64,000 bases of DNA, from NCBI RefSeq assembly GCF_036170895.1, contig NZ_CP108036.1:992001-1056000 (forward strand), read 5' to 3'. The DNA comes from Streptomyces erythrochromogenes. GTDB lineage: Bacteria; Actinomycetota; Actinomycetes; Streptomycetales; Streptomycetaceae. Positions 1 to 64,000 of this stretch are shown piece by piece (position 1 is the first letter of the stretch; every line of letters begins with the position of its first letter). A program made the translations under genes and the position numbers. The notes under the pieces were generated by a model that ran no database searches, was not told where the DNA came from, and worked only from the letters and a program-made list of their open reading frames with translations.

Positions 1-816
1 GATCAGCGTCTTCACGTCGTAGGCGCGGCAGGCCGCGAGGGCCTTGCGGGTGAGCACGTCGGCCACGGCCTCCTGGAGGGCGGCCGCACCGTCGGCGACG
101 GGGACTTCCTCACCGCGCTGGACGTGCCGTTCGACCCAGCGGGCGGCGGCCGTCTTGAGGCCGGAGAAGGAGAACGCGTACGGGTCGTCGCCCGGCCGGG
201 TCAGCGGGCGCGGGAACGCCACGGCCTTCGGGTTGCCGCTGCGGGCGGCCCTGTCGATGGCGGGGCCTCCCGGGTACGGCAGGCCCAGGATCCGGGCGAC
301 CTTGTCGAAGCACTCCCCGGCCGCGTCGTCGAGGGTGTCGCCGAGGTGGAGGATCGGCTCGCGCACGAGGTCCCGTACGAGCAGCAGCGAGGTGTGGCCG
401 CCGGAGACGATCAGCACCACGCAGGGCTCGGGCAGCGGGCCGTGCTCCAGGGTGTCGGCGGCGACGTGACCGGCCAGGTGGTGGACTCCGTACAGGGGCA
501 CCCCGGCCGCGTAGGCCACGGACTTGGCCCCGGCCAGCCCCACCTGGAGGGCCCCGGACAGCCCGGGGCCGGTGGTGACCGCGACGGCGTCGATCCGGCC
601 GATCCGCAGCCCGGCCCGGTCGAGGGCCCGGCGGACCACCGGGTTGAAGGAGTGCAGGTGGGCACGGGCGGCGATCTCCGGCACCACACCGCCGAAGCGG
701 GCGTGCTCGTTCATGCTCGTCGCGACCACGTGGGCGAGCAGCCTGCCGTCCTGCACGATGCCCGCCCCGGTCTCGTCGCACGACGACTCGATCCCCAGTA
801 CCACCGGTCCGCCCAC
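1..816 (-). CDS. tsaD: TsaD-family tRNA N6-threonylcarbamoyladenosine transferase, partial
   Basis: TsaD transfers the threonylcarbamoyl group from threonylcarbamoyl-AMP to A37 of ANN-decoding tRNAs. The window holds 272 codons; the C-terminus lies beyond base 1. Seen here: the N-terminal ASKHA motif [10 protein letters not shown] (residues 8-17), the metal-binding HHLAGH (about 112-117), the phosphate-loop motif SGGHTSL (about 138) and GGPAID near 190. The GTG start at 816 has GAGGAG eight bases upstream. The gene stands alone, not in the usual alr-tsaE-tsaB-rimI-tsaD operon, and its sequence differs from the form I recall for the housekeeping streptomycete TsaD. I infer a second copy, although the window cannot show the other one. 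An AT-rich stretch at 841-870, unusual for this DNA, may hold its promoter. Confidence 0.88.
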
Positions 817-887
817 GGCGCCCACTCCTCTTGCCCGTATTGAACACCTGCAATATATGTGCAACAAGGATGCGCCGAGTCCGTGGC

Positions 888-929
888 GGCCCGGAGGGGC
901 GGCGCGGACCTTCGCCGCCCCTCCGGGCC
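888..929. terminator. Perfect 17-bp hairpin
   Basis: Arms 888-904 and 913-929 are exact reverse complements around an 8-base loop, directly after the stop codon of the NIPSNAP gene. It is a likely factor-independent terminator for that minus-strand gene and would separate it from tsaD. Confidence 0.7.
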
Positions 930-930
930 G

Positions 931-1671
931 TCAGCAGATGAGTGAGCGGCCGGTGGGCGCCAGGCGCAGGGTCCGGGGGTCCGATGTCTGTTCCCGCTCG
1001 ATGCCCGGCAGGACCTCGTTCCCCGCGACGGGGTGCGCACGCAGGGCGGCCAGGTGCCGGCGGTGGGCCTCTTCGTCGGGATGGGAAGTGAGGACCACGG
1101 CTGTGTTCTCCCCCGTGCGGACCGGCAGTCGGGGGAACGTGTTGGGTGCCGTTTCGGTGGCGTACGCGGCGATCGGCGCCGCTCCCGTGCTGCGGAGCAG
1201 CGGCAGGAGGCCGTCCCTGACCAGTGCGATCCCGTCGGCTCGTCCCGGCGGGAACGACCACACCGTGGCGGACACGAAGCGCTCGGGGGCCGGTGTGCCG
1301 GGTCGGGGCCTCGTGGACGGGGCGGCGCGGAAGCCGCTGTCGTCCGTCAGGGGGCGCAGGAGGAGGACGTCGTCGGAGTCGGTCATGGTGGCGTTGGCCC
1401 GGGCGCGGTGCCGTGCCCAGACGGGGCCGCCGTAGAAGGCCGTGAGCGCGTCGCGCCGTGCCGCCATGTCGGGGAACCCGCGCAGCCAGACGAAGCGGTC
1501 CGGGTCGTCGAGGTCGCGGAACTGGCCGAGGACGGCCATCCCTGCCTCTTCCTGCGACTCGACCAGCTCCCGGTCGAAGAGTTCGATGAGGTCGTCCCTC
1601 CGGCCGGGACGCAGCGTGTACTGGCGGAGCTCGATCACGGCGAGAGGGCGGGCGGGGTCGATCGGTGGCAC
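931..1671 (-). CDS. NIPSNAP family protein
   Basis: A 246-residue protein with the NIPSNAP hallmark near its N-terminus (IELRQYTLRPG followed by a DDLIELF segment), then FVWLRGFPDM and a second ferredoxin-like half (VSATVWSFPPGRAD). NIPSNAP proteins are dimeric alpha/beta-barrel-like proteins of poorly defined role; no catalytic residues can be assigned. I chose the GTG at 1671 because AGGAG lies about seven bases before it; an internal GTG at VIELRQ is possible. It is divergent from the WYL regulator at 1801, with a G-rich repeat between them, so regulation by that neighbour is plausible but inferred. Confidence 0.8.
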   Translation of the reverse strand: MPPIDPARPLAVIELRQYTLRPGRRDDLIELFDRELVESQEEAGMAVLGQFRDLDDPDRFVWLRGFPDMAARRDALTAFYGGPVWARHRARANATMTDSDDVLLLRPLTDDSGFRAAPSTRPRPGTPAPERFVSATVWSFPPGRADGIALVRDGLLPLLRSTGAAPIAAYATETAPNTFPRLPVRTGENTAVVLTSHPDEEAHRRHLAALRAHPVAGNEVLPGIEREQTSDPRTLRLAPTGRSLIC

Positions 1672-1701
1672 GACGGGCTCCTGTCTGCTCTGTTGCGTTC
1701 T

Positions 1702-1740
1702 GTCGGGTCGGGTCGGGTCGGGGCGGGGCGGGGCGGGTCG
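1702..1740. repeat. GGGTC/GGGGC pentanucleotide tract
   Basis: A run of four TCGGG-type pentamers passes into three GGGGC pentamers. It sits in the intergenic region between the divergent NIPSNAP gene (start 1671) and WYL regulator (start 1801). G-runs spaced by one or two bases could form a quadruplex or slip during replication. Confidence 0.75.
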
Positions 1741-1800
1741 CACTGACGGTAGGCCGCGGGCGTGCCAGGTGCTGTCAGGGTTTCCGCGGAGAATGGGCAC

Positions 1801-2844
1801 ATGTCTGCCGGTCGCCTGCTGTCGGTCCTGCTGTTGTTGCAATCCCGTGGCCGCATGTCCGCCCGGGCGATCGCCGAGGAGCTGGGCGTGTCCGTGCGGA
1901 CGGCCTACCGCGACGTGGAACGGCTGCAGGGCGCCGGGGTACCGGTCTGTGCGGAGCCCGGGCGCGGGGGCGGTTACCGGCTGCTCGGCGGCTATCGCAC
2001 CCGCCTGACCGGGATGACCGAGGGCGAGGCGCGGGCGCTGCTCTTCGCCGGGCTGCCGGACGCGGCCGCCGACCTGGGGCTGGCGGCGGAGGTGTCGGCG
2101 GCGCGGCTGAAGCTGCTGGCCGCGCTGCCGGCGGGAGCGCGGGAGGAAGCGGCGCGGACCGCGACGGTGTTCCACGTGGACGCCCCCGGCTGGTACCGGG
2201 AGCCCGAGCGGACCCCGTACCTGCCGCTGTTCGTCGACGCGACGCTCACGCAGCGGGTCGTGGAGGCGCGCTACCGGCGCTGGCGCGCACCGCAGGAGGT
2301 GTCCCGCCGCCTCCGGCCCTACGGCCTGGTCCTCAAGTCCGGCGTCTGGTACGTCGTGGCCGCCACGGAGAGCGGAACGGCGACGGCGCCGGCAAAGGCG
2401 CCGGCAAAGGCGGCGGCAAAGGCGGCGGCAAAGGCGGCGACCTACCGGGTCGCCCAGGTTCTCGACGCGACCCTGAGCGACGAACGGTTCGACCGGCCAC
2501 GGGACTTCGAGCTGGGCGCGTACTGGGCCTCCTACCTCGCGGACTTCGAGGCACGCCGCTACACGGGCACGGCCACCATCCGCCTCTCCCCGCGAGGACG
2601 CCGGCGCCTGCCCGACAACGTCGCACCGGAGGTGGTGCGGGCGGTCGACGCCACCGCTACCGCCGTCGGCGGGGACGGATGGGTGGAAGCGGTCGTACCG
2701 ACGGAGAGCACCATGCACGCATGCGGTGAACTGCTGCGGCTCGGCGTGGACGTGGAGGTCGTCGCGCCCGCCGCACTGCGCCGGGCCATGGCCGACACGG
2801 TGGGCGCACTCGCGCGGGCGTACGGGGTCACCGGCCGCGCCTGA
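1801..2844 (+). CDS. WYL-domain transcriptional regulator (YafY/DeoR-like)
   Basis: 347 residues. The N-terminal winged helix (about 1-55) has the HTH_11 pattern SARAIAEELGVSVRTAYRDV followed by the GGGYRL wing. A WYL ligand-sensing domain follows (about 140-200, RPYGLVLKSGVWYVVA), then a C-terminal WCX domain. Such proteins bind DNA and respond to nucleotides or small effectors. The ATG at 1801 was chosen because the HTH starts immediately after it. Between the WYL and WCX domains lies a low-complexity linker made by four 12-bp repeats (2386-2433). It is a paralogue of the regulator at 4060 and divergent to the NIPSNAP gene, a likely target. Confidence 0.88.
   Translation: MSAGRLLSVLLLLQSRGRMSARAIAEELGVSVRTAYRDVERLQGAGVPVCAEPGRGGGYRLLGGYRTRLTGMTEGEARALLFAGLPDAAADLGLAAEVSAARLKLLAALPAGAREEAARTATVFHVDAPGWYREPERTPYLPLFVDATLTQRVVEARYRRWRAPQEVSRRLRPYGLVLKSGVWYVVAATESGTATAPAKAPAKAAAKAAAKAATYRVAQVLDATLSDERFDRPRDFELGAYWASYLADFEARRYTGTATIRLSPRGRRRLPDNVAPEVVRAVDATATAVGGDGWVEAVVPTESTMHACGELLRLGVDVEVVAPAALRRAMADTVGALARAYGVTGRA
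2386..2433 (+). repeat. Four 12-bp tandem repeats inside the WYL regulator
   Basis: Four head-to-tail copies of GCGCCGGCAAAG / GCGGCGGCAAAG encode A-P-A-K and A-A-A-K tetrapeptides in the interdomain linker. The unit length is a multiple of three, so copy-number changes would keep the frame. Confidence 0.9.
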
Positions 2845-3119
2845 CCCCCTCGGCCGACGGCCCGGCCATCGAACACGGGTCAAGGGCCGGGCCGTCGTCG
2901 TCCGGACGGGGATTCGGCGGCGAGCCGCAAGCGGGCGCGACTACCGTGGAACGCGGGCAGGGGGTCGTACCAGTCGGAGACACCCTGCCGTTCGGTGGGG
3001 GACGGCCCCGAACCGTACCCCGGTCACGTGGCCCCGGCAGCTGGCCGGGGCTGCGGAACCACAGCCGCGCCGCCCGCGCGGTCCGGTGCCGGGGGCCGGC
3101 CACGTGGCATCCTGTGGGC

Positions 3120-4049
3120 ATGACGTCCGACGTCACGGCCGCGGTGTGGGCGGCACGGCAGGTCGCCCGGGTCCGCGACGACCCCGCCGGGCGGACGGCC
3201 CTGATGAGGCGCTGCTACTCGGGCCCCTTCGGCAAGGCGCCCCGGCACCTGCCGTTCCGCCGGGCCGCGATGTCGTTCATGGGCTGGCAGCTACGGCGGG
3301 GCGTACTGCGGCCCGCGTCGGGCGACCGGCCCGGCAGTCCGTGGTGGCGTGCGGTGAACGAGCGCATCCTCCGCGACGGCTGCGAGGCCGTGGGCCTCAG
3401 CGGCGGGCTGCCCGGGCCGGCCTCCTCGCCCGCGGTCGACCTCTGGCGGTCGTTCGCCGACCGCCCCACCGCCCGGGCCTGGTACCGGGCGCACAACGGG
3501 AGTGTGGTCGCCGCGTACCTCGAGAACCGCGGCCTCGCGGAGGCGGAGAACGAGGTCGAGCGGTTCTTCATGAACGTCGTCCTCTGCCGCGTGCTCTACG
3601 CCCACACCCTCGTCGCGGCGCCCCGCCTCTCACTGGGCCCGCTGCGTCCGCTCGCGCCGTTCCTCGGTGATCCGCGGCTCGGCATGACCGGGATCTTCCT
3701 GCAGCTGTCGCGCGTGCTCCCCGCCGAGTACCCGCTCCGCGGCACGGTGCAGTCCCACCTCGACCGGGAGATCGGGTTCGGACGCCTCCTCGATTTCGGG
3801 ATGATCGTTCCGCGCCTGCAACAGCTCTACGAGTGGTCGGCCCACGAGCTCTCGGAGCCGGGCCTGCTCGGCTGCGTCCGCGACGGGGCCCCGATCTACG
3901 CCTGGCCGTACGACGACCGGCACGTCTGGCAGCCTCCGCGCTCGGTCGCCCTCCGGTTCGTCCATCGGACGCTCCCGCCCGCGGCCGCCGATCATGCCGG
4001 CGCGGTGCGCGGCGGACGGGGTGGGGCCTTTCGTCCGCCGTGTCCGTGA
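3120..4049 (+). CDS. Conserved-looking protein of unknown function
   Basis: A 309-residue soluble protein with no signal peptide and no motif I recognise. It is rich in W, R and charged residues, with segments such as PWWRAVNERILRDGC and ENEVERFFMNVVLCR and a mid-region DPRLGMTGIFLQ. Codon use matches the neighbours, so it looks like a real gene. The ATG at 3120 is preferred because upstream in-frame sequence is low quality, but no strong ribosome binding site is visible. It ends 10 bases before the second WYL regulator, so the two may be cotranscribed. Function unassigned. Confidence 0.65.
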   Translation: MTSDVTAAVWAARQVARVRDDPAGRTALMRRCYSGPFGKAPRHLPFRRAAMSFMGWQLRRGVLRPASGDRPGSPWWRAVNERILRDGCEAVGLSGGLPGPASSPAVDLWRSFADRPTARAWYRAHNGSVVAAYLENRGLAEAENEVERFFMNVVLCRVLYAHTLVAAPRLSLGPLRPLAPFLGDPRLGMTGIFLQLSRVLPAEYPLRGTVQSHLDREIGFGRLLDFGMIVPRLQQLYEWSAHELSEPGLLGCVRDGAPIYAWPYDDRHVWQPPRSVALRFVHRTLPPAAADHAGAVRGGRGGAFRPPCP

Positions 4050-4059
4050 TCCTTGGGGC

Positions 4060-5166
4060 ATGCGTGCCGCCCGCCTGATCCGTATGGCCCTCCTCGTCCA
4101 GTCGAACCCCGGCCTGACCGCCGCCGCCCTCGCCCGCGAACTGGACGTCTCCGAGCGGACGGTGATCCGCGACGCCCAGGCCCTGCAGGAGGCCGGCATC
4201 CCCGTCCGGTCGGAGCGCGGCCGTACCGGCGGCTACCACCTGGCCCCCGGCTACCGGACCCGGCTGACCACCCTGCATCCGACCGAGGCGGAAACCCTGT
4301 TCCTGTCCGGGCTGCCGTCGGCCCTGCGGGACCTGGGGCTGTCGGACGCGGCGGACACCGCCCGGCTGAAGCTGACGGCCACTCTCCTGCCGTCCGTACG
4401 CGCGGCAGCCGAGGCGTCGGTACGCCGCTTCCACCTCGACGCCCCGGCCTGGTTCCGCGATCCGTCGGCGCCCGAGCTGCTGCCGGAGCTGGCCCGTGCG
4501 GTGTGGTCGGACTGGATCGTCGAGTTGTCCTACGCCCGGCCGGGCCGGGACGGCTCGCCGGCTTCCGCGGTGTCCCGGGTGGTGGAGCCGTACGGCCTCG
4601 TCCTGAAGGCGGGCACCTGGTACGTGGTGGCCCGTCTGCGCGACCGGGCCGGGGACATGGCCGGGGACATGGCCGGAAACGGGAACGGCGACGCACCCGG
4701 CGGCGGCTGGCGCACGTACCGCGTCGACCGCGTCACGGCCCTGGCGCCCGCCCCCGGCGACCGGGAGGTGTTCGTGCGGGATGCGGACTTCGACCTGGCC
4801 GCACACTGGCAGGATCGCTCGCACGAGTTCGCCCGCGCCCTGCTGCGCACCACCGTCACGGTGCGGCTGACCTCGTGGGGGCTGGGCCGGCTGCCGGCCG
4901 TGGTGGACGGAGCCGCCGTCGAGGACGCGCTGGCGTCGGCGAGCGCCCCGGACGCCGACGGCCTGGTCACCCTCGCCCTGCCCGCGGAATCCGAGGACGT
5001 CGCCTACGACCAGCTGGCCCGGCTCGGCGCGGACGTCGAGGTGCTCGCCCCGGCCTCCCTGCGCGCCCGCTTCCGTGAGCGCGCGGGAGCCCTGGCCGCC
5101 CTCTACCGGCCGGAACCGAAGGAGGCGGCGTCGGGAGAGGCGTCGGGGGCGCGGGGTCAGCGGTAG
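4060..5166 (+). CDS. WYL-domain transcriptional regulator, paralogue
   Basis: 368 residues with the same architecture as the 1801-2844 protein: HTH_11 (NPGLTAAALARELDVSERTV), GGYHLAPGYRTRL wing, WYL domain (EPYGLVLKAGTWYVVARL) and WCX-like C-terminus. The linker after the WYL core again holds short repeats (GDMAGDMAG). Its last 10 bases overlap the 3' end of the convergent SDR gene. WYL regulators often control an adjacent oxidoreductase, so the SDR is the best guess for a target, but that is inference. The ATG at 4060 lies 10 bases after the upstream stop; an earlier in-frame start at 3994 is less likely. Confidence 0.86.
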   Translation: MRAARLIRMALLVQSNPGLTAAALARELDVSERTVIRDAQALQEAGIPVRSERGRTGGYHLAPGYRTRLTTLHPTEAETLFLSGLPSALRDLGLSDAADTARLKLTATLLPSVRAAAEASVRRFHLDAPAWFRDPSAPELLPELARAVWSDWIVELSYARPGRDGSPASAVSRVVEPYGLVLKAGTWYVVARLRDRAGDMAGDMAGNGNGDAPGGGWRTYRVDRVTALAPAPGDREVFVRDADFDLAAHWQDRSHEFARALLRTTVTVRLTSWGLGRLPAVVDGAAVEDALASASAPDADGLVTLALPAESEDVAYDQLARLGADVEVLAPASLRARFRERAGALAALYRPEPKEAASGEASGARGQR

Positions 5167-6128
5167 TCCTCGGGGGAGACCTCCCCGCCGCCGCGGGCGG
5201 CGGCCTCGAAGTACGCCCAGGCGTCCGGGCGGCTGCCGTCCACGTCCCGCACCCCGTACGTCCTCGCGAGTTCGGCGCTGGAGGTGGACTTCCCGTTCCA
5301 GCGGGCCGCCCGGCCGGGATCGGCGGCCAGCGCGGCGACGCCGCGGGCCAGGTAGCGCGGGGACTCGGCGACGGCGAAGGCCGGCTCCTGGGCGATCGCG
5401 TCGCGCCAGTTCTCCTCGCCCACCCCGAAGTGCGCGAGCATCTGCTCCGAGCGCAGGAAACCCGGCGAGACGGCGACGGCCGTGCCCCCGTACTCCGCCA
5501 GCTCCTGGCCCAGTCCGAACGCGAGCCGGATCGGCGCGTTCTTGGCCAGGTCGTAGTACATGTTCTCGCGGTAGCGGCGGTTGGAGCGCGCCGTGCCGTC
5601 GGTGACCTCCACGTGCAGGGGCGCGTCGGAACGGATCAGCAGGGGCAGGAGCAGCGCCGCGGTGATCACGTGCGAGCGCACGCCGAGTTCGAGGATGCGC
5701 AGGCCGTCGGCGAGGGGGGTCTCCCAGCTCTTCTTCCCGAAGACGGAGCCGGCGAGGAGGTGCTCGCCGCCCCACAGGTCGTTGACGAGTATGTCGAGCC
5801 GTCCCTGTTCCCGGTCGATCCGGTCGGCGAGGGCGCGGACCCGGTCCTCGTCGAGGTGGTCTGTGGGCACCGCGATGCCGGTGCCGCCGACCGCGGTGAC
5901 CGACTCCGCGGTCTCCTCGATGGTTTCGGTCGTCCGGCCGACCTCGCTGGCTCGGGTCCGGGTGGTGCGGCCGGTGACGTACACGGTCGCGCCGGCCCGG
6001 CCGAGCTCGACGGCCTGGGCGCGGCCGGCACCGCGGGTCGCTCCCGCCACGAGCGCGATCCGGCCGGCGAGCGGACCCTGCGGGTGGCCGGGGGCGGCGT
6101 TCTGGATGGTCATGTCCTCGTTGCTCAT
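5157..6128 (-). CDS. SDR family NAD(P)-dependent oxidoreductase
   Basis: 323 residues. The Rossmann glycine motif GATRGAGRAQ is near residues 29-38, followed by the R-rich cofactor segment TGRTTRTR, which suggests NADP preference. Further on are NDLWGG in place of the usual NNAG and the catalytic pair in YDLAK. It is longer than the roughly 250-residue classical SDR and resembles the streptomycete SDR group with an extended C-terminus. The ATG at 6128 (MSNEDM) was chosen; MTIQNA five codons on is an alternative. It converges on the WYL regulator with a 10-bp overlap. Substrate unknown. Confidence 0.87.
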   Translation of the reverse strand: MSNEDMTIQNAAPGHPQGPLAGRIALVAGATRGAGRAQAVELGRAGATVYVTGRTTRTRASEVGRTTETIEETAESVTAVGGTGIAVPTDHLDEDRVRALADRIDREQGRLDILVNDLWGGEHLLAGSVFGKKSWETPLADGLRILELGVRSHVITAALLLPLLIRSDAPLHVEVTDGTARSNRRYRENMYYDLAKNAPIRLAFGLGQELAEYGGTAVAVSPGFLRSEQMLAHFGVGEENWRDAIAQEPAFAVAESPRYLARGVAALAADPGRAARWNGKSTSSAELARTYGVRDVDGSRPDAWAYFEAAARGGGEVSPEDYR

Positions 6129-6297
6129 GCATCCATCGTCCGAGCCAGACCCGACAGATCCTGTCACCCTTTCTCCGGACCCACCGGAGAGGACGTAAGA
6201 ACTTCGTCATCAGGCCGGACCTGGCACCACGGGCCACCGCCGCGTTGAATTGCGGTGAACGGGCCGGTGAGCGGACCGGTGATGAAGTGGGGATGCA

Positions 6298-6849
6298 GTG
6301 GTGGATACGAAGCGGCGCGGTCGGATGTGGCTCGGAGTGCTGATCGCGGCGGTGGTGGTGCTGGTGCTGGGCATCGGCTCGTACTGGTTCCAGCCGTGGA
6401 AGCTGTGGCGGGACGATACCGTCAGCGAGGCGCTGCCGAGCGCGGCCGCCCCTCAGCAGCCCTCCGCGGGCGGCGCGGCGTCCGGTCCCCCGGCCGCCGG
6501 CCCGCAGACCCTCGCCCAGGGCGCCCTGATCAGCCACGAGCACACCACCACGGGCACGGCGAAGCTGATCCGCCTCGCCGACGGGTCCCGCACCCTGCGC
6601 CTGGAGAACCTCGACACCAGCAACGGCCCTGATCTGCGCGTCTGGTTGACCGATGCCCCGGTGAAGGAGGGCGTCGCGGGCTGGCGCGTCTTCGACGACG
6701 GCAAGTACGTGAGCCTCGGCAAGCTCAAGGGCAACAAGGGCGACCAGAACTACGAGATCCCGGCCGATGTGAACCTGGCCGACTACAGCAGCGTCACCAT
6801 CTGGTGCGACCGCTTCGACGTCTCCTTCGGGGCGGCGACCCTCACCTGA
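6298..6849 (+). CDS. DM13-domain membrane-anchored protein
   Basis: 183 residues: a short basic N-terminus, one transmembrane segment (about residues 10-32, WLGVLIAAVVVLVLGIG), a Pro/Ala/Gly-rich linker, then a DM13 domain (about 75-183). The DM13 domain has the characteristic HTTTGTAKLIRLADGSRTL, GPDLRVWL and the conserved cysteine in VTIWCDRFDVSFG. DM13 domains are cytochrome-like or redox-associated extracellular domains of uncertain role. Two adjacent GTG codons (6298, 6301) can serve as start. The C-terminal domain should face outward. Confidence 0.82.
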   Translation: MVDTKRRGRMWLGVLIAAVVVLVLGIGSYWFQPWKLWRDDTVSEALPSAAAPQQPSAGGAASGPPAAGPQTLAQGALISHEHTTTGTAKLIRLADGSRTLRLENLDTSNGPDLRVWLTDAPVKEGVAGWRVFDDGKYVSLGKLKGNKGDQNYEIPADVNLADYSSVTIWCDRFDVSFGAATLT

Positions 6850-7037
6850 CCTCGGCACGACGAGCCGGCCATCGGCCCGGGCTACGGGAAGGCGCCCCTC
6901 CGCCTGTCACGAAACGGTCATCATTTGGTCTCGTTCCGACATTAATGGTCGGGAAGCATTCCGCTGGAGAACGTCAGTCCAGCAAAGGACCCACCGATGC
7001 TCCGTTCCCGACGGGCCATAGCCAGGGCGCCGCTCGC

Positions 7038-7736
7038 GTGACCCACCGCAAACCGAGGCCGAAGCCGCGGCTGGTGTCGCGCCGCACCGCAATGGTCTGC
7101 ACGAGCAGCGGACTCATCGCCACCGCCTTCGGCGTCGTCGGCTTCGACGGCAGCCCCGGGGCCGGCGGCCGGACGGAGGCGGCACCGGACGAGGCCGGCG
7201 CGACAGAGCCACCCCCCGCGAAACCCCCCGGACCCGGCCAGGCATGGATGCCGGACGCCATCCGCAAACCGCTGGCGGTGAACTTCACTCCGGGCGGCAT
7301 CCGGGAGATGCGGGGTCTGGTCTTACACGTGCAGGAGGGCGAGAACTCGCTCCACGGCCGCTTCAGCGACCCGGCGGTGCAGTCCTCCTCGCACTTCTGG
7401 GTCTCACAGTCCGGCGAGATCGAACAGTACGTCTCCGCTCACGACCGGGCCTGGGCGCAGGGCACCGGCAACCCGTCGTGGCTCTCGGTGGAGACCTCGG
7501 GATTCGCGAGCCGGCCGCTCACCGCACAGCAGGTGGACTCCGTCGCCCGCATCTACGCCTGGGGCATGGCCCAGCACGGCTGGCCCCTCGAGCCCGCCTC
7601 CACACCGCTGGGCCGCGGCTTCGGCATCCACAGCATGGGCGGCCGCGACTGGGGCGGCCACGCCTGCCCGGGCCCCCTCCGCTCCGCCCAGACCGGGGAG
7701 ATACTCAGCACGGCCCGCGGGAGGTACCCCCGCTAG
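7038..7736 (+). CDS. Secreted N-acetylmuramoyl-L-alanine amidase-like protein (PGRP/Amidase_2 fold)
   Basis: 232 residues from the GTG at 7038. An RR-containing signal region (SRRTAMVCTSSGLIATAFGV) suggests secretion, possibly by Tat. The Amidase_2-like domain spans about 75-232, with the zinc-ligand-like LHVQEG, SSHFWVSQSGEIEQYV, the SVETSGF strand and the terminal HSMGGRDWGGHACPG with His and Cys ligands. It would cleave the lactyl-amide bond between muramic acid and the stem peptide. Codon 96 is TTA (7323-7325), the rare leucine codon read by the bldA tRNA, so translation should be developmentally gated. The start is uncertain; an in-frame ATG at 6945 also exists. An intergenic gap follows to 7919. 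Confidence 0.75.
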   Translation: MTHRKPRPKPRLVSRRTAMVCTSSGLIATAFGVVGFDGSPGAGGRTEAAPDEAGATEPPPAKPPGPGQAWMPDAIRKPLAVNFTPGGIREMRGLVLHVQEGENSLHGRFSDPAVQSSSHFWVSQSGEIEQYVSAHDRAWAQGTGNPSWLSVETSGFASRPLTAQQVDSVARIYAWGMAQHGWPLEPASTPLGRGFGIHSMGGRDWGGHACPGPLRSAQTGEILSTARGRYPR

Positions 7737-7919
7737 GGCGTGGACCTCACTGGATCAGGTCGGCATGCGGGTGCTCCGGGGACTTCCGCGACACCCGTGC
7801 GGCGCAACCGGTCGGACAGCGGCACCCGGTAGAGGCCTGTTGGTGCCGGGGCAGGTGTGCGCGTCGTGATACGGGATACACGAGGCCAAATCGGTCGAAG
7901 TTCGTGAAAGGTGCCGCCC

Positions 7920-9686
7920 GTGTCCCAGGAGGAGCGCAAACGGAGGCAGCGGCTGCGGCTGCCCGTGAAGGCGGCTCTGCCCGGTGCCCATCCGCACGAG
8001 GACGCGGCGCCCGTCACCGACCGGGTGGTCTTCGGAGTCACCGCCGTGCTGACCCTCGGATTCGTCCTCTGGGGAGTCACGGCCACCAGCACGCTGGAGA
8101 GCGTCTCCGACACCTTGCTGAACGGCCTGATGCACAACGCCGGCTGGGCCTTCGTCCTGGCCGCCTCGGGGTTCGTCGTCTTCGCGCTGTGGCTCGCCAT
8201 CAGCCGGTACGGGCGGATCGAGCTGGGCCAGGAGCACGAGAAGCCGGAGTTCAGCACGGTCTCCTGGGTCGCCATGATGTTCAGCGCCGGCATGGGCATC
8301 GGCCTGATGTTCTACGGCGTCAGCGAACCCCTCGCGCACTACACCACTCCCCCGCCGGGCACCGACCCCGCCGACGCGGCGGACGCCATGCAGACGGCAC
8401 TCGCCACCACGCTCTTCCACTGGACACTGCACCCGTGGGCCATCTACGCGGTGGTCGGCCTGGCCATCGCGTACAGCACCTTCCGGCGTCGCAGGCGGCA
8501 GACGATCAGCGCCGTCTTCGTCCCGCTCCTCGGGAAGGAACGGGCGGAGGGCGCACCCGGCCGGGTGATCGACATCCTGGCGATCTTCGCCACGCTGTTC
8601 GGCTCCGCGACCTCCCTGGGCCTCGGTGCGCTCCAGATCGGCAGCGGCATGCACGAGGTGGGCTGGCTGAGCAAAGCGGGGACGGGGCTGCTCGTCGCCA
8701 TCATCGGCGTGCTGACGGTCTGCTTCGTCTTCTCCGCCGTCTCCGGCGTGGAGAAGGGCATCCAATGGCTCTCCAACATCAACATGGTGCTGGCCGTGAC
8801 CCTCGCGGCCTTCGTCTTCGTCGTCGGCCCCACGATCCTGGTGCTCGACCTGATCCCCACCTCCCTCGCCGCGTACTTCGAGGAGCTGCCCCAGCTGGTC
8901 GGCCGCACCGAGGCGTCCACGGGCGGCGGTGACGTCGCCGACTGGCTGAGCAGCTGGACGGTCTTCTACTGGGCGTGGTGGATCTCCTGGACGCCGTTCG
9001 TCGGCATGTTCATCGCCCGCATCAGCCGGGGCCGTACGATCCGCCAGTTCATCGGCGGTGTCATCCTGGTGCCGAGCGCCGTGAGCCTGGTCTGGTTCGC
9101 CATCTTCGGCGGTACGGCCATGCGGCTGCAGGAGCAGGGGGACCTGGGCGACGCGACCACGCCCGAGGCACAGCTCTTCGGCGTGCTCCAGGAGTTCCCG
9201 ATCGCCGGTGTGATGAGCCTGCTCGTGATGGTCCTGGTCGGGATCTTCTTCGTCTCCGGCGCAGACGCGGCGTCGATCGTGATGGGCACCCTCTCCCAGA
9301 AGGGGTCCTTCGAACCCGCCCGGTTCATCGTCGTCTTCTGGGGCGTGGTGACCGGTGGTGTGGCGGCCGTGATGCTGCTGGTCGGGGAGGGCAAGGGCGA
9401 CGCCCTCGCGGGTCTGCAGCACTTGACGATCCTCGTCGCCGCCCCCTTCGTCCTCGTCATGATCGGCATGTGCTGGGCCCTCCTGCGGGACCTCCGCAAG
9501 GACCCGCTCATCGTCCGGGTCGAACTCGCGGAGGAGGCGATGGAGGATGCCGTGATCGCGGGCCACGAGAAGTACGCGGGCGAGTTCGAGATCCGCATCG
9601 GCCCGGCGCAGGACGAGTCACCCGGGGCGACGAAGGACGACCGCGACCGCAAGGACGACCCGGAAACCCCGCCCACGACCAGCTGA
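7920..9686 (+). CDS. BCCT family betaine/choline/carnitine transporter
   Basis: 588 residues with about twelve membrane segments. BCCT signatures seen: SAGMGIGLMFYGVSEP, FHWTLHPWAIYAVVGL, the tryptophan-rich FYWAWWISWTPFVGMF followed by ARISRGRTIR, and SGADAASIVMGTLSQ. The basic N-terminus (QEERKRRQRLRL) and acidic/charged C-terminal tail lie in the cytoplasm, as in osmosensing BetP-like carriers. These sodium- or proton-coupled transporters import compatible solutes on hyperosmotic stress. The GTG at 7920 is preferred because GAAAGG ends eight bases before it. It stands alone as a single transcription unit. Confidence 0.93.
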   Translation: MSQEERKRRQRLRLPVKAALPGAHPHEDAAPVTDRVVFGVTAVLTLGFVLWGVTATSTLESVSDTLLNGLMHNAGWAFVLAASGFVVFALWLAISRYGRIELGQEHEKPEFSTVSWVAMMFSAGMGIGLMFYGVSEPLAHYTTPPPGTDPADAADAMQTALATTLFHWTLHPWAIYAVVGLAIAYSTFRRRRRQTISAVFVPLLGKERAEGAPGRVIDILAIFATLFGSATSLGLGALQIGSGMHEVGWLSKAGTGLLVAIIGVLTVCFVFSAVSGVEKGIQWLSNINMVLAVTLAAFVFVVGPTILVLDLIPTSLAAYFEELPQLVGRTEASTGGGDVADWLSSWTVFYWAWWISWTPFVGMFIARISRGRTIRQFIGGVILVPSAVSLVWFAIFGGTAMRLQEQGDLGDATTPEAQLFGVLQEFPIAGVMSLLVMVLVGIFFVSGADAASIVMGTLSQKGSFEPARFIVVFWGVVTGGVAAVMLLVGEGKGDALAGLQHLTILVAAPFVLVMIGMCWALLRDLRKDPLIVRVELAEEAMEDAVIAGHEKYAGEFEIRIGPAQDESPGATKDDRDRKDDPETPPTTS

Positions 9687-10091
9687 CCAGCGCGACGGCA
9701 CCAACGGGGTGAGCGGCGGGCGGGGCCCGGTGTCTCGCTGGGACTCGACTCGGCGGTGCACGCCATCAACACGGTGCTGGGCAAGGCCGACCGCCGCCTG
9801 GCCCGATGGCAGAGCGCCTGAGACTGCCCGCGGCGAGGAGGGCTCGGTGATCGTGTTCCCGGCGCTGCCCGCGTTGGCGCAGGCGCGCTCGCCGAAGGAG
9901 GGGCCTGCGCCGGGGCGGCGAAAGGGTTGGCGCGCGGGGCCGGCGGAACCGGGTACCGTCTTTGTCATGTTCTTCCAGAGGCCGATCTACGAGTGAGGGC
10001 GTGATGGGCCCCTGCCGGCGTCCTCGGACGCCGCCGCCCGTCCCCCACCGATGAGTCCGTAGATCACTTCACATCACCACCGGGAGAACCC
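9687..10091. other. Intergenic region with a possible short remnant
   Basis: No supportable gene. Around 9750-9822 one frame reads GVSLGLDSAVHAINTVLG and then a KADRR-to-QSA end before a stop. It looks like the tail of a protein but is too short to assign. The last 20 bases contain the GGGAG ribosome binding site of the next gene. Confidence 0.4.
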
Positions 10092-10307
10092 GTGACCGAC
10101 AGCAAGAACATCAACAACCCCGTGGGCCAGGGCGGCGGCCAGCGCAAGAAGCTGTCCCGCGCCGAACGCCAGAACAACGGCCCGCACCGCAACCTCGACC
10201 GCCAGGGTGCCGCCGACAAGAAGGCGGAGCTGGTGCGCAAGATGCGCGAGAAGGCACGCGCAGCCGAGGCCGCCGAGCAGGCGAGCGACGACACCGCACA
10301 GAGCTGA
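10092..10307 (+). CDS. DUF6243 family small basic protein
   Basis: A 71-residue, highly charged, probably disordered protein: GQGGGQRKKLSRAERQNNGP, then a Lys/Glu/Ala-rich helix (DKKAELVRKMREKARAAEAA). It matches the streptomycete DUF6243 family, whose role is unknown. A GTG start follows GGGAG at a good distance. It stands alone. Confidence 0.8.
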   Translation: MTDSKNINNPVGQGGGQRKKLSRAERQNNGPHRNLDRQGAADKKAELVRKMREKARAAEAAEQASDDTAQS

Positions 10308-10563
10308 CGCACCGCACGGGCATCAGGTGGTGGTGCCGCGCGTTCCGCCGGTCACGACGACCGACCGGTCCTGCCGGGGAGTGAAGGTCATCACTCGCCC
10401 ACTTCGCCCTCCCGACATCACGGATGTCGGCGCTGTCGGCGTGGGCTGGTGAACGGAGCCTGATCCGCGACGCTCCCGGTCCCCCTCGCGTCACCCGGTC
10501 AGCAGCTGCGGGCGCACCGAGAACACGGCGTCCGGGTGCGGTCGGCACCGGTCGGCGGCCCCG

Positions 10564-11835
10564 TCAGCCGGCCGCCCGGCGCCTGCCCCGTCCGCGGCGC
10601 GGGTACGGCAGGAGCCGCGGCGAGCGTTTGGCGGCCACGTCCTCGAGCCAGCCGAAGGTCAGCACCAGCAGCCCGATCAGCGGGAGCGCCACCAGCAGCG
10701 TGAACCACTGGCTGGCCAGCAGCCACTGGAAGTTCGCGTAGACGAAGGGGACGCTCCAGAGCGGGTCGATCAGCGGGACGGCGGCCACCAGGGCGGCCTG
10801 GTGCCAGAGGTAGACGCTGACGGCGCGTGCGTTGAGCAGGCTGACCAGGCCGTTCCAGCGTTCCAGTGGCCGGGGCCACCGCTCCCAGGACGGGCTGACG
10901 TGGAGCAGGATGGCGACGAAGCCGACGGACCACAGGGCCTGGGCGATCGGCCAGGACTCGATGTCGGTTGCCACGGTCGGATCGACCGGACGGGTCTGCA
11001 GGTACCAGAAGCCGGCCACCATGATCAGCGGCGCGACGGACGGCAGTACGTACTGCGGGATCTTCCTGAGCAGCCCCTCCTGGTGGGCCATGCCGAGGAT
11101 CCAGCAGGCACCGAAGGTGGCGAAGTCGTTGGCGGTCTCCCAGACCCGGCCGTAGACGAACTCCTGGTCGGCGAAGAGCGCGTTCATGACGATCACCATC
11201 GCCAGGGGGGCGGACAGCGTCGCCACGGGGAAGCGTCGCAGTGCCCGCAGCAGCAGCGGCGAGAAGAGGACGTACCAGAGGTAGGCCCGGAGGTACCAGA
11301 GCGGGACGATGACCTGCGCGGCCCAGGTGTGTTCCACGAGCCCGAAACCGGAGAGCTCGTCCGCGTACGGAGGGGTGCTCAACGGCAGGATCCAGAAGGC
11401 CAGCTTGGCCCACCACCAAGTGGGGTGGCCCTCGGCCTGGGGGCCCCAGCCCGCGAGGATCTGGAGGGCGATCATGACGGCACCGAACAGCCACATCGGC
11501 GGCAGCAGCCGGCGCAGTCGGCCGCGGACCACCCCGAGCGCGGGACGGCTGAGCGAGCGGGCCATCAGTGCGCCGGCCAGGGCGAACATCACGCCCATCG
11601 ACGGGAAGACGAGAGGCAGCCAGAACCAGCCGAAGTTGTGGTAGAGCACCACTCGCGCCAGCGCCAGCGCACGCAGCAGGTCGAGATAGCGGTCGCGGCC
11701 GCCCTTGTGCGAGGCCGGCACCGACTCATGCGGCTCCGACTCCTGTGGCTCCGGATTCGGCTCGGCCCGCAGCGCGGCTGGGACTCTCAGCTGGATGGTG
11801 TCCCGGTTGCGGTCGAGTCCGGTGGACGCGTGCAT
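10564..11835 (-). CDS. Membrane acyltransferase 3 (OafA/YrhL-like)
   Basis: 423 residues with about ten membrane segments. The Acyl_transf_3 pattern is present: RYLDLLRALALARVVLYHNF with the family's early basic/His positions, MGVMFALAGALMA, and a late SVYLWHQAAL segment. Such enzymes acetylate or otherwise acylate extracellular polysaccharides. The ATG at 11835 lies just two bases after the stop of the deacetylase/glycosyltransferase gene, and its ribosome binding site (GGTGGAGG) lies inside that gene. The two are therefore almost certainly one operon, and the product probably modifies the glycan made by the upstream enzyme. The N-terminal 45 residues are polar and Pro/Glu-rich. Confidence 0.88.
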   Translation of the reverse strand: MHASTGLDRNRDTIQLRVPAALRAEPNPEPQESEPHESVPASHKGGRDRYLDLLRALALARVVLYHNFGWFWLPLVFPSMGVMFALAGALMARSLSRPALGVVRGRLRRLLPPMWLFGAVMIALQILAGWGPQAEGHPTWWWAKLAFWILPLSTPPYADELSGFGLVEHTWAAQVIVPLWYLRAYLWYVLFSPLLLRALRRFPVATLSAPLAMVIVMNALFADQEFVYGRVWETANDFATFGACWILGMAHQEGLLRKIPQYVLPSVAPLIMVAGFWYLQTRPVDPTVATDIESWPIAQALWSVGFVAILLHVSPSWERWPRPLERWNGLVSLLNARAVSVYLWHQAALVAAVPLIDPLWSVPFVYANFQWLLASQWFTLLVALPLIGLLVLTFGWLEDVAAKRSPRLLPYPRRGRGRRRAAG

Positions 11836-11837
11836 GG

Positions 11838-13988
11838 TCAGGCCTCCACCGGCACGGCGACCTCACCGGTGCGCCGGAGCTTCTGCCAGCGCAGTCGGCC
11901 ACCGGTCATCGCCGTGATCGCGGACTGCAACAGGACGATGTACATGAGCTGCCGGTAGACCAGTTGCTGGATCGGCAGGCTGATCAGGTGCCAGGGCTTC
12001 TCGCGGTCGAGCCGGAAGGCGTACCAGGACAGTGCGGCCTGGAGCAGGATGAAGCCGCCCCAGCTGGTGAGGGTGATCGGGGCGTCCCCGAACAGCACGC
12101 CGTACAGCAGGAACATGTCGACCAGCGGCGCCAGCAGCGGGGCGACCACACCGAACAGCACGATCAGCGGCAGCCCGAGCCGGCCGAAGCGCCCGGCCGG
12201 GCCGCGGGAGGTCACGGCACCGCGGTGCTTCCACATCGCCTGCATGCTGCCGTAGCTCCAGCGGTACCGCTGGGACCAGAGCTGCTGGAGGCTGGCGGGG
12301 GCCTCGGTCCAGGCGCGGGCGTGCTCGGCGTAGACGATCCGCCAGCCGTCGCAGAGCACGGCGATGGTGATGTCGGTGTCCTCGGCGAGGGTGTCGTCGC
12401 TCATCCCGCCGACCCGCCGCAGGGCCTCCTTGCGGAAGGCGCCGACCGCACCGGGGATCGTCGGGATGACGCCCAGCACGTCGTACATCCGGCGGTCCAG
12501 GTTGTGGCCGAGGACGTACTCGATGTGCTGCCAGGCGCCGATCAGGCTCTCTCGGTTGCCGACCTTGGCGTTGCCCGCGACCGCGCCGATCGCCGCGTCC
12601 GCGAAGGGCTGGACCAGCTCTCGCACGGTGGACGGCTCGAAGACTGTGTCGCCGTCCATCATCACGATGATGTCGTGCGAGGCGGCCGCGATTCCGGTGT
12701 TGAGCGCGGTGGACTTGCCACCGTTGGCCTTGCGGATCAACCGCACGAACGGCAGGTCCATCTCCTCCACGATGTCCGCGGTGCCGTCCGTGGAGCCGTC
12801 GTCGATGACGATCACCTCGATCGGATGGTCGCCTGCGGCCAGGGAGCGGAGGGTGTTGGCTACGCACTCGCGTTCGTTGTAGGCCGGGACCAGTACGGTG
12901 ACCGGCTCGGTCACCGGTGGCCCCCAGGCGTCGCGCCGTTTGGAGCGGCGGGCATGGATCGGTGCCAGGACGATCATCAGCGCGAAGCGCCCGAAGTTGA
13001 GGAAGCCGACGACGGCCAGCAGCCCGACCAGCACCGGCAGGGTGTGCACGGCGACCTGGGTGGCCCAGATGAATCCCTTGCCCGCCCACAGCTGGAATCC
13101 GTCCACCGGCACGGTGGCGCTGGAGGCACCGAGGGCGTCGGAGATGGTGGTGAAGCGGTAGCCGTCGGCCTGCAGCTTGTCGATGATCTGCACGAGCGCG
13201 GCGAGGGTCTGGGTGCGGTCGCCACCCGCGTCGTGCAGCAGGATCAGCGCGCCGGCTCCCGGCTTGGCGGGCATCGCGGCCTTGACGATCGCGTCGACGC
13301 CGGGGCGCTTCCAGTCGTCGGTGTCGCGGTCGATGAACGCGGTGAGGTAGCCCCGCGCGCCCACGTACTTGATCACCGGGTAGTTCCAGTCGTCCATCGC
13401 GGTCGCGTCGGAGGAGTACGGCGGGCGGAACAGAGCGGAGTGGACGCCCGCGACGCCGGCCAGCGCCAGCTGCGTCTGCGCGAGCTCCCAGCTGATCCGG
13501 GCGTGGGACTGGTACACCAGGTCGGGGTGGGTGAAGGTGTGCACGCCGAGTTCGTGGCCGCCCGCGACGATCTGTCGGATCAGTTCCGGGTTGCGCGTGG
13601 TCATCGCGCCGGTGACGAAGAAGTCCGCCCGGACCTTGCGGGACGCGAGCACCTCCAGGATCTTCGGAGTCCACTCGGGCGAGGGACCGTCGTCGAAGCT
13701 CAGCACCGCGGTCCGGTCGGGGATGTGGTAGCTCACCGGGTGCTCGTTCTTGGCGCCGCGCGCGTCGATGACCGGGCCGCCCTTGAGCAGGCTCTGCGGC
13801 ACGGTGTCCTTGTCGACCGAGATCGCGATCCGGGAGTCGTGGAACGCCTCGTTGGTGGCGAGGCCGCGCAGGACGAGGAGCGCGAGCAGGCAGGCCAGCA
13901 GGGACAGCGGCATGAAGAAGCGCAACGGCGGCGCGGCCAGTCGGCGCGGCCTCAGCAGGGACTGCCGGCGGCGCTGGTGGCGGGACAA
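11838..13988 (-). CDS. Bifunctional polysaccharide deacetylase / GT2 glycosyltransferase (MatB-like)
   Basis: 716 residues. After an N-terminal membrane anchor (about 25-44) comes a NodB-type deacetylase (about 90-300): TAVLSFDDGPSPEWTP gives the catalytic Asp pair and HTFTHPD the metal His pair, with FRPPYSS and LILLHDAGG. After one membrane segment follows a processive GT2 domain (about 365-600): VTVLVPAYNE, VIDDGSTDGT, MMDGDTVF, a TLAEDTD acceptor-binding motif and QRYRW. C-terminal membrane helices complete the synthase. This matches the described MatB of Streptomyces, implicated in a PNAG-like adhesive glycan and pellet formation; equivalence is inferred from architecture. A TTG start follows AGGAG seven bases upstream. 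Confidence 0.88.
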   Translation of the reverse strand: MSRHQRRRQSLLRPRRLAAPPLRFFMPLSLLACLLALLVLRGLATNEAFHDSRIAISVDKDTVPQSLLKGGPVIDARGAKNEHPVSYHIPDRTAVLSFDDGPSPEWTPKILEVLASRKVRADFFVTGAMTTRNPELIRQIVAGGHELGVHTFTHPDLVYQSHARISWELAQTQLALAGVAGVHSALFRPPYSSDATAMDDWNYPVIKYVGARGYLTAFIDRDTDDWKRPGVDAIVKAAMPAKPGAGALILLHDAGGDRTQTLAALVQIIDKLQADGYRFTTISDALGASSATVPVDGFQLWAGKGFIWATQVAVHTLPVLVGLLAVVGFLNFGRFALMIVLAPIHARRSKRRDAWGPPVTEPVTVLVPAYNERECVANTLRSLAAGDHPIEVIVIDDGSTDGTADIVEEMDLPFVRLIRKANGGKSTALNTGIAAASHDIIVMMDGDTVFEPSTVRELVQPFADAAIGAVAGNAKVGNRESLIGAWQHIEYVLGHNLDRRMYDVLGVIPTIPGAVGAFRKEALRRVGGMSDDTLAEDTDITIAVLCDGWRIVYAEHARAWTEAPASLQQLWSQRYRWSYGSMQAMWKHRGAVTSRGPAGRFGRLGLPLIVLFGVVAPLLAPLVDMFLLYGVLFGDAPITLTSWGGFILLQAALSWYAFRLDREKPWHLISLPIQQLVYRQLMYIVLLQSAITAMTGGRLRWQKLRRTGEVAVPVEA

Positions 13989-14018
13989 TGACGCTCCTGG
14001 AGATGGTGGTGCGGGTGA

Positions 14019-14471
14019 TCAGGGCTGCTTGGCCGGCTGGCCCGAAGGCTTCGCCCCGCGCGGCGCGGTGGCGCCGGGCTTCGGTGTCGCCCCGGTCTTC
14101 GTGATGGCGGCTGCGGTCTTCGACGGGGTTGCCGCGGCCTTCGACGTGGCGGCCGGGTCCTTCGTCCGGGGTGTCGCGGACCGCGCGACCGTCAGGGGCG
14201 CGGGCGACGCGGCCGACGGGGACGACGGGGTGGACGACAGCGGCGGCACGGGGGTGCGTGACGCAACGGGCGACCGTGAGGGCTGAGCGGGTACGCCCAT
14301 CGCCGGGGCGTCCGCCTGCACACCGACCAGGCTGCTCGCCATGGCGACCGCCAGGACGGCGCCGACGACGGAGACCGGCCAGCCGAAGCCACGCAGCAGG
14401 CGACCGCGCAGACCCGACTCGTCGACGAACACCGGTGCGGGAGCGGGCACATCAAGGCCCGAGTCGGACAT
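14019..14471 (-). CDS. Small single-pass membrane protein with Ser/Thr/Pro-rich tail (MatA position)
   Basis: 150 residues. A short cytoplasmic N-terminus (LDVPAPAPVFVDESGLRGRL) precedes one membrane helix (VVGAVLAVAMASSLVGVQA, about 38-56) and an extracellular tail rich in Ala, Pro, Ser, Thr and Lys that looks disordered. It precedes the deacetylase/synthase gene by 30 bases on the same strand, the place occupied by matA in described mat loci, and may assist glycan synthesis or export. That role is inference from position. The ATG at 14471 is preferred (GGGG upstream); 14483 is also possible. Confidence 0.6.
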   Translation of the reverse strand: MSDSGLDVPAPAPVFVDESGLRGRLLRGFGWPVSVVGAVLAVAMASSLVGVQADAPAMGVPAQPSRSPVASRTPVPPLSSTPSSPSAASPAPLTVARSATPRTKDPAATSKAAATPSKTAAAITKTGATPKPGATAPRGAKPSGQPAKQP

Positions 14472-14849
14472 TTCAGACCCCATGGGGTGCGTCGATCCAT
14501 GCTGGCTGGAATTGATAACTGGGCGCACCTTGCGAGGCCTTCCATTGCAGGGTACGTAGACCACCGGATCGCAGGGCGAACGCTAGCGCATCGACCCGTG
14601 CCGAATTGGGCCCGATATATCTCTTTAGACCAATCTATCCAGGCGCCGTGACCGGATCGAAACGCCATTTGCCGGTACCGGCCAGTAGGCCCGCCCTACG
14701 GTCGCCGGGCACGGGCCGGGACTGGTAGGAGCTAGTTTCAGCCAAACTCCCTTCGCCGGAGCCTTAGGATGTCGCCCTCGTCGGATCAGCTGCCGGTCCC
14801 ATGCAAGAGGGCGTGTCCAGAACCGCCTCGTACGCCCCAAGGAGTCCCT
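14472..14849. promoter_or_regulatory. Divergent promoter region of the glycan operon and GH16 gene
   Basis: 378 bases between divergent starts, with AT-rich patches at about 14500-14520 and 14610-14640 (GATATATCTCTTTAG) that stand out from the surrounding GC-rich DNA. I see no gene. Promoters for both directions must lie here, but specific -10/-35 boxes cannot be assigned. Confidence 0.5.
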
Positions 14850-15788
14850 GTGAGCCAGCCTCGCCGCATCTCTCGTCGTCGCGCGTGGACCGCGCTCACG
14901 CTTCCCGCCCTCTTGTGCGTCCTCGCGGCGTGTTCCGGTGGCCCGGTCGACGATGCCGCCGCGCCCGCCGCCGACGCCTCGCCGACCCCGTCCGGACCGC
15001 CGGGAACCCTGTTCGACAACTTCCACTACAGCGGCCCCGACGACCCCTCGCTCGCCGCCCACGGGTGGGAGGTCCGGACCGACGGGGGCGGCCCGGGGAT
15101 CAAGAACACCTGGTCCACCACCGGCGCGGGCTTCCCCTCCGACACGACCGCCCAGGGCGGCAGGGTCCTACAGCTGCAGTCCTCCACCGACGGCACCGAG
15201 CGGGGCACCAGGCAGGTCGAGGTGCAGAGCACCGGCAAGAACCTCTTCACGGGGACCTTCGCCGCCCGGGTCCACTTCAGCGACAGGCCGACAAGCGGCC
15301 GCAACGGCGACCACGTCGTCCAGACCTTCTTCCCGATCTCCCCTTCGGACGCCTCGGACGACTACAGCGAACTCGACTTCGAGTACCTGCCGAACGGCGG
15401 CTGGGGCTCGACGGGTCCGCGGCTCGACAACGTCAGCTGGTACAAGGCCGATCCGCCGGACCGGGTCAACCACACGCTCAAGCAGCGCCTCGAGGGCTGG
15501 CACACCCTGATGATCACCGCCATGGACGGAAAGGTCACCTACTCGCTGGACGGCAAGGACCTGTTCACCAGCTCCGGCAAGTACGTCCCGCGCGAGAAGA
15601 TGGACATCCACTTCAGCAACTGGTTCGTCGACCTCCCCTTCGCAAGCGGCCCGCGCACATGGGACATGAAGGTCAACTGGGTCTACTTCAAGGCCGACGA
15701 GGCCGTGTCCCAGGCGGACGTCCAAAAGACGGTGGACGGCTTCTACAACACCGGCATCAACCACATCAACACCGTCCCGAAGGCCTGA
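14850..15788 (+). CDS. GH16-like glycan hydrolase lipoprotein
   Basis: 312 residues. A signal peptide ends in the lipobox LCVLAAC, with Cys at about residue 30, so the protein is lipid-anchored outside the membrane. The body resembles a GH16 jelly-roll: TWSTTGAGF, FAARVHFSD, and the catalytic loop SELDFEYLPNG with the ExDxxE-type arrangement, then WHTLMITAMDGKVTYSLDG. GH16 enzymes cleave beta-glucans or galactans. The GTG at 14850 has AAGGAG upstream. It diverges from the mat-like operon, which suggests it trims or remodels the same glycan; this is inferred from context only. Confidence 0.82.
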   Translation: MSQPRRISRRRAWTALTLPALLCVLAACSGGPVDDAAAPAADASPTPSGPPGTLFDNFHYSGPDDPSLAAHGWEVRTDGGGPGIKNTWSTTGAGFPSDTTAQGGRVLQLQSSTDGTERGTRQVEVQSTGKNLFTGTFAARVHFSDRPTSGRNGDHVVQTFFPISPSDASDDYSELDFEYLPNGGWGSTGPRLDNVSWYKADPPDRVNHTLKQRLEGWHTLMITAMDGKVTYSLDGKDLFTSSGKYVPREKMDIHFSNWFVDLPFASGPRTWDMKVNWVYFKADEAVSQADVQKTVDGFYNTGINHINTVPKA

Positions 15789-15844
15789 CCCCGTCCCGGA
15801 CACGGCCGCTCTCCGCCCGGTCTGCGAGGATCTTGCAGACGTAC

Positions 15845-15866
15845 GCGTCCCCGGGTGCGGGGACGC
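15845..15866 (+). terminator. Hairpin downstream of the GH16 gene
   Basis: GCGTCCCC (15845-15852) pairs with GGGGACGC (15859-15866) over a six-base loop, 57 bases after the GH16 stop. A second short stem, GTCTGC-N9-GCAGAC, lies just upstream. Confidence 0.5.
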
Positions 15867-16325
15867 ACGGCATCCATCGGCGCGACAGCCATCCGTGCGC
15901 AGTCCCGCGCGCAGATGTCGTCGCGCGTCGTCCTCGGCGCGGCCCGCCGACGCAGGGGTTCTCCGGTCAGCTGTGCTGTGACGAGGGTGCTGACGAGGCC
16001 CTGGTTCTTGCCGAGGTTCGGCCCGGGACCGGGAGGTTGGGGATCCGGCCCGCCGCCACGGGCAGCCGCCATCGGCGCGACAGGGCCTCGGCCTCCTTCT
16101 CCACGGCGAGTGACCCCCATCCGCATCCGGGTGATCCGCTCGTCGATCGCTTCGAACGCGCCGCCCGGTCGGGGACCAAGGCCCAACTCAGGAGTGGGCA
16201 CACCAACGCATTCATTGGCTGTCCGCGAGCGTGGCGATCCGCTGTGACAGCCGATCAACAGCACGATCAGCATCTCCCGTCGGTGCAGAGCCAACGACAC
16301 CAGCACACCTCGCTCGCCGAGTTGA
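15867..16325. other. Stretch without a supportable gene
   Basis: Open frames occur on both strands, but none has a convincing start, codon pattern or motif. The region adjoins a probable gene remnant and may be decayed coding DNA. Confidence 0.4.
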
Positions 16326-16445
16326 GCGAACGATGCGATTCGTACCCTCCTGGATCTGGCCCCGTCGCAAGCCGTGGTGTTGCGGGACGGCCTGCCCGTG
16401 GGGGTCGCGGCTCGCCGCCAGCGCGAGCAGGAGGTGATCCGGTGA
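16326..16445 (+). pseudogene. Possible P-type ATPase fragment
   Basis: Between two stops one frame encodes NDAIRTLLDLAPSQAVVLRD followed by GLPVGVAARR. This resembles the segment just before the actuator domain of cation-transporting P-type ATPases (usually LLDLAP...VLRDG...V). Nothing before or after continues the match, so at best it is a 39-residue relic. Recognition is from memory of the family and is weak. Confidence 0.3.
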
Positions 16446-16666
16446 CGCCGAGTGCCCGTGCGGCTGCCGAATCGGCACCGGTGGGTGATGCTCGCGTCGG
16501 TGAGACCGTTGGCGTCCTCGATTCGAAGTTCATGGGAGTTGGGCTGCTGTTGGGAGCGTCGGGTGATCACTCTTTCCCGCGAGTCCATCCGATGATCGGT
16601 CTGGCGGACTGCCCGGTGCCGAACCGCCTTCGGGACAACGCCCCGCCGCTCCCGTTGCAGGTCGAC
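16446..16666. other. Stretch without a supportable gene
   Basis: Continuation of the uncertain region after the possible ATPase relic. No frame has recognisable motifs, and the 3' end of the TetR gene begins at 16667. Confidence 0.4.
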
Positions 16667-17302
16667 TTACTGCAGCAGCTTCAGGGCTGCAGTCGCCAGT
16701 CTTTGTGCGGTGAGGTGTTGTTCGTCGGTCGGCAGGATGAGATGGCTGATGGTCATGCGGACGATGACGTCCGCGGCCATCTGCACGGACTCTGTGTGCT
16801 GATGTGGGTATCGCGTGGCCAGCCAGCCCTGGACGAGGGTTTGACCGGCATCGAAGATCGGGTCCGCTCGGGCGGTGAGGTAGGGCAGGAGGCTGTCGGA
16901 GCCCTTTCGGGCGGCTGTGATGACGGCCCTTATGAGGGGCTGGTTGTCGGCCTCCTGAAGTACATACAGGATGGCCACCCGGAGGCAGGCATGGGAATCG
17001 GGCACGCCCGGATAGAGGACATCGGCCACACCCGCCAGAAACTGCTGGGTTTCACGGACTACCAGCGCACGGCCCAGGCCGGCACGGTTGCCGAACTCCT
17101 TGTACACCGACGGGCGCGACACTTCGGCGCGGACAGCGACGGCCAAGAGGCTGACCTGGTCCCAGCCGGCTTCGCACGTGAGGTCGCGAGCGGCGTCCAA
17201 TACGCGCTGCCTCATCTGTTTGCGCCAGGCAACGCGCGGGGGGTCGGGTACAGGATCACCTGTGAGTGCCGCCACTTCGATCCGGTGCCTTGCCGCCGCC
17301 AT
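16667..17302 (-). CDS. TetR/AcrR family transcriptional regulator
   Basis: 211 residues. The N-terminal TetR helix-turn-helix reads RQRVLDAARDLTCEAGWDQV, then SLLAVAVRAEVSRPSVYKEF, then GNRAGLGRALV (about residues 28-80). A helical ligand and dimerisation domain follows with no recognisable effector signature. The ATG at 17302 follows a stretch of non-conserved sequence. It lies downstream of the beta-helix gene on the same strand with 140 bases between them; its regulon cannot be inferred. Confidence 0.85.
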   Translation of the reverse strand: MAAARHRIEVAALTGDPVPDPPRVAWRKQMRQRVLDAARDLTCEAGWDQVSLLAVAVRAEVSRPSVYKEFGNRAGLGRALVVRETQQFLAGVADVLYPGVPDSHACLRVAILYVLQEADNQPLIRAVITAARKGSDSLLPYLTARADPIFDAGQTLVQGWLATRYPHQHTESVQMAADVIVRMTISHLILPTDEQHLTAQRLATAALKLLQ

Positions 17303-17442
17303 AGTGGCCAGTCTGCCAGGGGCCGAAGTCCGTTCGGCGAACCGGGCTCGTGAGTGCGGGTCCGGCGGGCGCGGTGGTGCCGACCCCTGGAGAGGCGGCG
17401 GGGCCGGCACCACGTCCTGGCGCTCCGAGTGATCCGCAGGAA

Positions 17443-19059
17443 TCAGGAGCGCTTGCGCCGCGCCACGAAGAGGAGCCCGCCGCCGAGGGCGAGGACCACC
17501 GCCGCGATGCCGAGCGGCAGTGCCGGGTTGGAGCCGCCCGTCTCTGCGAGCGGACCGCTTCCGCTGTGCGGCTTCAGCCCAGAGACGCCATCGGTGCCGT
17601 CGCCGGCTTGCCCGCCCGGTGAGGTGGCGGGGTCACTTCCGGCGGACTGGCCGCTCCCGGCGGGGGTGTCCTCTTGCCGACCGGGGGAGGAGGCGTCGGA
17701 GGCACTTCCCGGGACGTCGCTGCTCTTGGCGCCGAAACCGTAGGCGCCCCGGTCGGGCGTGCCAACGGCTCGGCGGGCTCCGGTGAAGTCGGTGGTGACG
17801 GCGGCGAACGGTGTACCAGAGCCGGCGGCCGGGGAGCCCTCGCTCAGCCGGAAGTCCGCGTCCGCCCCGGTGCCCGCCTTGGCGAACTTCGGATCGGCGA
17901 TGACATCGTTCGGGCCCTGGACCTCGGGGGCCTTACCGCCGAAGTAGACGTTGTAGTCGTAGGTGACGTCCACATTGCGGGACTTGCTGTTCGTCGCTTG
18001 CCCCGGCCGGCCGTACGCGATGTTGTTGAGCAGCCGCACATCGGTACTGTCATGGGCGAAAATGTTGGCGTAGCTCTCCATGCGGGTGCTGCGCCCGTTC
18101 CCGTAGGCCGTGTTGTGGACGATGTCGACGTGCTGGCTCTTGTAGGAGTGGATGCCGGAGCCGCCGTTGTCGTAGGAGAGGTTGTTGGCGACCAGTACGC
18201 GTCCGTTGTAGGCGGGGTGATCGGCGTCGCCCTTGAGGGTGTCGATGATGATGCCGTTGCCGTCGGAGTAGCAGCCGCACTTCTCCCATTTGATCTTGGT
18301 CTCGTTGTCGTGGACGCGGTTGCCGGTGATGCGGATCTTGTACGTACCGGCGTCGCCGCCGCCTACGTCGCGCGGGGTGAGGACGGAGATGCCACTGGTT
18401 CCGTACACCGCGTACCAGGAGTTCCCATGCACGTGGTTGCCGGAGATGGTCACGTGGTCGGAGTCGATGGCCGATATGCCGCCGCCGGCGCAACCGTGCA
18501 CCTCGTTGCCGGTCACCTCGACGTGGTGCGACAGCGCACCCGTGGACCGGTCCCGTTCCAGGGAGATGCAGTTGGTGTTGTAGGTGGGGTCGCCCTTCTT
18601 CGATTCCCGTTCAGCTCCGGCCAGAGTGAGGGCCCCGTTGTTGCCCTTGACCTCTAGGTTTTTGATGGAGATGTAGGAGGCGCCGTAGACGCCGATGCCG
18701 TTCCACGCCTTCACCGGGTGGATCACCGGACGGTGGCCGGGATGGGCGGTGAAGGTAATGGGGGCTCCGGCGCGGCCGGAGCGCTTGATGGTCAGCACGT
18801 TCGACCCCGCAGAACGCTCGGAGTACGTGCCGTTCATGATCGAGACGGTGTCACCCGGCTCGACGCTGTCCGCGGCCTTCTGGAGGGTCCGGAAGGGAGC
18901 TTGGGTGGACGTGCCCGAGTTGCTGTCGTTGCCGCTGGGGCTGACGAAGTACGTGCGGGATGCGGCGTGCGCCGTACCGGCTCCCATGGTGGCGAGGCCG
19001 AGCGGGGCGGATGAAGCGAGCAGTGCTGCGGTCAGGGCGAGGGTGCTCGTGCGTTTCAC
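17443..19059 (-). CDS. Sortase-anchored right-handed beta-helix protein (pectate-lyase-like)
   Basis: 538 residues. A signal peptide ends at about AHAAS. It is followed by the DUF1565-like entry motif YFVSPSGNDSNSGTSTQAPF, then beta-helix coils with repeated asparagine ladders (VTGNEVHG, ISGNHVHGNSW, ITGNRVHDN, VANNLSYDNGGSG, NTAYGNG). After a Ser/Gly/Pro-rich wall-spanning linker come the sorting signal LAETG, a hydrophobic helix and the tail RRKRS, as for class E sortase substrates of streptomycetes. It probably binds or cleaves an acidic polysaccharide at the cell wall; the catalytic residues are not identifiable by eye. The GTG at 19059 fits the signal peptide. Confidence 0.87.
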   Translation of the reverse strand: MKRTSTLALTAALLASSAPLGLATMGAGTAHAASRTYFVSPSGNDSNSGTSTQAPFRTLQKAADSVEPGDTVSIMNGTYSERSAGSNVLTIKRSGRAGAPITFTAHPGHRPVIHPVKAWNGIGVYGASYISIKNLEVKGNNGALTLAGAERESKKGDPTYNTNCISLERDRSTGALSHHVEVTGNEVHGCAGGGISAIDSDHVTISGNHVHGNSWYAVYGTSGISVLTPRDVGGGDAGTYKIRITGNRVHDNETKIKWEKCGCYSDGNGIIIDTLKGDADHPAYNGRVLVANNLSYDNGGSGIHSYKSQHVDIVHNTAYGNGRSTRMESYANIFAHDSTDVRLLNNIAYGRPGQATNSKSRNVDVTYDYNVYFGGKAPEVQGPNDVIADPKFAKAGTGADADFRLSEGSPAAGSGTPFAAVTTDFTGARRAVGTPDRGAYGFGAKSSDVPGSASDASSPGRQEDTPAGSGQSAGSDPATSPGGQAGDGTDGVSGLKPHSGSGPLAETGGSNPALPLGIAAVVLALGGGLLFVARRKRS

Positions 19060-19545
19060 TGTTGCCTGGTCTCCCAGTTTGTCCTGATGAAGCGGCTGGT
19101 GCCCTCCGTGGGCCGTAGCCGCGAGCAGAGAGCACGCAAAGGGAGGCACTTCGTCCGTATCGCCGCGCCGAGGCAAGGCGCCGGGCAGTGAAGCCCGGGG
19201 GCGTGCGCTCCGAAGTCCGCTGTGAGGGGGGTGAGTTACTCGAGTGACAGTTCCAGACTCGAAAATTGAACGCAACCCCGGACTAGATGTAAACGTTCTG
19301 ACGGCATGTCATTTCACCGCCGCGTCGGACTGACGCTGCGGAGGACCGCAGGGTGTCCGGCCTGCCCACGGGTCACAGCCCGGGCGGCTCGGAATTCGGG
19401 ATGGGCTGGAAGCCGTCAACGCTCATTGATGGGGCATCAGTTGACGCCCACACTGCAGCGACGGCCGATCCCACCGGCGAGCCTGTTCCTGCTACGGCCA
19501 TCCGTCCGCCGGGAGGTCGTCTTGACTGGATCCCCACCCGTTGCT
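19060..19545. other. Intergenic region upstream of the beta-helix gene
   Basis: No gene supported. The part near 19250-19300 (AAAATTGAACGC, AGATGTAAACG) is AT-rich for this DNA and could hold the beta-helix gene promoter. The remainder leads into a gene remnant. Confidence 0.4.
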
Positions 19546-19864
19546 GCCCAGGTTGATCTGCGCCGACAGCCGGTAGAAGACGTGCTGGAGCGGGTGGAGA
19601 AGGCTCTGCACGTGCGGTTGGATCGGCAGGCGCTGGTACGCAAGCGCCGTTCCTTGGGCAGCCGTACGGAGCGAGGCGGGTGGGTGCGCATCGAGCGGCG
19701 GGGATCCGAGCGGATCGGCCCGCAGGGCTGGAACGGGACCGGGGTCGCCGCCGTCCTGCAAGGAGTCGCGATGCCTGACTGGTACCAGGGCCTGGCGTGG
19801 CGCGAGCCCGGCGAGCCTGTGATGTGGCGCGCCGATGAGCTGGAGCTGCTTGCGTCGCCGTCCA
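19546..19864 (+). pseudogene. Remnant of a phosphotransferase-like streptomycete protein
   Basis: One frame reads DVLERVEKALHVRLDRQALV, then RGGWVRIERRG, GPQGWNGTGVAAVLQGVAMP and GEPVMWRADELELLAS. This looks like the N-terminal half of a protein often annotated as phosphotransferase in Streptomyces. No good start exists, and the match ends abruptly near 19864, where coding signal switches to the opposite strand. It is therefore truncated and probably dead. Confidence 0.5.
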
Positions 19865-19885
19865 TCGGCCAAGGCGCGCTGCTGC

Positions 19886-20158
19886 TCGCAGGTTCGCCCG
19901 GCGAGCCGACGGCTCCACGGACAGGTCCGCGTCGGGGTGATCGGCAATCAACTGCTGAACCTCGCGCAACACCGGACGCTCTGCGATCTGGGCTCGCATC
20001 TGGGCGCTGAACTGCGACTGCCCACCCGAGCGGCGCAGAAAGACGACCACGTAACGAGCCACCATCATCGCTGCGTCACGCCCAATGTCCGCCTCCACAA
20101 AGGCAAGAGCCAAGTCAATCGCAGCCATCGCACCGGCGCACTTCGCCGGTGCCGCACC
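19886..20158 (-). pseudogene. Remnant of a GlxA-type (DJ-1/PfpI + AraC) regulator
   Basis: The frame reads AMAAIDLALAFVEADIG, then VARYVVVFLRRSGGQSQFSA, then VQQLIADHPDADLSVE. This is the junction between the DJ-1-like sensor and the AraC helix-turn-helix in GlxA regulators. Both the upstream sensor part and the downstream HTH are missing, so only about 90 residues remain. It ends tail to tail against the preceding remnant. Confidence 0.6.
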
Positions 20159-20183
20159 GACAGGTTCTCGCGGTCATCGCCCG

Positions 20184-20633
20184 TCAAGCGTGCTCGGCCT
20201 GGTCGCGGTGCTCCACGATCTTGGCCAAGCGGGCCAGCATCCCCCTGTGCCGAAGCTGCAGCAGGGCCTCGACGGCGGGGTTGTGAAGAGCTCCGCCCAA
20301 GCCGCGCAGGGGGTGCTCGTCGCACACGACCAAGGTCTCCTCGCCCCACGGCCGGAGCTGTAGGAAGATCCTCGCCGTGCCCAAAGCCTTGAAAGCCGCC
20401 TCCAGTTCAAGCTCACGGCCTGCCACCTGGTGCCTGACTGTTGTGACCCCTTCAGTCGACCACGGGCCCAGGCGCACGGTGTAGAGGAGCTGGGAGCCGA
20501 CTTCGGGCCAGGCCTGATCAAGTGGCGTGGACTCGGAGGGTCCCACCACCCACTCCCCGTAGCAGCTCGGGTCGGCGAGTACCGTCCAGACGGCCGGTGG
20601 CAAACGGTGAATGAGCTGGTTTCGTACGGCCAT
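20184..20633 (-). CDS. SRPBCC family protein
   Basis: 149 residues with the START/Bet v1-like pattern: an N-terminal strand NQLIHRLPPAVWTVLADPSC, YGEWVVGPS, a central LRPWGEETLVVCDEHPL strand, and a long C-terminal helix with HRGMLARLAKIVE. Such folds bind hydrophobic ligands; the C-terminal helix closes the cavity. Substrate and role are unknown. The ATG at 20633 has an AAGGA-type site upstream. Neighbours are gene fragments and a disordered protein, giving no functional clue. Confidence 0.78.
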   Translation of the reverse strand: MAVRNQLIHRLPPAVWTVLADPSCYGEWVVGPSESTPLDQAWPEVGSQLLYTVRLGPWSTEGVTTVRHQVAGRELELEAAFKALGTARIFLQLRPWGEETLVVCDEHPLRGLGGALHNPAVEALLQLRHRGMLARLAKIVEHRDQAEHA

Positions 20634-20776
20634 GAGCAGGTCCTTCTCGGGTAACAGACGATCGGACTCGGAGGACTACCGCAGCCGCCTCGTGCCGTCG
20701 ACAGCGCGATCTCAGCGCTAGAGGGGAAGTGCGGCTTCACAGTGCACGGCGCACTCGCCGGCCATGTCGAGCGGCG

Positions 20777-21166
20777 CTACCCGGCGCTGCGCTTGCCAGG
20801 CGGATCCTGGGGGTCCACGCCCGTCGTGGCCGACGCATCCTTCGTTCCGCTGGGCCGCTGGGACCGACCGCGGGGGCCCAAGTCGTGCATGCCCTTCTCC
20901 TCGGAGCCCTTGCCCTGGTCCTCACCTCGTGTGCCGTGGCTCTTTGTCGGCTTGCCGTGGGGGTTCCCGGCTTCTTCCTTGGAGACCGTACGTCCGGGGC
21001 CCTTGTCCGGGGCGTACGTGTCCGGGTGGAAGGAACGATGGGCGCTCGGGTTCTTCTGCTGACGGGTCTCGTCCACGTCAGGAGACCAACCGTGCTGCTT
21101 GGTGCCCTCGTGGGGGCTCGGTCCCTTGCCGTGCTTCGGCTGGGACGGCTTCGGCTGCTTAGTCAT
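20777..21166 (-). CDS. Disordered hydrophilic protein, conserved in Streptomyces
   Basis: 129 residues with almost no hydrophobic core: KHGKGPSPHEGTKQHGWSPD, ETRQQKNPSAHRSF, and a terminal GMHDLGPRGRSQRPSGTKDAS. I recall close relatives in other streptomycetes, sometimes labelled plasmid stabilisation protein without evidence. Its composition (Gly, Lys, Ser, Thr, His, Asp) resembles hydrophilin-like stress proteins, which is only a suggestion. Confidence 0.72.
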   Translation of the reverse strand: MTKQPKPSQPKHGKGPSPHEGTKQHGWSPDVDETRQQKNPSAHRSFHPDTYAPDKGPGRTVSKEEAGNPHGKPTKSHGTRGEDQGKGSEEKGMHDLGPRGRSQRPSGTKDASATTGVDPQDPPGKRSAG

Positions 21167-21232
21167 GGCCTGGCCTGCTGTCTTGTTCGGGAAAGGCGCG
21201 CATCGGTGCCGGCGCGTCTGCCGTTGGTCTTC

Positions 21233-22141
21233 TCATCGTCCCACCGTCCACCTAAGAGGTCGTGTCGAGTCCGGTCGGGGCGGCCGTCCGTTGCCGATGT
21301 CCGGCAGCAGTGAGGTGGCCAGGCCTCGCACGAGGGCGGTGAGCAGCACGACCACGTCGAGGTCGGCGGTGACGTCACAGACGCGGATCTCCAGCGTCGG
21401 TACGTGCTCGGACGGGCGGGCGTGCCAGTAGATCATCCGGCGGTCCAGCAGGGTGCCGGTGCGGACCAGGCGGCCGGCGAGCTGCTCGTAACCGGCTTCG
21501 TCGAGCAGGGGCGCGGGGCCGACGCCCGGCCACCGTGCCCACTCGACCGAACGGTGACTGGCCCAGCCGGTGTCCCGGCCCAGGGAGAACGGGGAATTGG
21601 CGGCGATCGCCTGGAGCGTCGGCAGCCAAGGGCGCATGTGGTTGGCCAGCGCGAGCGCCTGGGCGTGTCCCGACACACCGACGTGGATGTGGCAACCACA
21701 CACCATTCCGTCGTACCCACCCGCCAGGGAGGACCACCGGGCGGCCATCCGCTCGTAGCGCTCGCCGGGGGTCACCGTCAGCGGGCGCCCCGGCGGGACG
21801 GCGGGAGTGCCGGTGGCGACGAGCAGGCACCCCTCGCCGGCCGCGGCCTCGGCCATCACCCTCCGCAGCAAGGCCAGTTCGGACCTCAGCACGGCCAGTG
21901 TCGCCGTGGGACGGGTACACACCTCGACCTGTGGTCCGAAGAACTCCGTCTGCGCCTGTTCGCCCAGGAGCGGCGCCGCGGCTTCAACGACGCGAGGTCC
22001 CCGGGCCATGGGCATACCCGTGCGCCGGTCCACGAGCAGGAACTCCTCCTCGACGCCCATCGTCATCCGGCTGCTCGCCAGCGGCAGGCCGGCCTGTACC
22101 GGGCCGACGCTGCGGATCGGCACGGTCACCAAGGCACACAT
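21233..22141 (-). CDS. YbdK-type carboxylate-amine ligase (GCS2), C-terminally truncated
   Basis: 302 residues. The GCS2 family start MGVEEEFLLVD is at about residues 28-38, followed by QTEFFGPQVEVCT, the substrate-loop GCHIHVGV and NSPFSLGRDTGWASHRS. Family members usually run to about 370 residues with a conserved helical C-terminus. Here homology stops after LLTALVRGLATSLLP and the remainder is an unrelated Arg/Pro-rich tail, so the protein may be inactive or altered. The ATG at 22141 follows AAGGG by eight bases. A SigB-like promoter candidate lies upstream. Confidence 0.78.
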   Translation of the reverse strand: MCALVTVPIRSVGPVQAGLPLASSRMTMGVEEEFLLVDRRTGMPMARGPRVVEAAAPLLGEQAQTEFFGPQVEVCTRPTATLAVLRSELALLRRVMAEAAAGEGCLLVATGTPAVPPGRPLTVTPGERYERMAARWSSLAGGYDGMVCGCHIHVGVSGHAQALALANHMRPWLPTLQAIAANSPFSLGRDTGWASHRSVEWARWPGVGPAPLLDEAGYEQLAGRLVRTGTLLDRRMIYWHARPSEHVPTLEIRVCDVTADLDVVVLLTALVRGLATSLLPDIGNGRPPRPDSTRPLRWTVGR

Positions 22142-22203
22142 ACGGAAGCCCTTCGCCGAAAGGCTGGAGCGGGCCGCTTCCGACTCACCCCACTGCCTCG
22201 CGT

Positions 22204-22228
22204 CTACCCGTCCGAGCAGCCGGCAGTC
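22204..22228 (-). promoter_or_regulatory. SigB-like promoter candidate upstream of the YbdK-type gene
   Basis: On the minus strand GACT (22228-22225) is followed after 15 bases by GGGTAG (22209-22204). This fits the streptomycete SigB consensus GNNT-N14-16-GGGTAY except for the final base. It lies about 63 bases before the start codon. Confidence 0.4.
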
Positions 22229-22338
22229 GGCCCACAGGCACCTCCCGTGCTTGCCGCCGCCGGCATGACGCGACCGGCAGCCCGCAGCTGCCCTACGATG
22301 CCGTTGAGGGCCTCGGGACGAGCAGGACCGGAGGGCAC

Positions 22339-24225
22339 ATGCCTGAGCAGGGCCGAGCAACGGAGGCTGACGCAGGCAGCGCCGCCCAGCAGCGGGCATT
22401 GCGGTGGGCCGGACTGACGGCTGCCTCCGATACCGGGATGGACCGGTTCGCCCGGCTGGTTTCCCGACTGCTCCACGTGCCGGTGGCCTTCGTTTCTCTG
22501 GTCGCGGAGGACCGGCAGATCCTGCCCGGACTGGTCGGCCTGAGAGAGCCCTGGGCGGAAAGGCGCGCACTGCCGTTGTCTCATTCGCTCTGCCGGTACG
22601 TGGTGGCCTGCGGGCAGCCCTTGGTGGTGCCGGACGCCCGCGCGGACGATCGGCTCCGCACCCATCCGGCCGTCACGGACCTCGGGGTCATCGCATACGC
22701 GGGAATGCCGCTGACCGACGCCGAGGGACTCGTCGTGGGCTCTCTGTGTGCCATCGGCCACGAACCGCGGGCCTGGGAACCGAGCGAGTTGTCCGACCTG
22801 GAGGATCTGGCCGCGGCATGCTCTGCCGAGCTGCGTCTGCGCGTCCTGTCGGCGAAGAGCCGGTCCGCGCAACAGGTGCTGGAGACCGCGCGGGCAGCCG
22901 CCGAGCAAGCCAGAAGCGATGCGCAGCGTCTGGAACGACAAGCCCAGGCCGGGATGGACCATGCCGAGCTGCTGCTGAGGGCCTCGGAGGAGCTGGCCCA
23001 GACGTCGGGGTTGGAGGACGTCCGGCGACGAGTGCGGGACCTGTTCGTCGGCGTCGGGAAGCCGTCGTACGTAGGTCTGCTGGTCGCTGACAAGGACGAA
23101 CTGCACCGGGTTGCCGACCCGGATATCGAGAACGCGGTGGAACGGGGCGTTCTCACGTTGTCCGTGGACGCGGCGTTCCCGAGCACCCGGGCCATGAAAG
23201 AACGGAGGGCGGTTTTCGTTCCCGACCGAGAGGCGATGGTTGCCGACTACGGCACCGAGGCGGTTCGCTTCTTCGACCGCATGGGCTTCACCACGGTGCT
23301 GTGCCTGCCGCTCTGGGGCAGTCGCGCGCTTCTGGGTGTCCTGGCGATCTGCTGGGCCAAGCGGCACGAGGTGGGCGTCACCGAGCGGGCCACCCTCACC
23401 GCCGCGTCCGGATACGTCGCACAGGCGGTGGAACGCGCCCTGTACCTGGACGAGCGGATCTCCGTCGCCCGGGAACTCCAGGCCGCCATGCTCACTGACC
23501 TCCCCCTCACCGACCACATCGAGATCAGCGCCCTGTACCAGCCGGCTGCGGACGACCACATGATCGGCGGAGACTGGTACGACGCCTATCACCTGCCCCT
23601 TGCCCCCGCCTCCGACGGCGAGACGCCAGCGCTCATCATCACAGTGGGCGACATCACCGGACACGACATGCACGCCGCCACGATCATGGGCCAGGTCCGC
23701 AGCATGCTTCGACAGGCAACCCTCGACCATCCCCCCTACAGTCCCGCCACCGCACTGACCGCCCTCGACGCCGCCTGCTCGGTCCTGCCCATGGAGACCA
23801 GCGGCACCCTGGTGCACGCCCGCCTCGACCCCGTCGACGGCAGCCACGACTGGACGCTGACCTGGTCCAACGCGGGTCACCCGCCGCCCCTGCTCCGCAC
23901 TCCGGATGGGAATGTGGCCCAGTTGCTCGAACACGACGTACTGCTCCACCCGTCGCTCGGGCCGTTCGACCGCACGGAGCACCAGCGGCCCTTGCTTCCG
24001 GGCTCGACGCTCCTGCTGTACACCGACGGGCTCGTCGAACGCCGCGGCCACGACATGGACACCGCCGTCGCGCAACTCGTCGCCCTGCTCGCCCGCCACG
24101 GGAACCGCCCCTTGGATGAGGTGCTACGCCGGATCAGTAACCGGCTGGCACAACCGGCGCCCGAGGACGACGTCGTCCTGCTCGCCGTGCGAACTCCCTC
24201 GCTCCCGCAGCCACAGCGGTGCTGA
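22339..24225 (+). CDS. GAF-GAF-SpoIIE (PPM-type) serine/threonine phosphatase
   Basis: 628 residues. GAF 1 is at about 25-165 (VAFVSLVAEDRQILPG, GMPLTDAEGLVVGSLCAI). After a helical linker (SAQQVLETARAAAEQARSDA) comes GAF 2 at about 215-375. The PPM/SpoIIE phosphatase follows at about 385-625, with metal-binding GGDWYDAY, VGDITGHDMHAA, WSNAGHPPPLL, LLYTDGLVERR and the terminal PEDDVVLLAVR. Such proteins dephosphorylate anti-sigma antagonists (STAS proteins) in partner-switch systems; no fused kinase domain is present. The ATG at 22339 follows GGAGGG. A candidate substrate is the STAS protein at 37977, though it is 14 kb away. Confidence 0.92.
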   Translation: MPEQGRATEADAGSAAQQRALRWAGLTAASDTGMDRFARLVSRLLHVPVAFVSLVAEDRQILPGLVGLREPWAERRALPLSHSLCRYVVACGQPLVVPDARADDRLRTHPAVTDLGVIAYAGMPLTDAEGLVVGSLCAIGHEPRAWEPSELSDLEDLAAACSAELRLRVLSAKSRSAQQVLETARAAAEQARSDAQRLERQAQAGMDHAELLLRASEELAQTSGLEDVRRRVRDLFVGVGKPSYVGLLVADKDELHRVADPDIENAVERGVLTLSVDAAFPSTRAMKERRAVFVPDREAMVADYGTEAVRFFDRMGFTTVLCLPLWGSRALLGVLAICWAKRHEVGVTERATLTAASGYVAQAVERALYLDERISVARELQAAMLTDLPLTDHIEISALYQPAADDHMIGGDWYDAYHLPLAPASDGETPALIITVGDITGHDMHAATIMGQVRSMLRQATLDHPPYSPATALTALDAACSVLPMETSGTLVHARLDPVDGSHDWTLTWSNAGHPPPLLRTPDGNVAQLLEHDVLLHPSLGPFDRTEHQRPLLPGSTLLLYTDGLVERRGHDMDTAVAQLVALLARHGNRPLDEVLRRISNRLAQPAPEDDVVLLAVRTPSLPQPQRC

Positions 24226-24280
24226 GACGGCAGGAGCGGCGATTTCCGTCCGCCTTCAGGACGGCCCCGGGCGCGTACAC

Positions 24281-24316
24281 CGCCGCCGGCCCGCGACGAG
24301 GCGCGGGCCGGCGGCG
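24281..24316. terminator. Perfect 15-bp GC-rich hairpin
   Basis: Arms 24281-24295 and 24302-24316 pair perfectly around a six-base loop. The hairpin lies between the convergent SpoIIE phosphatase and CDGSH genes and could terminate both. Confidence 0.7.
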
Positions 24317-24362
24317 CCTGCCGTGGTGGTGGCGTCGGTGACGGTCGGGCTGGGTGGGGTCA

Positions 24363-24620
24363 TCACGGGTTCCTGACCTCGGGCGGCGTCGCGGTCCTCT
24401 CGCGGCGTCGGTGGCTGGTGTCGCACCAGGGGTACGTGCGACTGCGGCGGCAGGTGCACAGCGCGACCATGAAGCGGTCGGACCGGGCCACCGTCCCGTC
24501 GTCCAGGACAACCTCGACGGGGCCCTCGACCAGCACGGGGCCCTGCGGTTCGACGGACACCCGGCAGACCTCGGCAGTGATGGGGACCGGGCACCGGGAT
24601 GGGTCAGGGACGCTGGGCAC
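24363..24620 (-). CDS. CDGSH-type iron-sulfur protein
   Basis: 85 residues from the GTG at 24620. The C-terminal motif CTCRRSRTYPWCDTSH fits the CDGSH pattern C-x-C-x2-S-x3-P-x-C-D-x-x-H, whose three Cys and one His bind a 2Fe-2S cluster. The N-terminal half holds GPVLVEGPVEVVLDDG. Its start overlaps the end of the methyltransferase gene by 17 bases, so the two are translationally linked. The exact start is uncertain because no strong ribosome binding site is visible. Confidence 0.85.
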   Translation of the reverse strand: MPSVPDPSRCPVPITAEVCRVSVEPQGPVLVEGPVEVVLDDGTVARSDRFMVALCTCRRSRTYPWCDTSHRRRERTATPPEVRNP

Positions 24621-25290
24621 GTATGACCACCAGCTCTTCCCGCTCCTCGGCCTCGGCCGCCAGGCCCTGCTGTTCCAGCCAGGATCGTCGCGACCGCAGG
24701 ACGGGGCCCCAGGGCACGGATGCCGTCGCCGTGACTTCAGCAGCCAGCCCCGCCCCCGCCAGCCGGTCGAGGGTCTTCTCGGCACCGCACATCCCCGAGT
24801 GCACCATGAGCAGGATGCCGGCCGGCCGCAGCAGGGCCGGGGCGTCCGCGCAGATCCGGTCGATGACGGCGCGCCCGTCGAGTCCGGCGTCCCAGGCCCG
24901 TTCCGGCCCCTGCGAAGGCAGTCGGTTGTCCGGGGCGGGGACGTACGGGGGGTTCGAGAAGACGACGTCGAAGCGCCGTCCCGCGGTGCGAGCCTCGAAA
25001 TCCCCGTGCAGAACACGTAGCGGAAGACGATGAAGCCAGGCGTTCAGCCGGGCCGTGGCCACCGCGGGCCAGGACACGTCGACCGCCGTGACCCGGGCAC
25101 CCCTGGTCGCGGCGTGCAGCGCCAGGGCGCCGGTACCCGTACCGATCTCCAAGATCTCAGTATGGAACCCGAGGTCCTCATGGGCGAGTGCCGCGGCGAG
25201 CAGCCTGGTGTCCGCCTGCGGCTGGTAAACGCCCGGCAGAGCCACCAGGCCGCCGGGCAGCGTGGTCAGAGAAAGAGCAGTACTGGGCAC
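24604..25290 (-). CDS. HemK/MTQ2-like class I methyltransferase
   Basis: 228 residues. The SAM-binding motif I reads ILEIGTGTGALAL, followed by VTAVDVSWPAVATARLN and the N-methyltransferase motif SNPPYVP, which fits protein-glutamine methyltransferases of the HemK/Mtq2 group. The C-terminus (WGPVLRSRRSWLEQQG) is typical of the short actinobacterial members. The target is unknown; release-factor methylation is possible but not shown. The GTG start at 25290 follows GGAGG. The leader contains a large palindrome (25285-25357), and the CDGSH gene follows in the same operon. Confidence 0.85.
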   Translation of the reverse strand: MPSTALSLTTLPGGLVALPGVYQPQADTRLLAAALAHEDLGFHTEILEIGTGTGALALHAATRGARVTAVDVSWPAVATARLNAWLHRLPLRVLHGDFEARTAGRRFDVVFSNPPYVPAPDNRLPSQGPERAWDAGLDGRAVIDRICADAPALLRPAGILLMVHSGMCGAEKTLDRLAGAGLAAEVTATASVPWGPVLRSRRSWLEQQGLAAEAEEREELVVIRAQRP

Positions 25291-25357
25291 CGTACCTCCG
25301 GTCTCGCTGCGGCTCGCCGGCGAGCCGCAGCGATTGCTTGAGGTACGGCACCTGCCC
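25285..25357. repeat. Long palindrome over the methyltransferase start
   Basis: The centre (25304-25333) is a perfect 30-bp inverted repeat without a loop. Outside it, GGGCA, CCGTACCTC and related blocks recur in inverted order with small gaps, giving arms 25285-25318 and 25319-25357. The right arm thus repeats, inverted, the ribosome-binding and start region of the methyltransferase gene. In mRNA the structure could occlude translation initiation. Confidence 0.75.
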
Positions 25358-25614
25358 TGACCCGTGCGCCCCAGCCGATTGAGCGTCGATCTTCGGAGGA
25401 TCAGACCAAATTGGCCCAACATTTCTCAGACCGCACGTCGAGCTGAGAAGCCCTGATTCGCCTCTCAAGATTCCTGGTCTGGGCCGGCCAATCGCCCACG
25501 TCCTGCGTGGTGGCCTACGAACACGACCACGTCGTCCTGCGCCACGGCAACGACACGCTGAGTCTCGTGCCCCGGATCGCCCGTGCAACGGCTGCGGCCG
25601 GGTAGACGGGCGCG
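25358..25614. other. Intergenic region
   Basis: No gene supported. Contains an AT-richer patch near 25405-25425 that could hold the promoter of the methyltransferase gene on the minus strand. Confidence 0.4.
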
Positions 25615-26017
25615 ATGACGCTGCCCATAGAGCTACTGTCCGAGTCCGGGGTCCAGGAGCTGATCGGATGGCTCGTCCGTTTGGTCGAGGCCGCCGGCGC
25701 ACTGATCATCTTCACCGGTGCGCTGTAGGCGTTCGCCCGCTTCGCCTCGACCGGTCTGCGCAGGCGATCGCTCATCGGTGAGTTCAACAAGATCCGGTTG
25801 AGCCTGGGCGCTCCCTCGTTCTGGGACTGGAGTTCCAGCTCGCGGGTGCTGTGATGCGCACCGCCGTCGCCCCCAGCTTTAAGGAGATCGGCAGTTGGCT
25901 GCCATCGCGGCGATACGAACCTTCCTGAACTTCTTCCTGACCCGGGAGATCGCGGAGGAGCGGGCCGAGATCGAGCAGGACCGCAAAGGGTCCGAGCCTC
26001 CCCTCGCGGCTCCCTGA
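25615..26017 (+). pseudogene. Broken DUF1622 membrane protein gene
   Basis: The gene starts as MTLPIELLSESGVQELIGWL ending LIIFTGAL, then meets an in-frame TAG (25726-25728). The reading continues AFARFASTGLRRR, moves to a second frame near 25800 (LVLGLEFQLAGAVMRTAVAP) and to a third near 25890 (AAIAAIRTFLNFFLTREIAE), ending at 26017. Together these cover a full-length DUF1622 protein, a small actinobacterial membrane family. One nonsense and two frameshift changes mean it cannot make the native product. Confidence 0.8.
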
Positions 26018-26096
26018 AGGCTGGAGGCCCTTTGCGACCCGGATTTGAGCGTTGAGCGCAGCTGACGGGGCAGGCGCGCATCGGAGGTGGTCGATC

Positions 26097-27248
26097 TTGC
26101 CCAGAGGGATGGAAGCGGTACGAAGGATCTGGTCGGCGGCCACAGAGCAAGCCGACTATCTGCGGCGCGCGGTGCGGGGAGCCGGGAGCGAGCGGGACCA
26201 GGTGCTACTGGTCGCCAAGACCGTGGTCGCGGCGATGGCGGCGTGGGTCCTCGCGCGGTACCTGCTTCCGCCTGCAGTTTCGACGTTCGCGCCGTTCACC
26301 GCGCTGGTGGCGCTTCAGGCGACCGTGTACCGGTCGGTCCGGGACTGCCTCCAGTACGTGGTGGCCATGGCGGCGGGAGCCACGCTCGCCGCCACCCTGG
26401 CGGCCGTGGCCGGTATCCACGGCTGGACGTTCGCCCTTCTCACCCTGATCGCGCTCTGCGTCGGCAAGATCCGGCGCTTCGGCCAGCAGGGCCTCCAGGT
26501 CGCCATCGTCGGCTTCTTCGCGTTCTCCTCCGGCCAGGGCCGGATCGACTACATCGGCCACCTGGTCGCTTCCGTGGGCATCGGGGCGCTCTGCGGCCTC
26601 GCCGCCCATCTCGTCCTCGCTCCCGCCCGGCACACCCACCACCGCCAGCAAGCCGTCACCGACCTCTACAGCACCATGTCCCGGCGCCTCGACGACCTCG
26701 CCGACACCCTCGAAGCAAGCGATCCCGACCGGGATCACCTGCGCCAGTGGCGCCGCGACTGGCGCAGCCTTTCCGCCGAGTGTGAGCGCATCCGCCACAC
26801 CATCGAAGCCGAGATCGAGAACGGCCGCATGAACCCGCGCCCATCCGTCGGCGGGTCCGGTGAAGCCCTCCCCCGTGCTCGGGAGGCAATCACCGTCGCC
26901 GAACGCAGCATGGACCACCTCCGTTCGATGTCCCGGACCCTGGACTACGCCCTCGACAGCGGGGAACTCGGGAATCTCCCCGCCGTTTTCCGGCCCGGCT
27001 TCAGCGCTGTCCTGCGCGCCGTGGCCACGGTGATGGAGGAGATGGGCCGGGTGTCCCCCACCGATCCGGACCTCCTCGACGCAAAGATCGACGAGGCGGC
27101 CGCAGAACTCGACCAGGTGCAACAGCAGGAACTGACCACTCGGAAAGCCTCTGCGGCCGTGCACGCGTTGCAGGGCACGCTCCTCACGGATGCCGGCCGC
27201 CTCTTGGCCGATCTCCGGTCGGGCCGGCAGAGCCTCGCCCGGACCTGA
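26097..27248 (+). CDS. FUSC family membrane protein (aromatic-acid-exporter-like)
   Basis: 383 residues. The N-terminal half has five or six membrane helices (LLVAKTVVAAMAAWVLARYL, FAPFTALVALQATVYRSV, YVVAMAAGATLAATLAAVAG, then LVASVGIGALCGLAAHLVLA), as in FUSC/ArAE proteins. The C-terminal half is cytoplasmic and helical, with coiled-coil-like segments around DLYSTMSRRLDDLADTLEAS. Members export aromatic or toxic organic acids; the substrate here is unknown. A TTG at 26097 with GGAGG nine bases upstream is the best start; ATG 26109 is too close to any ribosome binding site. Confidence 0.85.
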   Translation: MPRGMEAVRRIWSAATEQADYLRRAVRGAGSERDQVLLVAKTVVAAMAAWVLARYLLPPAVSTFAPFTALVALQATVYRSVRDCLQYVVAMAAGATLAATLAAVAGIHGWTFALLTLIALCVGKIRRFGQQGLQVAIVGFFAFSSGQGRIDYIGHLVASVGIGALCGLAAHLVLAPARHTHHRQQAVTDLYSTMSRRLDDLADTLEASDPDRDHLRQWRRDWRSLSAECERIRHTIEAEIENGRMNPRPSVGGSGEALPRAREAITVAERSMDHLRSMSRTLDYALDSGELGNLPAVFRPGFSAVLRAVATVMEEMGRVSPTDPDLLDAKIDEAAAELDQVQQQELTTRKASAAVHALQGTLLTDAGRLLADLRSGRQSLART

Positions 27249-27453
27249 GGTCCTTCGCTCTCCCATGGTCCCGGCGTGGTGTGAGGTGAGCGCGGGGCGG
27301 GGTAGGCGCGACACGAGAGGCGTCAGTCGCCGAGGCAGCCGGACGCCGCCCCGCGATCGAGTCGCCCGTAGGACTGACCGCGCCAACACCCCACAAAGGT
27401 GCCACCACCCGCCGTGAAGCGTCCGGTGAAGCGTGGCGTCGGCAAGGAACGAC

Positions 27454-28773
27454 ATGAAAGCGGCAGTGTACGAAGGACCGCGGACGGTGACGGTGAAGGA
27501 CGTCCCCGACGCGAAGATCGAGCACCCCGGCGACATCCTGGTGAAGATCACCACCACCAACATCTGCGGCTCCGACCTCCACATGTACGAGGGCCGGACC
27601 TCATTCGAGACGGGCCGGACCCTCGGCCACGAGAACCTCGGCCAGGTCGTTGAGGTGGGCGGTGCCGTCAGCAAGGTCAGGGTCGGCGACTGGGTGGTGC
27701 TGCCCTTCAACATCGCCTGCGGCTTCTGCAAGCAGTGCGAGCAGGGCCTCACGAACTACTGCCTCACGATGCAGCCCAAGCCGGACATGGCGGGCGCCGC
27801 GTACGGCTTCGCCGAGATGGGCCCGTACCAGGGCGGCCAAGCGGAACTTCTGCGCGTACCCTACGGCGACTTCAACGCCCTGCGCCTGGGTGAGGACGCC
27901 GCCGAGCGGCAGCTCGACTACGTGATGCTGGCCGACATCTTCCCCACCGGCTACCACGCCACGGAGATGGCCGGTGTCAAGCCCGGCGACCAGACGATCG
28001 TCTACGGCGCCGGTCCGGTCGGCCTCATGGCCGCCTACTCCGCGATCCTCAAGGGCGCGGGCCGCGTCTGGGTCGCCGACCACCAGCCCGACCGGCTCCG
28101 GATCGCCGAGGAGATCGGCGCCATCGCCATCAACACCGCCGAACAGGATCCGGCCGAGGTGGTCAAGGAAGCCACCCTCGGCCTGGGCGCGGACAACGGC
28201 TGCGAATGCGTCGGCTACCAGGCCCACGATCCGCAGGGGCACGAGGACGCCACGTTGACGATGAACGGGCTGATCGATTCGGTCCGGTTCACCGGCGGCA
28301 TCGGCGTGGTCGGCGTGTTCCTGCCCGAGGACCCGGGAGGCGCCGAGGCCCAGGGCGAGCTCGAGGCCCAGGGCAAAGTGCCGCTGGACTTCGGCATGCT
28401 CTGGTTCAAGGGCCAGCGGATCGGCACCGGCCAGGCACCCGTCAAGCGCTACAACCGGGCCCTGCGCGACCTGATCGCCGGCGGCAAGGCCGAGCCCGGC
28501 TTCCTCGTCTCCCACGAACTCAGCCTCGACGAGGCCTCATCGGCCTACGAACACTTCGACAACCGCGACGACGGCTGGACCAAGGTCGTCCTCCACCCCA
28601 ACGGCAGCAACGGCAGCAGCCACCGGGCGTCCGCCGGCAAGCGAGGCGGCCGCGCCACGGCTGGTTCCTCCGGGCACACCGTGGAAGAGCTGCGCCAGGA
28701 GGCCAAGGCTCGGGGCATCGAAGGCCGTTCGCACATGAACAAGCAACAGCTGGAGCGGGCCCTCAAGCATTGA
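27454..28773 (+). CDS. Glutathione-independent formaldehyde dehydrogenase-like zinc enzyme with C-terminal Rho-N/SAP-like domain
   Basis: 439 residues. The MDR/alcohol-dehydrogenase fold has catalytic zinc ligands in NICGSDLHMYEG and TLGHENLGQV, a structural-zinc-type cluster ACGFCKQCEQGLTNYC, and the nucleotide motif YGAGPVGLMAA. The long insertion and GQAPVKRYNRALRDL fit the glutathione-independent formaldehyde dehydrogenase branch. After about residue 385 comes a linker (NGSNGSSHRASAGKRGGRAT) and then HTVEELRQEAKARGIEGRSH with MNKQQLERALK, a Rho N-terminal or SAP-like helical module not normal for the enzyme. The ATG follows AAGGAA. It probably detoxifies aldehydes. Confidence 0.88.
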   Translation: MKAAVYEGPRTVTVKDVPDAKIEHPGDILVKITTTNICGSDLHMYEGRTSFETGRTLGHENLGQVVEVGGAVSKVRVGDWVVLPFNIACGFCKQCEQGLTNYCLTMQPKPDMAGAAYGFAEMGPYQGGQAELLRVPYGDFNALRLGEDAAERQLDYVMLADIFPTGYHATEMAGVKPGDQTIVYGAGPVGLMAAYSAILKGAGRVWVADHQPDRLRIAEEIGAIAINTAEQDPAEVVKEATLGLGADNGCECVGYQAHDPQGHEDATLTMNGLIDSVRFTGGIGVVGVFLPEDPGGAEAQGELEAQGKVPLDFGMLWFKGQRIGTGQAPVKRYNRALRDLIAGGKAEPGFLVSHELSLDEASSAYEHFDNRDDGWTKVVLHPNGSNGSSHRASAGKRGGRATAGSSGHTVEELRQEAKARGIEGRSHMNKQQLERALKH

Positions 28774-29073
28774 TCACCACAGGCTGGGTCGTACACGGGC
28801 CTGCGGATCCGTACTCGGGGCGTCGATGAGGGGCACGCTGCACCACTTCGCGATACTGGCCCCAGCTCGCACCACGTGACGCTCCTACGAGCCCCTGGTG
28901 ATGCCCGCCTGCTGCAAACGCGCGCCTACGCATCTGCGGTCATCGAGGAAACCACCCCGGTAGTGCGGTGTCTGCCTCGGGCTCGCTGCTCCGCGGCCGG
29001 GATCGGGGCGAGGATCCGCAAGGTCGCTCGTGTCATCGGCTCGCGCCCGGGTGTTCCTGGCAGCGTGGAAAGC
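28774..29073. other. Intergenic region
   Basis: 300 bases with no supportable gene. The only features are the flanks: the 3' end of the dehydrogenase gene and the leader of the broken isochorismatase gene. Confidence 0.4.
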
Positions 29074-29829
29074 ATGGCGAAGATCGCAGTTGTCATCATC
29101 GACATGCTGAACACGTAAGACCATCAGGATGCCGATGAACTGGTCCCCTCCGTCGAACAGGCTCTACCCGCCGTGGCCCGCCTGCTGGAGGAGGCGCGCC
29201 GACGCGGACTGCCGGTGATCTATGTCAACGACAACTTCGGGAAATGGCGTTCCCACCACGGGGAGATCCTCGAAGCCGCCCTGTCCGGCCCCCACGCCGA
29301 CCTGGTCGAACCCGTACGGCCGGACGAGGATTCCTACTTCATCGTCAAGGCACGCCACTCCGCCTTCTACGAAACACCCCTCGCCTACCTGCTGGGAACA
29401 CTGGGCGCCGGCCACCTCGTACTGTGCGGGCAGGTGACGGAACAGTGCGTGCTGTACTCCGCGCTCGACGCCCACATCAGGCACCTGTCCGTCACCATCG
29501 CCCACATCCACGCGGACCTGGCCGACGCCGCCCTGACCATGATGGAGATCAACATGGCGGCCCGCATCGTGCCCGCGGCAGAGGTCTTCAACCGAAGAAG
29601 CAGCGCCAGCACGCGCGAGCGGGAGCGTCTCGCCCCTCAACGGTCCGCGGCATTGAAACCTGCCCGGGTTGGACCAATGTTCGACGGATTCACACCCGCG
29701 CAGGTCGCCCCGCTCGCCCGCATTAACGATCCGATCGGACGCTCGGTCAGTGCTTGGCGCTCGGAACGGCCAGGGGTTCGCCGGGGGCCTTCTTCTTCGC
29801 CTCCTCCATCTGTTCGCCGAGTTCAGTGA
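29074..29829 (+). pseudogene. Isochorismatase-family cysteine hydrolase interrupted by a stop codon
   Basis: The protein begins MAKIAVVIIDMLNT, then an in-frame TAA (29116-29118) sits exactly where family members have Tyr (NTYDH). The frame continues unbroken: DHQDADELVPSVEQALPA, GLPVIYVNDNFGKW, the catalytic-type DSYFIVKARHSAFYETPL and GHLVLCGQVTEQCVLYSA with the nucleophile Cys. So a single base change (TAC/TAT to TAA) breaks an otherwise intact gene. The 3' end also runs about 70 codons past the normal terminus into the convergent hemerythrin gene. Confidence 0.82.
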
Positions 29830-30220
29830 GGCGGTTACGACCCATGGCCTTGCGGACATCGGGGAACCATTCCTTCTCCTCTTCCTCGACGTGGTGGCGG
29901 ACGTTCTCCATCAGCACGCTCATCTTGGCGTCGAACCGCTCGTCGGCTGCGTCCAGCTCCTTGAGCTCGGAGAGCATCCACAGCACAACGTGGTGCTCCT
30001 CGATGCTCTCCAGGACGTGGTCCTTCGTGTCGGGTGCCGCCTCACGGGCCGCCGGGTAGAAGATCTTCTCCTCGATCCAGGTGTGCGTGGTCAGCTCCTC
30101 GATCACCTGGTCGGCGATCTTCCGCTTCTCCGCGTGAGCGTCGTCGCCGGCCTTCTCGAACTGCTTGAACAACTTCTCGACCGTCTTGTGGTCTTCCTTG
30201 AGCAGAACGATTCCGTCCAC
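29747..30220 (-). CDS. Hemerythrin domain protein
   Basis: 157 residues, a four-helix bundle with the diiron ligand pattern: LLKEDHKTVEKLFKQF (first His), ELTTHTWIEEKIFYP (HxxxE), ESIEEHHVVLWML (His pair), ENVRHHVEEEEKEWFP (HxxxxE). Bacterial hemerythrins bind O2 or NO or sense redox state. The C-terminal tail is Lys/Pro-rich. The GTG at 30220 has GGAGG just upstream; an ATG at 30268 adds 16 unconserved residues. It begins the stress-gene cluster and overlaps the tail of the isochorismatase reading frame. Confidence 0.88.
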   Translation of the reverse strand: MDGIVLLKEDHKTVEKLFKQFEKAGDDAHAEKRKIADQVIEELTTHTWIEEKIFYPAAREAAPDTKDHVLESIEEHHVVLWMLSELKELDAADERFDAKMSVLMENVRHHVEEEEKEWFPDVRKAMGRNRLTELGEQMEEAKKKAPGEPLAVPSAKH

Positions 30221-30439
30221 CAACGCCTCCAGACTTCGCACTACAGGCGGCGCGGCCGGCCACCCCACGCCCGTTTACCCGGCCGACGCTTGTGGCGCTC
30301 GCCCAGAACGAGGGATTGGCCAGATTGGGCGACATGCCTGCGCCGTCTGTGGGTAACGAGCCAGGTTCTGGCAGGCGCACAGTCGGTATAAACCCGTTCG
30401 ACTGCTGGTATGTCCACGGATCGCGGGTAGGGGCCGCGC

Positions 30440-30673
30440 ATGACAGCTATCGAAACACTCGCGGCCGAAGGCCAGGCCTCACTCTTCCTCATCTTCGCCG
30501 GAGTAGTCCTCGTCATCCTCCTGATCGGCGCCTTCTGGTATGGCAGCCGCCGCAGGCGCCGCAGAGTTCCGCCGACCGAGCAGAACCCCGTTGCGCAACG
30601 CCGCGCGGACTCCTGGCAGACCCCGGAAGAGCACGCGCGCGATCAAAAGGACCAAGAGTATCCCCGACCCTGA
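30440..30673 (+). CDS. DUF6479-like small membrane protein
   Basis: 77 residues: one N-terminal membrane helix (ASLFLIFAGVVLVILLIGAF), a basic stop-transfer stretch (SRRRRRRV) and a charged tail with PTEQNPVAQRRADSWQTPEE. It matches the streptomycete DUF6479 pattern; function unknown. GGGTAG lies about ten bases before the ATG. Confidence 0.72.
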   Translation: MTAIETLAAEGQASLFLIFAGVVLVILLIGAFWYGSRRRRRRVPPTEQNPVAQRRADSWQTPEEHARDQKDQEYPRP

Positions 30674-30749
30674 TTGGACGGGCCGGGCCCACTGACGGAC
30701 GGTCCGGGCGGCGCCGGCATGATCGGGGAAGGCCGGCACCGCCGGTGGG

Positions 30750-31016
30750 TCAGCCAGGCCGGGCCCCAGTCACACGACGTAGGGCCACTGCGCCCGATCG
30801 CTCGACAGACGACTTGACCACGGCGAAGATCGCTCCTTGAATCGCAGCGGCGAGCAGGATCTGCGTCCACGTGCGGTCTTCGTCAGTGGCGTCCGGGGCA
30901 TCACCCTCACCTTCGATGATCTTCCAAGCCTGCTCGAACACAGCCCCCGCGACCATGCCGCTCGCCGCCCCGAGGAGGAGCCCGACGGGCTTGTAGGCAG
31001 CGCCGGAGGCCTTCAT
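30750..31016 (-). CDS. DUF4235 membrane protein
   Basis: 88 residues with the DUF4235 signature YKPVGLLLGAASGMVAGAVF, then a charged loop (GEGDAPDATDEDRTW) and a second helix LLAAAIQGAIFAVVKSSVER. Its ATG overlaps the stop of the upstream gene as ATGA, so the two are translationally coupled. The role is unknown; DUF4235 and DUF3618-type genes commonly sit together in actinobacteria. Confidence 0.85.
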   Translation of the reverse strand: MKASGAAYKPVGLLLGAASGMVAGAVFEQAWKIIEGEGDAPDATDEDRTWTQILLAAAIQGAIFAVVKSSVERSGAVALRRVTGARPG

Positions 31017-31327
31017 CGGCGACGTGCGCGGCTGCGACGCACCAGCACGAGGGTGATGATCGCAGCGCCGGCGACCAGGAGCGGGGTGCGGTTGCCTCGT
31101 GTGGCCCTCGCAGCTTGGTCGGCCCTCTCGAGCAGCGGGTCGGGGGTCATGTCCGCCGCGTACTGTCCGGCGCGGGTCGCGCCGTCCCACACCTGCGTGG
31201 CGGCCTGGGCGGTCTTGTCCAGGACCGAGTCGGGGGTGTCGTCCCGCACCAGCCGGGCGGCTTGTTCCGCCGTCTCGCGGACCTGGTCGGCGATGAGGGA
31301 AGCCTTTTCGACGGTTCGCTGCTTCAT
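31013..31327 (-). CDS. Membrane protein with amphipathic N-terminus (DUF3618-like partner)
   Basis: 104 residues: a long Ala/Gln/Thr-rich amphipathic helix (EKASLIADQVRETAEQAARL, DKTAQAATQVWDGATR) and one C-terminal membrane helix (PLLVAGAAIITLVLVRR) with a basic end. The architecture is like the C-terminal part of DUF3618 proteins, without the family's own N-terminal motif. AAGGAG precedes the ATG at 31327. It is coupled by a 4-bp overlap to the DUF4235 gene, suggesting a shared membrane function. Confidence 0.78.
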   Translation of the reverse strand: MKQRTVEKASLIADQVRETAEQAARLVRDDTPDSVLDKTAQAATQVWDGATRAGQYAADMTPDPLLERADQAARATRGNRTPLLVAGAAIITLVLVRRSRARRR

Positions 31328-31574
31328 GGCGGCGGTCTTCTCCTTGGTTCGGGCCTTGCTTGTCGGCCTTGGCTGAGCTCTTCGCGAGTGCGCTCGACCT
31401 TCTTGCGCCGCGCTTACCCCGTACGGCCCCAGCACCCGCCCCACGAGCAAGAGCTCTGCGTGGCCTTCGCAGCAGGACTGCAATGAAGAGACCACGGCTC
31501 CTCGGCGGGCCCGTCGTTCGGGTGCAGTCGGCGCCAGGCCGGGATGGCGGCGTGGCAGCGGGTAGGCGTCGTGT

Positions 31575-32156
31575 ATGGACTCACGCACCCTCGACACCTC
31601 GCCCGCTGCCGGGCCGACCGCGGCCCTCGACACTGCTTCGGCCTGCTGGCTGAAGACCCTGGACCGGCTCGAGCGGACCACGGCGGCCGATCCGGCCATC
31701 AGGGGGCTGCAGCGGGGAATCCGCTCCCTCCCTCTGGGCGGCATGCGCGATCTGCTGCGCGGGAGACCGCTGGGCCACCCCGTGCACCCCGTACTGGTGC
31801 AGGTGCCCATCGGATGCTGGCTGTCGGCCTCGGTACTCGACTTCGTGCCCGGGACACACCACGCGGCAACCACCCTGACCGCCGTCGGACTGGCCGGCGT
31901 CGCCCCGGCAGCAGTCGCCGGCTGGGCGGACTGGGCGGACCTGCCGCCCGAGCAGGCCCGGGTCGGCCTGGCCCACGCAGCCTCCAACGTCGCCGCGGTG
32001 GCCTGCTACACCGCGTCCCTGACCGCACGGCTCCGCGGCCGCTCGGCGAAGGGCCGACTGTGGGCCCTGGGCGGGATGGCTGCCGTAGCCGTCAGCGGTG
32101 CGCTGGGCGGGCACGTGGCCTACCGGCAGGCCGTAGGAGCGCACGCCGCAACGTGA
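31575..32156 (+). CDS. DUF2231 four-helix membrane protein
   Basis: 193 residues. After a polar N-terminus comes the DUF2231 signature GHPVHPVLVQVPIGCWLSAS, then AVGLAGVAPAAVAGWADWAD, NVAAVACYTASLTARL and GMAAVAVSGALGGHVAY: four membrane helices with His residues that could bind haem, as in cytochrome b561-like proteins. The ATG at 31575 is ten bases after GGGTAG; GGAT lies 14 bases further upstream, giving a SigB-like promoter almost abutting the start, so the transcript may be nearly leaderless. Confidence 0.82.
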   Translation: MDSRTLDTSPAAGPTAALDTASACWLKTLDRLERTTAADPAIRGLQRGIRSLPLGGMRDLLRGRPLGHPVHPVLVQVPIGCWLSASVLDFVPGTHHAATTLTAVGLAGVAPAAVAGWADWADLPPEQARVGLAHAASNVAAVACYTASLTARLRGRSAKGRLWALGGMAAVAVSGALGGHVAYRQAVGAHAAT

Positions 32157-32257
32157 GGGAGCCCCTGCGCGCCCGCTCCATCCCCCCCTGAGGAGCCCCG
32201 ATCGGAGCTGAGCGCAGGTAGGCCTCCCCACGAGCCTTCGCCGAGCCGCGTCTGCTT

Positions 32258-32698
32258 TCAGGAGGGGGGCGTTGCGGTGTGGTCAGGGTGGTGGGGGGTA
32301 CGGCGAATCGTTTTGAGGCGGGCTTCCAGAAGGTGGTCGCGCCCGCCGGCCACCTCGTCGACGATGTCGCGTTCCACCGCGGCAAAGGGCCGGTAGTAGG
32401 TGGCGTTGTAGGCCTCGATGATCTGGAACGTCCAGTGCCCCGGAATGACGTTGCGGCCGACGATCTCGGTCTCGACCAGGGCGGCCTGCTCCTCGTAGCC
32501 CGCCTCCCGCAAGAGCCGCGCCGCGTCGCCGAGCTCGAAGTCCGCCGTACCGGTCAGCTGATGGAACCCGTAGAGGTGGCCACGGGCCCGCTCCGTGGTT
32601 TCGAGGGCCTTCGAAAGCGCACCCAGAGCACGCACCGTCTTCTCGTCGACGCCGTCCGGAACTCGGTGTGCCGGATCCATCTCCTGCTTGCTGTCCAT
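32258..32698 (-). CDS. Conserved actinobacterial protein of unknown function
   Basis: 146 residues, mainly helical: RALGALSKALETTERARGHL, GFHQLTGTADFELGDAARLL, GRNVIPGHWTFQIIEAYNAT, AVERDIVDEVAGGRDHLLEA. I recall near-identical small proteins in other streptomycetes, with no assigned function. No membrane segment or cofactor motif is seen. The ATG at 32698 lacks a clear ribosome binding site, so the start is moderately certain. Confidence 0.75.
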   Translation of the reverse strand: MDSKQEMDPAHRVPDGVDEKTVRALGALSKALETTERARGHLYGFHQLTGTADFELGDAARLLREAGYEEQAALVETEIVGRNVIPGHWTFQIIEAYNATYYRPFAAVERDIVDEVAGGRDHLLEARLKTIRRTPHHPDHTATPPS

Positions 32699-32918
32699 GG
32701 GGATGTTCTGCCCCGAGGACGCCTCCCCGGTGGGGTAATTGGGCCAATCAGCGTAGGAAGGTCTCCCCGGATGCATCGGCTCCGAGGTGGCTCCGCCGAA
32801 GCGGGCTCGTGGAATGGAGGCAAGGTCTCCTGCCCAGCCGCCGGGATAAAAAACACATAAGAATCGAACGCATTTCCAGGATGCGGTCGGGCAGACGGTG
32901 CTTCGGAGGTTGATAACT

Positions 32919-33080
32919 ATGGTTCCCCTGCTTCTCGTTCTTCTGCTGGTCCTGATCCTCTTCGGCGCGGGTTTCGCGGTGAAGATTCTCTGGTGGGTCG
33001 CGATCGCAGTCCTGATCCTGTGGCTGATCGGGTTCGTTGCCCGCCCGAAGGGCAGTAGCGGCCGCTGGTATCGCTGGTAG
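32919..33080 (+). CDS. Small hydrophobic membrane protein
   Basis: 53 residues with two membrane helices (PLLLVLLLVLILFGAGFAV; WWVAIAVLILWLIGFV) and a basic, Gly/Trp-rich end. It belongs to the short hydrophobic stress-membrane proteins common in actinobacteria. An ideal CGGAGG lies nine bases before the ATG. It is followed by a strong hairpin terminator. Confidence 0.8.
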   Translation: MVPLLLVLLLVLILFGAGFAVKILWWVAIAVLILWLIGFVARPKGSSGRWYRW

Positions 33081-33108
33081 CCGTACGACAGCGCAGTTCT
33101 GACACTGC

Positions 33109-33156
33109 ATGGCGGTGGCCGGTCACCCCTTCTTCGGGGTGACCGGCCACCGCCAT
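33109..33156 (+). terminator. Perfect 21-bp hairpin terminator
   Basis: Arms 33109-33129 and 33136-33156 are exact reverse complements around loop TTCTTC, followed by GTCTTTGT. It is the intrinsic terminator of the small hydrophobic protein gene. Confidence 0.88.
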
Positions 33157-33437
33157 GTCTTTGTCGACGAGCCGTCACCGACACGGAACGAATAGCAGCG
33201 CATAGGGAGGGCAGCAGCCGGGACGGTCGCCGTGATGCAGCAGGGGACCTGCCCACCTCCAATGATCGACGGCCGCCCCGGTCTCGATTGTGATCCGGGT
33301 GCGTGAAGTCGAAGAGGCGAGGCAGACGAAGTCCAAGCGGAACGCAGCACATCCGCCGAGCACGACGTACGGAACAAGGAGGATCGGCGGAGACGCATGT
33401 CGCCGCCGTCCTCCATTGACCGAGGAGTTGTTTTCGC

Positions 33438-33806
33438 GTGACTGAACATGTGTGGAGTTACCAGCCGACCGCGGGCCACCTGGCCGGCACCGATCTGACC
33501 GGCTACAAGGTCGAAGCGACCGACGGCAGCATCGGCAAGGTCGACAAGCACTCCGACGAGGTCGGTGACGCCTACCTGGTGGTCGACACCGGTGTCTGGA
33601 TCTTCGGCAAGGAGGTCCTACTGCCGGCGAGCACCGTGGTCAGCATCGACCCGGAGGAGCGGAAGGTCTTCGTCGACCGAACCAGGGGCCAGATCAAGGA
33701 CGCCCCCGAGTTCCACCGCGACAAGCACCTCGGCGACGCGGGCTACCGGGAGGATCTGGGCACGTACTACGGCACCGGCGCCCCCTTCGGCGGCCGACCC
33801 GCCTGA
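33438..33806 (+). CDS. PRC-barrel domain protein
   Basis: 122 residues with a PRC-barrel: TDLTGYKVEATDGSIGKVDK at about 20-39, then AYLVVDTGVWIFGKEVLLPA and VFVDRTRGQIKDAPEF. The C-terminus is Gly/Tyr-rich. PRC-barrels are small beta-barrels involved in RNA or photosystem assembly and, in actinobacteria, stress proteins of unknown role. The GTG at 33438 follows GAGGAG with a rather long spacer. A 24-bp hairpin follows. Confidence 0.87.
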   Translation: MTEHVWSYQPTAGHLAGTDLTGYKVEATDGSIGKVDKHSDEVGDAYLVVDTGVWIFGKEVLLPASTVVSIDPEERKVFVDRTRGQIKDAPEFHRDKHLGDAGYREDLGTYYGTGAPFGGRPA

Positions 33807-33818
33807 TCCCGATCCCGC

Positions 33819-33871
33819 AGTACGACGCCGGTCCCGGCACCCAGCAAGGGTGCCGGGACCGGCGTCGTACT
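33819..33871. terminator. Perfect 24-bp hairpin between convergent genes
   Basis: Arms 33819-33842 and 33848-33871 pair without mismatch over the loop AGCAA. It lies between the PRC-barrel stop and the ATP-grasp stop, so it can terminate transcription from both sides. Confidence 0.88.
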
Positions 33872-33873
33872 GG

Positions 33874-35154
33874 TCAGCCACCTTCGAATTCGAGGACCTC
33901 AGCCAGCGCGGTTTCCTGCTCCTCCACGTCCCCGGCACTCCTGGCGATCACCGCGTACCGCCAGGAACGGCCATCGGGCGGCACGTCCGCGTACAGGACC
34001 ACGCCCTCGCCGCGATCCGGATCGAACGCGAGGCGGGAAGCGCGCAGCCGGGCCAGCGCCCAGTCGAAGCCCATGGGAGTCCGTGTCCAGCCCTTCGACA
34101 CCGCCCACGCCGGGTGTGCGGTGGCAGATCCCGCGGTCAGCCGGGTGACCATGGCGTGAGGGGTGGTGGTGGCCGTACGACGGATGTTGCTCTCACTCGC
34201 GTACGCGACACCCTCGGTGTCCACCAGCGCGTCGAGCCCGAACGGCCCGGCGTAGCCGTGGTCGGACAGGTGGCGTCCCAGGGCCGTCCCCCACTCCTCC
34301 AACTCGCCGGCCACGTGTGCACAGGACGGTGGCAGTGGAGAGGCATATCCCGTGAAGGAACCCTGAACCGTACGCATCGCACCGCTGAAGAGCGCGCGTG
34401 TTCCGGAGCCGGTCACCTCCAGCTGGATACTGACCGACTCGGCCACGTCAAGGCACTCCTCCACCACCCAAAGGCCCTCGGGCCCACCCACCGTATCGAG
34501 CAGCAGGGCCGCCCCGCCCCTCAGGTCGTCGCGGGACACGAAGCGCATCCCGTGCCCTCCGGCCGAACGGTCGGGCTTCACCACAACGCCTTCGTGGTCC
34601 CGCAGGATCTCACGCGCCACACCTTCGGCCTCCGGGCGTCGGCACATCCGCCCCTCGGGCAGCCGCATGCCCAGTTGCTCGGCCGTCTCGCGGAAGCCGG
34701 TCTTCGTGTTGAGCAGCATGGTCGTCTTCAGGGCGGCCTCTGCGGCCTCGACCGTGGGATACGGGTGGACGTCGATGCCGATGTCCCGGGCGAACGCGAT
34801 CGCCGACGCGTCCAACGCCGTCGGCAGCAGCGCCGCACCCCGGTCCCCGGCGAGAGCCCGGACCTGCTCGAGGAGGCCGGCCTCGCGCACCGCCCGCGCC
34901 AGCGGGACAGCTCCGGCCGGGGGTACCTCGATGACCGCGACCGATTCCGGGGGCACCCCGGTCAGGTCGTACACGTAACGCAGGAACTCCCGGCTCAGCG
35001 GCACGGGAGTGACGAACACGTCCCCCGGCCGAAGCAGCCACGCCTTCCGCGGCGCCTGCTGGGCCCACGTCGTGAGGATCTGCCCCTCGTCGAGATCCAC
35101 CGCCAAGTCCGAGAGGAAGTTCGCGAACACGACGATCGGGCCCGTCTCCGTCAC
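33874..35154 (-). CDS. ATP-grasp peptide ligase, PGM1-like
   Basis: 426 residues. The N-terminal pre-ATP-grasp region (about 1-130) reads PIVVFANFLSDLAVDLDEGQ and RKAWLLRPGDVFVTPVPLS. The ATP-grasp core (about 140-330) has GVVVKPDRSAGGHGMRF (ATP-binding Lys and Gly-rich loop), WVVEECLD and GPFGLDALVD with the Mg-binding motif SESNIRRT. A conserved C-terminal domain (about 340-426) follows. This order matches the ligase type known from PGM1, which joins amino acids to peptides in pheganomycin biosynthesis. No other biosynthetic genes adjoin it except a 71-residue protein upstream. Substrate unknown. Confidence 0.8.
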   Translation of the reverse strand: MTETGPIVVFANFLSDLAVDLDEGQILTTWAQQAPRKAWLLRPGDVFVTPVPLSREFLRYVYDLTGVPPESVAVIEVPPAGAVPLARAVREAGLLEQVRALAGDRGAALLPTALDASAIAFARDIGIDVHPYPTVEAAEAALKTTMLLNTKTGFRETAEQLGMRLPEGRMCRRPEAEGVAREILRDHEGVVVKPDRSAGGHGMRFVSRDDLRGGAALLLDTVGGPEGLWVVEECLDVAESVSIQLEVTGSGTRALFSGAMRTVQGSFTGYASPLPPSCAHVAGELEEWGTALGRHLSDHGYAGPFGLDALVDTEGVAYASESNIRRTATTTPHAMVTRLTAGSATAHPAWAVSKGWTRTPMGFDWALARLRASRLAFDPDRGEGVVLYADVPPDGRSWRYAVIARSAGDVEEQETALAEVLEFEGG

Positions 35155-35293
35155 AGCTCTGCTCCTCTGGTCGCCACACGGCCTTCCACGGTCAGCCTGC
35201 GATCCCCCGCTCAGCCCATTCGGGCGAGGCCGGGCCCAGGACGGGGAGCCGCATCCCCCGGCACGTCACGTCCGAGCAGACTAGGGAGGCAGG

Positions 35294-35509
35294 TCAGGGG
35301 AACGGTTCCCACGCCTCGGGACCGGCCCCCCGCCACTCCACAAAGTCAGGGTCGGTGAGGTCGACATCCTCGGCGTTCTCCATACCGGCCGCGGCGAGAA
35401 AGGCACGAACATCGGCAGGCCGATGCGCCACTCCGATGGCAACACCGTCGTAGCGGACACGTCGCCAGCCCTGCTGGTCGGGCGGGTAGATGATCAGCTT
35501 GGCGGCCAT
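35294..35509 (-). CDS. Small conserved protein upstream of the ATP-grasp ligase
   Basis: 71 residues: AAKLIIYPPDQQGWRRVRYD, then GVAHRPADVRAFLAAAGMEN, an acidic segment and the end EWRGAGPEAWEPFP. It looks globular and is of a type recurrent in Streptomyces. It lies 139 bases before the ligase gene on the same strand. It could be a substrate, carrier or unrelated protein; nothing in its sequence marks a leader-peptide cleavage site. Confidence 0.72.
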   Translation of the reverse strand: MAAKLIIYPPDQQGWRRVRYDGVAIGVAHRPADVRAFLAAAGMENAEDVDLTDPDFVEWRGAGPEAWEPFP

Positions 35510-35717
35510 GGGCCAAGCCTCTGCCGCACCAAGCTCATTAGCACCCCTTCACGTCCAAACGGGTGACCTTCACCGGGCAGCTGTCGCCCCGGCGCCGTCC
35601 GCGGTCGCTCCACGCCAAATCCCCACCTACAGGCTGGCCCCCGTCCGCGAACCCCACGCATCTCATCCCGCTTGTGTATGCGTGAGGGCGGGTTGCCCCC
35701 CACTGACGGCTGATCGA

Positions 35718-35948
35718 TCAGCCGGTGACGAGCACGGAGTCGTCGAGGGTACCCGTGCCCGGCAGGTGGTGGCGGGCGGCGATCAGGGCGGCGTGCACGT
35801 CCGCCGTGCCGGTGGCCACGCAGAGCGCCCGCTCGACGTCCTCGATCTCCCCGCGCACGGGAGAGTCGCCCTCCGCAGCGTCGAGTACGGACAGCGCCCA
35901 GTAACGGTCGACGAGGCCGGGGAGCACGGCCGGGTGAGCCATCAACAT
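35718..35948 (-). CDS. DUF5133 family protein
   Basis: 76 residues, helical: HPAVLPGLVDRYWALSVLDA, EIEDVERALCVATGTADVHA, AALIAARHHLPG. It matches the streptomycete DUF5133 family, of unknown function. A SigB-like promoter candidate (35992-36016) lies about 45 bases upstream, in keeping with a stress role. Confidence 0.8.
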   Translation of the reverse strand: MLMAHPAVLPGLVDRYWALSVLDAAEGDSPVRGEIEDVERALCVATGTADVHAALIAARHHLPGTGTLDDSVLVTG

Positions 35949-35991
35949 GGGTGGTTGCCTTTCGCCAGCAGATCCAACAGGTGGCCGTCGC

Positions 35992-36016
35992 CTACCCTCC
36001 CGATCACCGTTGAATC
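35992..36016 (-). promoter_or_regulatory. SigB-like promoter candidate upstream of the DUF5133 gene
   Basis: Minus-strand GATT (36016-36013) and GGGTAG (35997-35992) are separated by 15 bases. This fits GNNT-N14-16-GGGTAY apart from the last position, at a suitable distance from the start codon at 35948. Confidence 0.5.
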
Positions 36017-36339
36017 CCCGTCACCGTCCGGCACGCTCCACTGCTCCGGTCGCGATGCGTCAGGGGGCACCTCGCGGCTCCGTCAACATAAATCGGGCAC
36101 GTACGTGACCCTGCGGCAGAGGCGGCGTTAAGGAGTCTGTCGTCGTCGGCCGACCCCCCGCTCGGCGCGCGACGGCTTCCCGGCGTTGGGGCCCTGCCCG
36201 GACACCCGCCGCCGGGACATCTCTCTCCAGCATTGCGCTGAAAACGCTGTCGAAGGGGTGGGCACTCGACGGCCACAGCCTGCCCCGAGACCGGGGTGGA
36301 AACGGCGCCCCGCATCCCGGTCGGGGCCCATGGCGGCAG
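36017..36339. other. Intergenic region
   Basis: About 320 bases between the DUF5133 promoter candidate and the 3' end of the desaturase gene. Open frames on the minus strand are extensions of other frames and lack motifs. Nothing further recognised. Confidence 0.4.
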
Positions 36340-37386
36340 TCAGGTGGTCTGCGGCGCTCTGAGTGGGGCTCCGGCCGCGTGGAGGCTGGCGAGGGTCTGC
36401 CGGTAGGAATTGACCAGGCTGGTCTCCAGATAGCTGACGCCAAGCTCCTGGCAGTATCCGCGGACGATGGTCTGGGCCCTGCGCAGGTGCGGGCTGGGCA
36501 TGCTCGGGAAAAGGTGGTGCTCGATCTGGTAGTTGAGACCGCCCAGGACGATGTCCGTGAACCGGCCGCCACGTACGTCCCGGGAGGTCAGGACCTGACG
36601 CCTGAGGAAGTCGGGCCGCTCGGAGCCCCGCAGGACCGGCATGCCCTTGTGGTTCGGGGCGAAGATCGAGCCGAGGTAGACGCCGAAGAGGCACTGGTGG
36701 ACGAGGAGGAACACGACGGCCTTGCCCGGCGGCAGCACCAGGAACAGCGCGCCGAGGTAGGCGGCGATGTGAGCGGCGAGCAGGGCCCCCTCCCACACCC
36801 GGTGCTTGAGCGAGCGGTCGAACAGCGACCGCACCCCGGACACGTGCAGGTTGAACCCCTCCAGCAGGAGTAGCGGGAAGAAGAGATAGGCCTGCGATCG
36901 GCCGAGCAGCCGCGGCAGTCCTCTGGCCGTGCGGGCCTGGTCCTGTGTCCAGACGAGGATGTCCGGGTCGAGGTCGGGATCGAGGTCCTCGTGGTTGGGG
37001 TTGGCGTGGTGGCGGGTGTGCTTGTCCTGCCACCAGCCGTACCCCATGCCGATGCCGAGGTTGCCGGCGATACGCCCGGACACCTCGCTGGCCTTGCGCA
37101 GCCGGAAGACCTGCCGGTGGGCGAGGTCGTGCGCCAGCAGGGCCACCTGCCCGAACACGAAGGCAAGGAAGGCAGCCACCAACAGCGTCCACCAGCTGTC
37201 GCCGATCAGGACGAAGGCCGTCCACCCGGCGGCGTACAGGGCCGTCACCGACGCGATGCGCAGTGCGTAGTACCCGGGGCGCCGGGTCATGAGACCCGCC
37301 TCCTGGATCTTCCGGGAGAGTCGGGCGAAGTCGCTCCCCGAATCAGCCCGTACGGGAGGAGGACGCACCGTCTGGGAGAAATTCAT
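36340..37386 (-). CDS. Membrane fatty acid desaturase
   Basis: 348 residues with the three diiron histidine boxes: HDLAH (about 86-90), HTRHH (about 122-126) and the front-end-type QIEHHLFPSMP (about 287). Four or more membrane helices lie between (FVFGQVALLAHDLAH, AYLFFPLLLLEGFNL, ALFLVLPPGKAVVFLLV). It introduces a double bond into membrane acyl chains and adjusts fluidity, as in cold or stress response. The QxxHH third box is typical of front-end and related desaturases. The ATG at 37386 has no strong ribosome binding site. GGGTAT, a good SigB -10 element, lies on the minus strand at 37500-37495. Confidence 0.9.
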   Translation of the reverse strand: MNFSQTVRPPPVRADSGSDFARLSRKIQEAGLMTRRPGYYALRIASVTALYAAGWTAFVLIGDSWWTLLVAAFLAFVFGQVALLAHDLAHRQVFRLRKASEVSGRIAGNLGIGMGYGWWQDKHTRHHANPNHEDLDPDLDPDILVWTQDQARTARGLPRLLGRSQAYLFFPLLLLEGFNLHVSGVRSLFDRSLKHRVWEGALLAAHIAAYLGALFLVLPPGKAVVFLLVHQCLFGVYLGSIFAPNHKGMPVLRGSERPDFLRRQVLTSRDVRGGRFTDIVLGGLNYQIEHHLFPSMPSPHLRRAQTIVRGYCQELGVSYLETSLVNSYRQTLASLHAAGAPLRAPQTT

Positions 37387-37753
37387 GATCGGGGGTCGCT
37401 TTCTGGTCGGTCTCGGAGGAGCGGCCACATCACCTGCGGAAGTCCCTGTGCCGGGCCCCGCCGGCGCGCGGGTGTCGCTTCCCTCGTACTGCGCATACCC
37501 GGGATATCGACATTGACGTGCTCCCAGCCCTGCGCCATGGTCCCGACCTCGGGCAACCCGTCGGCGGCCCGACAGACCGAGCCGACGGGGTTGCCCTACC
37601 GAGCGCAGCCCCTATCGGGAGTCCTCTGCCCTGACTCGCTTGGCTCGCGGGCCCAGGTGGGACCCAAAGGCCCCAGAGCGGCATAGCCGGTCACCGCGCG
37701 TACGCGGAGGGGCGTCCACCCCCTCTCACGGCCGAAGCGGCGACTCCCCGGGA
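37387..37753. other. Intergenic region upstream of the desaturase gene
   Basis: 367 bases with no supportable gene. It contains minus-strand GGGTAT (37500-37495), a possible stress-sigma -10 box, but no matching -35 at the expected spacing. Confidence 0.4.
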
Positions 37754-37948
37754 CTACCGCGTGCTGGAGGGCTGAGGGCACAGCGCCTGAGTGACTGCCG
37801 CGATGCGCAGCTCCTCCAAGAGCACGAGTTGCTTCTCGGCGCGTTCCGCCAGGGCGTCCAGGTGCTCGGTGGAAAGGCGTTCGTCGGTGTGGGCGAGGGT
37901 CTCCAGGGTCCGCCAGCAGGCCTTCTTGCCCTGGACGTCGAGGAGCAT
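37754..37948 (-). CDS. Small helical protein downstream of the STAS gene
   Basis: 64 residues: GKKACWRTLETLAHTDERLS, EHLDALAERAEKQLVLLEEL. The composition and codon pattern look genuine and I recall similar short proteins in streptomycetes. It lies 28 bases after the STAS gene on the same strand, so it is probably cotranscribed and possibly acts in the same signalling circuit. Function unknown. Confidence 0.6.
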   Translation of the reverse strand: MLLDVQGKKACWRTLETLAHTDERLSTEHLDALAERAEKQLVLLEELRIAAVTQALCPQPSSTR

Positions 37949-37976
37949 GGACCCTGCCCGGCCGCGAGCGCGGCTC

Positions 37977-38306
37977 TCACGGGGTGAGGCAGGGGCGCAG
38001 GGTGAAGAGGCTGCGGGTGCCGGTGAGGTCGAGGACGCGCAGCGCCTGGCGCGGGACGCCGCACAGGTGCAGCACGCCGTGCTCGGCGCGGGCGCGGTTG
38101 CGCAGGGTGAGGAGCATGTTGAGGCCGCTGGAGTCCATGTGGGTCACGGCCGACAGGTCGAGGGCAAGGGTCTGACCCTCCAGGGCCAGGGTGTCGGTGG
38201 CTCGGGTGACAGTGGGGCAGGTGGTCATGTCGAGTTCACCGGCCACGGTCACGGCCGTCACGCCGGGTTGCACACTGACATCGAGGTCAAGCCTGATGGG
38301 GAGCAT
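37977..38306 (-). CDS. STAS-domain anti-sigma factor antagonist
   Basis: 109 residues, a single STAS domain: VTVAGELDMTTCPTVTRATD, LALDLSAVTHMDSSGLNMLL, LHLCGVPRQALRVLDLTG. The serine pair in MDSSGLN is the site phosphorylated by the partner kinase and dephosphorylated by SpoIIE-type phosphatases. When unphosphorylated it would bind the anti-sigma kinase and free a sigma factor. GTG 38309 or ATG 38306 can start it; neither has a strong ribosome binding site. A HATPase kinase and a broken phosphatase gene are divergent next to it. Confidence 0.88.
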   Translation of the reverse strand: MLPIRLDLDVSVQPGVTAVTVAGELDMTTCPTVTRATDTLALEGQTLALDLSAVTHMDSSGLNMLLTLRNRARAEHGVLHLCGVPRQALRVLDLTGTRSLFTLRPCLTP

Positions 38307-38654
38307 CACTGGTCCGCCGTTCGGGATCTAAGCCCATTACGGTCGGCTCCCGGCGTACGCGGAGGAGGCCGTCAAGCGTGCAGCCGTCGGAAGGCCACTC
38401 ACAGCCGAGCGAGACCACCCGTACCGCCGGTCTTCAGGCGCACGAGGTCTCCCACCAGACCAGGCTGGTTCCCTCGAGCGTGTCACGCCGACGCAGGGAA
38501 CACCAGACCCCCTTATCAGCCCGGCCGCGCAAGCGCCCGGGGCCGCGCCACAGCAATCCGCTGTCGCACCTGTCTGCACTCGGCAGACTGTGGCGCGGTT
38601 TCCGTTCGCGAAGCGGGGCATCCGCCAGATAGGCACGCCGCGGAGGAGGAACAG

Positions 38655-39050
38655 GTGACCACAACCGTCCTGGACCAGTCCCTGTCTCGTACTGGCTGGC
38701 CTGGAGCAGCAGCTCGTGAGGCCACCCGCGCCTTCCTCGCGCGCGCTGCCCGCCTACGGGCACCTGCCAAGGACGGGAGCATGGATGACGTCCTCCTGGT
38801 GGTGGCCGAGCTCGTTGCCAACGCGATCCGGCACACGGACGGCCCCTCTTCCCTCCACCTGGAACTGCTCGATGACGCCGTCGATGTCTGCGTCGCCGAC
38901 CCCAGCCCCCGGCCGCCCCAGCCAAGGACCCCTCGCACGGACGGAACCGGTGGGTGGGGATGGTTCATGCTTCAGCGCCTTGCAACGCACATCCGGATCA
39001 GACCAGCAGCGGGTGGCGGCAAGATCATCTGTGCGGAACTCCCCTGGTAG
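38655..39050 (+). CDS. RsbW-type ATP-binding anti-sigma/serine kinase protein
   Basis: 131 residues with an isolated HATPase_c domain: N-box VVAELVANAIRHTDGP, a divergent G1 loop VADPSPRPPQP in place of DxGxG, and GTGGWGWFMLQRLATHI as the ATP lid. These are the features of the streptomycete RsbW-like family that phosphorylate STAS antagonists and bind sigma factors. The GTG follows GGAGGAGG. It is divergent from the STAS gene and followed by a degraded SpoIIE phosphatase gene. No sigma gene is adjacent, so its partner sigma is elsewhere. Confidence 0.85.
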   Translation: MTTTVLDQSLSRTGWPGAAAREATRAFLARAARLRAPAKDGSMDDVLLVVAELVANAIRHTDGPSSLHLELLDDAVDVCVADPSPRPPQPRTPRTDGTGGWGWFMLQRLATHIRIRPAAGGGKIICAELPW

Positions 39051-39228
39051 CGGGGTGTTGGCCTGTGGCTGACCCCGGCCCGAGCCGACGTCTTTATTGA
39101 TTGCCGCGCAGGCTGCGGGATCTCCGGCCTCCCAGGGTCTCGTGGTGCAATGTGGCTGCGACACCGCCTTGGCGCGGTCTTCCCGCGCCGGGACTGAGTC
39201 CCGGCCGCCATCACGCAAAGGGGTCGTT

Positions 39229-40296
39229 GTGACCGCAGGAGAGCCGGACGATGGGCAGGAGTCTCTTCGCTCCACCAGCCGGAACCGCCGGGGCACGGCG
39301 ATGACGTTGGCGGGGGCGTTGGAGGCTGCGGAGGGGCCGCGGCGCCCGTGGAGTCGCTCGATGTGGTCGCGCGCCTGCTGAAGGAGCATCTCGGGGCTGC
39401 CTCGGTATCGTTCTTGATCGCTGATTTCACCGGCAGTTCGGTTCGTACGGCTGGGGGATGCGGGCAGCGTCGAGACAGGTGAGCCGGCCGCGCGCATTCG
39501 GCTGCGGGGAACCCTGTACGACGACGTGATCCGCAGCCAGCGGCCGCAGGTGGAGGACGGGGGCGACAGTGGGTTGGTGCGGGTCGTCGCCCCGGTGACC
39601 AACCGCGGAGATGCCATCGGGCTACTGGAGCTGTTCCTGCCTGCCGCTCCGGGCGCCGAAGTGATGCGGGAAATCGGTGAGACCGCGCACGCGCTGGCGT
39701 ACATCGTCATCGCCAACCGGTCCCATACCGACGTGTACCAGTGGGGCCGGCGCACCAAGCCGCTGAGTCTGGCCGCGGAGATCCAGCACCGGCTGCTCCC
39801 GGCGTCGCTGGCATGTGAGGCGGCACATTTCGCGGTCGCCGGTGCCCTGGAACCCGCCGACCACGTCGGGGGCGACACCTTCGACTACGTGATCGACCGG
39901 GATACGGTCCAGCTCTCCGTCACCGACGCCATGGGCCACGACGTCGACGCCGCGCTGCTGGCCACCCTCGTCGTAGGTGCTCTGCGGCGGGCGCGGCGGG
40001 CGGGCGCCGATCTCGGGGAACAGGCCCACCAGGCCGACCAGGCCATGCGCGATCACGGCCGCAGGGGCTACGTCACCGGTCAGCTGCTGCGCATCGGTCT
40101 GCTCGACGGCCTGGCGGAGTTCGTCAACGCCGGGCATCCGTGGCCGCTGCGGATGCGCGACGGGCAGGTACAGGAGGTCGTTCCCGAAGTCGATCTACCG
40201 TTCGGCCTCAATGTCCATGGATCGCCGGCCGTCACCTACCGGGTGCAGACGCTGGACCTGCGGCCTGGTGACCGGCTGGAAGCCCTTCTTTTCGGG
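39229..40296 (+). pseudogene. SpoIIE-type phosphatase gene, frameshifted and 3'-truncated
   Basis: Starting at GTG 39229 (GCAAAGGGG upstream), the frame reads TAMTLAGALEAAEG and then breaks near 39335. The homologous reading continues in another frame (PVESLDVVARLLKEHLGAAS, SFLIADFTGSS) and returns to the first frame near 39445 (RLGDAGSVETGEP). Without both shifts a TGA ends the protein early. The phosphatase domain follows (VGGDTFDYVID, TDAMGHDVDAALLATL, VNAGHPWPLRMRDGQ) but stops after LRPGDRLEALLF, lacking the final TDGxxE region. It would have been the phosphatase of the adjacent STAS/RsbW pair. Confidence 0.78.
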
Positions 40297-40300
40297 TGGC

Positions 40301-40969
40301 CTAGATCGGGGGTCGCTGACCGGTGGAGCTGCCACGCGCCTGACCGGCTGCCTCCTCCCCTACGTGGCGCAGTTCGTCGGCAGTTTCCTGACCGGTGTGC
40401 TGCGCGTGCTCGGTCGTGGTGGAGACCGCCTCCTGAGCGGTGTCCTTCACCGATTCGACAGCTTCGGCGACCGGCTCCTTCATCTCGTCACGGACCTCCT
40501 CGGCAGCGTGGATTGCGGTCTGCTTGACCGGTTCCAGCAGTTCATCGGAGTGCTCGCGCAGTTGCTGACCCGCCCGCTCCTCGACCTCGGTGGTCGGCAG
40601 GAGGGCTGCTGCGAGCATGCCGGCGCCGAAAGCCATCAGGCCTGCGGCGAGCGGGCTGCCCTGAGTCTGGCGCTTGATCTGCGCCGGGGCCTGCTGAACG
40701 CCCTCCTGCACGCTCCCTGCGATCTGCTGGGCCGTCTCCGTCACGCTGTCCGCCGCCTGGTGGATGCCTCCGGAGGTTTCGTGCGCAGCATCGTGTGCTG
40801 TGCCCATGACTCGCTCCTTCACTCCAGTGGCCCGATGGCGCATCGAGTCGACTTTGCGCTGGGCTACCTTGCTCGGGGTCATCCTGTCCGCCAGGAGGTC
40901 GACGTTGCGCGCGAGGTGCGCTCGCCTGTATTCCACGTCGGTCCTCAGCTCGTCGGGTGTCGTGCCCAT
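40301..40969 (-). CDS. DUF3618 membrane-associated protein
   Basis: 222 residues. The N-terminal DUF3618 motif is TPDELRTDVEYRRAHLARNV, then LADRMTPSKVAQRKVD. Long amphipathic helices follow (HETSGGIHQAADSVTETAQQ), one membrane helix (LAAGLMAFGAGMLAAALLP), and a Glu/Ala/Lys-rich C-terminal helix similar to late-embryogenesis-type sequences. The last of three overlapping minus-strand genes (25-bp overlap with the gene before). The family is linked to the actinobacterial envelope; the mechanism is unknown. Confidence 0.85.
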   Translation of the reverse strand: MGTTPDELRTDVEYRRAHLARNVDLLADRMTPSKVAQRKVDSMRHRATGVKERVMGTAHDAAHETSGGIHQAADSVTETAQQIAGSVQEGVQQAPAQIKRQTQGSPLAAGLMAFGAGMLAAALLPTTEVEERAGQQLREHSDELLEPVKQTAIHAAEEVRDEMKEPVAEAVESVKDTAQEAVSTTTEHAQHTGQETADELRHVGEEAAGQARGSSTGQRPPI

Positions 40970-41382
40970 CGCGCGTCCTCCTTCAAGGTCTCAACGGTCT
41001 GTTCGGGCTTGAGGTTGACCGTGCGCAGGCGCTTGCGGCCCATCGCGTAGAGGACCCCGCCCACGACGGCCCACAGCACCGTGACGATCAGGGCCGCCCA
41101 AGCGGGGTCCATCACGTTGGCGAGGGCGAAGACGACGGTCAGGCTGGCGAAGAGGAGCACGACGTGTCCGGCGTAGCCCGCTCCGCCCAGCATGCCGACC
41201 GCCTTGCCCGCCTTGGCGGACTCCTGCTTGATCTCGGCCTTCGCCAATTCGATCTCGGTGCGGACCAGTTGGGACACGTCCTGACCGATCTCACCGATCA
41301 GATCGCCTATCGAGGCATCCGGCGGCATCGACGGCGGGGGCGGGGCCGGGGCCGTCGGTCGCTCATGGGAGGAGAGGGCCAT
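40945..41382 (-). CDS. Phage_holin_3_6-type (DUF1469) membrane protein
   Basis: 145 residues. The signature IGDLIGEIGQDVSQLVRTEI and ELAKAEIKQESAKAGKAVGM precedes two membrane helices (HVVLLFASLTVVFALANVM; ALIVTVLWAVVGGVLYAM). Despite the Pfam name, such proteins sit in chromosomal envelope operons and are not phage genes. It starts two bases after the end of the upstream gene and overlaps the DUF3618 gene, so the three are one operon. Confidence 0.87.
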   Translation of the reverse strand: MALSSHERPTAPAPPPPSMPPDASIGDLIGEIGQDVSQLVRTEIELAKAEIKQESAKAGKAVGMLGGAGYAGHVVLLFASLTVVFALANVMDPAWAALIVTVLWAVVGGVLYAMGRKRLRTVNLKPEQTVETLKEDARWARHPTS

Positions 41383-41384
41383 GC

Positions 41385-42146
41385 TCAGATCCCTCCCCCG
41401 GGTCGCGACACGCCGCTGGTGGGCGGCTCGCTCGTCGGCGGGTAAGCCGGCGGGGCAGGGGTGACCTGTGGCCGCTCGGACTGCCCGTAGGTGCCGAGAG
41501 GATCCGCGACGCCAACGGGTACTCCGGTGCGACCGGGGTGGGATCCCGCCACCGGTGCTGCATCGCCCGAAGGGGCGGGCGGCGGGGTGGGGGATGGGGC
41601 GCCGGCGCTGTCGTCGTGGGCTGCCGAGGGGGTTCCGGCAGACCCGGCCGCACTGACGCTCTTGCCGGCCCGTGCGACGACGAAGCCCGCGAGGGCCGCG
41701 CCCGCCAGGAAGACGCCCGGGCGGCGGCGGGCGAAACTCTGCAGGTCGCCAACCAGCCCGTCAGGGCCTCGCTTTTCGACGTGGGCGGCGATCTGGTGCC
41801 CGCCGTCGGCTATCTGACGGGCGACGTCCGCCATGGTGGAGTCGGGCTTGCCGTTCTCGCCGAGTTCCCGCAGCTCCTGGGACAGCCGGCGTACGTTCTC
41901 CGCCAGCCTCTGCGTCTGGGTCTGCGCCTGGTCCGTCAGCTGGGTGCGCAGTTCCCCCACGAGGTCCCGAGCCTGCGCGGTGGCCTCGCCGACGACATTG
42001 GCCGCCTGGTCCTTGGCCGTGCCGCCCACTTCGGCGGCCTTGCTGCCGACCAGCGATGCGCTCTCGCTGGCCTTTTCCTGCACCGTGTGCGCTACGGCCG
42101 CCGTATTGCTCTCTTCCTGACGGCGCGCATTCTGGAAGTCACTCAA
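41385..42146 (-). CDS. Coiled-coil membrane protein, first gene of the envelope operon
   Basis: 253 residues. The long N-terminal amphipathic region has apolipoprotein- or LEA-like repeats (KASESASLVGSKAAEVGGTA, LRTQLTDQAQTQTQRLAENV). After it come one membrane helix (RRRPGVFLAGAALAGFVVAR) and a Pro/Ser/Gly-rich exposed tail. The TTG start at 42146 is supported by GGAGGAG a few bases upstream. It leads the holin-like and DUF3618 genes and probably forms with them a membrane-bending or shielding complex; that is inference from composition. Confidence 0.8.
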   Translation of the reverse strand: MSDFQNARRQEESNTAAVAHTVQEKASESASLVGSKAAEVGGTAKDQAANVVGEATAQARDLVGELRTQLTDQAQTQTQRLAENVRRLSQELRELGENGKPDSTMADVARQIADGGHQIAAHVEKRGPDGLVGDLQSFARRRPGVFLAGAALAGFVVARAGKSVSAAGSAGTPSAAHDDSAGAPSPTPPPAPSGDAAPVAGSHPGRTGVPVGVADPLGTYGQSERPQVTPAPPAYPPTSEPPTSGVSRPGGGI

Positions 42147-42910
42147 GGCTCCTCCTCATGAATGGCGATCGTGTGTTCAGGAGGCACCTGCCCGCCTTTC
42201 GAGGTCTAACCCCGATCGGCGCAGCGGAAGCGATGGCGCTCAGACGCTGGTCGGCGCTTGCAATACGATCTGTGCGGTGCCTTTCCCTGGCTGCCCGCAG
42301 TCGGCGACATACCCTCAGGGGCTTCCACGGACGCGAGAAAAGCAGCCGTGCTCCTTCATGTGCCCCGCAGTCCATGCGCCTGCTTTTTTCACGGTTTCGG
42401 GCGCCGGTTTTCAGGACTTTAGGGGGCGCCCAATCAGGCCGGAGTGATGTTCATGAGAACGGGAGGCACCCCGACGCGGCGAGGGAGGGGGAGGGTGGCG
42501 GAGTCAGTTGGGCGTGCGAGCTTGACCGCAGAGGCGAGCAGGATCAAGGCCAGCGCGGGGGATGAGGACCACGTCTGGGAACACTCCGAGCATCAGCCCG
42601 CCCAGAACCGCGACGGCGATCTCGCCTGCGGCCATGACCACGGTGAAGCGGAGGTTCGCGCCCGGCCCCACCTTCAGGAGAAGCCACTGGATGCGGGCCC
42701 AGTACTTGTCAGGACCTCCGAGCACTCCTTGCACAGGGCGGGACAGGGACCAGGCGGGCGGCGGCTGAGTCGTGGGGGAATCTCCAGGAGAGCTGGGTCT
42801 CCGCACGGGCATGCCGGCCGCCCAGGCGATCTGGCTCGCTGCGGTTGGACAGCGGTCAGCGGTTCTCGGCGTCATCGGCGTCGGCCACAGGACCGGACAG
42901 GCTAGCCCCC
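42147..42910. other. Intergenic region with a doubtful minus-strand frame
   Basis: About 760 bases. On the minus strand, 42504-42780 reads YWARIQWLLLKVGPGANLRF, then VVMAAGEIAVAVLGGLMLGV, which resembles a membrane protein fragment. It has no good start, and the rest of that frame is not convincing. It may be a remnant; no family is recognised. The envelope-operon promoter must lie between 42147 and about 42300. Confidence 0.4.
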
Positions 42911-42936
42911 GTTTCCGAACGCATGGTTTCGGGTCA
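42911..42936 (+). promoter_or_regulatory. SigB-like promoter candidate upstream of catalase
   Basis: GTTT (42911-42914), a 16-base spacer and GGGTCA (42931-42936) resemble GNNT-N14-16-GGGTAY with C in place of the A and a different last base. It lies 37 bases before the catalase ATG. In Streptomyces a catalase gene is a known SigB target. Confidence 0.45.
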
Positions 42937-42972
42937 CAGGTGTAGGGCCTGTCCCCTGTGTCTGGAGATGTG

Positions 42973-45252
42973 ATGTCCGAGAAGAACCCGGTCAAGGCAG
43001 TTACTGACAAGATCGCCGGCGCCCTGCACGGCGACGGCGCGCCGAGCGACGGACCGGAGGACGGTGTCCCCGGTAAGCCCGCTCCGGTCTCCCCGCAGGT
43101 GGTGGAGCCGACCGAGCCTGTGGAGCCGCTGCCGCCGAAAGCGGATCAGAGCGGCCCGGAGACGGTCAGTCCGACCGGCCAGCCCACCGGCGCGGACCCG
43201 GCCAGGGTCGCGCAGAGCGGCGCGTACCTGACGACCGCGCAGGGCGTCCGTCTGCCCGACACGGACCACTCGCTCAAGGCGGGCTCCCGGGGGCCGGTGC
43301 TGCTGCAGGACCACCACCTGCGTGAAAAGCTTATGCACTTCGACCACGAGCGGATCCCCGAGCGTGTGGTCCACGCCCGCGGCTCGGCCGCGCACGGCGT
43401 CTTCCAGTCCTACGGCACCGCGCAAACGGTCACCAAGGCCGCGTTCCTCGCCCGGGACACCGAAACGCCGGTGTTCGTACGGTTCTCCACCGTGCTCGGC
43501 TCGCGCGGCTCCGCCGACACCGTCCGCGACACCCGCGGCTTCGCGACGAAGTTCTACACCGAGGAAGGCGTCTTCGACCTGGTCGGAAACAACATCCCGG
43601 TCTTCTTCATCCAGGACGCGATCAAGTTCCCCGACATCATCCACGCCGGCAAGCCGCACCCGGACCGCGAGATCCCGCAGGCCCAGTCCGCGCACGACAC
43701 GTTCTGGGACTTCGTGTCCCTGCACACCGAAGCCACCCACCACACCCTGTGGAACATGTCCGACCGGGGCATCCCCCGCTCCTACCGGATGATGGAGGGC
43801 TTCGGCGTCCACACCTTCCGCCTCGTCAACGCCCAGGGCACCACGACGCTGGTGAAGTTCCACTGGAAGCCCAAGCTGGGCGTGCACTCCCTCGTGTGGG
43901 AGGAGGCGCAGATCCTCGCCGGGGTCGATCCCGACTTCCACCGCCGGGACCTCTTCGACGCCATCGAGTCCGGCGCGTTCCCGCAGTGGGAGCTGGGCAT
44001 CCAGACCTTCCCCGACACCGACGACCAGATGTTCGAGGGCATCGACCTCCTCGACCCGACGAAGATCGTTCCGGAGGAGCTCGCGCCGGTGAAGCCGGTC
44101 GGGCTGCTGACGCTGAACGCGAACCCGTCGAACTTCTTCGCCGAGGTCGAGCAGGTCGCCTTCCACACCGGACACCTCGTCCCGGGCATCGACGCGACCG
44201 ACGACCCGCTGCTGGCCGGCCGGATGTTCTCCTACCTGGACACACAGCTCACCCGGCTCGGCGGCCCCAACTTCCCGCAGATCCCGATCAACCGCACCCA
44301 CGCACCCGTCAACGACATGCTCCGCGACGGCTTCCACCAGACGGCCGTACACCGGGGCGTAGCCCCCTACAAGCCCAACAGCCTCGACGGCGGCTGCCCG
44401 TTCTTCGCCGGCGCCGACACCGGCGCGTTCATCGAGGTACCCGTCGAGGTTCCCGCCGGACGCAAGGTACGCGAAGCACCCGCCTCGTTCGCCGACCACT
44501 TCTCCCAGGCGCGCCTGTTCTGGCTCAGCATGAGCCCGGTGGAGCGCGAGCACATCATCGCCGCCTACACCTTCGAGCTGGCCAAGTGCTACGAGCAGGC
44601 CATCAAGGAACGCGCCCTCGGCGTACTCGCCAACATCGACCCCGAGCTGTGCTCCCAGGTCGCGGCCGGACTGGGCCTGCCGGCACCGGCCGCCACCGAG
44701 CCGCTCGCCGACGTCCGCCCGAGCCCCGCCCTGTCCCAGGTCGGCCGCACCTGGCCGCTGCATGGACGCGTCATCGGCATCGTCACCGGCCAGGCCATGG
44801 ACATGGTCGGCGTGAACGGGGTGCGCCAGGCCATCCTCGACGCCGGAATGGTGCCGCTGGTCGTGGCGGCGGCCGGCGGAGTACTGGGCACCGGCTCCGA
44901 CACGGTGACGGTCCAGCGCACCTTCGCCACCGCCCGCTCGGTCGAATTCGACGCGCTGGTCTTCGCGGGTGTGCCCGGAGCGGGCGCCGACGCCTACGGG
45001 GCTCGCGACGCCAAGGCCGGAGCCCCCAGGCCGCCGGTCAGCGACCCCCGTGTCCTCGCTCTGCTCACCGAGGCCTACCAGCACGGCAAGGCCCTCATCG
45101 GCTTGGGCGGGGCGGAAGCCCTCTTCGAGGCGGCCGGAATCTCGGTCGGCGAACCGGGCGTCGTCGTCACCGACGGCGCCCAGGGAATGCGCCAGCTCAT
45201 GGAACTGCTCGCAGCCCACCGCGTCTGGGAACGCTTCCCCGCCGCCATGTGA
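42973..45252 (+). CDS. katE: Large-subunit (HPII-type) haem catalase
   Basis: 759 residues. An N-terminal extension (about 1-85) precedes the catalase core: the active-site His in ERVVHARGSAAHG, the Asn in DLVGNNIPVFFI, the HWKPKLGVHSLVWEEAQ region, and the haem-ligand region RMFSYLDTQLTRLG with the proximal Tyr. After about residue 590 comes the extra flavodoxin/GAT1-like domain of large catalases (RVIGIVTGQAMDMVGVN to GVVVTDGAQGM). It dismutates hydrogen peroxide in the cytoplasm. TGGAG lies six bases before the ATG at 42973. It is monocistronic, with a hairpin downstream. Confidence 0.95.
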   Translation: MSEKNPVKAVTDKIAGALHGDGAPSDGPEDGVPGKPAPVSPQVVEPTEPVEPLPPKADQSGPETVSPTGQPTGADPARVAQSGAYLTTAQGVRLPDTDHSLKAGSRGPVLLQDHHLREKLMHFDHERIPERVVHARGSAAHGVFQSYGTAQTVTKAAFLARDTETPVFVRFSTVLGSRGSADTVRDTRGFATKFYTEEGVFDLVGNNIPVFFIQDAIKFPDIIHAGKPHPDREIPQAQSAHDTFWDFVSLHTEATHHTLWNMSDRGIPRSYRMMEGFGVHTFRLVNAQGTTTLVKFHWKPKLGVHSLVWEEAQILAGVDPDFHRRDLFDAIESGAFPQWELGIQTFPDTDDQMFEGIDLLDPTKIVPEELAPVKPVGLLTLNANPSNFFAEVEQVAFHTGHLVPGIDATDDPLLAGRMFSYLDTQLTRLGGPNFPQIPINRTHAPVNDMLRDGFHQTAVHRGVAPYKPNSLDGGCPFFAGADTGAFIEVPVEVPAGRKVREAPASFADHFSQARLFWLSMSPVEREHIIAAYTFELAKCYEQAIKERALGVLANIDPELCSQVAAGLGLPAPAATEPLADVRPSPALSQVGRTWPLHGRVIGIVTGQAMDMVGVNGVRQAILDAGMVPLVVAAAGGVLGTGSDTVTVQRTFATARSVEFDALVFAGVPGAGADAYGARDAKAGAPRPPVSDPRVLALLTEAYQHGKALIGLGGAEALFEAAGISVGEPGVVVTDGAQGMRQLMELLAAHRVWERFPAAM

Positions 45253-45260
45253 GGCTCCTC

Positions 45261-45302
45261 CCCCGCCGCGACCGCACCCTCTCGGGAGCGACCGCGGCGG
45301 GG
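45261..45302 (+). terminator. Hairpin after catalase
   Basis: CCCCGCCGCG (45261-45270) pairs with CGCGGCGGGG (45293-45302), starting nine bases after the catalase stop; the 22-base loop can form further pairs. Confidence 0.6.
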
Positions 45303-45668
45303 AGATGCCGGAGTCCTCGATACGGCCTGGAGATCAGAGTGGTCGATGATTCATCGACCGAGCTGCGGATCAGCAGCATCACACCCGGGCGCCGCGGGCG
45401 GCTCCCCTGGCGCCTCGCATCGGCGCCGGCTGCGGCCATTTCGATCAGGGCCAGCATCCGTTCAGACACGCCTTCTGAATCACGCCATCGCTCCCACCGG
45501 GCAGCTGGGGAGTCTGCGGCTTCAGGGTGGCTCGTGGGTGACGATGTTCGGTGCGTCGGGACCGGGCCGGGGTGGATCACGGGCTTGCGCCCTTTGACTC
45601 ACGCTGCCAAAGGGGGATGGCAGGCCTCTGTCACAAGCTACGGGCTCGCGGCTCTGCCGGGTGGGCTG
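45303..45668. other. Intergenic region
   Basis: About 365 bases between the catalase terminator and the 3' end of the SPW gene. No gene or clear motif recognised. Confidence 0.4.
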
Positions 45669-46142
45669 TCAGCGCGTTCCGGGCATGGGACGCCGCATTC
45701 CGTGGTCGCGGCGGTTGGCGCTGTCGTCACGGGCCGCGGAGGCTGCGGCGAGGGCGAGGAGGGTGGCGATGACGCCGGTGATGAGGTTGCTGGTGATCGA
45801 CCGCGTGTGGGCGACGTCGCCCGCGACGACCCAGGGGGCGACACAGGCCCAAATGCCGATAGCGGCCGCAGCCCAGGCCATCGAGTGGGTGCGCTCGTAG
45901 GAGTTGCCGAGACCGCCGAGCAGGAGCATGTAGGCGATGCCGGCGATGAGGTTGGTGACGGCCAGAGTGGTAAAGCCGTTGAAGCCGACTATCCAGGGGG
46001 ATGCGGCGAGGTAGAGACCTGTGAGCAGGGCAAGGGCCTCGACCATCTGGGCGCGAGGCGTGGCGGCCGCGCGGTCGTGCCTGGCACGCAGCTCCACCAG
46101 GTCGGGGTGCTCTTCGATGGGCGCGCGATGGGTTGACGCCAT
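45669..46142 (-). CDS. SPW-repeat membrane protein
   Basis: 157 residues with four membrane helices and two copies of the SPW motif: LYLAASPWIVGF and WACVAPWVVAG. The N-terminus (HPDLVELRARHDRAAATPRA) is charged and cytoplasmic. SPW proteins are membrane proteins of unknown function found in stress-related neighbourhoods. TGGAGG lies close before the ATG at 46142, and the preceding 40 bases are unusually AT-rich, suggesting a promoter there. Confidence 0.88.
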   Translation of the reverse strand: MASTHRAPIEEHPDLVELRARHDRAAATPRAQMVEALALLTGLYLAASPWIVGFNGFTTLAVTNLIAGIAYMLLLGGLGNSYERTHSMAWAAAAIGIWACVAPWVVAGDVAHTRSITSNLITGVIATLLALAAASAARDDSANRRDHGMRRPMPGTR

Positions 46143-46207
46143 GCTGACCTCCAGAGAAGGAGTAATGATCCGCATATGCCCATAAATAGGACATGAACCC
46201 GGCGCAG

Positions 46208-46245
46208 CGGAACGGCTCCGCCCTCGGTGAGGGGGAGCCGTTCCG
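46208..46245. terminator. 12-bp hairpin between the GlsB and SPW genes
   Basis: CGGAACGGCTCC (46208-46219) is complementary to GGAGCCGTTCCG (46234-46245), just downstream of the GlsB stop and upstream of the SPW promoter region. Confidence 0.7.
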
Positions 46246-46266
46246 TCTGGCGCAAAGCCGGGCCGC

Positions 46267-46545
46267 TCAGGCGTGCCGGTGGTGTCGCCTGTTGCCCGCG
46301 ATCAGTCGGTAGACGATGAGGAGAATGACGGAGCCGATGATGGCAGCGATCCAGGTGGAGAGATCGAAGAACCCGTCGATGGAGTCGACGCCGAAGATGA
46401 CCTTGCCCAGCCATCCGCCGAGCAGGCCGCCCGCGATGCCGATAAGCATGGTGACGATGATCCCGCCCGGGTCCTTGCCGGGCATCAGCGCCTTGGCGAT
46501 GAAGCCCGCGAGCAAGCCGATCAAGATCCAAGCAATGATGCCCAT
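46267..46545 (-). CDS. GlsB/YeaQ/YmgE-type stress membrane protein
   Basis: 92 residues, three membrane helices of the transglycosylase-associated family: MGIIAWILIGLLAGFIAKAL with MPGKDPGG, then GIAGGLLGGWLGKVIFGV, then WIAAIIGSVILLIVYRLIAG. The C-terminus is His/Arg-rich (RRHHRHA). Members are general-stress induced and of unknown mechanism. AGGAG precedes the ATG at 46545. An inverted repeat lies upstream. Confidence 0.92.
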   Translation of the reverse strand: MGIIAWILIGLLAGFIAKALMPGKDPGGIIVTMLIGIAGGLLGGWLGKVIFGVDSIDGFFDLSTWIAAIIGSVILLIVYRLIAGNRRHHRHA

Positions 46546-46579
46546 GCACTTCTCCTACCTCGATGAATAAAGCGGGTGT

Positions 46580-46609
46580 TAACGCTCGTCTTCACCTCTC
46601 CGAGCGTTA
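46580..46609. promoter_or_regulatory. Inverted repeat upstream of the GlsB-type gene
   Basis: TAACGCTCG (46580-46588) and CGAGCGTTA (46601-46609) form a perfect 9-bp inverted repeat with a 12-base spacer, 35 bases before the start codon on the minus strand. The geometry suits a dimeric repressor or activator site, but the protein is unknown. Confidence 0.5.
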
Positions 46610-47318
46610 CAAACGTCGGGACTCTTGATCATTCGCCAGGCCAGGACGGAACGGTGTCGGGACCACAGGTCAATGACAATGGCTGGCCTACATATGCACG
46701 AAGCGAGCGCTCGAGTCTGACGACCACGCGACGGTCAGGCTCCGGGTCGGTCGGACACCACCGCCCCAGCGCACCTGGGGCCGCTCCGGTGCGGGCCGTC
46801 TGCCGAGCCGTCCACCCCGACTACCACGCCCACCGCTACCCGCACACCCAGGACTACCGCGACTACGTCGCCAGCGGCCGCCCCATCCGCATCATCCGAA
46901 TACGCCTCGCTCCCGGCGAGGGCTACGTAGCCCCGACCGAGCACCTGCTGCACGACGGCTCCACCGAGGCCCAAGACCAGCCCTCGGCGGCCGCGTTCTG
47001 GCTCGGACACTGGCCCCGCGGGATCCTGCCCCCCTCATCCGACATCTCGCGCCGATGCTTTCCGTGGGACTCAGACTGATAGCAAGGCCACCCGGTAGGC
47101 CCTCGGCACCACGCGAACCGCATAGCTTCGCAGTCGTCAGGACATCCTCGGAAACAGCAGTGCGGGCCGCCGCTCCCCGGCAGCTGCGGCCCGCACTCCC
47201 CCATCGCCGGAGGCGGCAGAGATCGAATGCTCCTGCAAGCTGCGAGCGCTTGCGACAGCAGGTCGGCCAGGAAATCCGGAGAAGCCCAGGCCAAAGGTGC
47301 CGTATGGTGGAGGCACGA
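46610..47318. other. Region without a confident gene
   Basis: A plus-strand frame from about 46790 to 47079 reads HPDYHAHRYPHTQDYRDYVA, then GRPIRIIRIRLAPGEGYVAP, ending CFPWDSD. The composition looks protein-like but there is no good start and I do not recognise it; it may be a remnant. The rest up to the tRNA holds nothing recognised. Confidence 0.4.
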
Positions 47319-47392
47319 CGCGGGGTGGAGCAGCTCGGTAGCTCGCTGGGCTCATAACCCAGAGGTCGCAGGTTCAAATCCTGTCCCTGCTA
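47319..47392 (+). tRNA. tRNA-fMet (CAT)
   Basis: 74 bases fold as a cloverleaf: acceptor CGCGGGG/CCCTGCT, D-arm GAGC...GCTC, anticodon stem CTGGG/CCCAG with loop CTCATAA (anticodon CAT), T-arm GCAGG-TTCAAAT-CCTGT. The three G-C pairs in the anticodon stem and the unpaired position 1-72 are initiator marks. The acceptor has one G-U pair. CCA is not encoded. Confidence 0.95.
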
Positions 47393-47397
47393 CTGCT

Positions 47398-47438
47398 CAG
47401 AAGGGCCCAGATCTCCGATAGAGATCTGGGCCCTTCTG
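47398..47438 (+). terminator. 18-bp hairpin after tRNA-fMet
   Basis: Arms 47398-47415 and 47421-47438 are perfectly complementary over loop CGATA, beginning six bases after the tRNA. Confidence 0.88.
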
Positions 47439-47766
47439 CTGTAGTGCCGTGCTGGCGTCCGCCTGGGTCACACGCTGTTCGCCGGGCACCTGGGCCGTGG
47501 CGCCCCGGGCCTGCCGGCGCAGCGCCCCAACATGGCCAAACTGGTGTTCCTCGACAATCACACCCGCGGGACGACGTCTGTGGCCGGCAGGGCCGCCGCG
47601 AGGAACGAGGCCGACCCCGGCGCTGCCTTCTCCGGCCGCGGGGTAGAACTCGGTCACTGATGTCGCGCCTCGTCCCACCCCCGCTGGCTGCCACCAGGGA
47701 GGAATCCCTCGTCCACCCGTTTGGCAGCACAGCGAGCCCAGCCCGCTGGCCTGGGGCGCCCCTAGG
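47439..47766. other. Intergenic region
   Basis: About 330 bases between the tRNA terminator and the PsiE-like gene. Several open frames exist but none is convincing. No copy of the tRNA 3' end is seen that would mark an integrated element. Confidence 0.4.
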
Positions 47767-48308
47767 ATGCCGACTGTGAGACCCAAACTCCCGAAGACCG
47801 TGGGCGGGGGCCGGGTACAAGGCCTCCTACAGCTCCTCGAGGACGGCATCCACCTCATTGTCGCGGCGCTCCTCGTACTGCTCGCGGGGATCCGACCGTC
47901 GGGGTCGTCCACGACGTCATCAGGTCGATCCAGGGGCCGTACGAGGAGGAGGCAGTCGTTCTGTCCGCCCTGGACAACAGCCTTGTCCTGTTCATCGTGG
48001 CCGAGCTGCTCCACACCGTCCGCCTGACCATCAGGAACCAGACCCTTGACGCGGAGCCGTTCCTCGTCGTCGGCCTGGTTGCCGGCATCCGCAAGGTGCT
48101 CATCGTGACGGCCGAGGCGGAGAAGTCCTTCCGGTGGAATGTCGAGGGGGGCGAACTGCTCGTCCTGGCAGGTCTGATCCTCGTGATGGCGACAGCGAGG
48201 TACGTGTGGCGTCGCTCGACGCGGCCGGGAGACTACTTCCCGCTCCAGGAGGCGCGGCGCGCTCCTCCGTCGCCGGAGCCGTCACCCACCCCGGTGGGCG
48301 GGTCCTGA
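47767..48308 (+). pseudogene. PsiE-family membrane protein gene with a frameshift
   Basis: The first part reads VQGLLQLLEDGIHLIVAALL then VLLAG. The match then moves to another frame near 47890: TVGVVHDVIRSIQGPYEEEA, LDNSLVLFIVAELLHTVRLT, AEPFLVVGLVAGIRKVLIVT, ELLVLAGLILVMATARYVWR. Together this is a complete PsiE-like four-helix membrane protein, with one indel in the GCGGGGATCC stretch. The gene ends inside the 3' end of the convergent FUSC gene (27-bp overlap). It could be a true mutation or a sequencing error. Confidence 0.78.
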
Positions 48309-50501
48309 TCCGTCACCTTCCGCCGCCGCGGCCGCCCGCACCCGCTGCTCCTCGCGAGCGGAGCCGACGTCCCGTTCCAGGGGGGTACGGCTCACGGCCG
48401 TCGCGAGGTCCTCCAAGGCCCGCTTCTGCAGTTCCGCCCCGCGCCGCACCACCGGGCTCCCGTCGCCGGCGGCGGCGCCCTCCCACGCGTGGAGCGCCTC
48501 CTCCAGGCGCGCCCAGTCCGGATTCCTGTGCTCGCGCACGTCGACCGCCGCCTGCGCGGTGTCCGCCTCCATGGCCTCGGCGAACCGCTGCGCCTCAGGG
48601 ACGGGACGGCTGTCGGCCCGCGGGACGTGGCTCTCCATGAGCATCGCCGCCCGGTCGAAGCCCTTGATCGCCTCCTGCGCCTCCTCCGCCTCGCGTGACG
48701 TCAGGCCCCTGGGGCGGACCGGTTCCTGCCTTGCCCGGTCGTACGCCTCCTGCCAGGCGGCGCGTGCCTCCCTGCTCGCCAGCAGTGCCCTGCGCAGGTC
48801 GGCGTGATGTTCCCGGGTCGGTTCGGCGTAGCTGCGGAGCACCGCGGCCGCGTAGCGGCCCTCGGCGGCGAGCCAGTCCGCAAGCCGGCCCGGCAGTCGG
48901 GGTGTCTCCCATGCGGGGAACACCATGTACGCCAGCATCGCGAGGGCCCCGCCGAGCAGGGTGAGCACCACCCGCTCCGGGACCGTCTGCTCCCACGCCT
49001 GGCCGCCCATGCCGAGCAGGAAGACGACGTATGCGGCAGTGAAGCACTGGGAGTAGGCGTAGCCGGTACGGTTCAGCATGAACGACAGGCCCGCCGAGAC
49101 CACCGCCAGCAGGCCGAACACCTGGGCGTCCGGGCCCAGGGCCCGCACCATCCCGGTGGCGAGCGCGACCCCCGCCAGGGTCCCGGCGAGACGGGCCACC
49201 GCCCGCGCGTACGTCTGGTGGAAGTCCGGCCGCATCACCATCACCGAGGTGATGGGCACCCAATAGCCGTGGCCCACCGGAAGCCGGGCGGCGATCAGGT
49301 AGCCGAGCGTGGCCACCGCCGCCAGGCGGACGGCGTGCCGGAACACGGGCGAGTCCCGGCGGAGCTCACGTCGGACCGCCCGGACCACGACCGGGACCAG
49401 CCGGAACATGGTCGGGCGCACCAGAACCTGGGCGTCCTCGGGGACGGGCGGCGCGGGCGTCCTCCCGGGCGTGCCGCACCGGGCGATCTCCAAGGCCTCG
49501 CCGAGCAGTTCCACGAGCCGCTCGGCGGCCTGCCGCGCGGGGCCCTCCAGCACCTCGTGCTCCTCGTCGACGCACAGGGCGTCCGTGCTTCCGGGCGACA
49601 CCTCGGCGGGAGTGCCGCGGCGGATCGAACGGGCGGCCGCATCCAGGACCTCGGCGGCGGCGTCGAGCAACTCCCTTGCCCGGTCCCGCCCGGGCCCCTC
49701 CGGCGGGGCGCCGACGCCCGGGTCGGCGAGTGCGGCGACGACGGGCCGAATGCGCTCGGCGAGTCCCCTGGGGCCGTGCAGGACGGAGGGACGGGTGCGG
49801 GCCTGCGACGGCGTCACGGCGGCCGCGTCCCGGGCCGTCATCAACGGTTCCGGGTCGAACGGGGCGGTCGGGTCGTGCCGCAGCCGGCGGGCGTAGTCCG
49901 CCACGGCGGCCAGGGCGTCGGCGAGCGCGTCCCGATGCGCCCCCCAACGGCGGATCGGGAACAGCAGGATCAGCAGGGCCTGCGCCACGCCCCCGAGCGC
50001 GATGATCCCGGCGTGCTCCAGAGCCTGCCCGATGCTCGTGGGCAGGGTGACGGTCACCAGCATGCTGCCGACCGTCGTCGCCGCGACGATCCCGGCGGTC
50101 GATCCGACGGCCCACGCCATCCCTGCGGCGAAGGCCCATACGGCCAGCAGTGGGAGGAACGTCGCGAGTCGCCCCGCGGCCAGATACCCGAGGAAGGTGC
50201 CGAGTGCCAGACCTACGCCCGCGCCGAGCGCGATGACTTTGCGGGGACGCCAGGTGCGCTGGAACGTGGCTGCGCCCGCGGAGTAGGCGCCGAGGGCGGC
50301 GGACGCGGCGTACGCCGGGGAGGCGAGCCACAGCGCCGGCCCGATGACGAGCGCCACCCCCACAGCTGTGCGCAGCGCGAGCAGGGGCTCCAGTCGCGCC
50401 TCCTCGATCGTGAGCCCGGATCGCACGACTTCCCGGAGGGCCCGCAGCCACGTCACGGGCAGGAGCCTAGCCCGGCCCCGCTCCCGGGTCGTGCCGGCCA
50501 C
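48282..50501 (-). CDS. FUSC family membrane protein (YccS/YhfK-like)
   Basis: 739 residues with two blocks of membrane helices. The first is at about 40-190 (LLALRTAVGVALVIGPALWL, TFLPLLAVWAFAAGMAWAVG). The second is at about 395-530 (LGYLIAARLPVGHGYWVPIT, the conserved SVMVMRPDFHQTYARAVARL, ERVVLTLLGGALAMLAYMVF). Cytoplasmic Ala/Glu/Arg-rich domains lie between and after. It resembles FUSC transporters of organic acids or toxic compounds; the substrate is unknown. The ATG at 50501 is plausible. It is convergent with the PsiE-like gene. Confidence 0.88.
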   Translation of the reverse strand: MAGTTRERGRARLLPVTWLRALREVVRSGLTIEEARLEPLLALRTAVGVALVIGPALWLASPAYAASAALGAYSAGAATFQRTWRPRKVIALGAGVGLALGTFLGYLAAGRLATFLPLLAVWAFAAGMAWAVGSTAGIVAATTVGSMLVTVTLPTSIGQALEHAGIIALGGVAQALLILLFPIRRWGAHRDALADALAAVADYARRLRHDPTAPFDPEPLMTARDAAAVTPSQARTRPSVLHGPRGLAERIRPVVAALADPGVGAPPEGPGRDRARELLDAAAEVLDAAARSIRRGTPAEVSPGSTDALCVDEEHEVLEGPARQAAERLVELLGEALEIARCGTPGRTPAPPVPEDAQVLVRPTMFRLVPVVVRAVRRELRRDSPVFRHAVRLAAVATLGYLIAARLPVGHGYWVPITSVMVMRPDFHQTYARAVARLAGTLAGVALATGMVRALGPDAQVFGLLAVVSAGLSFMLNRTGYAYSQCFTAAYVVFLLGMGGQAWEQTVPERVVLTLLGGALAMLAYMVFPAWETPRLPGRLADWLAAEGRYAAAVLRSYAEPTREHHADLRRALLASREARAAWQEAYDRARQEPVRPRGLTSREAEEAQEAIKGFDRAAMLMESHVPRADSRPVPEAQRFAEAMEADTAQAAVDVREHRNPDWARLEEALHAWEGAAAGDGSPVVRRGAELQKRALEDLATAVSRTPLERDVGSAREEQRVRAAAAAEGDGSGPAHRGG

Positions 50502-50614
50502 GCCGCCGAGAACGTTGAGCGTGAGGCGGGGGTCTTCGTGGCCCTCGGGGGCCGCCGATCGACCGGCGATGTCGTCGGGCCCTGACGATCACCAACCAGC
50601 GACGCATCTCCGAC

Positions 50615-51748
50615 TCAGGTCACCAGCTGATCACCGTGGTCGCCTTGGAGCATGTGGCGACGTTGCTCTTCGCGCGTGGAGTAGGTGGCTGCGCGGATCG
50701 CCTCGTCGCTCTCCAAGCCCGATCCCAGCGCGCCGGCCACCGTGGCGACCGAAGCGACGAACCAGGACAACGTCAAGTACTCCGTGGCGTGCAGCGGGGT
50801 TCCTGTCGTGGAAGCGAACACCCGGTCGTTGAGGATGAACAGCGCCCACACCAAGTTGATGACCATCAATCCCACGTAGCAGACGAGCGCCCCGATACCG
50901 ACGGTGAGGACCGTCGAGGTGTTGTAGAGCCGCGCCCTCTGCCTCGCCTCCGGCGATCCCTCCGTCGATCGGTGCCACAGCTCCCCGTCCACGATCAGCC
51001 AGCCGATCATGAGTCCGACGGACCCGACCATGGCGATCACGAGGCGTGGCGCGCTCAGGGCACCGGAGAGGCTCCAGGTGGTGGAGTCCAGGGTGGCGAT
51101 GGCTCCCGTGGCGAGTGCGGCCGCCAGGGCTTTCGACAGGCCCGACACCAAGCGCCAAGGCCGGTTCGCGCGGACCATACCGACGAGCACCCGCAGGTAG
51201 CCGCGCGGCCCGCTGACGATGTACCGGAGATCGGCAGCCTCCTCGTCACCGACCTGGCCCCGGTGGACAGGCGCGAGACGACCGGCGAAGGGGCCCGGAA
51301 GCGGCTGACTCCGCGGAAGCCCCTCCGCCCCGGTGGCCTGCGGACCGGCCAAGCCGAGCACGGCTTCTTCCACGGCCCGCCGGGCCCTCGTCTGCAGCCG
51401 CAAGCCCCCCAGGGAAGGAAGGGACAGCAGCGCCAAGCCGTGTTCGTGACTCAGATCCACAAGAATCCTGCGCCCGTGTGAGTGCAGCGGAAGGTCGGTG
51501 AGGGCCACCACGATGTCCCAGTTCTCCGCACTTGCGCGCTCCATGATCCGGCGCATCAAGGTGTGCGGGTCCTCGGTCCCCGAGGTGAAGGGCTCGCTGA
51601 CCACCTTGACGTCGAAGCGACGTCCCTGGCCCGCCTTTTCGGCGAGCCGGTCAGGAAGCATCCGGGCGATGCGCCGCGCGACGTCCGTGGGCGCGTCCGG
51701 ATCGGCCAGGAGAGCTACGACCGTGACGCCCTGCGACGACTCCCGCAC
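50615..51748 (-). CDS. Membrane protein of unknown function with N-terminal soluble domain
   Basis: 377 residues from the GTG at 51748 (GAGGAGG about ten bases upstream); an ATG at 51856 would add 36 unconvincing residues. The N-terminal half (about 1-150) is alpha/beta-like (VTVVALLADPDAPTDVARRI, WDIVVALTDLPLHSHGRRIL). Four membrane helices follow (ALAAALATGAIATLDS, LVIAMVGSVGLMIGWLIVDG, GIGALVCYVGLMVINLVWAL, WFVASVATVAGALGSGLES). The end is charged. It lies 132 bases after the flavoprotein gene on the same strand and may end the chaperone operon. No family recognised. Confidence 0.7.
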   Translation of the reverse strand: MRESSQGVTVVALLADPDAPTDVARRIARMLPDRLAEKAGQGRRFDVKVVSEPFTSGTEDPHTLMRRIMERASAENWDIVVALTDLPLHSHGRRILVDLSHEHGLALLSLPSLGGLRLQTRARRAVEEAVLGLAGPQATGAEGLPRSQPLPGPFAGRLAPVHRGQVGDEEAADLRYIVSGPRGYLRVLVGMVRANRPWRLVSGLSKALAAALATGAIATLDSTTWSLSGALSAPRLVIAMVGSVGLMIGWLIVDGELWHRSTEGSPEARQRARLYNTSTVLTVGIGALVCYVGLMVINLVWALFILNDRVFASTTGTPLHATEYLTLSWFVASVATVAGALGSGLESDEAIRAATYSTREEQRRHMLQGDHGDQLVT

Positions 51749-51880
51749 GACCGGACCATCCTCCTCGGCTGTGCTCCGCGATTGCAAGGGTTCACAGGAT
51801 GCCCCGGGGTGGAGGCGAAGCCGTGGTGACACGCTGTCCGTACGGGGTGGGGCCATGTGTCGGGTCCGTCAGGGGCCGGG

Positions 51881-53638
51881 TCAGCGCGAGGACACGGGCC
51901 CGCCCGCTTCCGGCCGGCGTCCCTCGGGGCCGACGGTGACCAGGTTTCCCTTCCGTTCCCGGTGCTCGTGCACGAGGCGGATCGCCATGGCGCCTTCACC
52001 GGTCGCCGAGGCCACCCGTTTCACCGAGCCGCTCCTGACGTCGCCGGCGGCGAAGACCCCGGGCAGGGTGGTCTCCAGCAGCATCGGATCGCGGCCCAGT
52101 GAGGCCCACCGGTTCGTATCGGCCACCGCCCCGGCGTCGGCGCCGGTGAGCACGAAGCCCCTCTCGTCCAGAGCCAGCACGCCCTTGAGCCATTCCGTGC
52201 GCGGCCGGGCGCCGATGAACACGAACAGCGCCGCGGCCTGCAGCTCACGGCGCTCATGGCTTGCGTTGTCCTCCACCGTCAGCGACTCCAGCTTCTCCTC
52301 CCCAGCGACGCCCCGTACTTCGGTGTGGAGCAGCACCTCGATCTTGGGGTGCTGCTCCACCTGGTCCACCAGGTAGCGCGACATGTCCGCGTTGAGGTCG
52401 CTGCCCCGGACGAGGAGGTGGACCTCGGACGCGTGCTGGGCGAGGAACAGCGCCGCTTGTCCGGCGGAGTTCCCGCCGCCGACCACGGCGACCGGGTCGG
52501 CGCGGCAGAGGCCGGCCTCGTGGACCGTCGCCGCGTAGTAGACGCTGATCCCTTCCAGGCGGTCGATGCCGGGCACTTCGAGTCTGCGGTACCGCACGCC
52601 CGAGGCGAGCACCACGGCGCCGGCCCGGGTCCGGGAGCCGTCTGTGAACGTGACGATGTACTCATCGTCCTGCGGGGTGAGCGCGCTGACCTCCGCCGGC
52701 ACCATCAGGCGGGCGCCGAACTTGTGCGCCTGGAGCACCGCACGCTCGATGAGTTCGCCCCCGGAGATGCCGGACGGGAAGCCGAGGTAGTTCTCGATGC
52801 GGGACGAGGTCGCGGCCTGGCCTCCCGTGGCCACGGCGTCGACGGTGACCGTGGTGAGGCCGTCGGAGGCGCCGTACACGGCGGCGGCGAGTCCTGCGGG
52901 GCCCGCACCGACCACCATGACCTCGCACCGTTCGTTCTCGGCCGAGGGGGCGGGGGCGGGCAGCCCGATGAGCCGGGCGAGTTCGGCGTTGCTCGGATTG
53001 CGCAGGAGCCGCTCGCCCTGCCAGAGGACCACCGGTGTCTCCTCGGGACGGATGGCGAACCGGCGCAGCAGTGCCTCGGCCTCCTTGTCCCTCTCCAGAT
53101 CCACCCAGCGGTGGGGCAGCCGGTTGCGGGCGGCGAACTCGCGCAGCCGCAGCGTGTCCCGTGAGTAGCACGACCCCAGGATCCGGAAGCCGGCGCCGAG
53201 GCCGATGAGCAGGTACCTGCGGCCCAGGTAGGCGCGGAGGATCAGGTCGCCGAGGACGGGGTCGCTGCCGACCAGGGCGCGTTGCCGCTCCACCGGTACG
53301 GCAAGGATCTCGCCGGCCTCGCGCACCACGGCGGTGTTGAACGCTGCCTGGCCTTCCAGCAGTCCGAGTTCGCCCAGGAACCTGCCGGGTCCGTGGACCG
53401 CGACCGTGCGCTCGTCGGGGCCGCCCTGGTCGCTGAGGATTTCGACGGTCCCGCTGAGGATCACGAGGAACTCCCGGAACGGCTCGCCCTCGCGGTACAG
53501 CACCTCGTCCTCGGCGGTCCTGCGGCGCTCACCGTGCGCGCTGAGGTCCTCGAGCTGCTCCGGCGTGAGGCGCGGGAACGCCCCGTACCGGTCCGGTGTC
53601 TCGCGGACCGCACCCTTCTCGTGCTCGGCCGTGCTCAT
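51881..53638 (-). CDS. Three-domain flavoprotein: cNMP-binding, Trx-like, TrxR-like without CxxC
   Basis: 585 residues. Domain 1 (about 20-150) is a cyclic-nucleotide-binding fold (FREFLVILSGTVEILSD, GPGRFLGELGLLEGQAAF). Domain 2 (about 155-235) is glutaredoxin/thioredoxin-like (ILGSCYSRDTLRLREFAARN, EETPVVLWQGERLLRNPS). Domain 3 (about 245-585) is a thioredoxin-reductase-type FAD/NAD(P)H unit (VVGAGPAGLAAAVYGASDG, GGQAATSSRIENYLGFPSGI, VVGGGNSAGQAALFLAQHA, GVFAAGDVRSGSVKRV). Where TrxR has the CATC redox motif, this protein has SVYYAATVHEAG, so the usual active-site cysteines are absent. The start codon overlaps the UBP-zinc-finger stop (TGATG). Confidence 0.9.
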   Translation of the reverse strand: MSTAEHEKGAVRETPDRYGAFPRLTPEQLEDLSAHGERRRTAEDEVLYREGEPFREFLVILSGTVEILSDQGGPDERTVAVHGPGRFLGELGLLEGQAAFNTAVVREAGEILAVPVERQRALVGSDPVLGDLILRAYLGRRYLLIGLGAGFRILGSCYSRDTLRLREFAARNRLPHRWVDLERDKEAEALLRRFAIRPEETPVVLWQGERLLRNPSNAELARLIGLPAPAPSAENERCEVMVVGAGPAGLAAAVYGASDGLTTVTVDAVATGGQAATSSRIENYLGFPSGISGGELIERAVLQAHKFGARLMVPAEVSALTPQDDEYIVTFTDGSRTRAGAVVLASGVRYRRLEVPGIDRLEGISVYYAATVHEAGLCRADPVAVVGGGNSAGQAALFLAQHASEVHLLVRGSDLNADMSRYLVDQVEQHPKIEVLLHTEVRGVAGEEKLESLTVEDNASHERRELQAAALFVFIGARPRTEWLKGVLALDERGFVLTGADAGAVADTNRWASLGRDPMLLETTLPGVFAAGDVRSGSVKRVASATGEGAMAIRLVHEHRERKGNLVTVGPEGRRPEAGGPVSSR

Positions 53639-53901
53639 CAGACCAGCGCCTCGTGGACGAAGCACCAGCGCCAGTCCTCTCCCGGCTCGAAGGACTGCAC
53701 GACGGGGTGACCGACGCTCCCCGCATGCCGCCTGGCGTGCTTGAGGGGGGAGGAATCGCAGCAGCCGACGTGCCCACAGGTGAGGCACAGGCGCAGGTGG
53801 AGCCACGGGGACTGCTCCCTGAGGCACTCCTCGCAGCCCTGCGGGGTACGCGGCGTCACTGGGCGAACCATCGCCAGGTGCGGGTCGGGAATCGTGGCCA
53901 T
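53638..53901 (-). CDS. UBP-type zinc-finger protein
   Basis: 87 residues. Zinc ligands follow the zf-UBP pattern: GCEECLREQSPWLHLRLCLT, CGHVGCCDSSPLKHARRHAG, SVGHPVVQSFEPGEDWRWCF. In eukaryotes this fold binds the free C-terminus of ubiquitin; in bacteria its ligand is unknown. The stop overlaps the start of the flavoprotein gene (TGATG), so the two are translated together. AAGGA lies nine bases before the ATG. It is located 71 bases after the thioredoxin gene. Confidence 0.9.
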   Translation of the reverse strand: MATIPDPHLAMVRPVTPRTPQGCEECLREQSPWLHLRLCLTCGHVGCCDSSPLKHARRHAGSVGHPVVQSFEPGEDWRWCFVHEALV

Positions 53902-53972
53902 GAGGGTTTTCCTTCCGTGAAGTGGGCCTGATCGGCCGCGGCCGGCGATGGTCTTCCTCAGCACAGTCGCCT

Positions 53973-54431
53973 TCACCCTCCCGCAGTGGTCTGCCGGCCC
54001 GCCACCGCCTGCTCGACCCAGGAGCGCAGGACGGGCGCGGGTGCCGCGCCGGCCTGCCGGGCGAGCGTCTCGCCCCGGTCCAGGACGAGCAGGGTCGGCA
54101 CCGCCTGCACCTCGAACCGCCGACTGAGCCGTGGGTTCTGGTCGACGTCGACCTTGACGAGCTTGATCTGTCCGGCGAGGTCCCGGGCGACCTGTTCGAG
54201 GGCTGGGCTGACCATGCGGCAGGGGCCGCACCAGGTGGCCCAGAGGTCGACGACGACGGGCACCGTGGCGTTGTCGGCGACCTCGGCGAAGTCGCCGTCG
54301 CCCGCGTCGACGACCCAGGGCAGTGGCTGCTTGCAGTGGCCGCATCGGGGCCGTCCCTCGGCGGCCACGGGAATCCGGTTGCCGCGACCGCAGTTCGGGC
54401 AGGTCACCGTGGTCGTCCGGGTGGTGTTCAC
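53973..54431 (-). CDS. trxA: Thioredoxin with N-terminal zinc ribbon (Trx2 type)
   Basis: 152 residues. An N-terminal zinc ribbon has two CxxC pairs ([18 protein letters not shown]), as in Trx2. A thioredoxin domain follows with the active site [20 protein letters not shown] and the cis-Pro loop [15 protein letters not shown]. Trx2-type proteins reduce disulfides and resist oxidative stress; zinc-ribbon oxidation can tune activity. The GTG start overlaps the ClpB stop by four bases (GTGA), so synthesis is coupled to the disaggregase. Confidence 0.93.
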
Positions 54432-57067
54432 GCCGCCCTCGCTTCCCGGTCGTCCTCCTGCTGGTCGTAGGTGACCACCAGCTCTCCGTGCTCGGCGTCG
54501 ACGCGCACCGTCGCACCGTCCTGGACGTCGCCGCGCAGGAGGGCGCGTCCGACCAGCGTCTCGACCTCGTGGGAGATGTAACGCCGCAGCGGCCGGGCCC
54601 CGTACACCGGGTCGTAGCCCTGATGGGCAATCACCACCCGTGCAGCGTCAGTGAGTTCGACGGTAATGCGGCGCTCGGCGAGCCGCCGCCGCAGCTCGTC
54701 GAACTGAAGCTCCACGATCCGCTCGATCTGCCGCTCACCGAGCGGCTTGAACAGCACGATGTCGTCGACGCGGTTGAGGAACTCCGGGCGGAAGTGCCCG
54801 CGCAGCTCGCCCATCACCAGGGCGCGGGCGTCGGGCTTGATCTCACCCTCGGCGGTGGCACCGTCGAGGAGGTGCTCGGAGCCGATGTTGGACGTCATGA
54901 TGATCACGGTGTTGCGGAAGTCGACGGTGCGGCCCTGCGCGTCGGTGATGCGACCGTCGTCGAGCATCTGGAGCAGCGTGTTGAAGACATCGGTGTGCGC
55001 CTTCTCGACCTCGTCGAACAGGACGACCGAGTACGGCTTGCGGCGCACGGCCTCGGTGAGCTGGCCGCCCTCCTCGTAGCCGACGTATCCGGGCGGTGCG
55101 CCCATGAGCCGGCTGACGGTGTGCCGCTCCTGGTACTCGCTCATGTCGAGGCGGACCATGTTGTCCTCGGAGTCGAACAGGGTCCGGGCGAGGGTCTTGG
55201 CCAGCTCGGTCTTCCCGACGCCGGTGGGGCCGAGGAAGATGAACGAGCCGATGGGACGGCGGGGGTCGCGGATGCCGGAGCGGGCACGGATGATGGCGTC
55301 GGTGACGAGCTTGACCGCCTCGTCCTGGCCGATGACGCGCTCGCGCAGGATCTCGTCGAGGCGCAGCAGCTTCTCGCGTTCGCCCTCCTGGAGGCGGGCG
55401 ACGGGGACGCCGGTCCAGGCCGCGACGATCTCGGCGATCTCCTCCTCGGTGACGACCTCGCGCAGCAGCCGGTTCTGACCTTGTTTGACGGCCAGTTGCT
55501 CCTCCTCCGCGGCGAGTCGGCGCTCCAGGTCCTGGAGGCGGCCGTAGCGCAGTTCGGCGGCGCGGTTGAGGTCGTAGGCGCGTTCGGCCTCCTCGGCATC
55601 GTGGCGGACCTGTTCCAGTTCCTGGCGCAGTTCCTGCACGCGGCGGATCGCCTGCCGTTCGGCCTCCCACTGGGCGCGTTTGGCGTCGGCCTCGCCGCGC
55701 AGGTCGGCCAGTTCCCTGCGCAGCTCCTCCAGGCGTGTCTTGCTGGCGGGGTCGGTCTCCTTGGACAGGGCGGCATCCTCGATCTCCAGCCGCGTGACGC
55801 GGCGGGTGATCTCGTCGAGTTCGGCGGGCATCGAGTCGATCTCGGTACGCAGCCTGGCGCACGCCTCGTCGACGAGGTCGATGGCCTTGTCGGGCAGGAA
55901 CCGATCGGTGATGTAACGGTGGCTGAGGGTGGCCGCGGAGACCATCGCGGTGTCCTGGATCTTCACGCCGTGGAAGACCTCGAGGCGTTCGCGCAGTCCG
56001 CGCAGGATGGAGATGGTGTCCTCCACGCTGGGCTCCTCGACCAGGACCTGCTGGAAGCGGCGTTCGAGGGCGGCGTCCTTCTCGATGTGCTTGCGGTACT
56101 CGTCGAGGGTGGTGGCGCCGATCATGTGGAGTTCGCCGCGGGCCAGCATCGGCTTGAGCATGTTGCCCGCGTCCATGGCTCCTTCGGCGGCGCCTGCGCC
56201 GACGACGGTGTGGAGTTCGTCGACGAAGAGCAGGATGCGCCCTTCGGCGGCCTTCACCTCGGACAGTACGGCCTTCAGGCGTTCCTCGAACTCGCCGCGG
56301 TACTTGGCGCCGGCGACCAGGGAGCCCATGTCCAGGGCGAACACCGTCCTGTCGCGCAGGCCCTCGGGGACGTCGCCGCGAACGATGCGCTGGGCCAGGC
56401 CCTCGACGATGGCGGTCTTGCCGACGCCGGGGTCGCCGATGAGGACGGGGTTGTTCTTGGTCTTGCGGCTGAGGATCTGGGTGACGCGGCGGATCTCCGC
56501 GTCACGGCCGATGACCGGGTCCAGCCGACCGGACCGAGCCTCGAGGACGAGGTCGCGTCCGTACTTCTCCAGGGCCTCGTAGGCCACTTCGGGGTTCGCG
56601 GAGGTGACGCGCTGGTTGCCGCGGACCTGGGTGAGCGCGCTCAGGAACGAGTCCCTGGTGATGCCGGCCTGTTTGAGCAGTCGCCCGGCGGCGGTCGAAG
56701 AGCTCTCCTCGGCCAGGGCGAGCAGGAGGTGTTCCACGGACACGTACTCGTCCTTGAGGCGTTTGGCCTCCCGCTCGGCGGCGTCGAGCAGGTGGGCGAG
56801 GCGCTGGGTGACGAAGACCTGGCCGGGTGCCGCGCCGGGGCCGGTGACCTTCGGGCGGCGGGAGAGTTCCTCGCGCACGGCCTCGCGCAGTCCCTTCGGC
56901 TCCTTGCCGGCCTGCTCCAGCAACCGCGGGATCAGACCGTCCTCCTGATCGAGGAGTGCGAACAGCAGGTGTTCCCCGTCGACCTCGGTGTGCCCCATGC
57001 GGCCGGCCGCGGTCTGGGCCTCCTGGAGGGCTTCCTGGGACTTCTGGGTGAGACGGTTCATGTCCAT
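54428..57067 (-). CDS. clpB: ClpB disaggregase
   Basis: 879 residues. Clp_N repeats at about 1-145; AAA1 with Walker A GDPGVGKT (about 205) and Walker [10 protein letters not shown]; a full M-domain coiled coil (about 405-525, with [20 protein letters not shown]), which distinguishes ClpB from ClpA/C; AAA2 with GPTGVGKT (about 605), [11 protein letters not shown] and the sensor-2 motif YGARPLRR. ClpB with DnaK pulls apart aggregated proteins. The first of two ATGs (57067) is used, 10 bp inside the cbpM end. No ClpP-binding loop is recognised. Confidence 0.97.
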
Positions 57068-57465
57068 GGGGGTGTTTCACTCCTCGTGCCGCGGCCGCGC
57101 AGGGCGGCTTCGAGCAGGCTGATGCGGTCGAGCAGGTCGAGCACCAGGCCGATGGATGCGTAGTTGAGGCAGAGTCCGGTGCGCAGCCGCTGGATGCGGG
57201 CGAGGACCGCCGGGGCCGTGGGGTCGAACACCAGGTGTCCCGCGGCGTCGCGTCCGGCGTCGATCAGGCCGAGGGCGACGAACCGCCGGATCAGATCGGG
57301 GTGGAGGCCCGAGCGACGGGACACGGCGTCGAGGGAGAGCCTGGGGGCGGGCACGAGCGCGTACCGGACGGCCGTCGAGGCGGTGAGGTCGGCGCCCGTT
57401 CGTACCGGACGGTTGCCCGCGCCGGCCCGGCCGGGGCCTGACGCTCCCACGGGTGGTTCGTTCAT
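57058..57465 (-). CDS. CbpM-like chaperone modulator (MerR-type fold)
   Basis: 135 residues. After a disordered N-terminus (about 1-35) comes a MerR/CbpM-like helical fold: [40 protein letters not shown], then [20 protein letters not shown] and a terminal leucine-rich helix [13 protein letters not shown]. CbpM binds the J-domain of the neighbouring DnaJ-like protein and inhibits it; some relatives bind DNA like HspR. A TGATG overlap with the dnaJ stop and a 10-bp overlap with clpB show tight coupling. Confidence 0.82.
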
Positions 57466-58412
57466 CACGTCCTCCTGGGGTCGTACGAGGAGGCGGCGGC
57501 GAGCTCCGCGAACAGTTCGCGCTCCCGGTCGCCGAGGGTGGGTGGCACCACGATGCGGAGTTCGGCGTACAGGTCGCCGTTCGCGCCGCGCGGGTTCGGC
57601 ATGCCCTCGCCGCGCAGCCGCAGCCGCCGGCCGCTGGACGAGCCCGCGGGCACCGTGACCTTGGCCGTGCCGCCGCCGGGGGTGGGCACCGGCACGGTCG
57701 CGCCCAGGGCCGCCTCCCAGGGGGTCACCGGGACCTGGACGTGCACGTCGCGGCCGTCCAGCCGGAACCGGGGGTGGGGCTGGATACGCACGCGCAGGTA
57801 CAGGTCGCCCGCGGCGGCGTCACCACTGCCCCGGCCGCCCTCGCCCGCCAGCCGGATGCGCTGCCCGTCGGTGACGCCCGGCGGCACGTCGACCTCGTAC
57901 CGCCGCGGCTGCCCGGTGGGACCGGCGAGCGTGACGGTGCGACGGCCGCCTCGGTACGCCTCCTCGACGGTGAGCGACAGTTCGGCCTCCTGGTCCGCTC
58001 CGGGGACGCTCCCCCGGGCGGCGCCGGCTCCGAACATGGAGCCGAACAGGTCCTCGATGTCGATGCCCTCCGCTCCGAAGTCGTCTCCGAAGCCGGCGTA
58101 CCGGACCCGAGGGCCGCCCCCGCCTGCGGTCGTCCGGCCGCGGAAGCCGCCGCCCGCTCCCGCCGCGACCCGTTCGTCGTAGTCCTCCGGGATCTTGCGG
58201 AAATCCTCGCCGAAGCGGTCGTAACGGGCCCGGGTCTTGGGATCGGACAGGACGCTGTATGCCTCGTTGAGGTCCTTGAAGCGCTCTTCCGCCCCGGGGT
58301 CCTTGTTGACGTCGGGGTGGTGCCTGCGGGCGAGTTTGCGATATGCCTGCTGGATCTCGTCCTGGCTCGCGGACCGCGACACCCCGAGCGCCTCGTAGTA
58401 GTCCCGCGCCAT
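57465..58412 (-). CDS. dnaJ: DnaJ/CbpA-type co-chaperone without zinc finger
   Basis: 315 residues. J-domain at about 1-68 with [20 protein letters not shown], the HPD tripeptide in [10 protein letters not shown] and RARYDRFG. A Gly/Phe-rich linker follows, then two C-terminal beta-domains ([54 protein letters not shown]). The cysteine-rich zinc domain of type I DnaJ is absent, so it is a type II, CbpA-like J-protein. It stimulates DnaK ATPase and delivers substrates. It lies six bases after grpE. Confidence 0.94.
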
Positions 58413-58418
58413 GACCGG

Positions 58419-59027
58419 TCACTCCCGCTTCGCGACGGTCACGGCGGCGGGCCTGAGCTGCCGCTCGCCGTTCCCGTAGCCGGGGCGCAGTACCTCGACG
58501 ACCGTGCCCGGTGCGGCGTCCGGGTCCTGGACGACGCCGACCACCTCGTGCCGGGCCGGGTCGAAGGGGACCCCGGTCTCCGCGTGCCGCGGGTAGCCGA
58601 GCAGTTCGAGGACGTTCACCGCTTGGTCGCTTACGGCCCGGATGCCCTCCACGATCGCGCCCGGATCGGCGCCCGCGTGGGTCAGGGCGAGTTCGAGGTT
58701 GTCGAGGACGGGCAGGAACGCGGCCGCCGTGCGGGCACGCTCCACCGCCCGTTCGCGCTCCAGTTCCCTGGCGTGACGCTTGCGGAGGTTGTCGAGGTCG
58801 GCGAGTGCGCGCCGCCAACGGTCCTCCAGTTCCTGGATCGCGGTCGTGTACTCGTCCTCGGCGGACGCGGGGCCGGCGGCATCGGGTCCCGGTTCGCCGT
58901 TCGCCGCTCCGTGCCGGGACGGGCCCGGTTGGGGCAGGTCCCCTCGAGGCGGGGGTCCGGCTCCTTCCGGGACCGGTTCGGCCGGATCCGGCGCGGCCCG
59001 GTCGGGTTCCTGGGGGTAGGTGGGCAT
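58419..59027 (-). CDS. grpE: GrpE nucleotide exchange factor
   Basis: 202 residues. A disordered Pro/Glu-rich N-terminus (about 1-55) precedes a long coiled-coil helix (YTTAIQELEDRWRRALADLD, NLRKRHARELERERAVERAR) and the compact C-terminal beta-domain (GVPFDPARHEVVGVVQD, EVLRPGYGNGERQLRPA). GrpE releases ADP from DnaK. ATG 59027 has GAGGCG upstream within the dnaK end; only eight bases separate the genes. Confidence 0.94.
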   Translation of the reverse strand: MPTYPQEPDRAAPDPAEPVPEGAGPPPRGDLPQPGPSRHGAANGEPGPDAAGPASAEDEYTTAIQELEDRWRRALADLDNLRKRHARELERERAVERARTAAAFLPVLDNLELALTHAGADPGAIVEGIRAVSDQAVNVLELLGYPRHAETGVPFDPARHEVVGVVQDPDAAPGTVVEVLRPGYGNGERQLRPAAVTVAKRE

Positions 59028-59035
59028 GGCGCGCC

Positions 59036-60937
59036 TCAGCCCTTGTCGAACTCGGCGTCGATGACATCATCGTCACCGCCACCGCCACTCGTGGGACCGC
59101 CGGTGGCGGCGTCCTGGGCGGGACCTCCGCCCGTAGTGGCGGCGCCCTGGTGGGCCGCCAGCCCGGCGAGCACCTGCTGGAGTTCGGAGGTCAGGGGGCG
59201 CACGCGTTCCACGGCCGCCTCTTCCTTGACCGCCGCCCGGGCGTCCGACACGAGCATCTCGCCGCGTGCCTTCTCGTGCGCGGGCGCTGCGTCGCCCAGT
59301 TCGGCGAGACGCTTCTCGACCTGGTACGCGACGGCGTCGAGTTCGTTGCGGGCGTCGACGGCCTCGCGAAGTGCCTTGTCCTGGCCCTGGTTGCTTTCGG
59401 CCTCCTGGACCATGCGTTCGACCTCGCTGCGGTCCAGGTTGGAGCTCTCGCTGATGGTGATGCCCTGTTCCTTGCCGGTGTCCCGGTCACGGGCCTTGAC
59501 CTCGAGGATGCCGTTGGCGTCGATGTCGAAGGTGACCTCGATCTGTGCTTCGCCCCGCGGCGCCGGCCGGATGTCGGTGAGCTGGAACCGGCCCAGCACC
59601 CGGTTGTCGGCGGCCAGCTCGCGCTCGCCCTGGAGGACGACCACGTCGACGGCCGGCTGGTTGTCCTCGGCGGTGGAGAAAGTCTCGCTGCGGCGCACCG
59701 GGATGGTGGTGTTCCGCTCGATGATCTTCGTCATCACTCCGCCGCGTGTCTCCACGCCCAGCGACAAGGGGGTTACGTCGAGCAGCAGGACATCCTTGAC
59801 CTCACCCTTGAGCACCCCTGCCTGGATCGCGGCACCGAGGGCCACGACCTCATCGGGGTTGACGCTCATGTTGGGTTCCTTGCCGCCGGTCAGTCGGCGG
59901 ACCAGGGTCTGGACAGCGGGGATGCGGGTGGATCCGCCGACAAGGATGACCTCGTCGATGTCGCTCTCGCCGACCTTGGCGTCGGCGATGGCCTGCTGGA
60001 CCGGTCCCAGGCAGCGTTCCACCAGGTCGCCGGTGATCTGCTCGAACGTGGACCGCATGATCGAGTCGGTGAGGTGCTTGGGCCCGGCGGCGTCGGCGGT
60101 GATGAACGGCAGGCTGACCTGCGTCTGCGTCACCGAACTCAGCTCGGTCTTGGCCTTCTCCGCCGCCTCGAACAAGCGTTGCAGCGCCTGCGCGTCCTGT
60201 CGCAGGTCGATGCCGTTCTCCTTCTGGAAGTCGTCCGCGAGGTGGTCCACCAGGCGCCGGTCGAAGTCGTCGCCGCCCAGGTGGCTGTCGCCTGCGGTGG
60301 AGCGCACCTCCACCACGCCGTCGCCGACGTCGAGGATGCTCACGTCGAAGGTGCCGCCGCCCAGGTCGAAGACGAGGACGGTCTCGTGCTCCTTCTTGTC
60401 CACGCCGTACGCGAGGGCAGCCGCCGTCGGCTCGTTGATGATCCGCAGCACTTCCAGTCCCGCGATCCGGCCTGCGTCCTTGGTGGCGGTGCGCTGGGCG
60501 TCGTTGAAGTAGGCGGGCACCGTGATGACCGCCTCCGTGACCCGCTCCCCGAGCTGCTTGGAGGCGTCGTCGGTGAGTTTGCGCAGCACCTGTGCGCTGA
60601 TCTCCTCGGGCGCGTACAGCTTGTCGCGCACCTTGAAGCGGGCCGCCCCGCCGTCGCCCTCGACGACGTCGTACGCCACCGCCCTGGCCTCGTCGGAGAT
60701 CTCGTCGAAATGCCGGCCGATGAACCGCTTGGCCGAGTAGATGGTGCCCTTGGGATTGAGGATCGCCTGGCGCCGGGCCAGCTGGCCCACCAGACGTTCC
60801 CCGGTATCGGTGAAGCCCACCACGGACGGTGTCGTGCGGTTGCCCTCGCTGTTGGGCACGACGGATGGCTCTCCGCCCTCCCACACGGCGATCACCGAGT
60901 TGGTGGTGCCCAGGTCGATGCCCACTGCCTTGGCCAT
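59036..60937 (-). CDS. dnaK: DnaK (Hsp70) chaperone
   Basis: 633 residues. ATPase domain: [20 protein letters not shown], the phosphate loops [14 protein letters not shown] and [26 protein letters not shown]. The interdomain linker [13 protein letters not shown] is at about 380-392. The beta-basket follows, then the lid ending in the Gly-rich tail with DDDVIDAEF. It folds and protects proteins together with the downstream J-protein, GrpE and ClpB. It is the first gene of the operon. I see no copy of the HspR site (CTTGAGT-N7-ACTCAAG) in the 500 bases upstream, so regulation may differ from that of the main dnaK operon. Confidence 0.97.
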
Positions 60938-61451
60938 GAGGAACTCCTCCCGGTACGGCGCCTGCGCCGACTGTCCGGATCACGTTCGTTCAGGTACGGG
61001 CGGGGACCTCTGCCAGTGGTCTGCAGCCCGCCGATCAGCCCTGCGGCCTCGTCGGAGACCTCCTCGACGAGGAGCAGGGCGGAGACGACGGGGTCGAGCC
61101 GGTTCACCGAGCCGAACAGCCGTCGAGCAGGACACCGGGGCCCTCTCCACGGGAAACCCGTGGCCCAAGAGGTGCTCAACGGCGTGTGCGGCTTCCCCGT
61201 ACGTCGTGTACGAGGCAGCCGGCCTGCGGAGCTACTCGGTCACCGCCCGGCGCTACCTACCGGTGCGCGGACGGTTTCGAACACTCCCCAGGGTGGCGTG
61301 CCCAGTGGCTCCGCGCCTGCGCCTGGCAAGTCGGAAAAGCACGGGTCCGGTCGCCCCGCGAGTACGAGAGGCAGAATCCGATCCTCTCGTATGAGCCGAC
61401 CCGACCAGCACCGCCGCTCGGCGGTAGGCTCGAAGAGAACGGAGTGATCCC
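60938..61451. promoter_or_regulatory. Divergent region between the dnaK operon and the PucR-type gene
   Basis: 514 bases. GGAGGAG for dnaK lies right before its ATG. A 7-bp inverted repeat CTCCTCG-A-CGAGGAG sits near 61062-61076. A minus-strand frame reads LFGSVNRLDPVVSALLLVEE then VSDEAAGLIGGLQTTG, possibly a short remnant. No HAIR or CIRCE element was found. Confidence 0.4.
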
Positions 61452-63231
61452 ATGGCCAGCAGCCGGCCGCACCATCTGTACCGCCGCCGCTGCGACCGGG
61501 AGAGAAGCCTTCCGCGGGACAGCGGCGGGCAGCTCGCCATGGCCGCGCGGAGAGGGTCCGTCCCACCCCGCGGCAGCGGGTGGCGCCCCACCGCAGCGGG
61601 GCGAGGGCCCCGCCCACCTGCTCCCACCCAGGCCGACCGTGTCCCCCACGCACTGATGACGCTCTCCAGCGCGCTGTTCGACACCCTGGACGAAGGCGAG
61701 ATCCTGGGCCTGGCCATGGACCACGTAGCCGCCGCAGGGCCGTACGGCGCCGAGGCCGGATACCTCACGGTGGACGGCGCCCTGGTCCCCAGCCGGAGGA
61801 ACGGGCAGGTCCACGCCCTGGCCGTGGACCGGAGGGTGCGGGAGCTGGCCGGGGAGGACGGCCCCGTGACCGTACCCGGCCTGCCCAGGGCCCGGGCCCT
61901 GGGGCTGCGCGGGCACGAGAGGCTCCACGGCTACCTCGTGGTGACGTCCGCTCCCGGCCCACCGAGGCCGAGCGGTCCCTGCTCGCCACGCTGGTCCGGC
62001 ACACCGCCGCCGCACTCTCGGTCGCCTTCGCACACCGGCGCCGACGCGAGGACGCACTGGAGCTGTACCGGCTCAGGAAGGAGCGGACAGCCCTCCAGGC
62101 GCCTCGGGCGGCGGCGAGGAAGCCATCACGCGCGCACTGCACAGGCTCACCGGACTCCCGGCACTGGTCGAGGACCGCTTCGGTCGGCTGCGGTCCTGGA
62201 CCGGTCCCGATCGCCCCGACCCCTATCCCGAACCGGACCCCGTGCGCCAGGACGCAATGCTGTACGCCGTCGGCCGTCAGGCCGGGCCGGTGCGCGTGAA
62301 GGACCGGCTGGTCACCCTGGTCCGCCCGCACGGCGAGATCCTGGGCGTGCTGGCCCTGGTCGACGTCCGGCGCGAGGCCGACGATCACACCCTGCGCGCG
62401 CTGGAGGACGGCGCCGCGTCACTCGCCCCGGAGCTGGCGCACTCGCGCAATCTGGCCGAAGTGGAGTCGAAGCTGCACCGCGAGCTGGCCGACGACCTCC
62501 TGACAGGGACGGACGAGGCGAGCGCCTACGCCCGTTCCGAGGCAGTCGGACACGACCTGCACCGCCGCCACTACGTCGTCGTGGTGCAGTGGTCAAACCG
62601 GACCGCGGACGGTCCCTTCGCGCAGACGGTGGGCCGGGCGGCCTCTGCCGTGGGCATGCACTCGCTGCTGACCCGGCGTTCCGATCACGTGGTCCTGGTC
62701 ACCGACGACAGGCCGCACGCCCGCGCGCTGTACGAGGCGCTCGCCCGGGAGACCGGGACACGGTCCGGGACCATCGGGGTGAGCGCCCCTTGCGACTCCC
62801 TGGCCGACATCCCCCACCGCTACCAGGAGGCGCAGCGCGCCCTGGAAGTGCGCCGCCACTCCCGCGGCGAGCACTACGGCACGACGTTCTTCGACGAACT
62901 GGGCCTCTACCGCATCCTGGGACCCGGCAACGACTACCGGGAACTGGAGACGTTCGTCCACGAGTGGCTCGGGCAGCTGATCGACTACGACTCCCGGCAC
63001 CACACGGCCATGGTGGAGACGCTGTCGCAGTACTTCGACTGCGGCGGCAACTACGACGAGACCGCCGAATCCCTCGCGATCCACCGCAGCACGCTGCGCT
63101 ATCGGCTCCAGCGCATCCGCGACATCAGCGGCAACGACCTCGCGGACGTCGAGGACCGGCTCAACCTCCAGGTGGCGACCCGAGTGTGGAAGATCGTGCT
63201 GGGCGAACAAGCAGGAGAACGGCGTCGTTGA
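61452..63231 (+). pseudogene. PucR/CdaR-type regulator with GAF-like N-terminus, two frameshifts
   Basis: From ATG 61452 (GGAG upstream) the frame encodes ALMTLSSALFDTLDEGEILG and a GAF-like domain to GYLVVTSA. Near 61955 the match moves to a second frame (TEAERSLLATLVRHTAAALS, LYRLRKERTALQ), and near 62100 to a third (EEAITRALHRLTGLPALVED, then an open run from 62242 to 63231). The last part holds the PucR-type HTH_30 end: LSQYFDCGGNYDETAESLAI, HRSTLRYRLQRIRDISG. A truncated product from 62242 could retain the DNA-binding end. Both shifts lie in GC-rich runs. Confidence 0.8.
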
Positions 63232-63250
63232 ACGCGATGCGGCAGATCGA

Positions 63251-64000
63251 TCACCCGCGCGCGAGCCGGGCCGCGAGGTAGGGCGCGGTGATGCTGCGGC
63301 GGGATTTCGCCACCTTGGCCGGCGGGCCCGCCGCGACCACCCGCCCGCCCGCGTCGCCGCCGCCCGGCCCGAGGTCGATGACCCAGTCGGCGGTGGTGAT
63401 CGTGTCCAGGTCGTGCTCGACGAGGACGACCGTATTGCCGGCGTCGACGAGCCGGTGCAGCTGTCGCAGCAGCAGCGCGACGTCCGAGGGGTGCAGCCCC
63501 GCCGTCGGCTCGTCGAGCAGGTAGAGCGCGTGGCCGCGGCGGGCCCGCTGCAGCTCGGTGGCCAGCTTGATGCGTTGCGCCTCACCACCGCTGAGCTCCG
63601 TCGCGGGCTGCCCCAGCCGCAGGTACCCCAGTCCCACCTCGCGCAACGTCTCCAGACTGCGGGAGGCGGCCGGGACGGCGGACAGGAACGTGGCGGCGGC
63701 ATCGACGGAGAGCCCCAGCACCTCCGCGATGTTCTTGCCGCGGTAGGTGACCTCCAGCGTTTCGGCGTTGTACCGGGCGCCCCGGCAGGTCGGGCACGGT
63801 GCGTAGGTGCCGGGCAGGAAGAGCAGTTCCACCGTGACGAATCCTTCGCCCTGGCAGGTCTCGCACCGGCCTTCGGGCACATTGAAGGAGAACCGCCCGG
63901 CCGAGTAGCCACGTGCCTTGGCCTCGTCCGTCGCCGCGTACAGCTTGCGCACCGCGTCGAACATCCCCGTGTACGTGGCCAGGTTGGAACGGGGAGTCCG
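63251..64000 (-). CDS. UvrA-family ATPase, C-terminal part
   Basis: 250 codons, open at the window end. Seen: the zinc module EGRCETCQGEGFVTVELLFL with CPTCRG, the ABC signature TELSGGEAQRIKLATEL, Walker B ALYLLDEPTAGLH, and the His-loop VVLVEHDLDTI. The end is short (SITAPYLAARLARG), as in UvrA2 or drug-resistance UvrA-like proteins rather than the housekeeping UvrA with its long tail; which of these cannot be settled from this part. It is convergent with the PucR-type gene, with 19 bases between them. Confidence 0.88.
   Translation of the reverse strand, partial: RTPRSNLATYTGMFDAVRKLYAATDEAKARGYSAGRFSFNVPEGRCETCQGEGFVTVELLFLPGTYAPCPTCRGARYNAETLEVTYRGKNIAEVLGLSVDAAATFLSAVPAASRSLETLREVGLGYLRLGQPATELSGGEAQRIKLATELQRARRGHALYLLDEPTAGLHPSDVALLLRQLHRLVDAGNTVVLVEHDLDTITTADWVIDLGPGGGDAGGRVVAAGPPAKVAKSRRSITAPYLAARLARG

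Follow-up and report, generated by a model that had tools for sequence, protein, structure and literature searches.

UBP zinc finger (ZF-UBP) genes next to thioredoxin reductase (TrxR)-like flavoproteins with fused cyclic-nucleotide (cNMP) or receiver domains were reportedly predicted by Burroughs, Iyer and Aravind in 2011 to form a redox signalling module. In AhpF, N-terminal thioredoxin (Trx) folds with a CxxC motif are fed by the CxxC of the TrxR part. ATII-TrxR, a purified relative with cNMP plus TrxR architecture, belongs to a family without CxxC and is reported to reduce thioredoxin and to turn over with DTNB and NADPH (PMC6544261). The TrxR-like ferredoxin/flavodoxin NADP reductases (FNRs) likewise have a TrxR fold without CxxC (PMC10294844). 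The tLST (locus of heat resistance), known from beta- and gamma-Proteobacteria, has the core dna-hsp20-clpG (PMC8290217).

A chaperone operon with a TrxR-like flavoprotein

The window, a 64,000-nucleotide stretch of Streptomyces erythrochromogenes DNA, encodes on its minus strand, from 60937 down to 51881, eight genes running from dnaK to a flavoprotein designated FLAV. All eight are where a sequence-only reading of this DNA had placed them, and they are listed here together with a membrane protein gene that is a possible further operon member.

59036..60937, minus strand: dnaK, accessory copy, 633 aa; NCBIfam TIGR02350, 961.9 bits (cut-off 822.6)
58419..59027, minus strand: grpE, 202 aa; PF01025, E 1.9e-32
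57465..58412, minus strand: dnaJ, CbpA-like, without zinc-finger domain, 315 aa; PF00226 and PF01556 only
57058..57468, minus strand: MerR-family CbpM/HspR-like gene, 136 aa; PF13591, E 5.4e-9
54428..57067, minus strand: clpB disaggregase, accessory copy, 879 aa; TIGR03346, 1349.5 bits (cut-off 1232.1)
53973..54431, minus strand: zinc-ribbon thioredoxin (TrxC-like), WCGPC active site, 152 aa; TIGR01068, 105 bits (cut-off 96.8)
53638..53901, minus strand: stand-alone UBP zinc finger, 87 aa; PF02148 (zf-UBP), 49.5 bits (cut-off 22.7)
51881..53638, minus strand: FLAV, flavoprotein, 585 aa; cNMP_binding, 56.7 bits (27.5), and Pyr_redox_2, 120.8 (26.1)
50615..51856, minus strand: putative membrane protein, 413 aa; 24 bp downstream of FLAV

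This operon and the 2011 module both have a UBP finger gene next to a TrxR-like flavoprotein with a fused cNMP or receiver domain; such modules had already been predicted, but here, in one part of the family, the module is set inside a dnaK-clpB-trx operon, and this embedding is a new combination. No published description of a chaperone-flavoprotein operon was found among the matches listed, in a search restricted to papers outside subscription. The operon and the tLST (PMC8290217) have in common mobile accessory protein-quality-control genes, an extra disaggregase and a thioredoxin, and PsiE, DUF308 (HdeD-type) and Hsp20 genes lie near some actinobacterial copies too. Unlike the tLST, the operon belongs to Actinomycetota and combines a full DnaK-ClpB system with a TrxR-like flavoprotein; it lacks the dna-hsp20-clpG/clpK core, with ClpB instead of ClpG/ClpK and no Hsp20 among the eight genes. 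Assignment of the disaggregase to the ClpG/ClpK type was rejected, with 791.7 bits for ClpG and 771.2 for ClpK against cut-offs of 1900, and a score above cut-off for the ClpB model.

We read the locus as an accessory actinobacterial operon for stress survival, in some cases carried on a plasmid, with its own redox flavoprotein, and assign this explanation a rough probability of 0.55. The accessory protein-rescue part of it is probable; that FLAV is the reductase of the operon thioredoxin is a tentative suggestion, with the balance tilting somewhat against it.

By sequence the window chaperone genes are an accessory set, and the same genome has another dnaK, at G000:C1:4033726, and another clpB elsewhere. 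Both of these carry a HAIR operator with one mismatch to the consensus. None was found in the window at up to three mismatches or within 564 bp upstream of the window dnaK at up to five, so that no sign of HspR/HAIR control of the operon was seen. The same 564 bp contain no SigR-like promoter when one mismatch to the consensus is permitted, and among ten Streptomyces-type copies the likeness upstream of dnaK consists of the ribosome-binding site and, in some copies, a short stretch preceding it.

The overlap of codons at most junctions that had been noted from the letters holds for four of the seven, the spacings being DnaK/GrpE +8, GrpE/DnaJ +6, DnaJ/CbpM -4, CbpM/ClpB -10, ClpB/Trx -4, Trx/UBP +71 (counted from ATG) and UBP/FLAV -1. 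GrpE, DnaJ and DnaJ_C score above their Pfam cut-offs, and GrpE and DnaJ fall below the NCBIfam equivalog cut-offs. The label CbpM survives only as MerR-family CbpM/HspR-like, with scores of 31 for CbpM (cut-off 138) and 23.9 for HspR (cut-off 105); the product is a candidate modulator or autoregulator. The thioredoxin translation contains CPNC..CGHC as well as WCGPC, with the zinc-ribbon Pfam model below its cut-off (19.3 versus 27.1). The 413-aa membrane protein has no Pfam match at E 0.01, and a homologue is present, within the sequence stretch taken, at 7 of 20 other loci examined.

Cofactor motifs and lost thiol sites of FLAV

FLAV is composed of a CRP/cNMP-like domain (approximately residues 20-145), a glutaredoxin-like domain (146-232) and a TrxR-like part (233-566), and its AlphaFold model has a mean pLDDT of 90.4, the structured part ending in a helix at about residue 566. 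The CRP-like domain matches PF00027 (56.7 bits) and 4ev0 (E 7.4e-9), and is replaced by a receiver domain in paralogues. All 55 matches in a PDB sequence search at E 1e-10 fall within the TrxR part. The fold search with the whole model returned a list filled by TrxR-type chains, so the absence of other families from it is uninformative; a Foldseek search with the glutaredoxin domain alone gave weak E-values, the best being 2.3e-3.

The FAD GxGxxG and NAD(P)H-binding motifs and fold are intact in FLAV and near-invariant among its relatives; by contrast, the TrxR dithiol, the glutaredoxin cysteines and the arginine for the cAMP phosphate are lost. As the sequence-only reading had noticed, there is no CATC: residues 369-372 are AATV, and cysteine occupies these columns in 0 of 126 cNMP-type FLAVs. 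CxxC occurs at other positions in three of the 126, L073 (from C378), L143 and L145. Without CxxC the known TrxR route is closed. C378 and E374 are kept as a conserved pair, C378 being replaced in 6 of 124 aligned FLAVs; we know of no electron route through a lone cysteine. The domain before the TrxR part is glutaredoxin/mycoredoxin-like, and the earlier label Trx-like is corrected accordingly. Its fold and the proline before strand 3 are there and its catalytic cysteine is not: the Mrx1 cysteines align to S159 and T162, position 159 is cysteine in 8 of 126 FLAVs, and the glutaredoxin cysteines are mostly Ser/Thr. The AhpF architecture is not that of FLAV, which has a single glutaredoxin-like domain without CxxC. 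The proposal that the SCYSRD motif takes over catalysis is not supported, since C157 lies two residues before the catalytic position S159 and is rare (15 of 126 FLAVs); C157 was rejected as a substitute active site.

The position of the CRP-type phosphate-binding arginine (CAP R82) was located in FLAV by hand alignment and holds alanine 99. The CRP-like domain proposed earlier is present without this residue, which only 1 FLAV has among the 123 that are not gapped at that column, and gating by cAMP through the canonical site is therefore not adopted. In this the window FLAV departs from the 2011 module, and its dependence on cyclic nucleotides is doubtful. An arginine one column earlier in 24 of 126 FLAVs means that ligand binding is still conceivable.

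The operon would give its host a second DnaK-GrpE-DnaJ-ClpB disaggregase, complete and equipped with a MerR-type modulator of its own, along with a thioredoxin dedicated to it and an NAD(P)H-dependent flavoprotein whose activity is regulated. FLAV would pass hydride from NAD(P)H to FAD in an arrangement like that of flavin-reducing (FR) TrxR, a shape seen in the predicted model, and the electrons would travel onward without CxxC, most simply to the operon thioredoxin, perhaps with the help of C378. The thioredoxin may then reduce client cysteines while, following heat or oxidative stress, ClpB and DnaK unfold aggregates. Tuning of FLAV could fall to the CRP-like domain (in paralogues, to the receiver), through a dimer rearrangement or through some ligand that is not cAMP bound in the canonical way, with the UBP finger as an optional adaptor. 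Rather doubtful is the fuller proposal of a transmissible actinobacterial protein-rescue operon in which a thiol-stripped, FR-held TrxR, acting through C378 as a switch or donor that NAD(P)H drives, couples redox state to DnaK-ClpB. The operon would be a mobile actinobacterial counterpart to proteobacterial stress-tolerance islands, and we know of no earlier case in which NAD(P)H status would be linked to disaggregation. One operon with one thioredoxin and one CxxC-less TrxR-like protein offers a testable setting for cNMP- and receiver-fused TrxR-like proteins and for bacterial UBP fingers.

The loss of both thiol centres with retention of the cofactor motifs also fits a FLAV that senses redox state or NAD(P)H and does not donate electrons, its shape change controlling CbpM, ClpB/DnaK or the UBP protein and the thioredoxin using the ordinary TrxR of the cell; the signal would be the NAD(P)H/FAD state and perhaps also C378 oxidation. 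The N-terminal domains of the family are of signalling types (CRP-like or receiver), next to the paralogue L014 lie a UBP gene and one that resembles a cNMP-histidine-kinase gene, and the same genome has another TrxR-type match to FLAV (36% over residues 239-505). In receiver-output proteins, however, it is as a rule the C-terminal domain that acts as effector. ATII-TrxR moreover is reported to turn over with DTNB, NADPH and thioredoxin (PMC6544261), and we regard the sensor as a minority possibility. By spacing, Cys206, Cys223 and Cys376 of ATII-TrxR correspond to cysteines of L085 and a C. metallidurans homologue, and Cys376 to the C378 position of FLAV; ATII-TrxR is on a different branch, and its Cys467 is unmatched in this comparison of spacing.

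FLAV shares the CxxC-less fold with TrxR-like FNRs, which have no cNMP or Grx domains (PMC10294844). It could also work as they do, the acceptor being a small molecule or a ferredoxin or flavodoxin whose gene lies elsewhere, and co-localisation with chaperones reflecting general stress defence. This is improbable: TrxRs in the FR form are the better match, and the ten plasmid regions that are annotated, in gene tables with gaps, name neither a ferredoxin nor a flavodoxin. A C-terminal FAD-stacking extension is not evident in the model of FLAV, a monomer; in TrxR-like FNRs the stacking residue comes from the other subunit.

Linkage, family tree and mobility

Sequence comparison establishes that the operon is conserved, that its FLAVs cluster in the family tree and that copies lie on plasmids. 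The linkage of flavoprotein and chaperones proposed from the window alone is borne out in 393 genomes of the class, where three or more operon-type chaperone genes lie close to FLAV at 30 of its 35 places. The gene order recurs across many genera and on plasmids of Streptomyces, Rhodococcus and Nocardia, which is more than chance would give. Conversely, with the cut-offs used, FLAV is missing from the 12 kb around operon-type DnaJ at 19 of 48 places, so the chaperones manage without it. A Trx match is missing within 2.5 kb of 13 of 51 chaperone-linked FLAVs, and a thioredoxin gene is almost never adjacent to FLAVs outside this group, so the thioredoxin may serve the chaperones only.

The neighbours might instead be a loose stress-gene island, co-selected or co-transferred without acting together, which would be compatible with any account of FLAV. 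In L129-L131, L136 and L138-L141 a distance of 2.5-6.7 kb separates FLAV from the closest chaperone gene, in L025, L041, L129, L141 and L149 that gene is on the opposite strand, and Hsp20, general stress protein, PsiE and DUF308 genes vary around operon copies. We consider such an island unlikely given the overlapping stop and start codons in the window, the order fixed in many genera and the clustering of linked FLAVs. In a 100-row tree, 24 chaperone-linked rows form one clade together with L047 and L056. A single strict clade of all linked FLAVs was rejected, as five changes are required on the 124-row tree, in which 51 rows are linked; we therefore claim clustering and not a single origin. 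Kinship is ignored or handled in part only in the Fisher and label counts.

The UBP finger

The nearest solved relative of the UBP finger is 2ida (108.9 bits). The arginine contacting the ubiquitin C-terminus (HDAC6 R1155) is replaced by serine in a weak alignment (25 bits), and there is no arginine between the CxxC and the next histidine of the window finger. No UBP match lies within 1.6 kb of 18 of the 51 chaperone-linked FLAVs, and the gene is reduced to a remnant in L118. Recruitment of proteins by their C-terminus had been suggested for the finger; these findings do not support it as an essential role. A tie between C157 and UBP presence, suggested by some loci, was dropped because C157 is missing from 18 of the 33 chaperone-linked loci where UBP was matched. 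In the same genome, three of the five UBP genes adjoin cNMP- or receiver-fused TrxR-like flavoproteins.

Operon layout and a second chaperone set

The best reading of this operon is as a mobile accessory system that would rescue proteins once they have aggregated or become oxidised. As the sequence-only reading had it, eight genes run from dnaK to the gene of FLAV, the flavoprotein with CRP/cNMP-like, glutaredoxin-like (Grx) and TrxR-like parts; a further gene follows 24 bases past FLAV.

60937 downward, minus strand: dnaK, grpE, CbpA-like dnaJ, MerR-family CbpM/HspR-like gene (cbpM), clpB
after clpB, down to 51881, minus strand: zinc-ribbon thioredoxin (trx), stand-alone UBP zinc finger, FLAV
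50615-51856: putative membrane protein, 413 aa, no Pfam match

Because the gene-to-gene distances from dnaK to FLAV are +8, +6, -4, -10, -4, +71 and -1 bases (four of seven negative), the genes probably form a single transcript. A homologue of the membrane protein lies within the stretch in 7 of 20 other loci examined. The named FLAVs 98-99% identical to that of the window are from Streptomyces.

The dnaK/clpB set of the window is accessory, not core. The same genome holds a second dnaK (4033726) and clpB (4026177), both above family cut-offs, and the window genes are 54% and 56% identical to these other copies. The HspR operator, sought by the HAIR consensus, was found with one mismatch at the other dnaK and clpB; there was none in the window at up to three mismatches, and none in the 564 bases 5' of its dnaK at up to five.

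Conservation of the linkage and plasmid carriage

Among 393 genomes sampled from the class, FLAV (E <= 1e-125) occurs at 35 places in 34 genomes, and its distribution is therefore patchy. At 30 of the 35 places (window counted) the fetched stretch, in some cases ending early at a contig end, holds at least three of dnaK, grpE, dnaJ, cbpM and clpB, which bears out the proposed linkage across genomes; five loci (L128, L145, L146, L147, L148) hold fewer. The order clpB-(trx)-(ubp)-FLAV on one strand is found at 23 of 35 places, 21 of them within 2.5 kb. The link is looser where the closest chaperone gene lies 2.5-6.7 kb from FLAV (L129-L131, L136, L138-L141) or on the opposite strand (L025, L041, L129, L141, L149). 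Conversely, operon-type dnaJ (E <= 1e-75) occurs at 48 places in 44 genomes, with FLAV within 12 kb at 29. Both genes are present in 32 genomes, only FLAV in 2, only dnaJ in 12 and neither in 347 (Fisher p about 1e-34, kinship not corrected for).

Judged from the 80 best of 577 matches, named genera that carry the linked set include Streptomyces, Actinacidiphila, Nocardia, Mycolicibacterium/Mycobacterium and Amycolatopsis, and further Nonomuraea, Actinoplanes/Paractinoplanes and Diaminobutyricibacter; MAGs carry it too. For the other FLAVs, whose hosts include Actinomycetota, Pseudomonadota, Acidobacteriota, Gemmatimonadota and Nitrososphaerota, no chaperone link was found in the stretches examined, several being short contigs.

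In a 100-row FLAV tree, all 24 chaperone-linked rows form a single clade (SH-aLRT 99) with L047 and L056, which have only a Trx match nearby. With the class sample added (124 rows, 51 linked), the linked label needs 5 changes, versus a mean of 39.6 in shuffles, and well-supported branches force at least 2 of the 5; by this sequence tree, linkage is thus clustered and was gained or lost more than once.

FLAV (E <= 1e-120) is also found on 13 plasmid-collection records (10 Rhodococcus, 2 Streptomyces, 1 Nocardia), which PLSDB types as 3 mobilizable and 10 non-mobilizable. In the 10 whose gene content was examined by tblastn, dnaK, grpE, dnaJ, cbpM, clpB, trx and FLAV are all present, and UBP in nine; tblastn found no UBP gene at the remaining locus, L150. 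Plasmid neighbours include genes for general stress proteins, Hsp20, PsiE, FUSC, TniQ/TniB and recombinases. On a Rhodococcus opacus plasmid, FLAV is split in two pieces (L156:9501-11163).

Other variants were seen. In Streptomyces sp. BK208, trx and ubp are separated by an inserted Hsp20 gene (L039:8678-9175). A Pfam-confirmed DUF308 (HdeD-type) gene lies 3' of FLAV at L047:11748-12371, and genes resembling it by similarity only at L050:11690-12271 and L055:11642-12232. At L052, one dnaK-clpB-trx operon lies between two FLAVs: upstream of it is a UBP-FLAV pair, and downstream a FLAV that runs convergently.

Modules that pair UBP with a cNMP-TrxR were reportedly predicted in 2011 by Burroughs, Iyer and Aravind. 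These modules and tLST islands are known; among the papers listed by the literature searches, none describes the operon from dnaK to FLAV or its presence on plasmids, which may be new. The tLST islands of Proteobacteria include an additional disaggregase as well as a thioredoxin (PMC8290217), and the window operon likewise has clpB and a thioredoxin.

Predicted electron transfer

FLAV would accept hydride from NAD(P)H; the operon thioredoxin is the simplest predicted electron acceptor, and C378 is the only conserved thiol. Trx is matched within 2.5 kb of FLAV at 38 of the 51 linked loci. Of the 75 non-linked FLAVs, 4 have a Trx match (L047, L056, L128, L072), the first three being close kin of the linked group. 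FLAV may instead be a sensor or an FNR-like enzyme.

One relative has been measured. ATII-TrxR, a cNMP-TrxR, is reported to share 87% identity with a protein of C. metallidurans, to bind FAD, to use NADPH (Km 5.2 uM) and NADH (4.2 uM) and to reduce DTNB and its own thioredoxin, with modelled redox cysteines including Cys206, Cys223 and Cys376 (PMC6544261). Given its salt and heat optima in that report, contamination by host TrxR seems unlikely. By reported residue numbers only, the 206-223-376 spacing recurs in the relative L085 (216, 233, 386) and the C. metallidurans CH34 homologue (229, 246, 399, numbered from one start), the last cysteine falling at the C378 position; the fourth cysteine, Cys467, has no counterpart by spacing in either. 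The CH34 homologue lacks a CxxC and may not be the protein of PMC6544261. The family member L073 has a CxxC beginning at the C378 position, a hint that this spot may host a dithiol. In L143 and L145, a CxxC occurs at other positions.

The UBP finger

UBP is matched no more than 1.6 kb from FLAV at 33 of 51 linked loci (a remnant only in L118) and 22 of 75 others; with none found at plasmid locus L150, UBP is therefore an optional partner. The suggestion that the finger recruits proteins by their C-terminus fared poorly, its residue being Ser, in a weak alignment, at the ubiquitin-contacting Arg position of HDAC6.

This genome has five UBP genes, three of which lie with a TrxR-like protein (the window, L013 and L014): UBP adjoins a receiver-Grx-TrxR gene at L013, and receiver-Grx-TrxR, cNMP-histidine-kinase-like and UBP genes stand in a row at L014:6720-10365. 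Another (L016:5786-6169) adjoins a Na+/H+ exchanger gene in opposite orientation. In a Rubrobacteraceae MAG (L113:9566-15468), a receiver-TrxR gene is followed by three cNMP-histidine-kinase-like matches.
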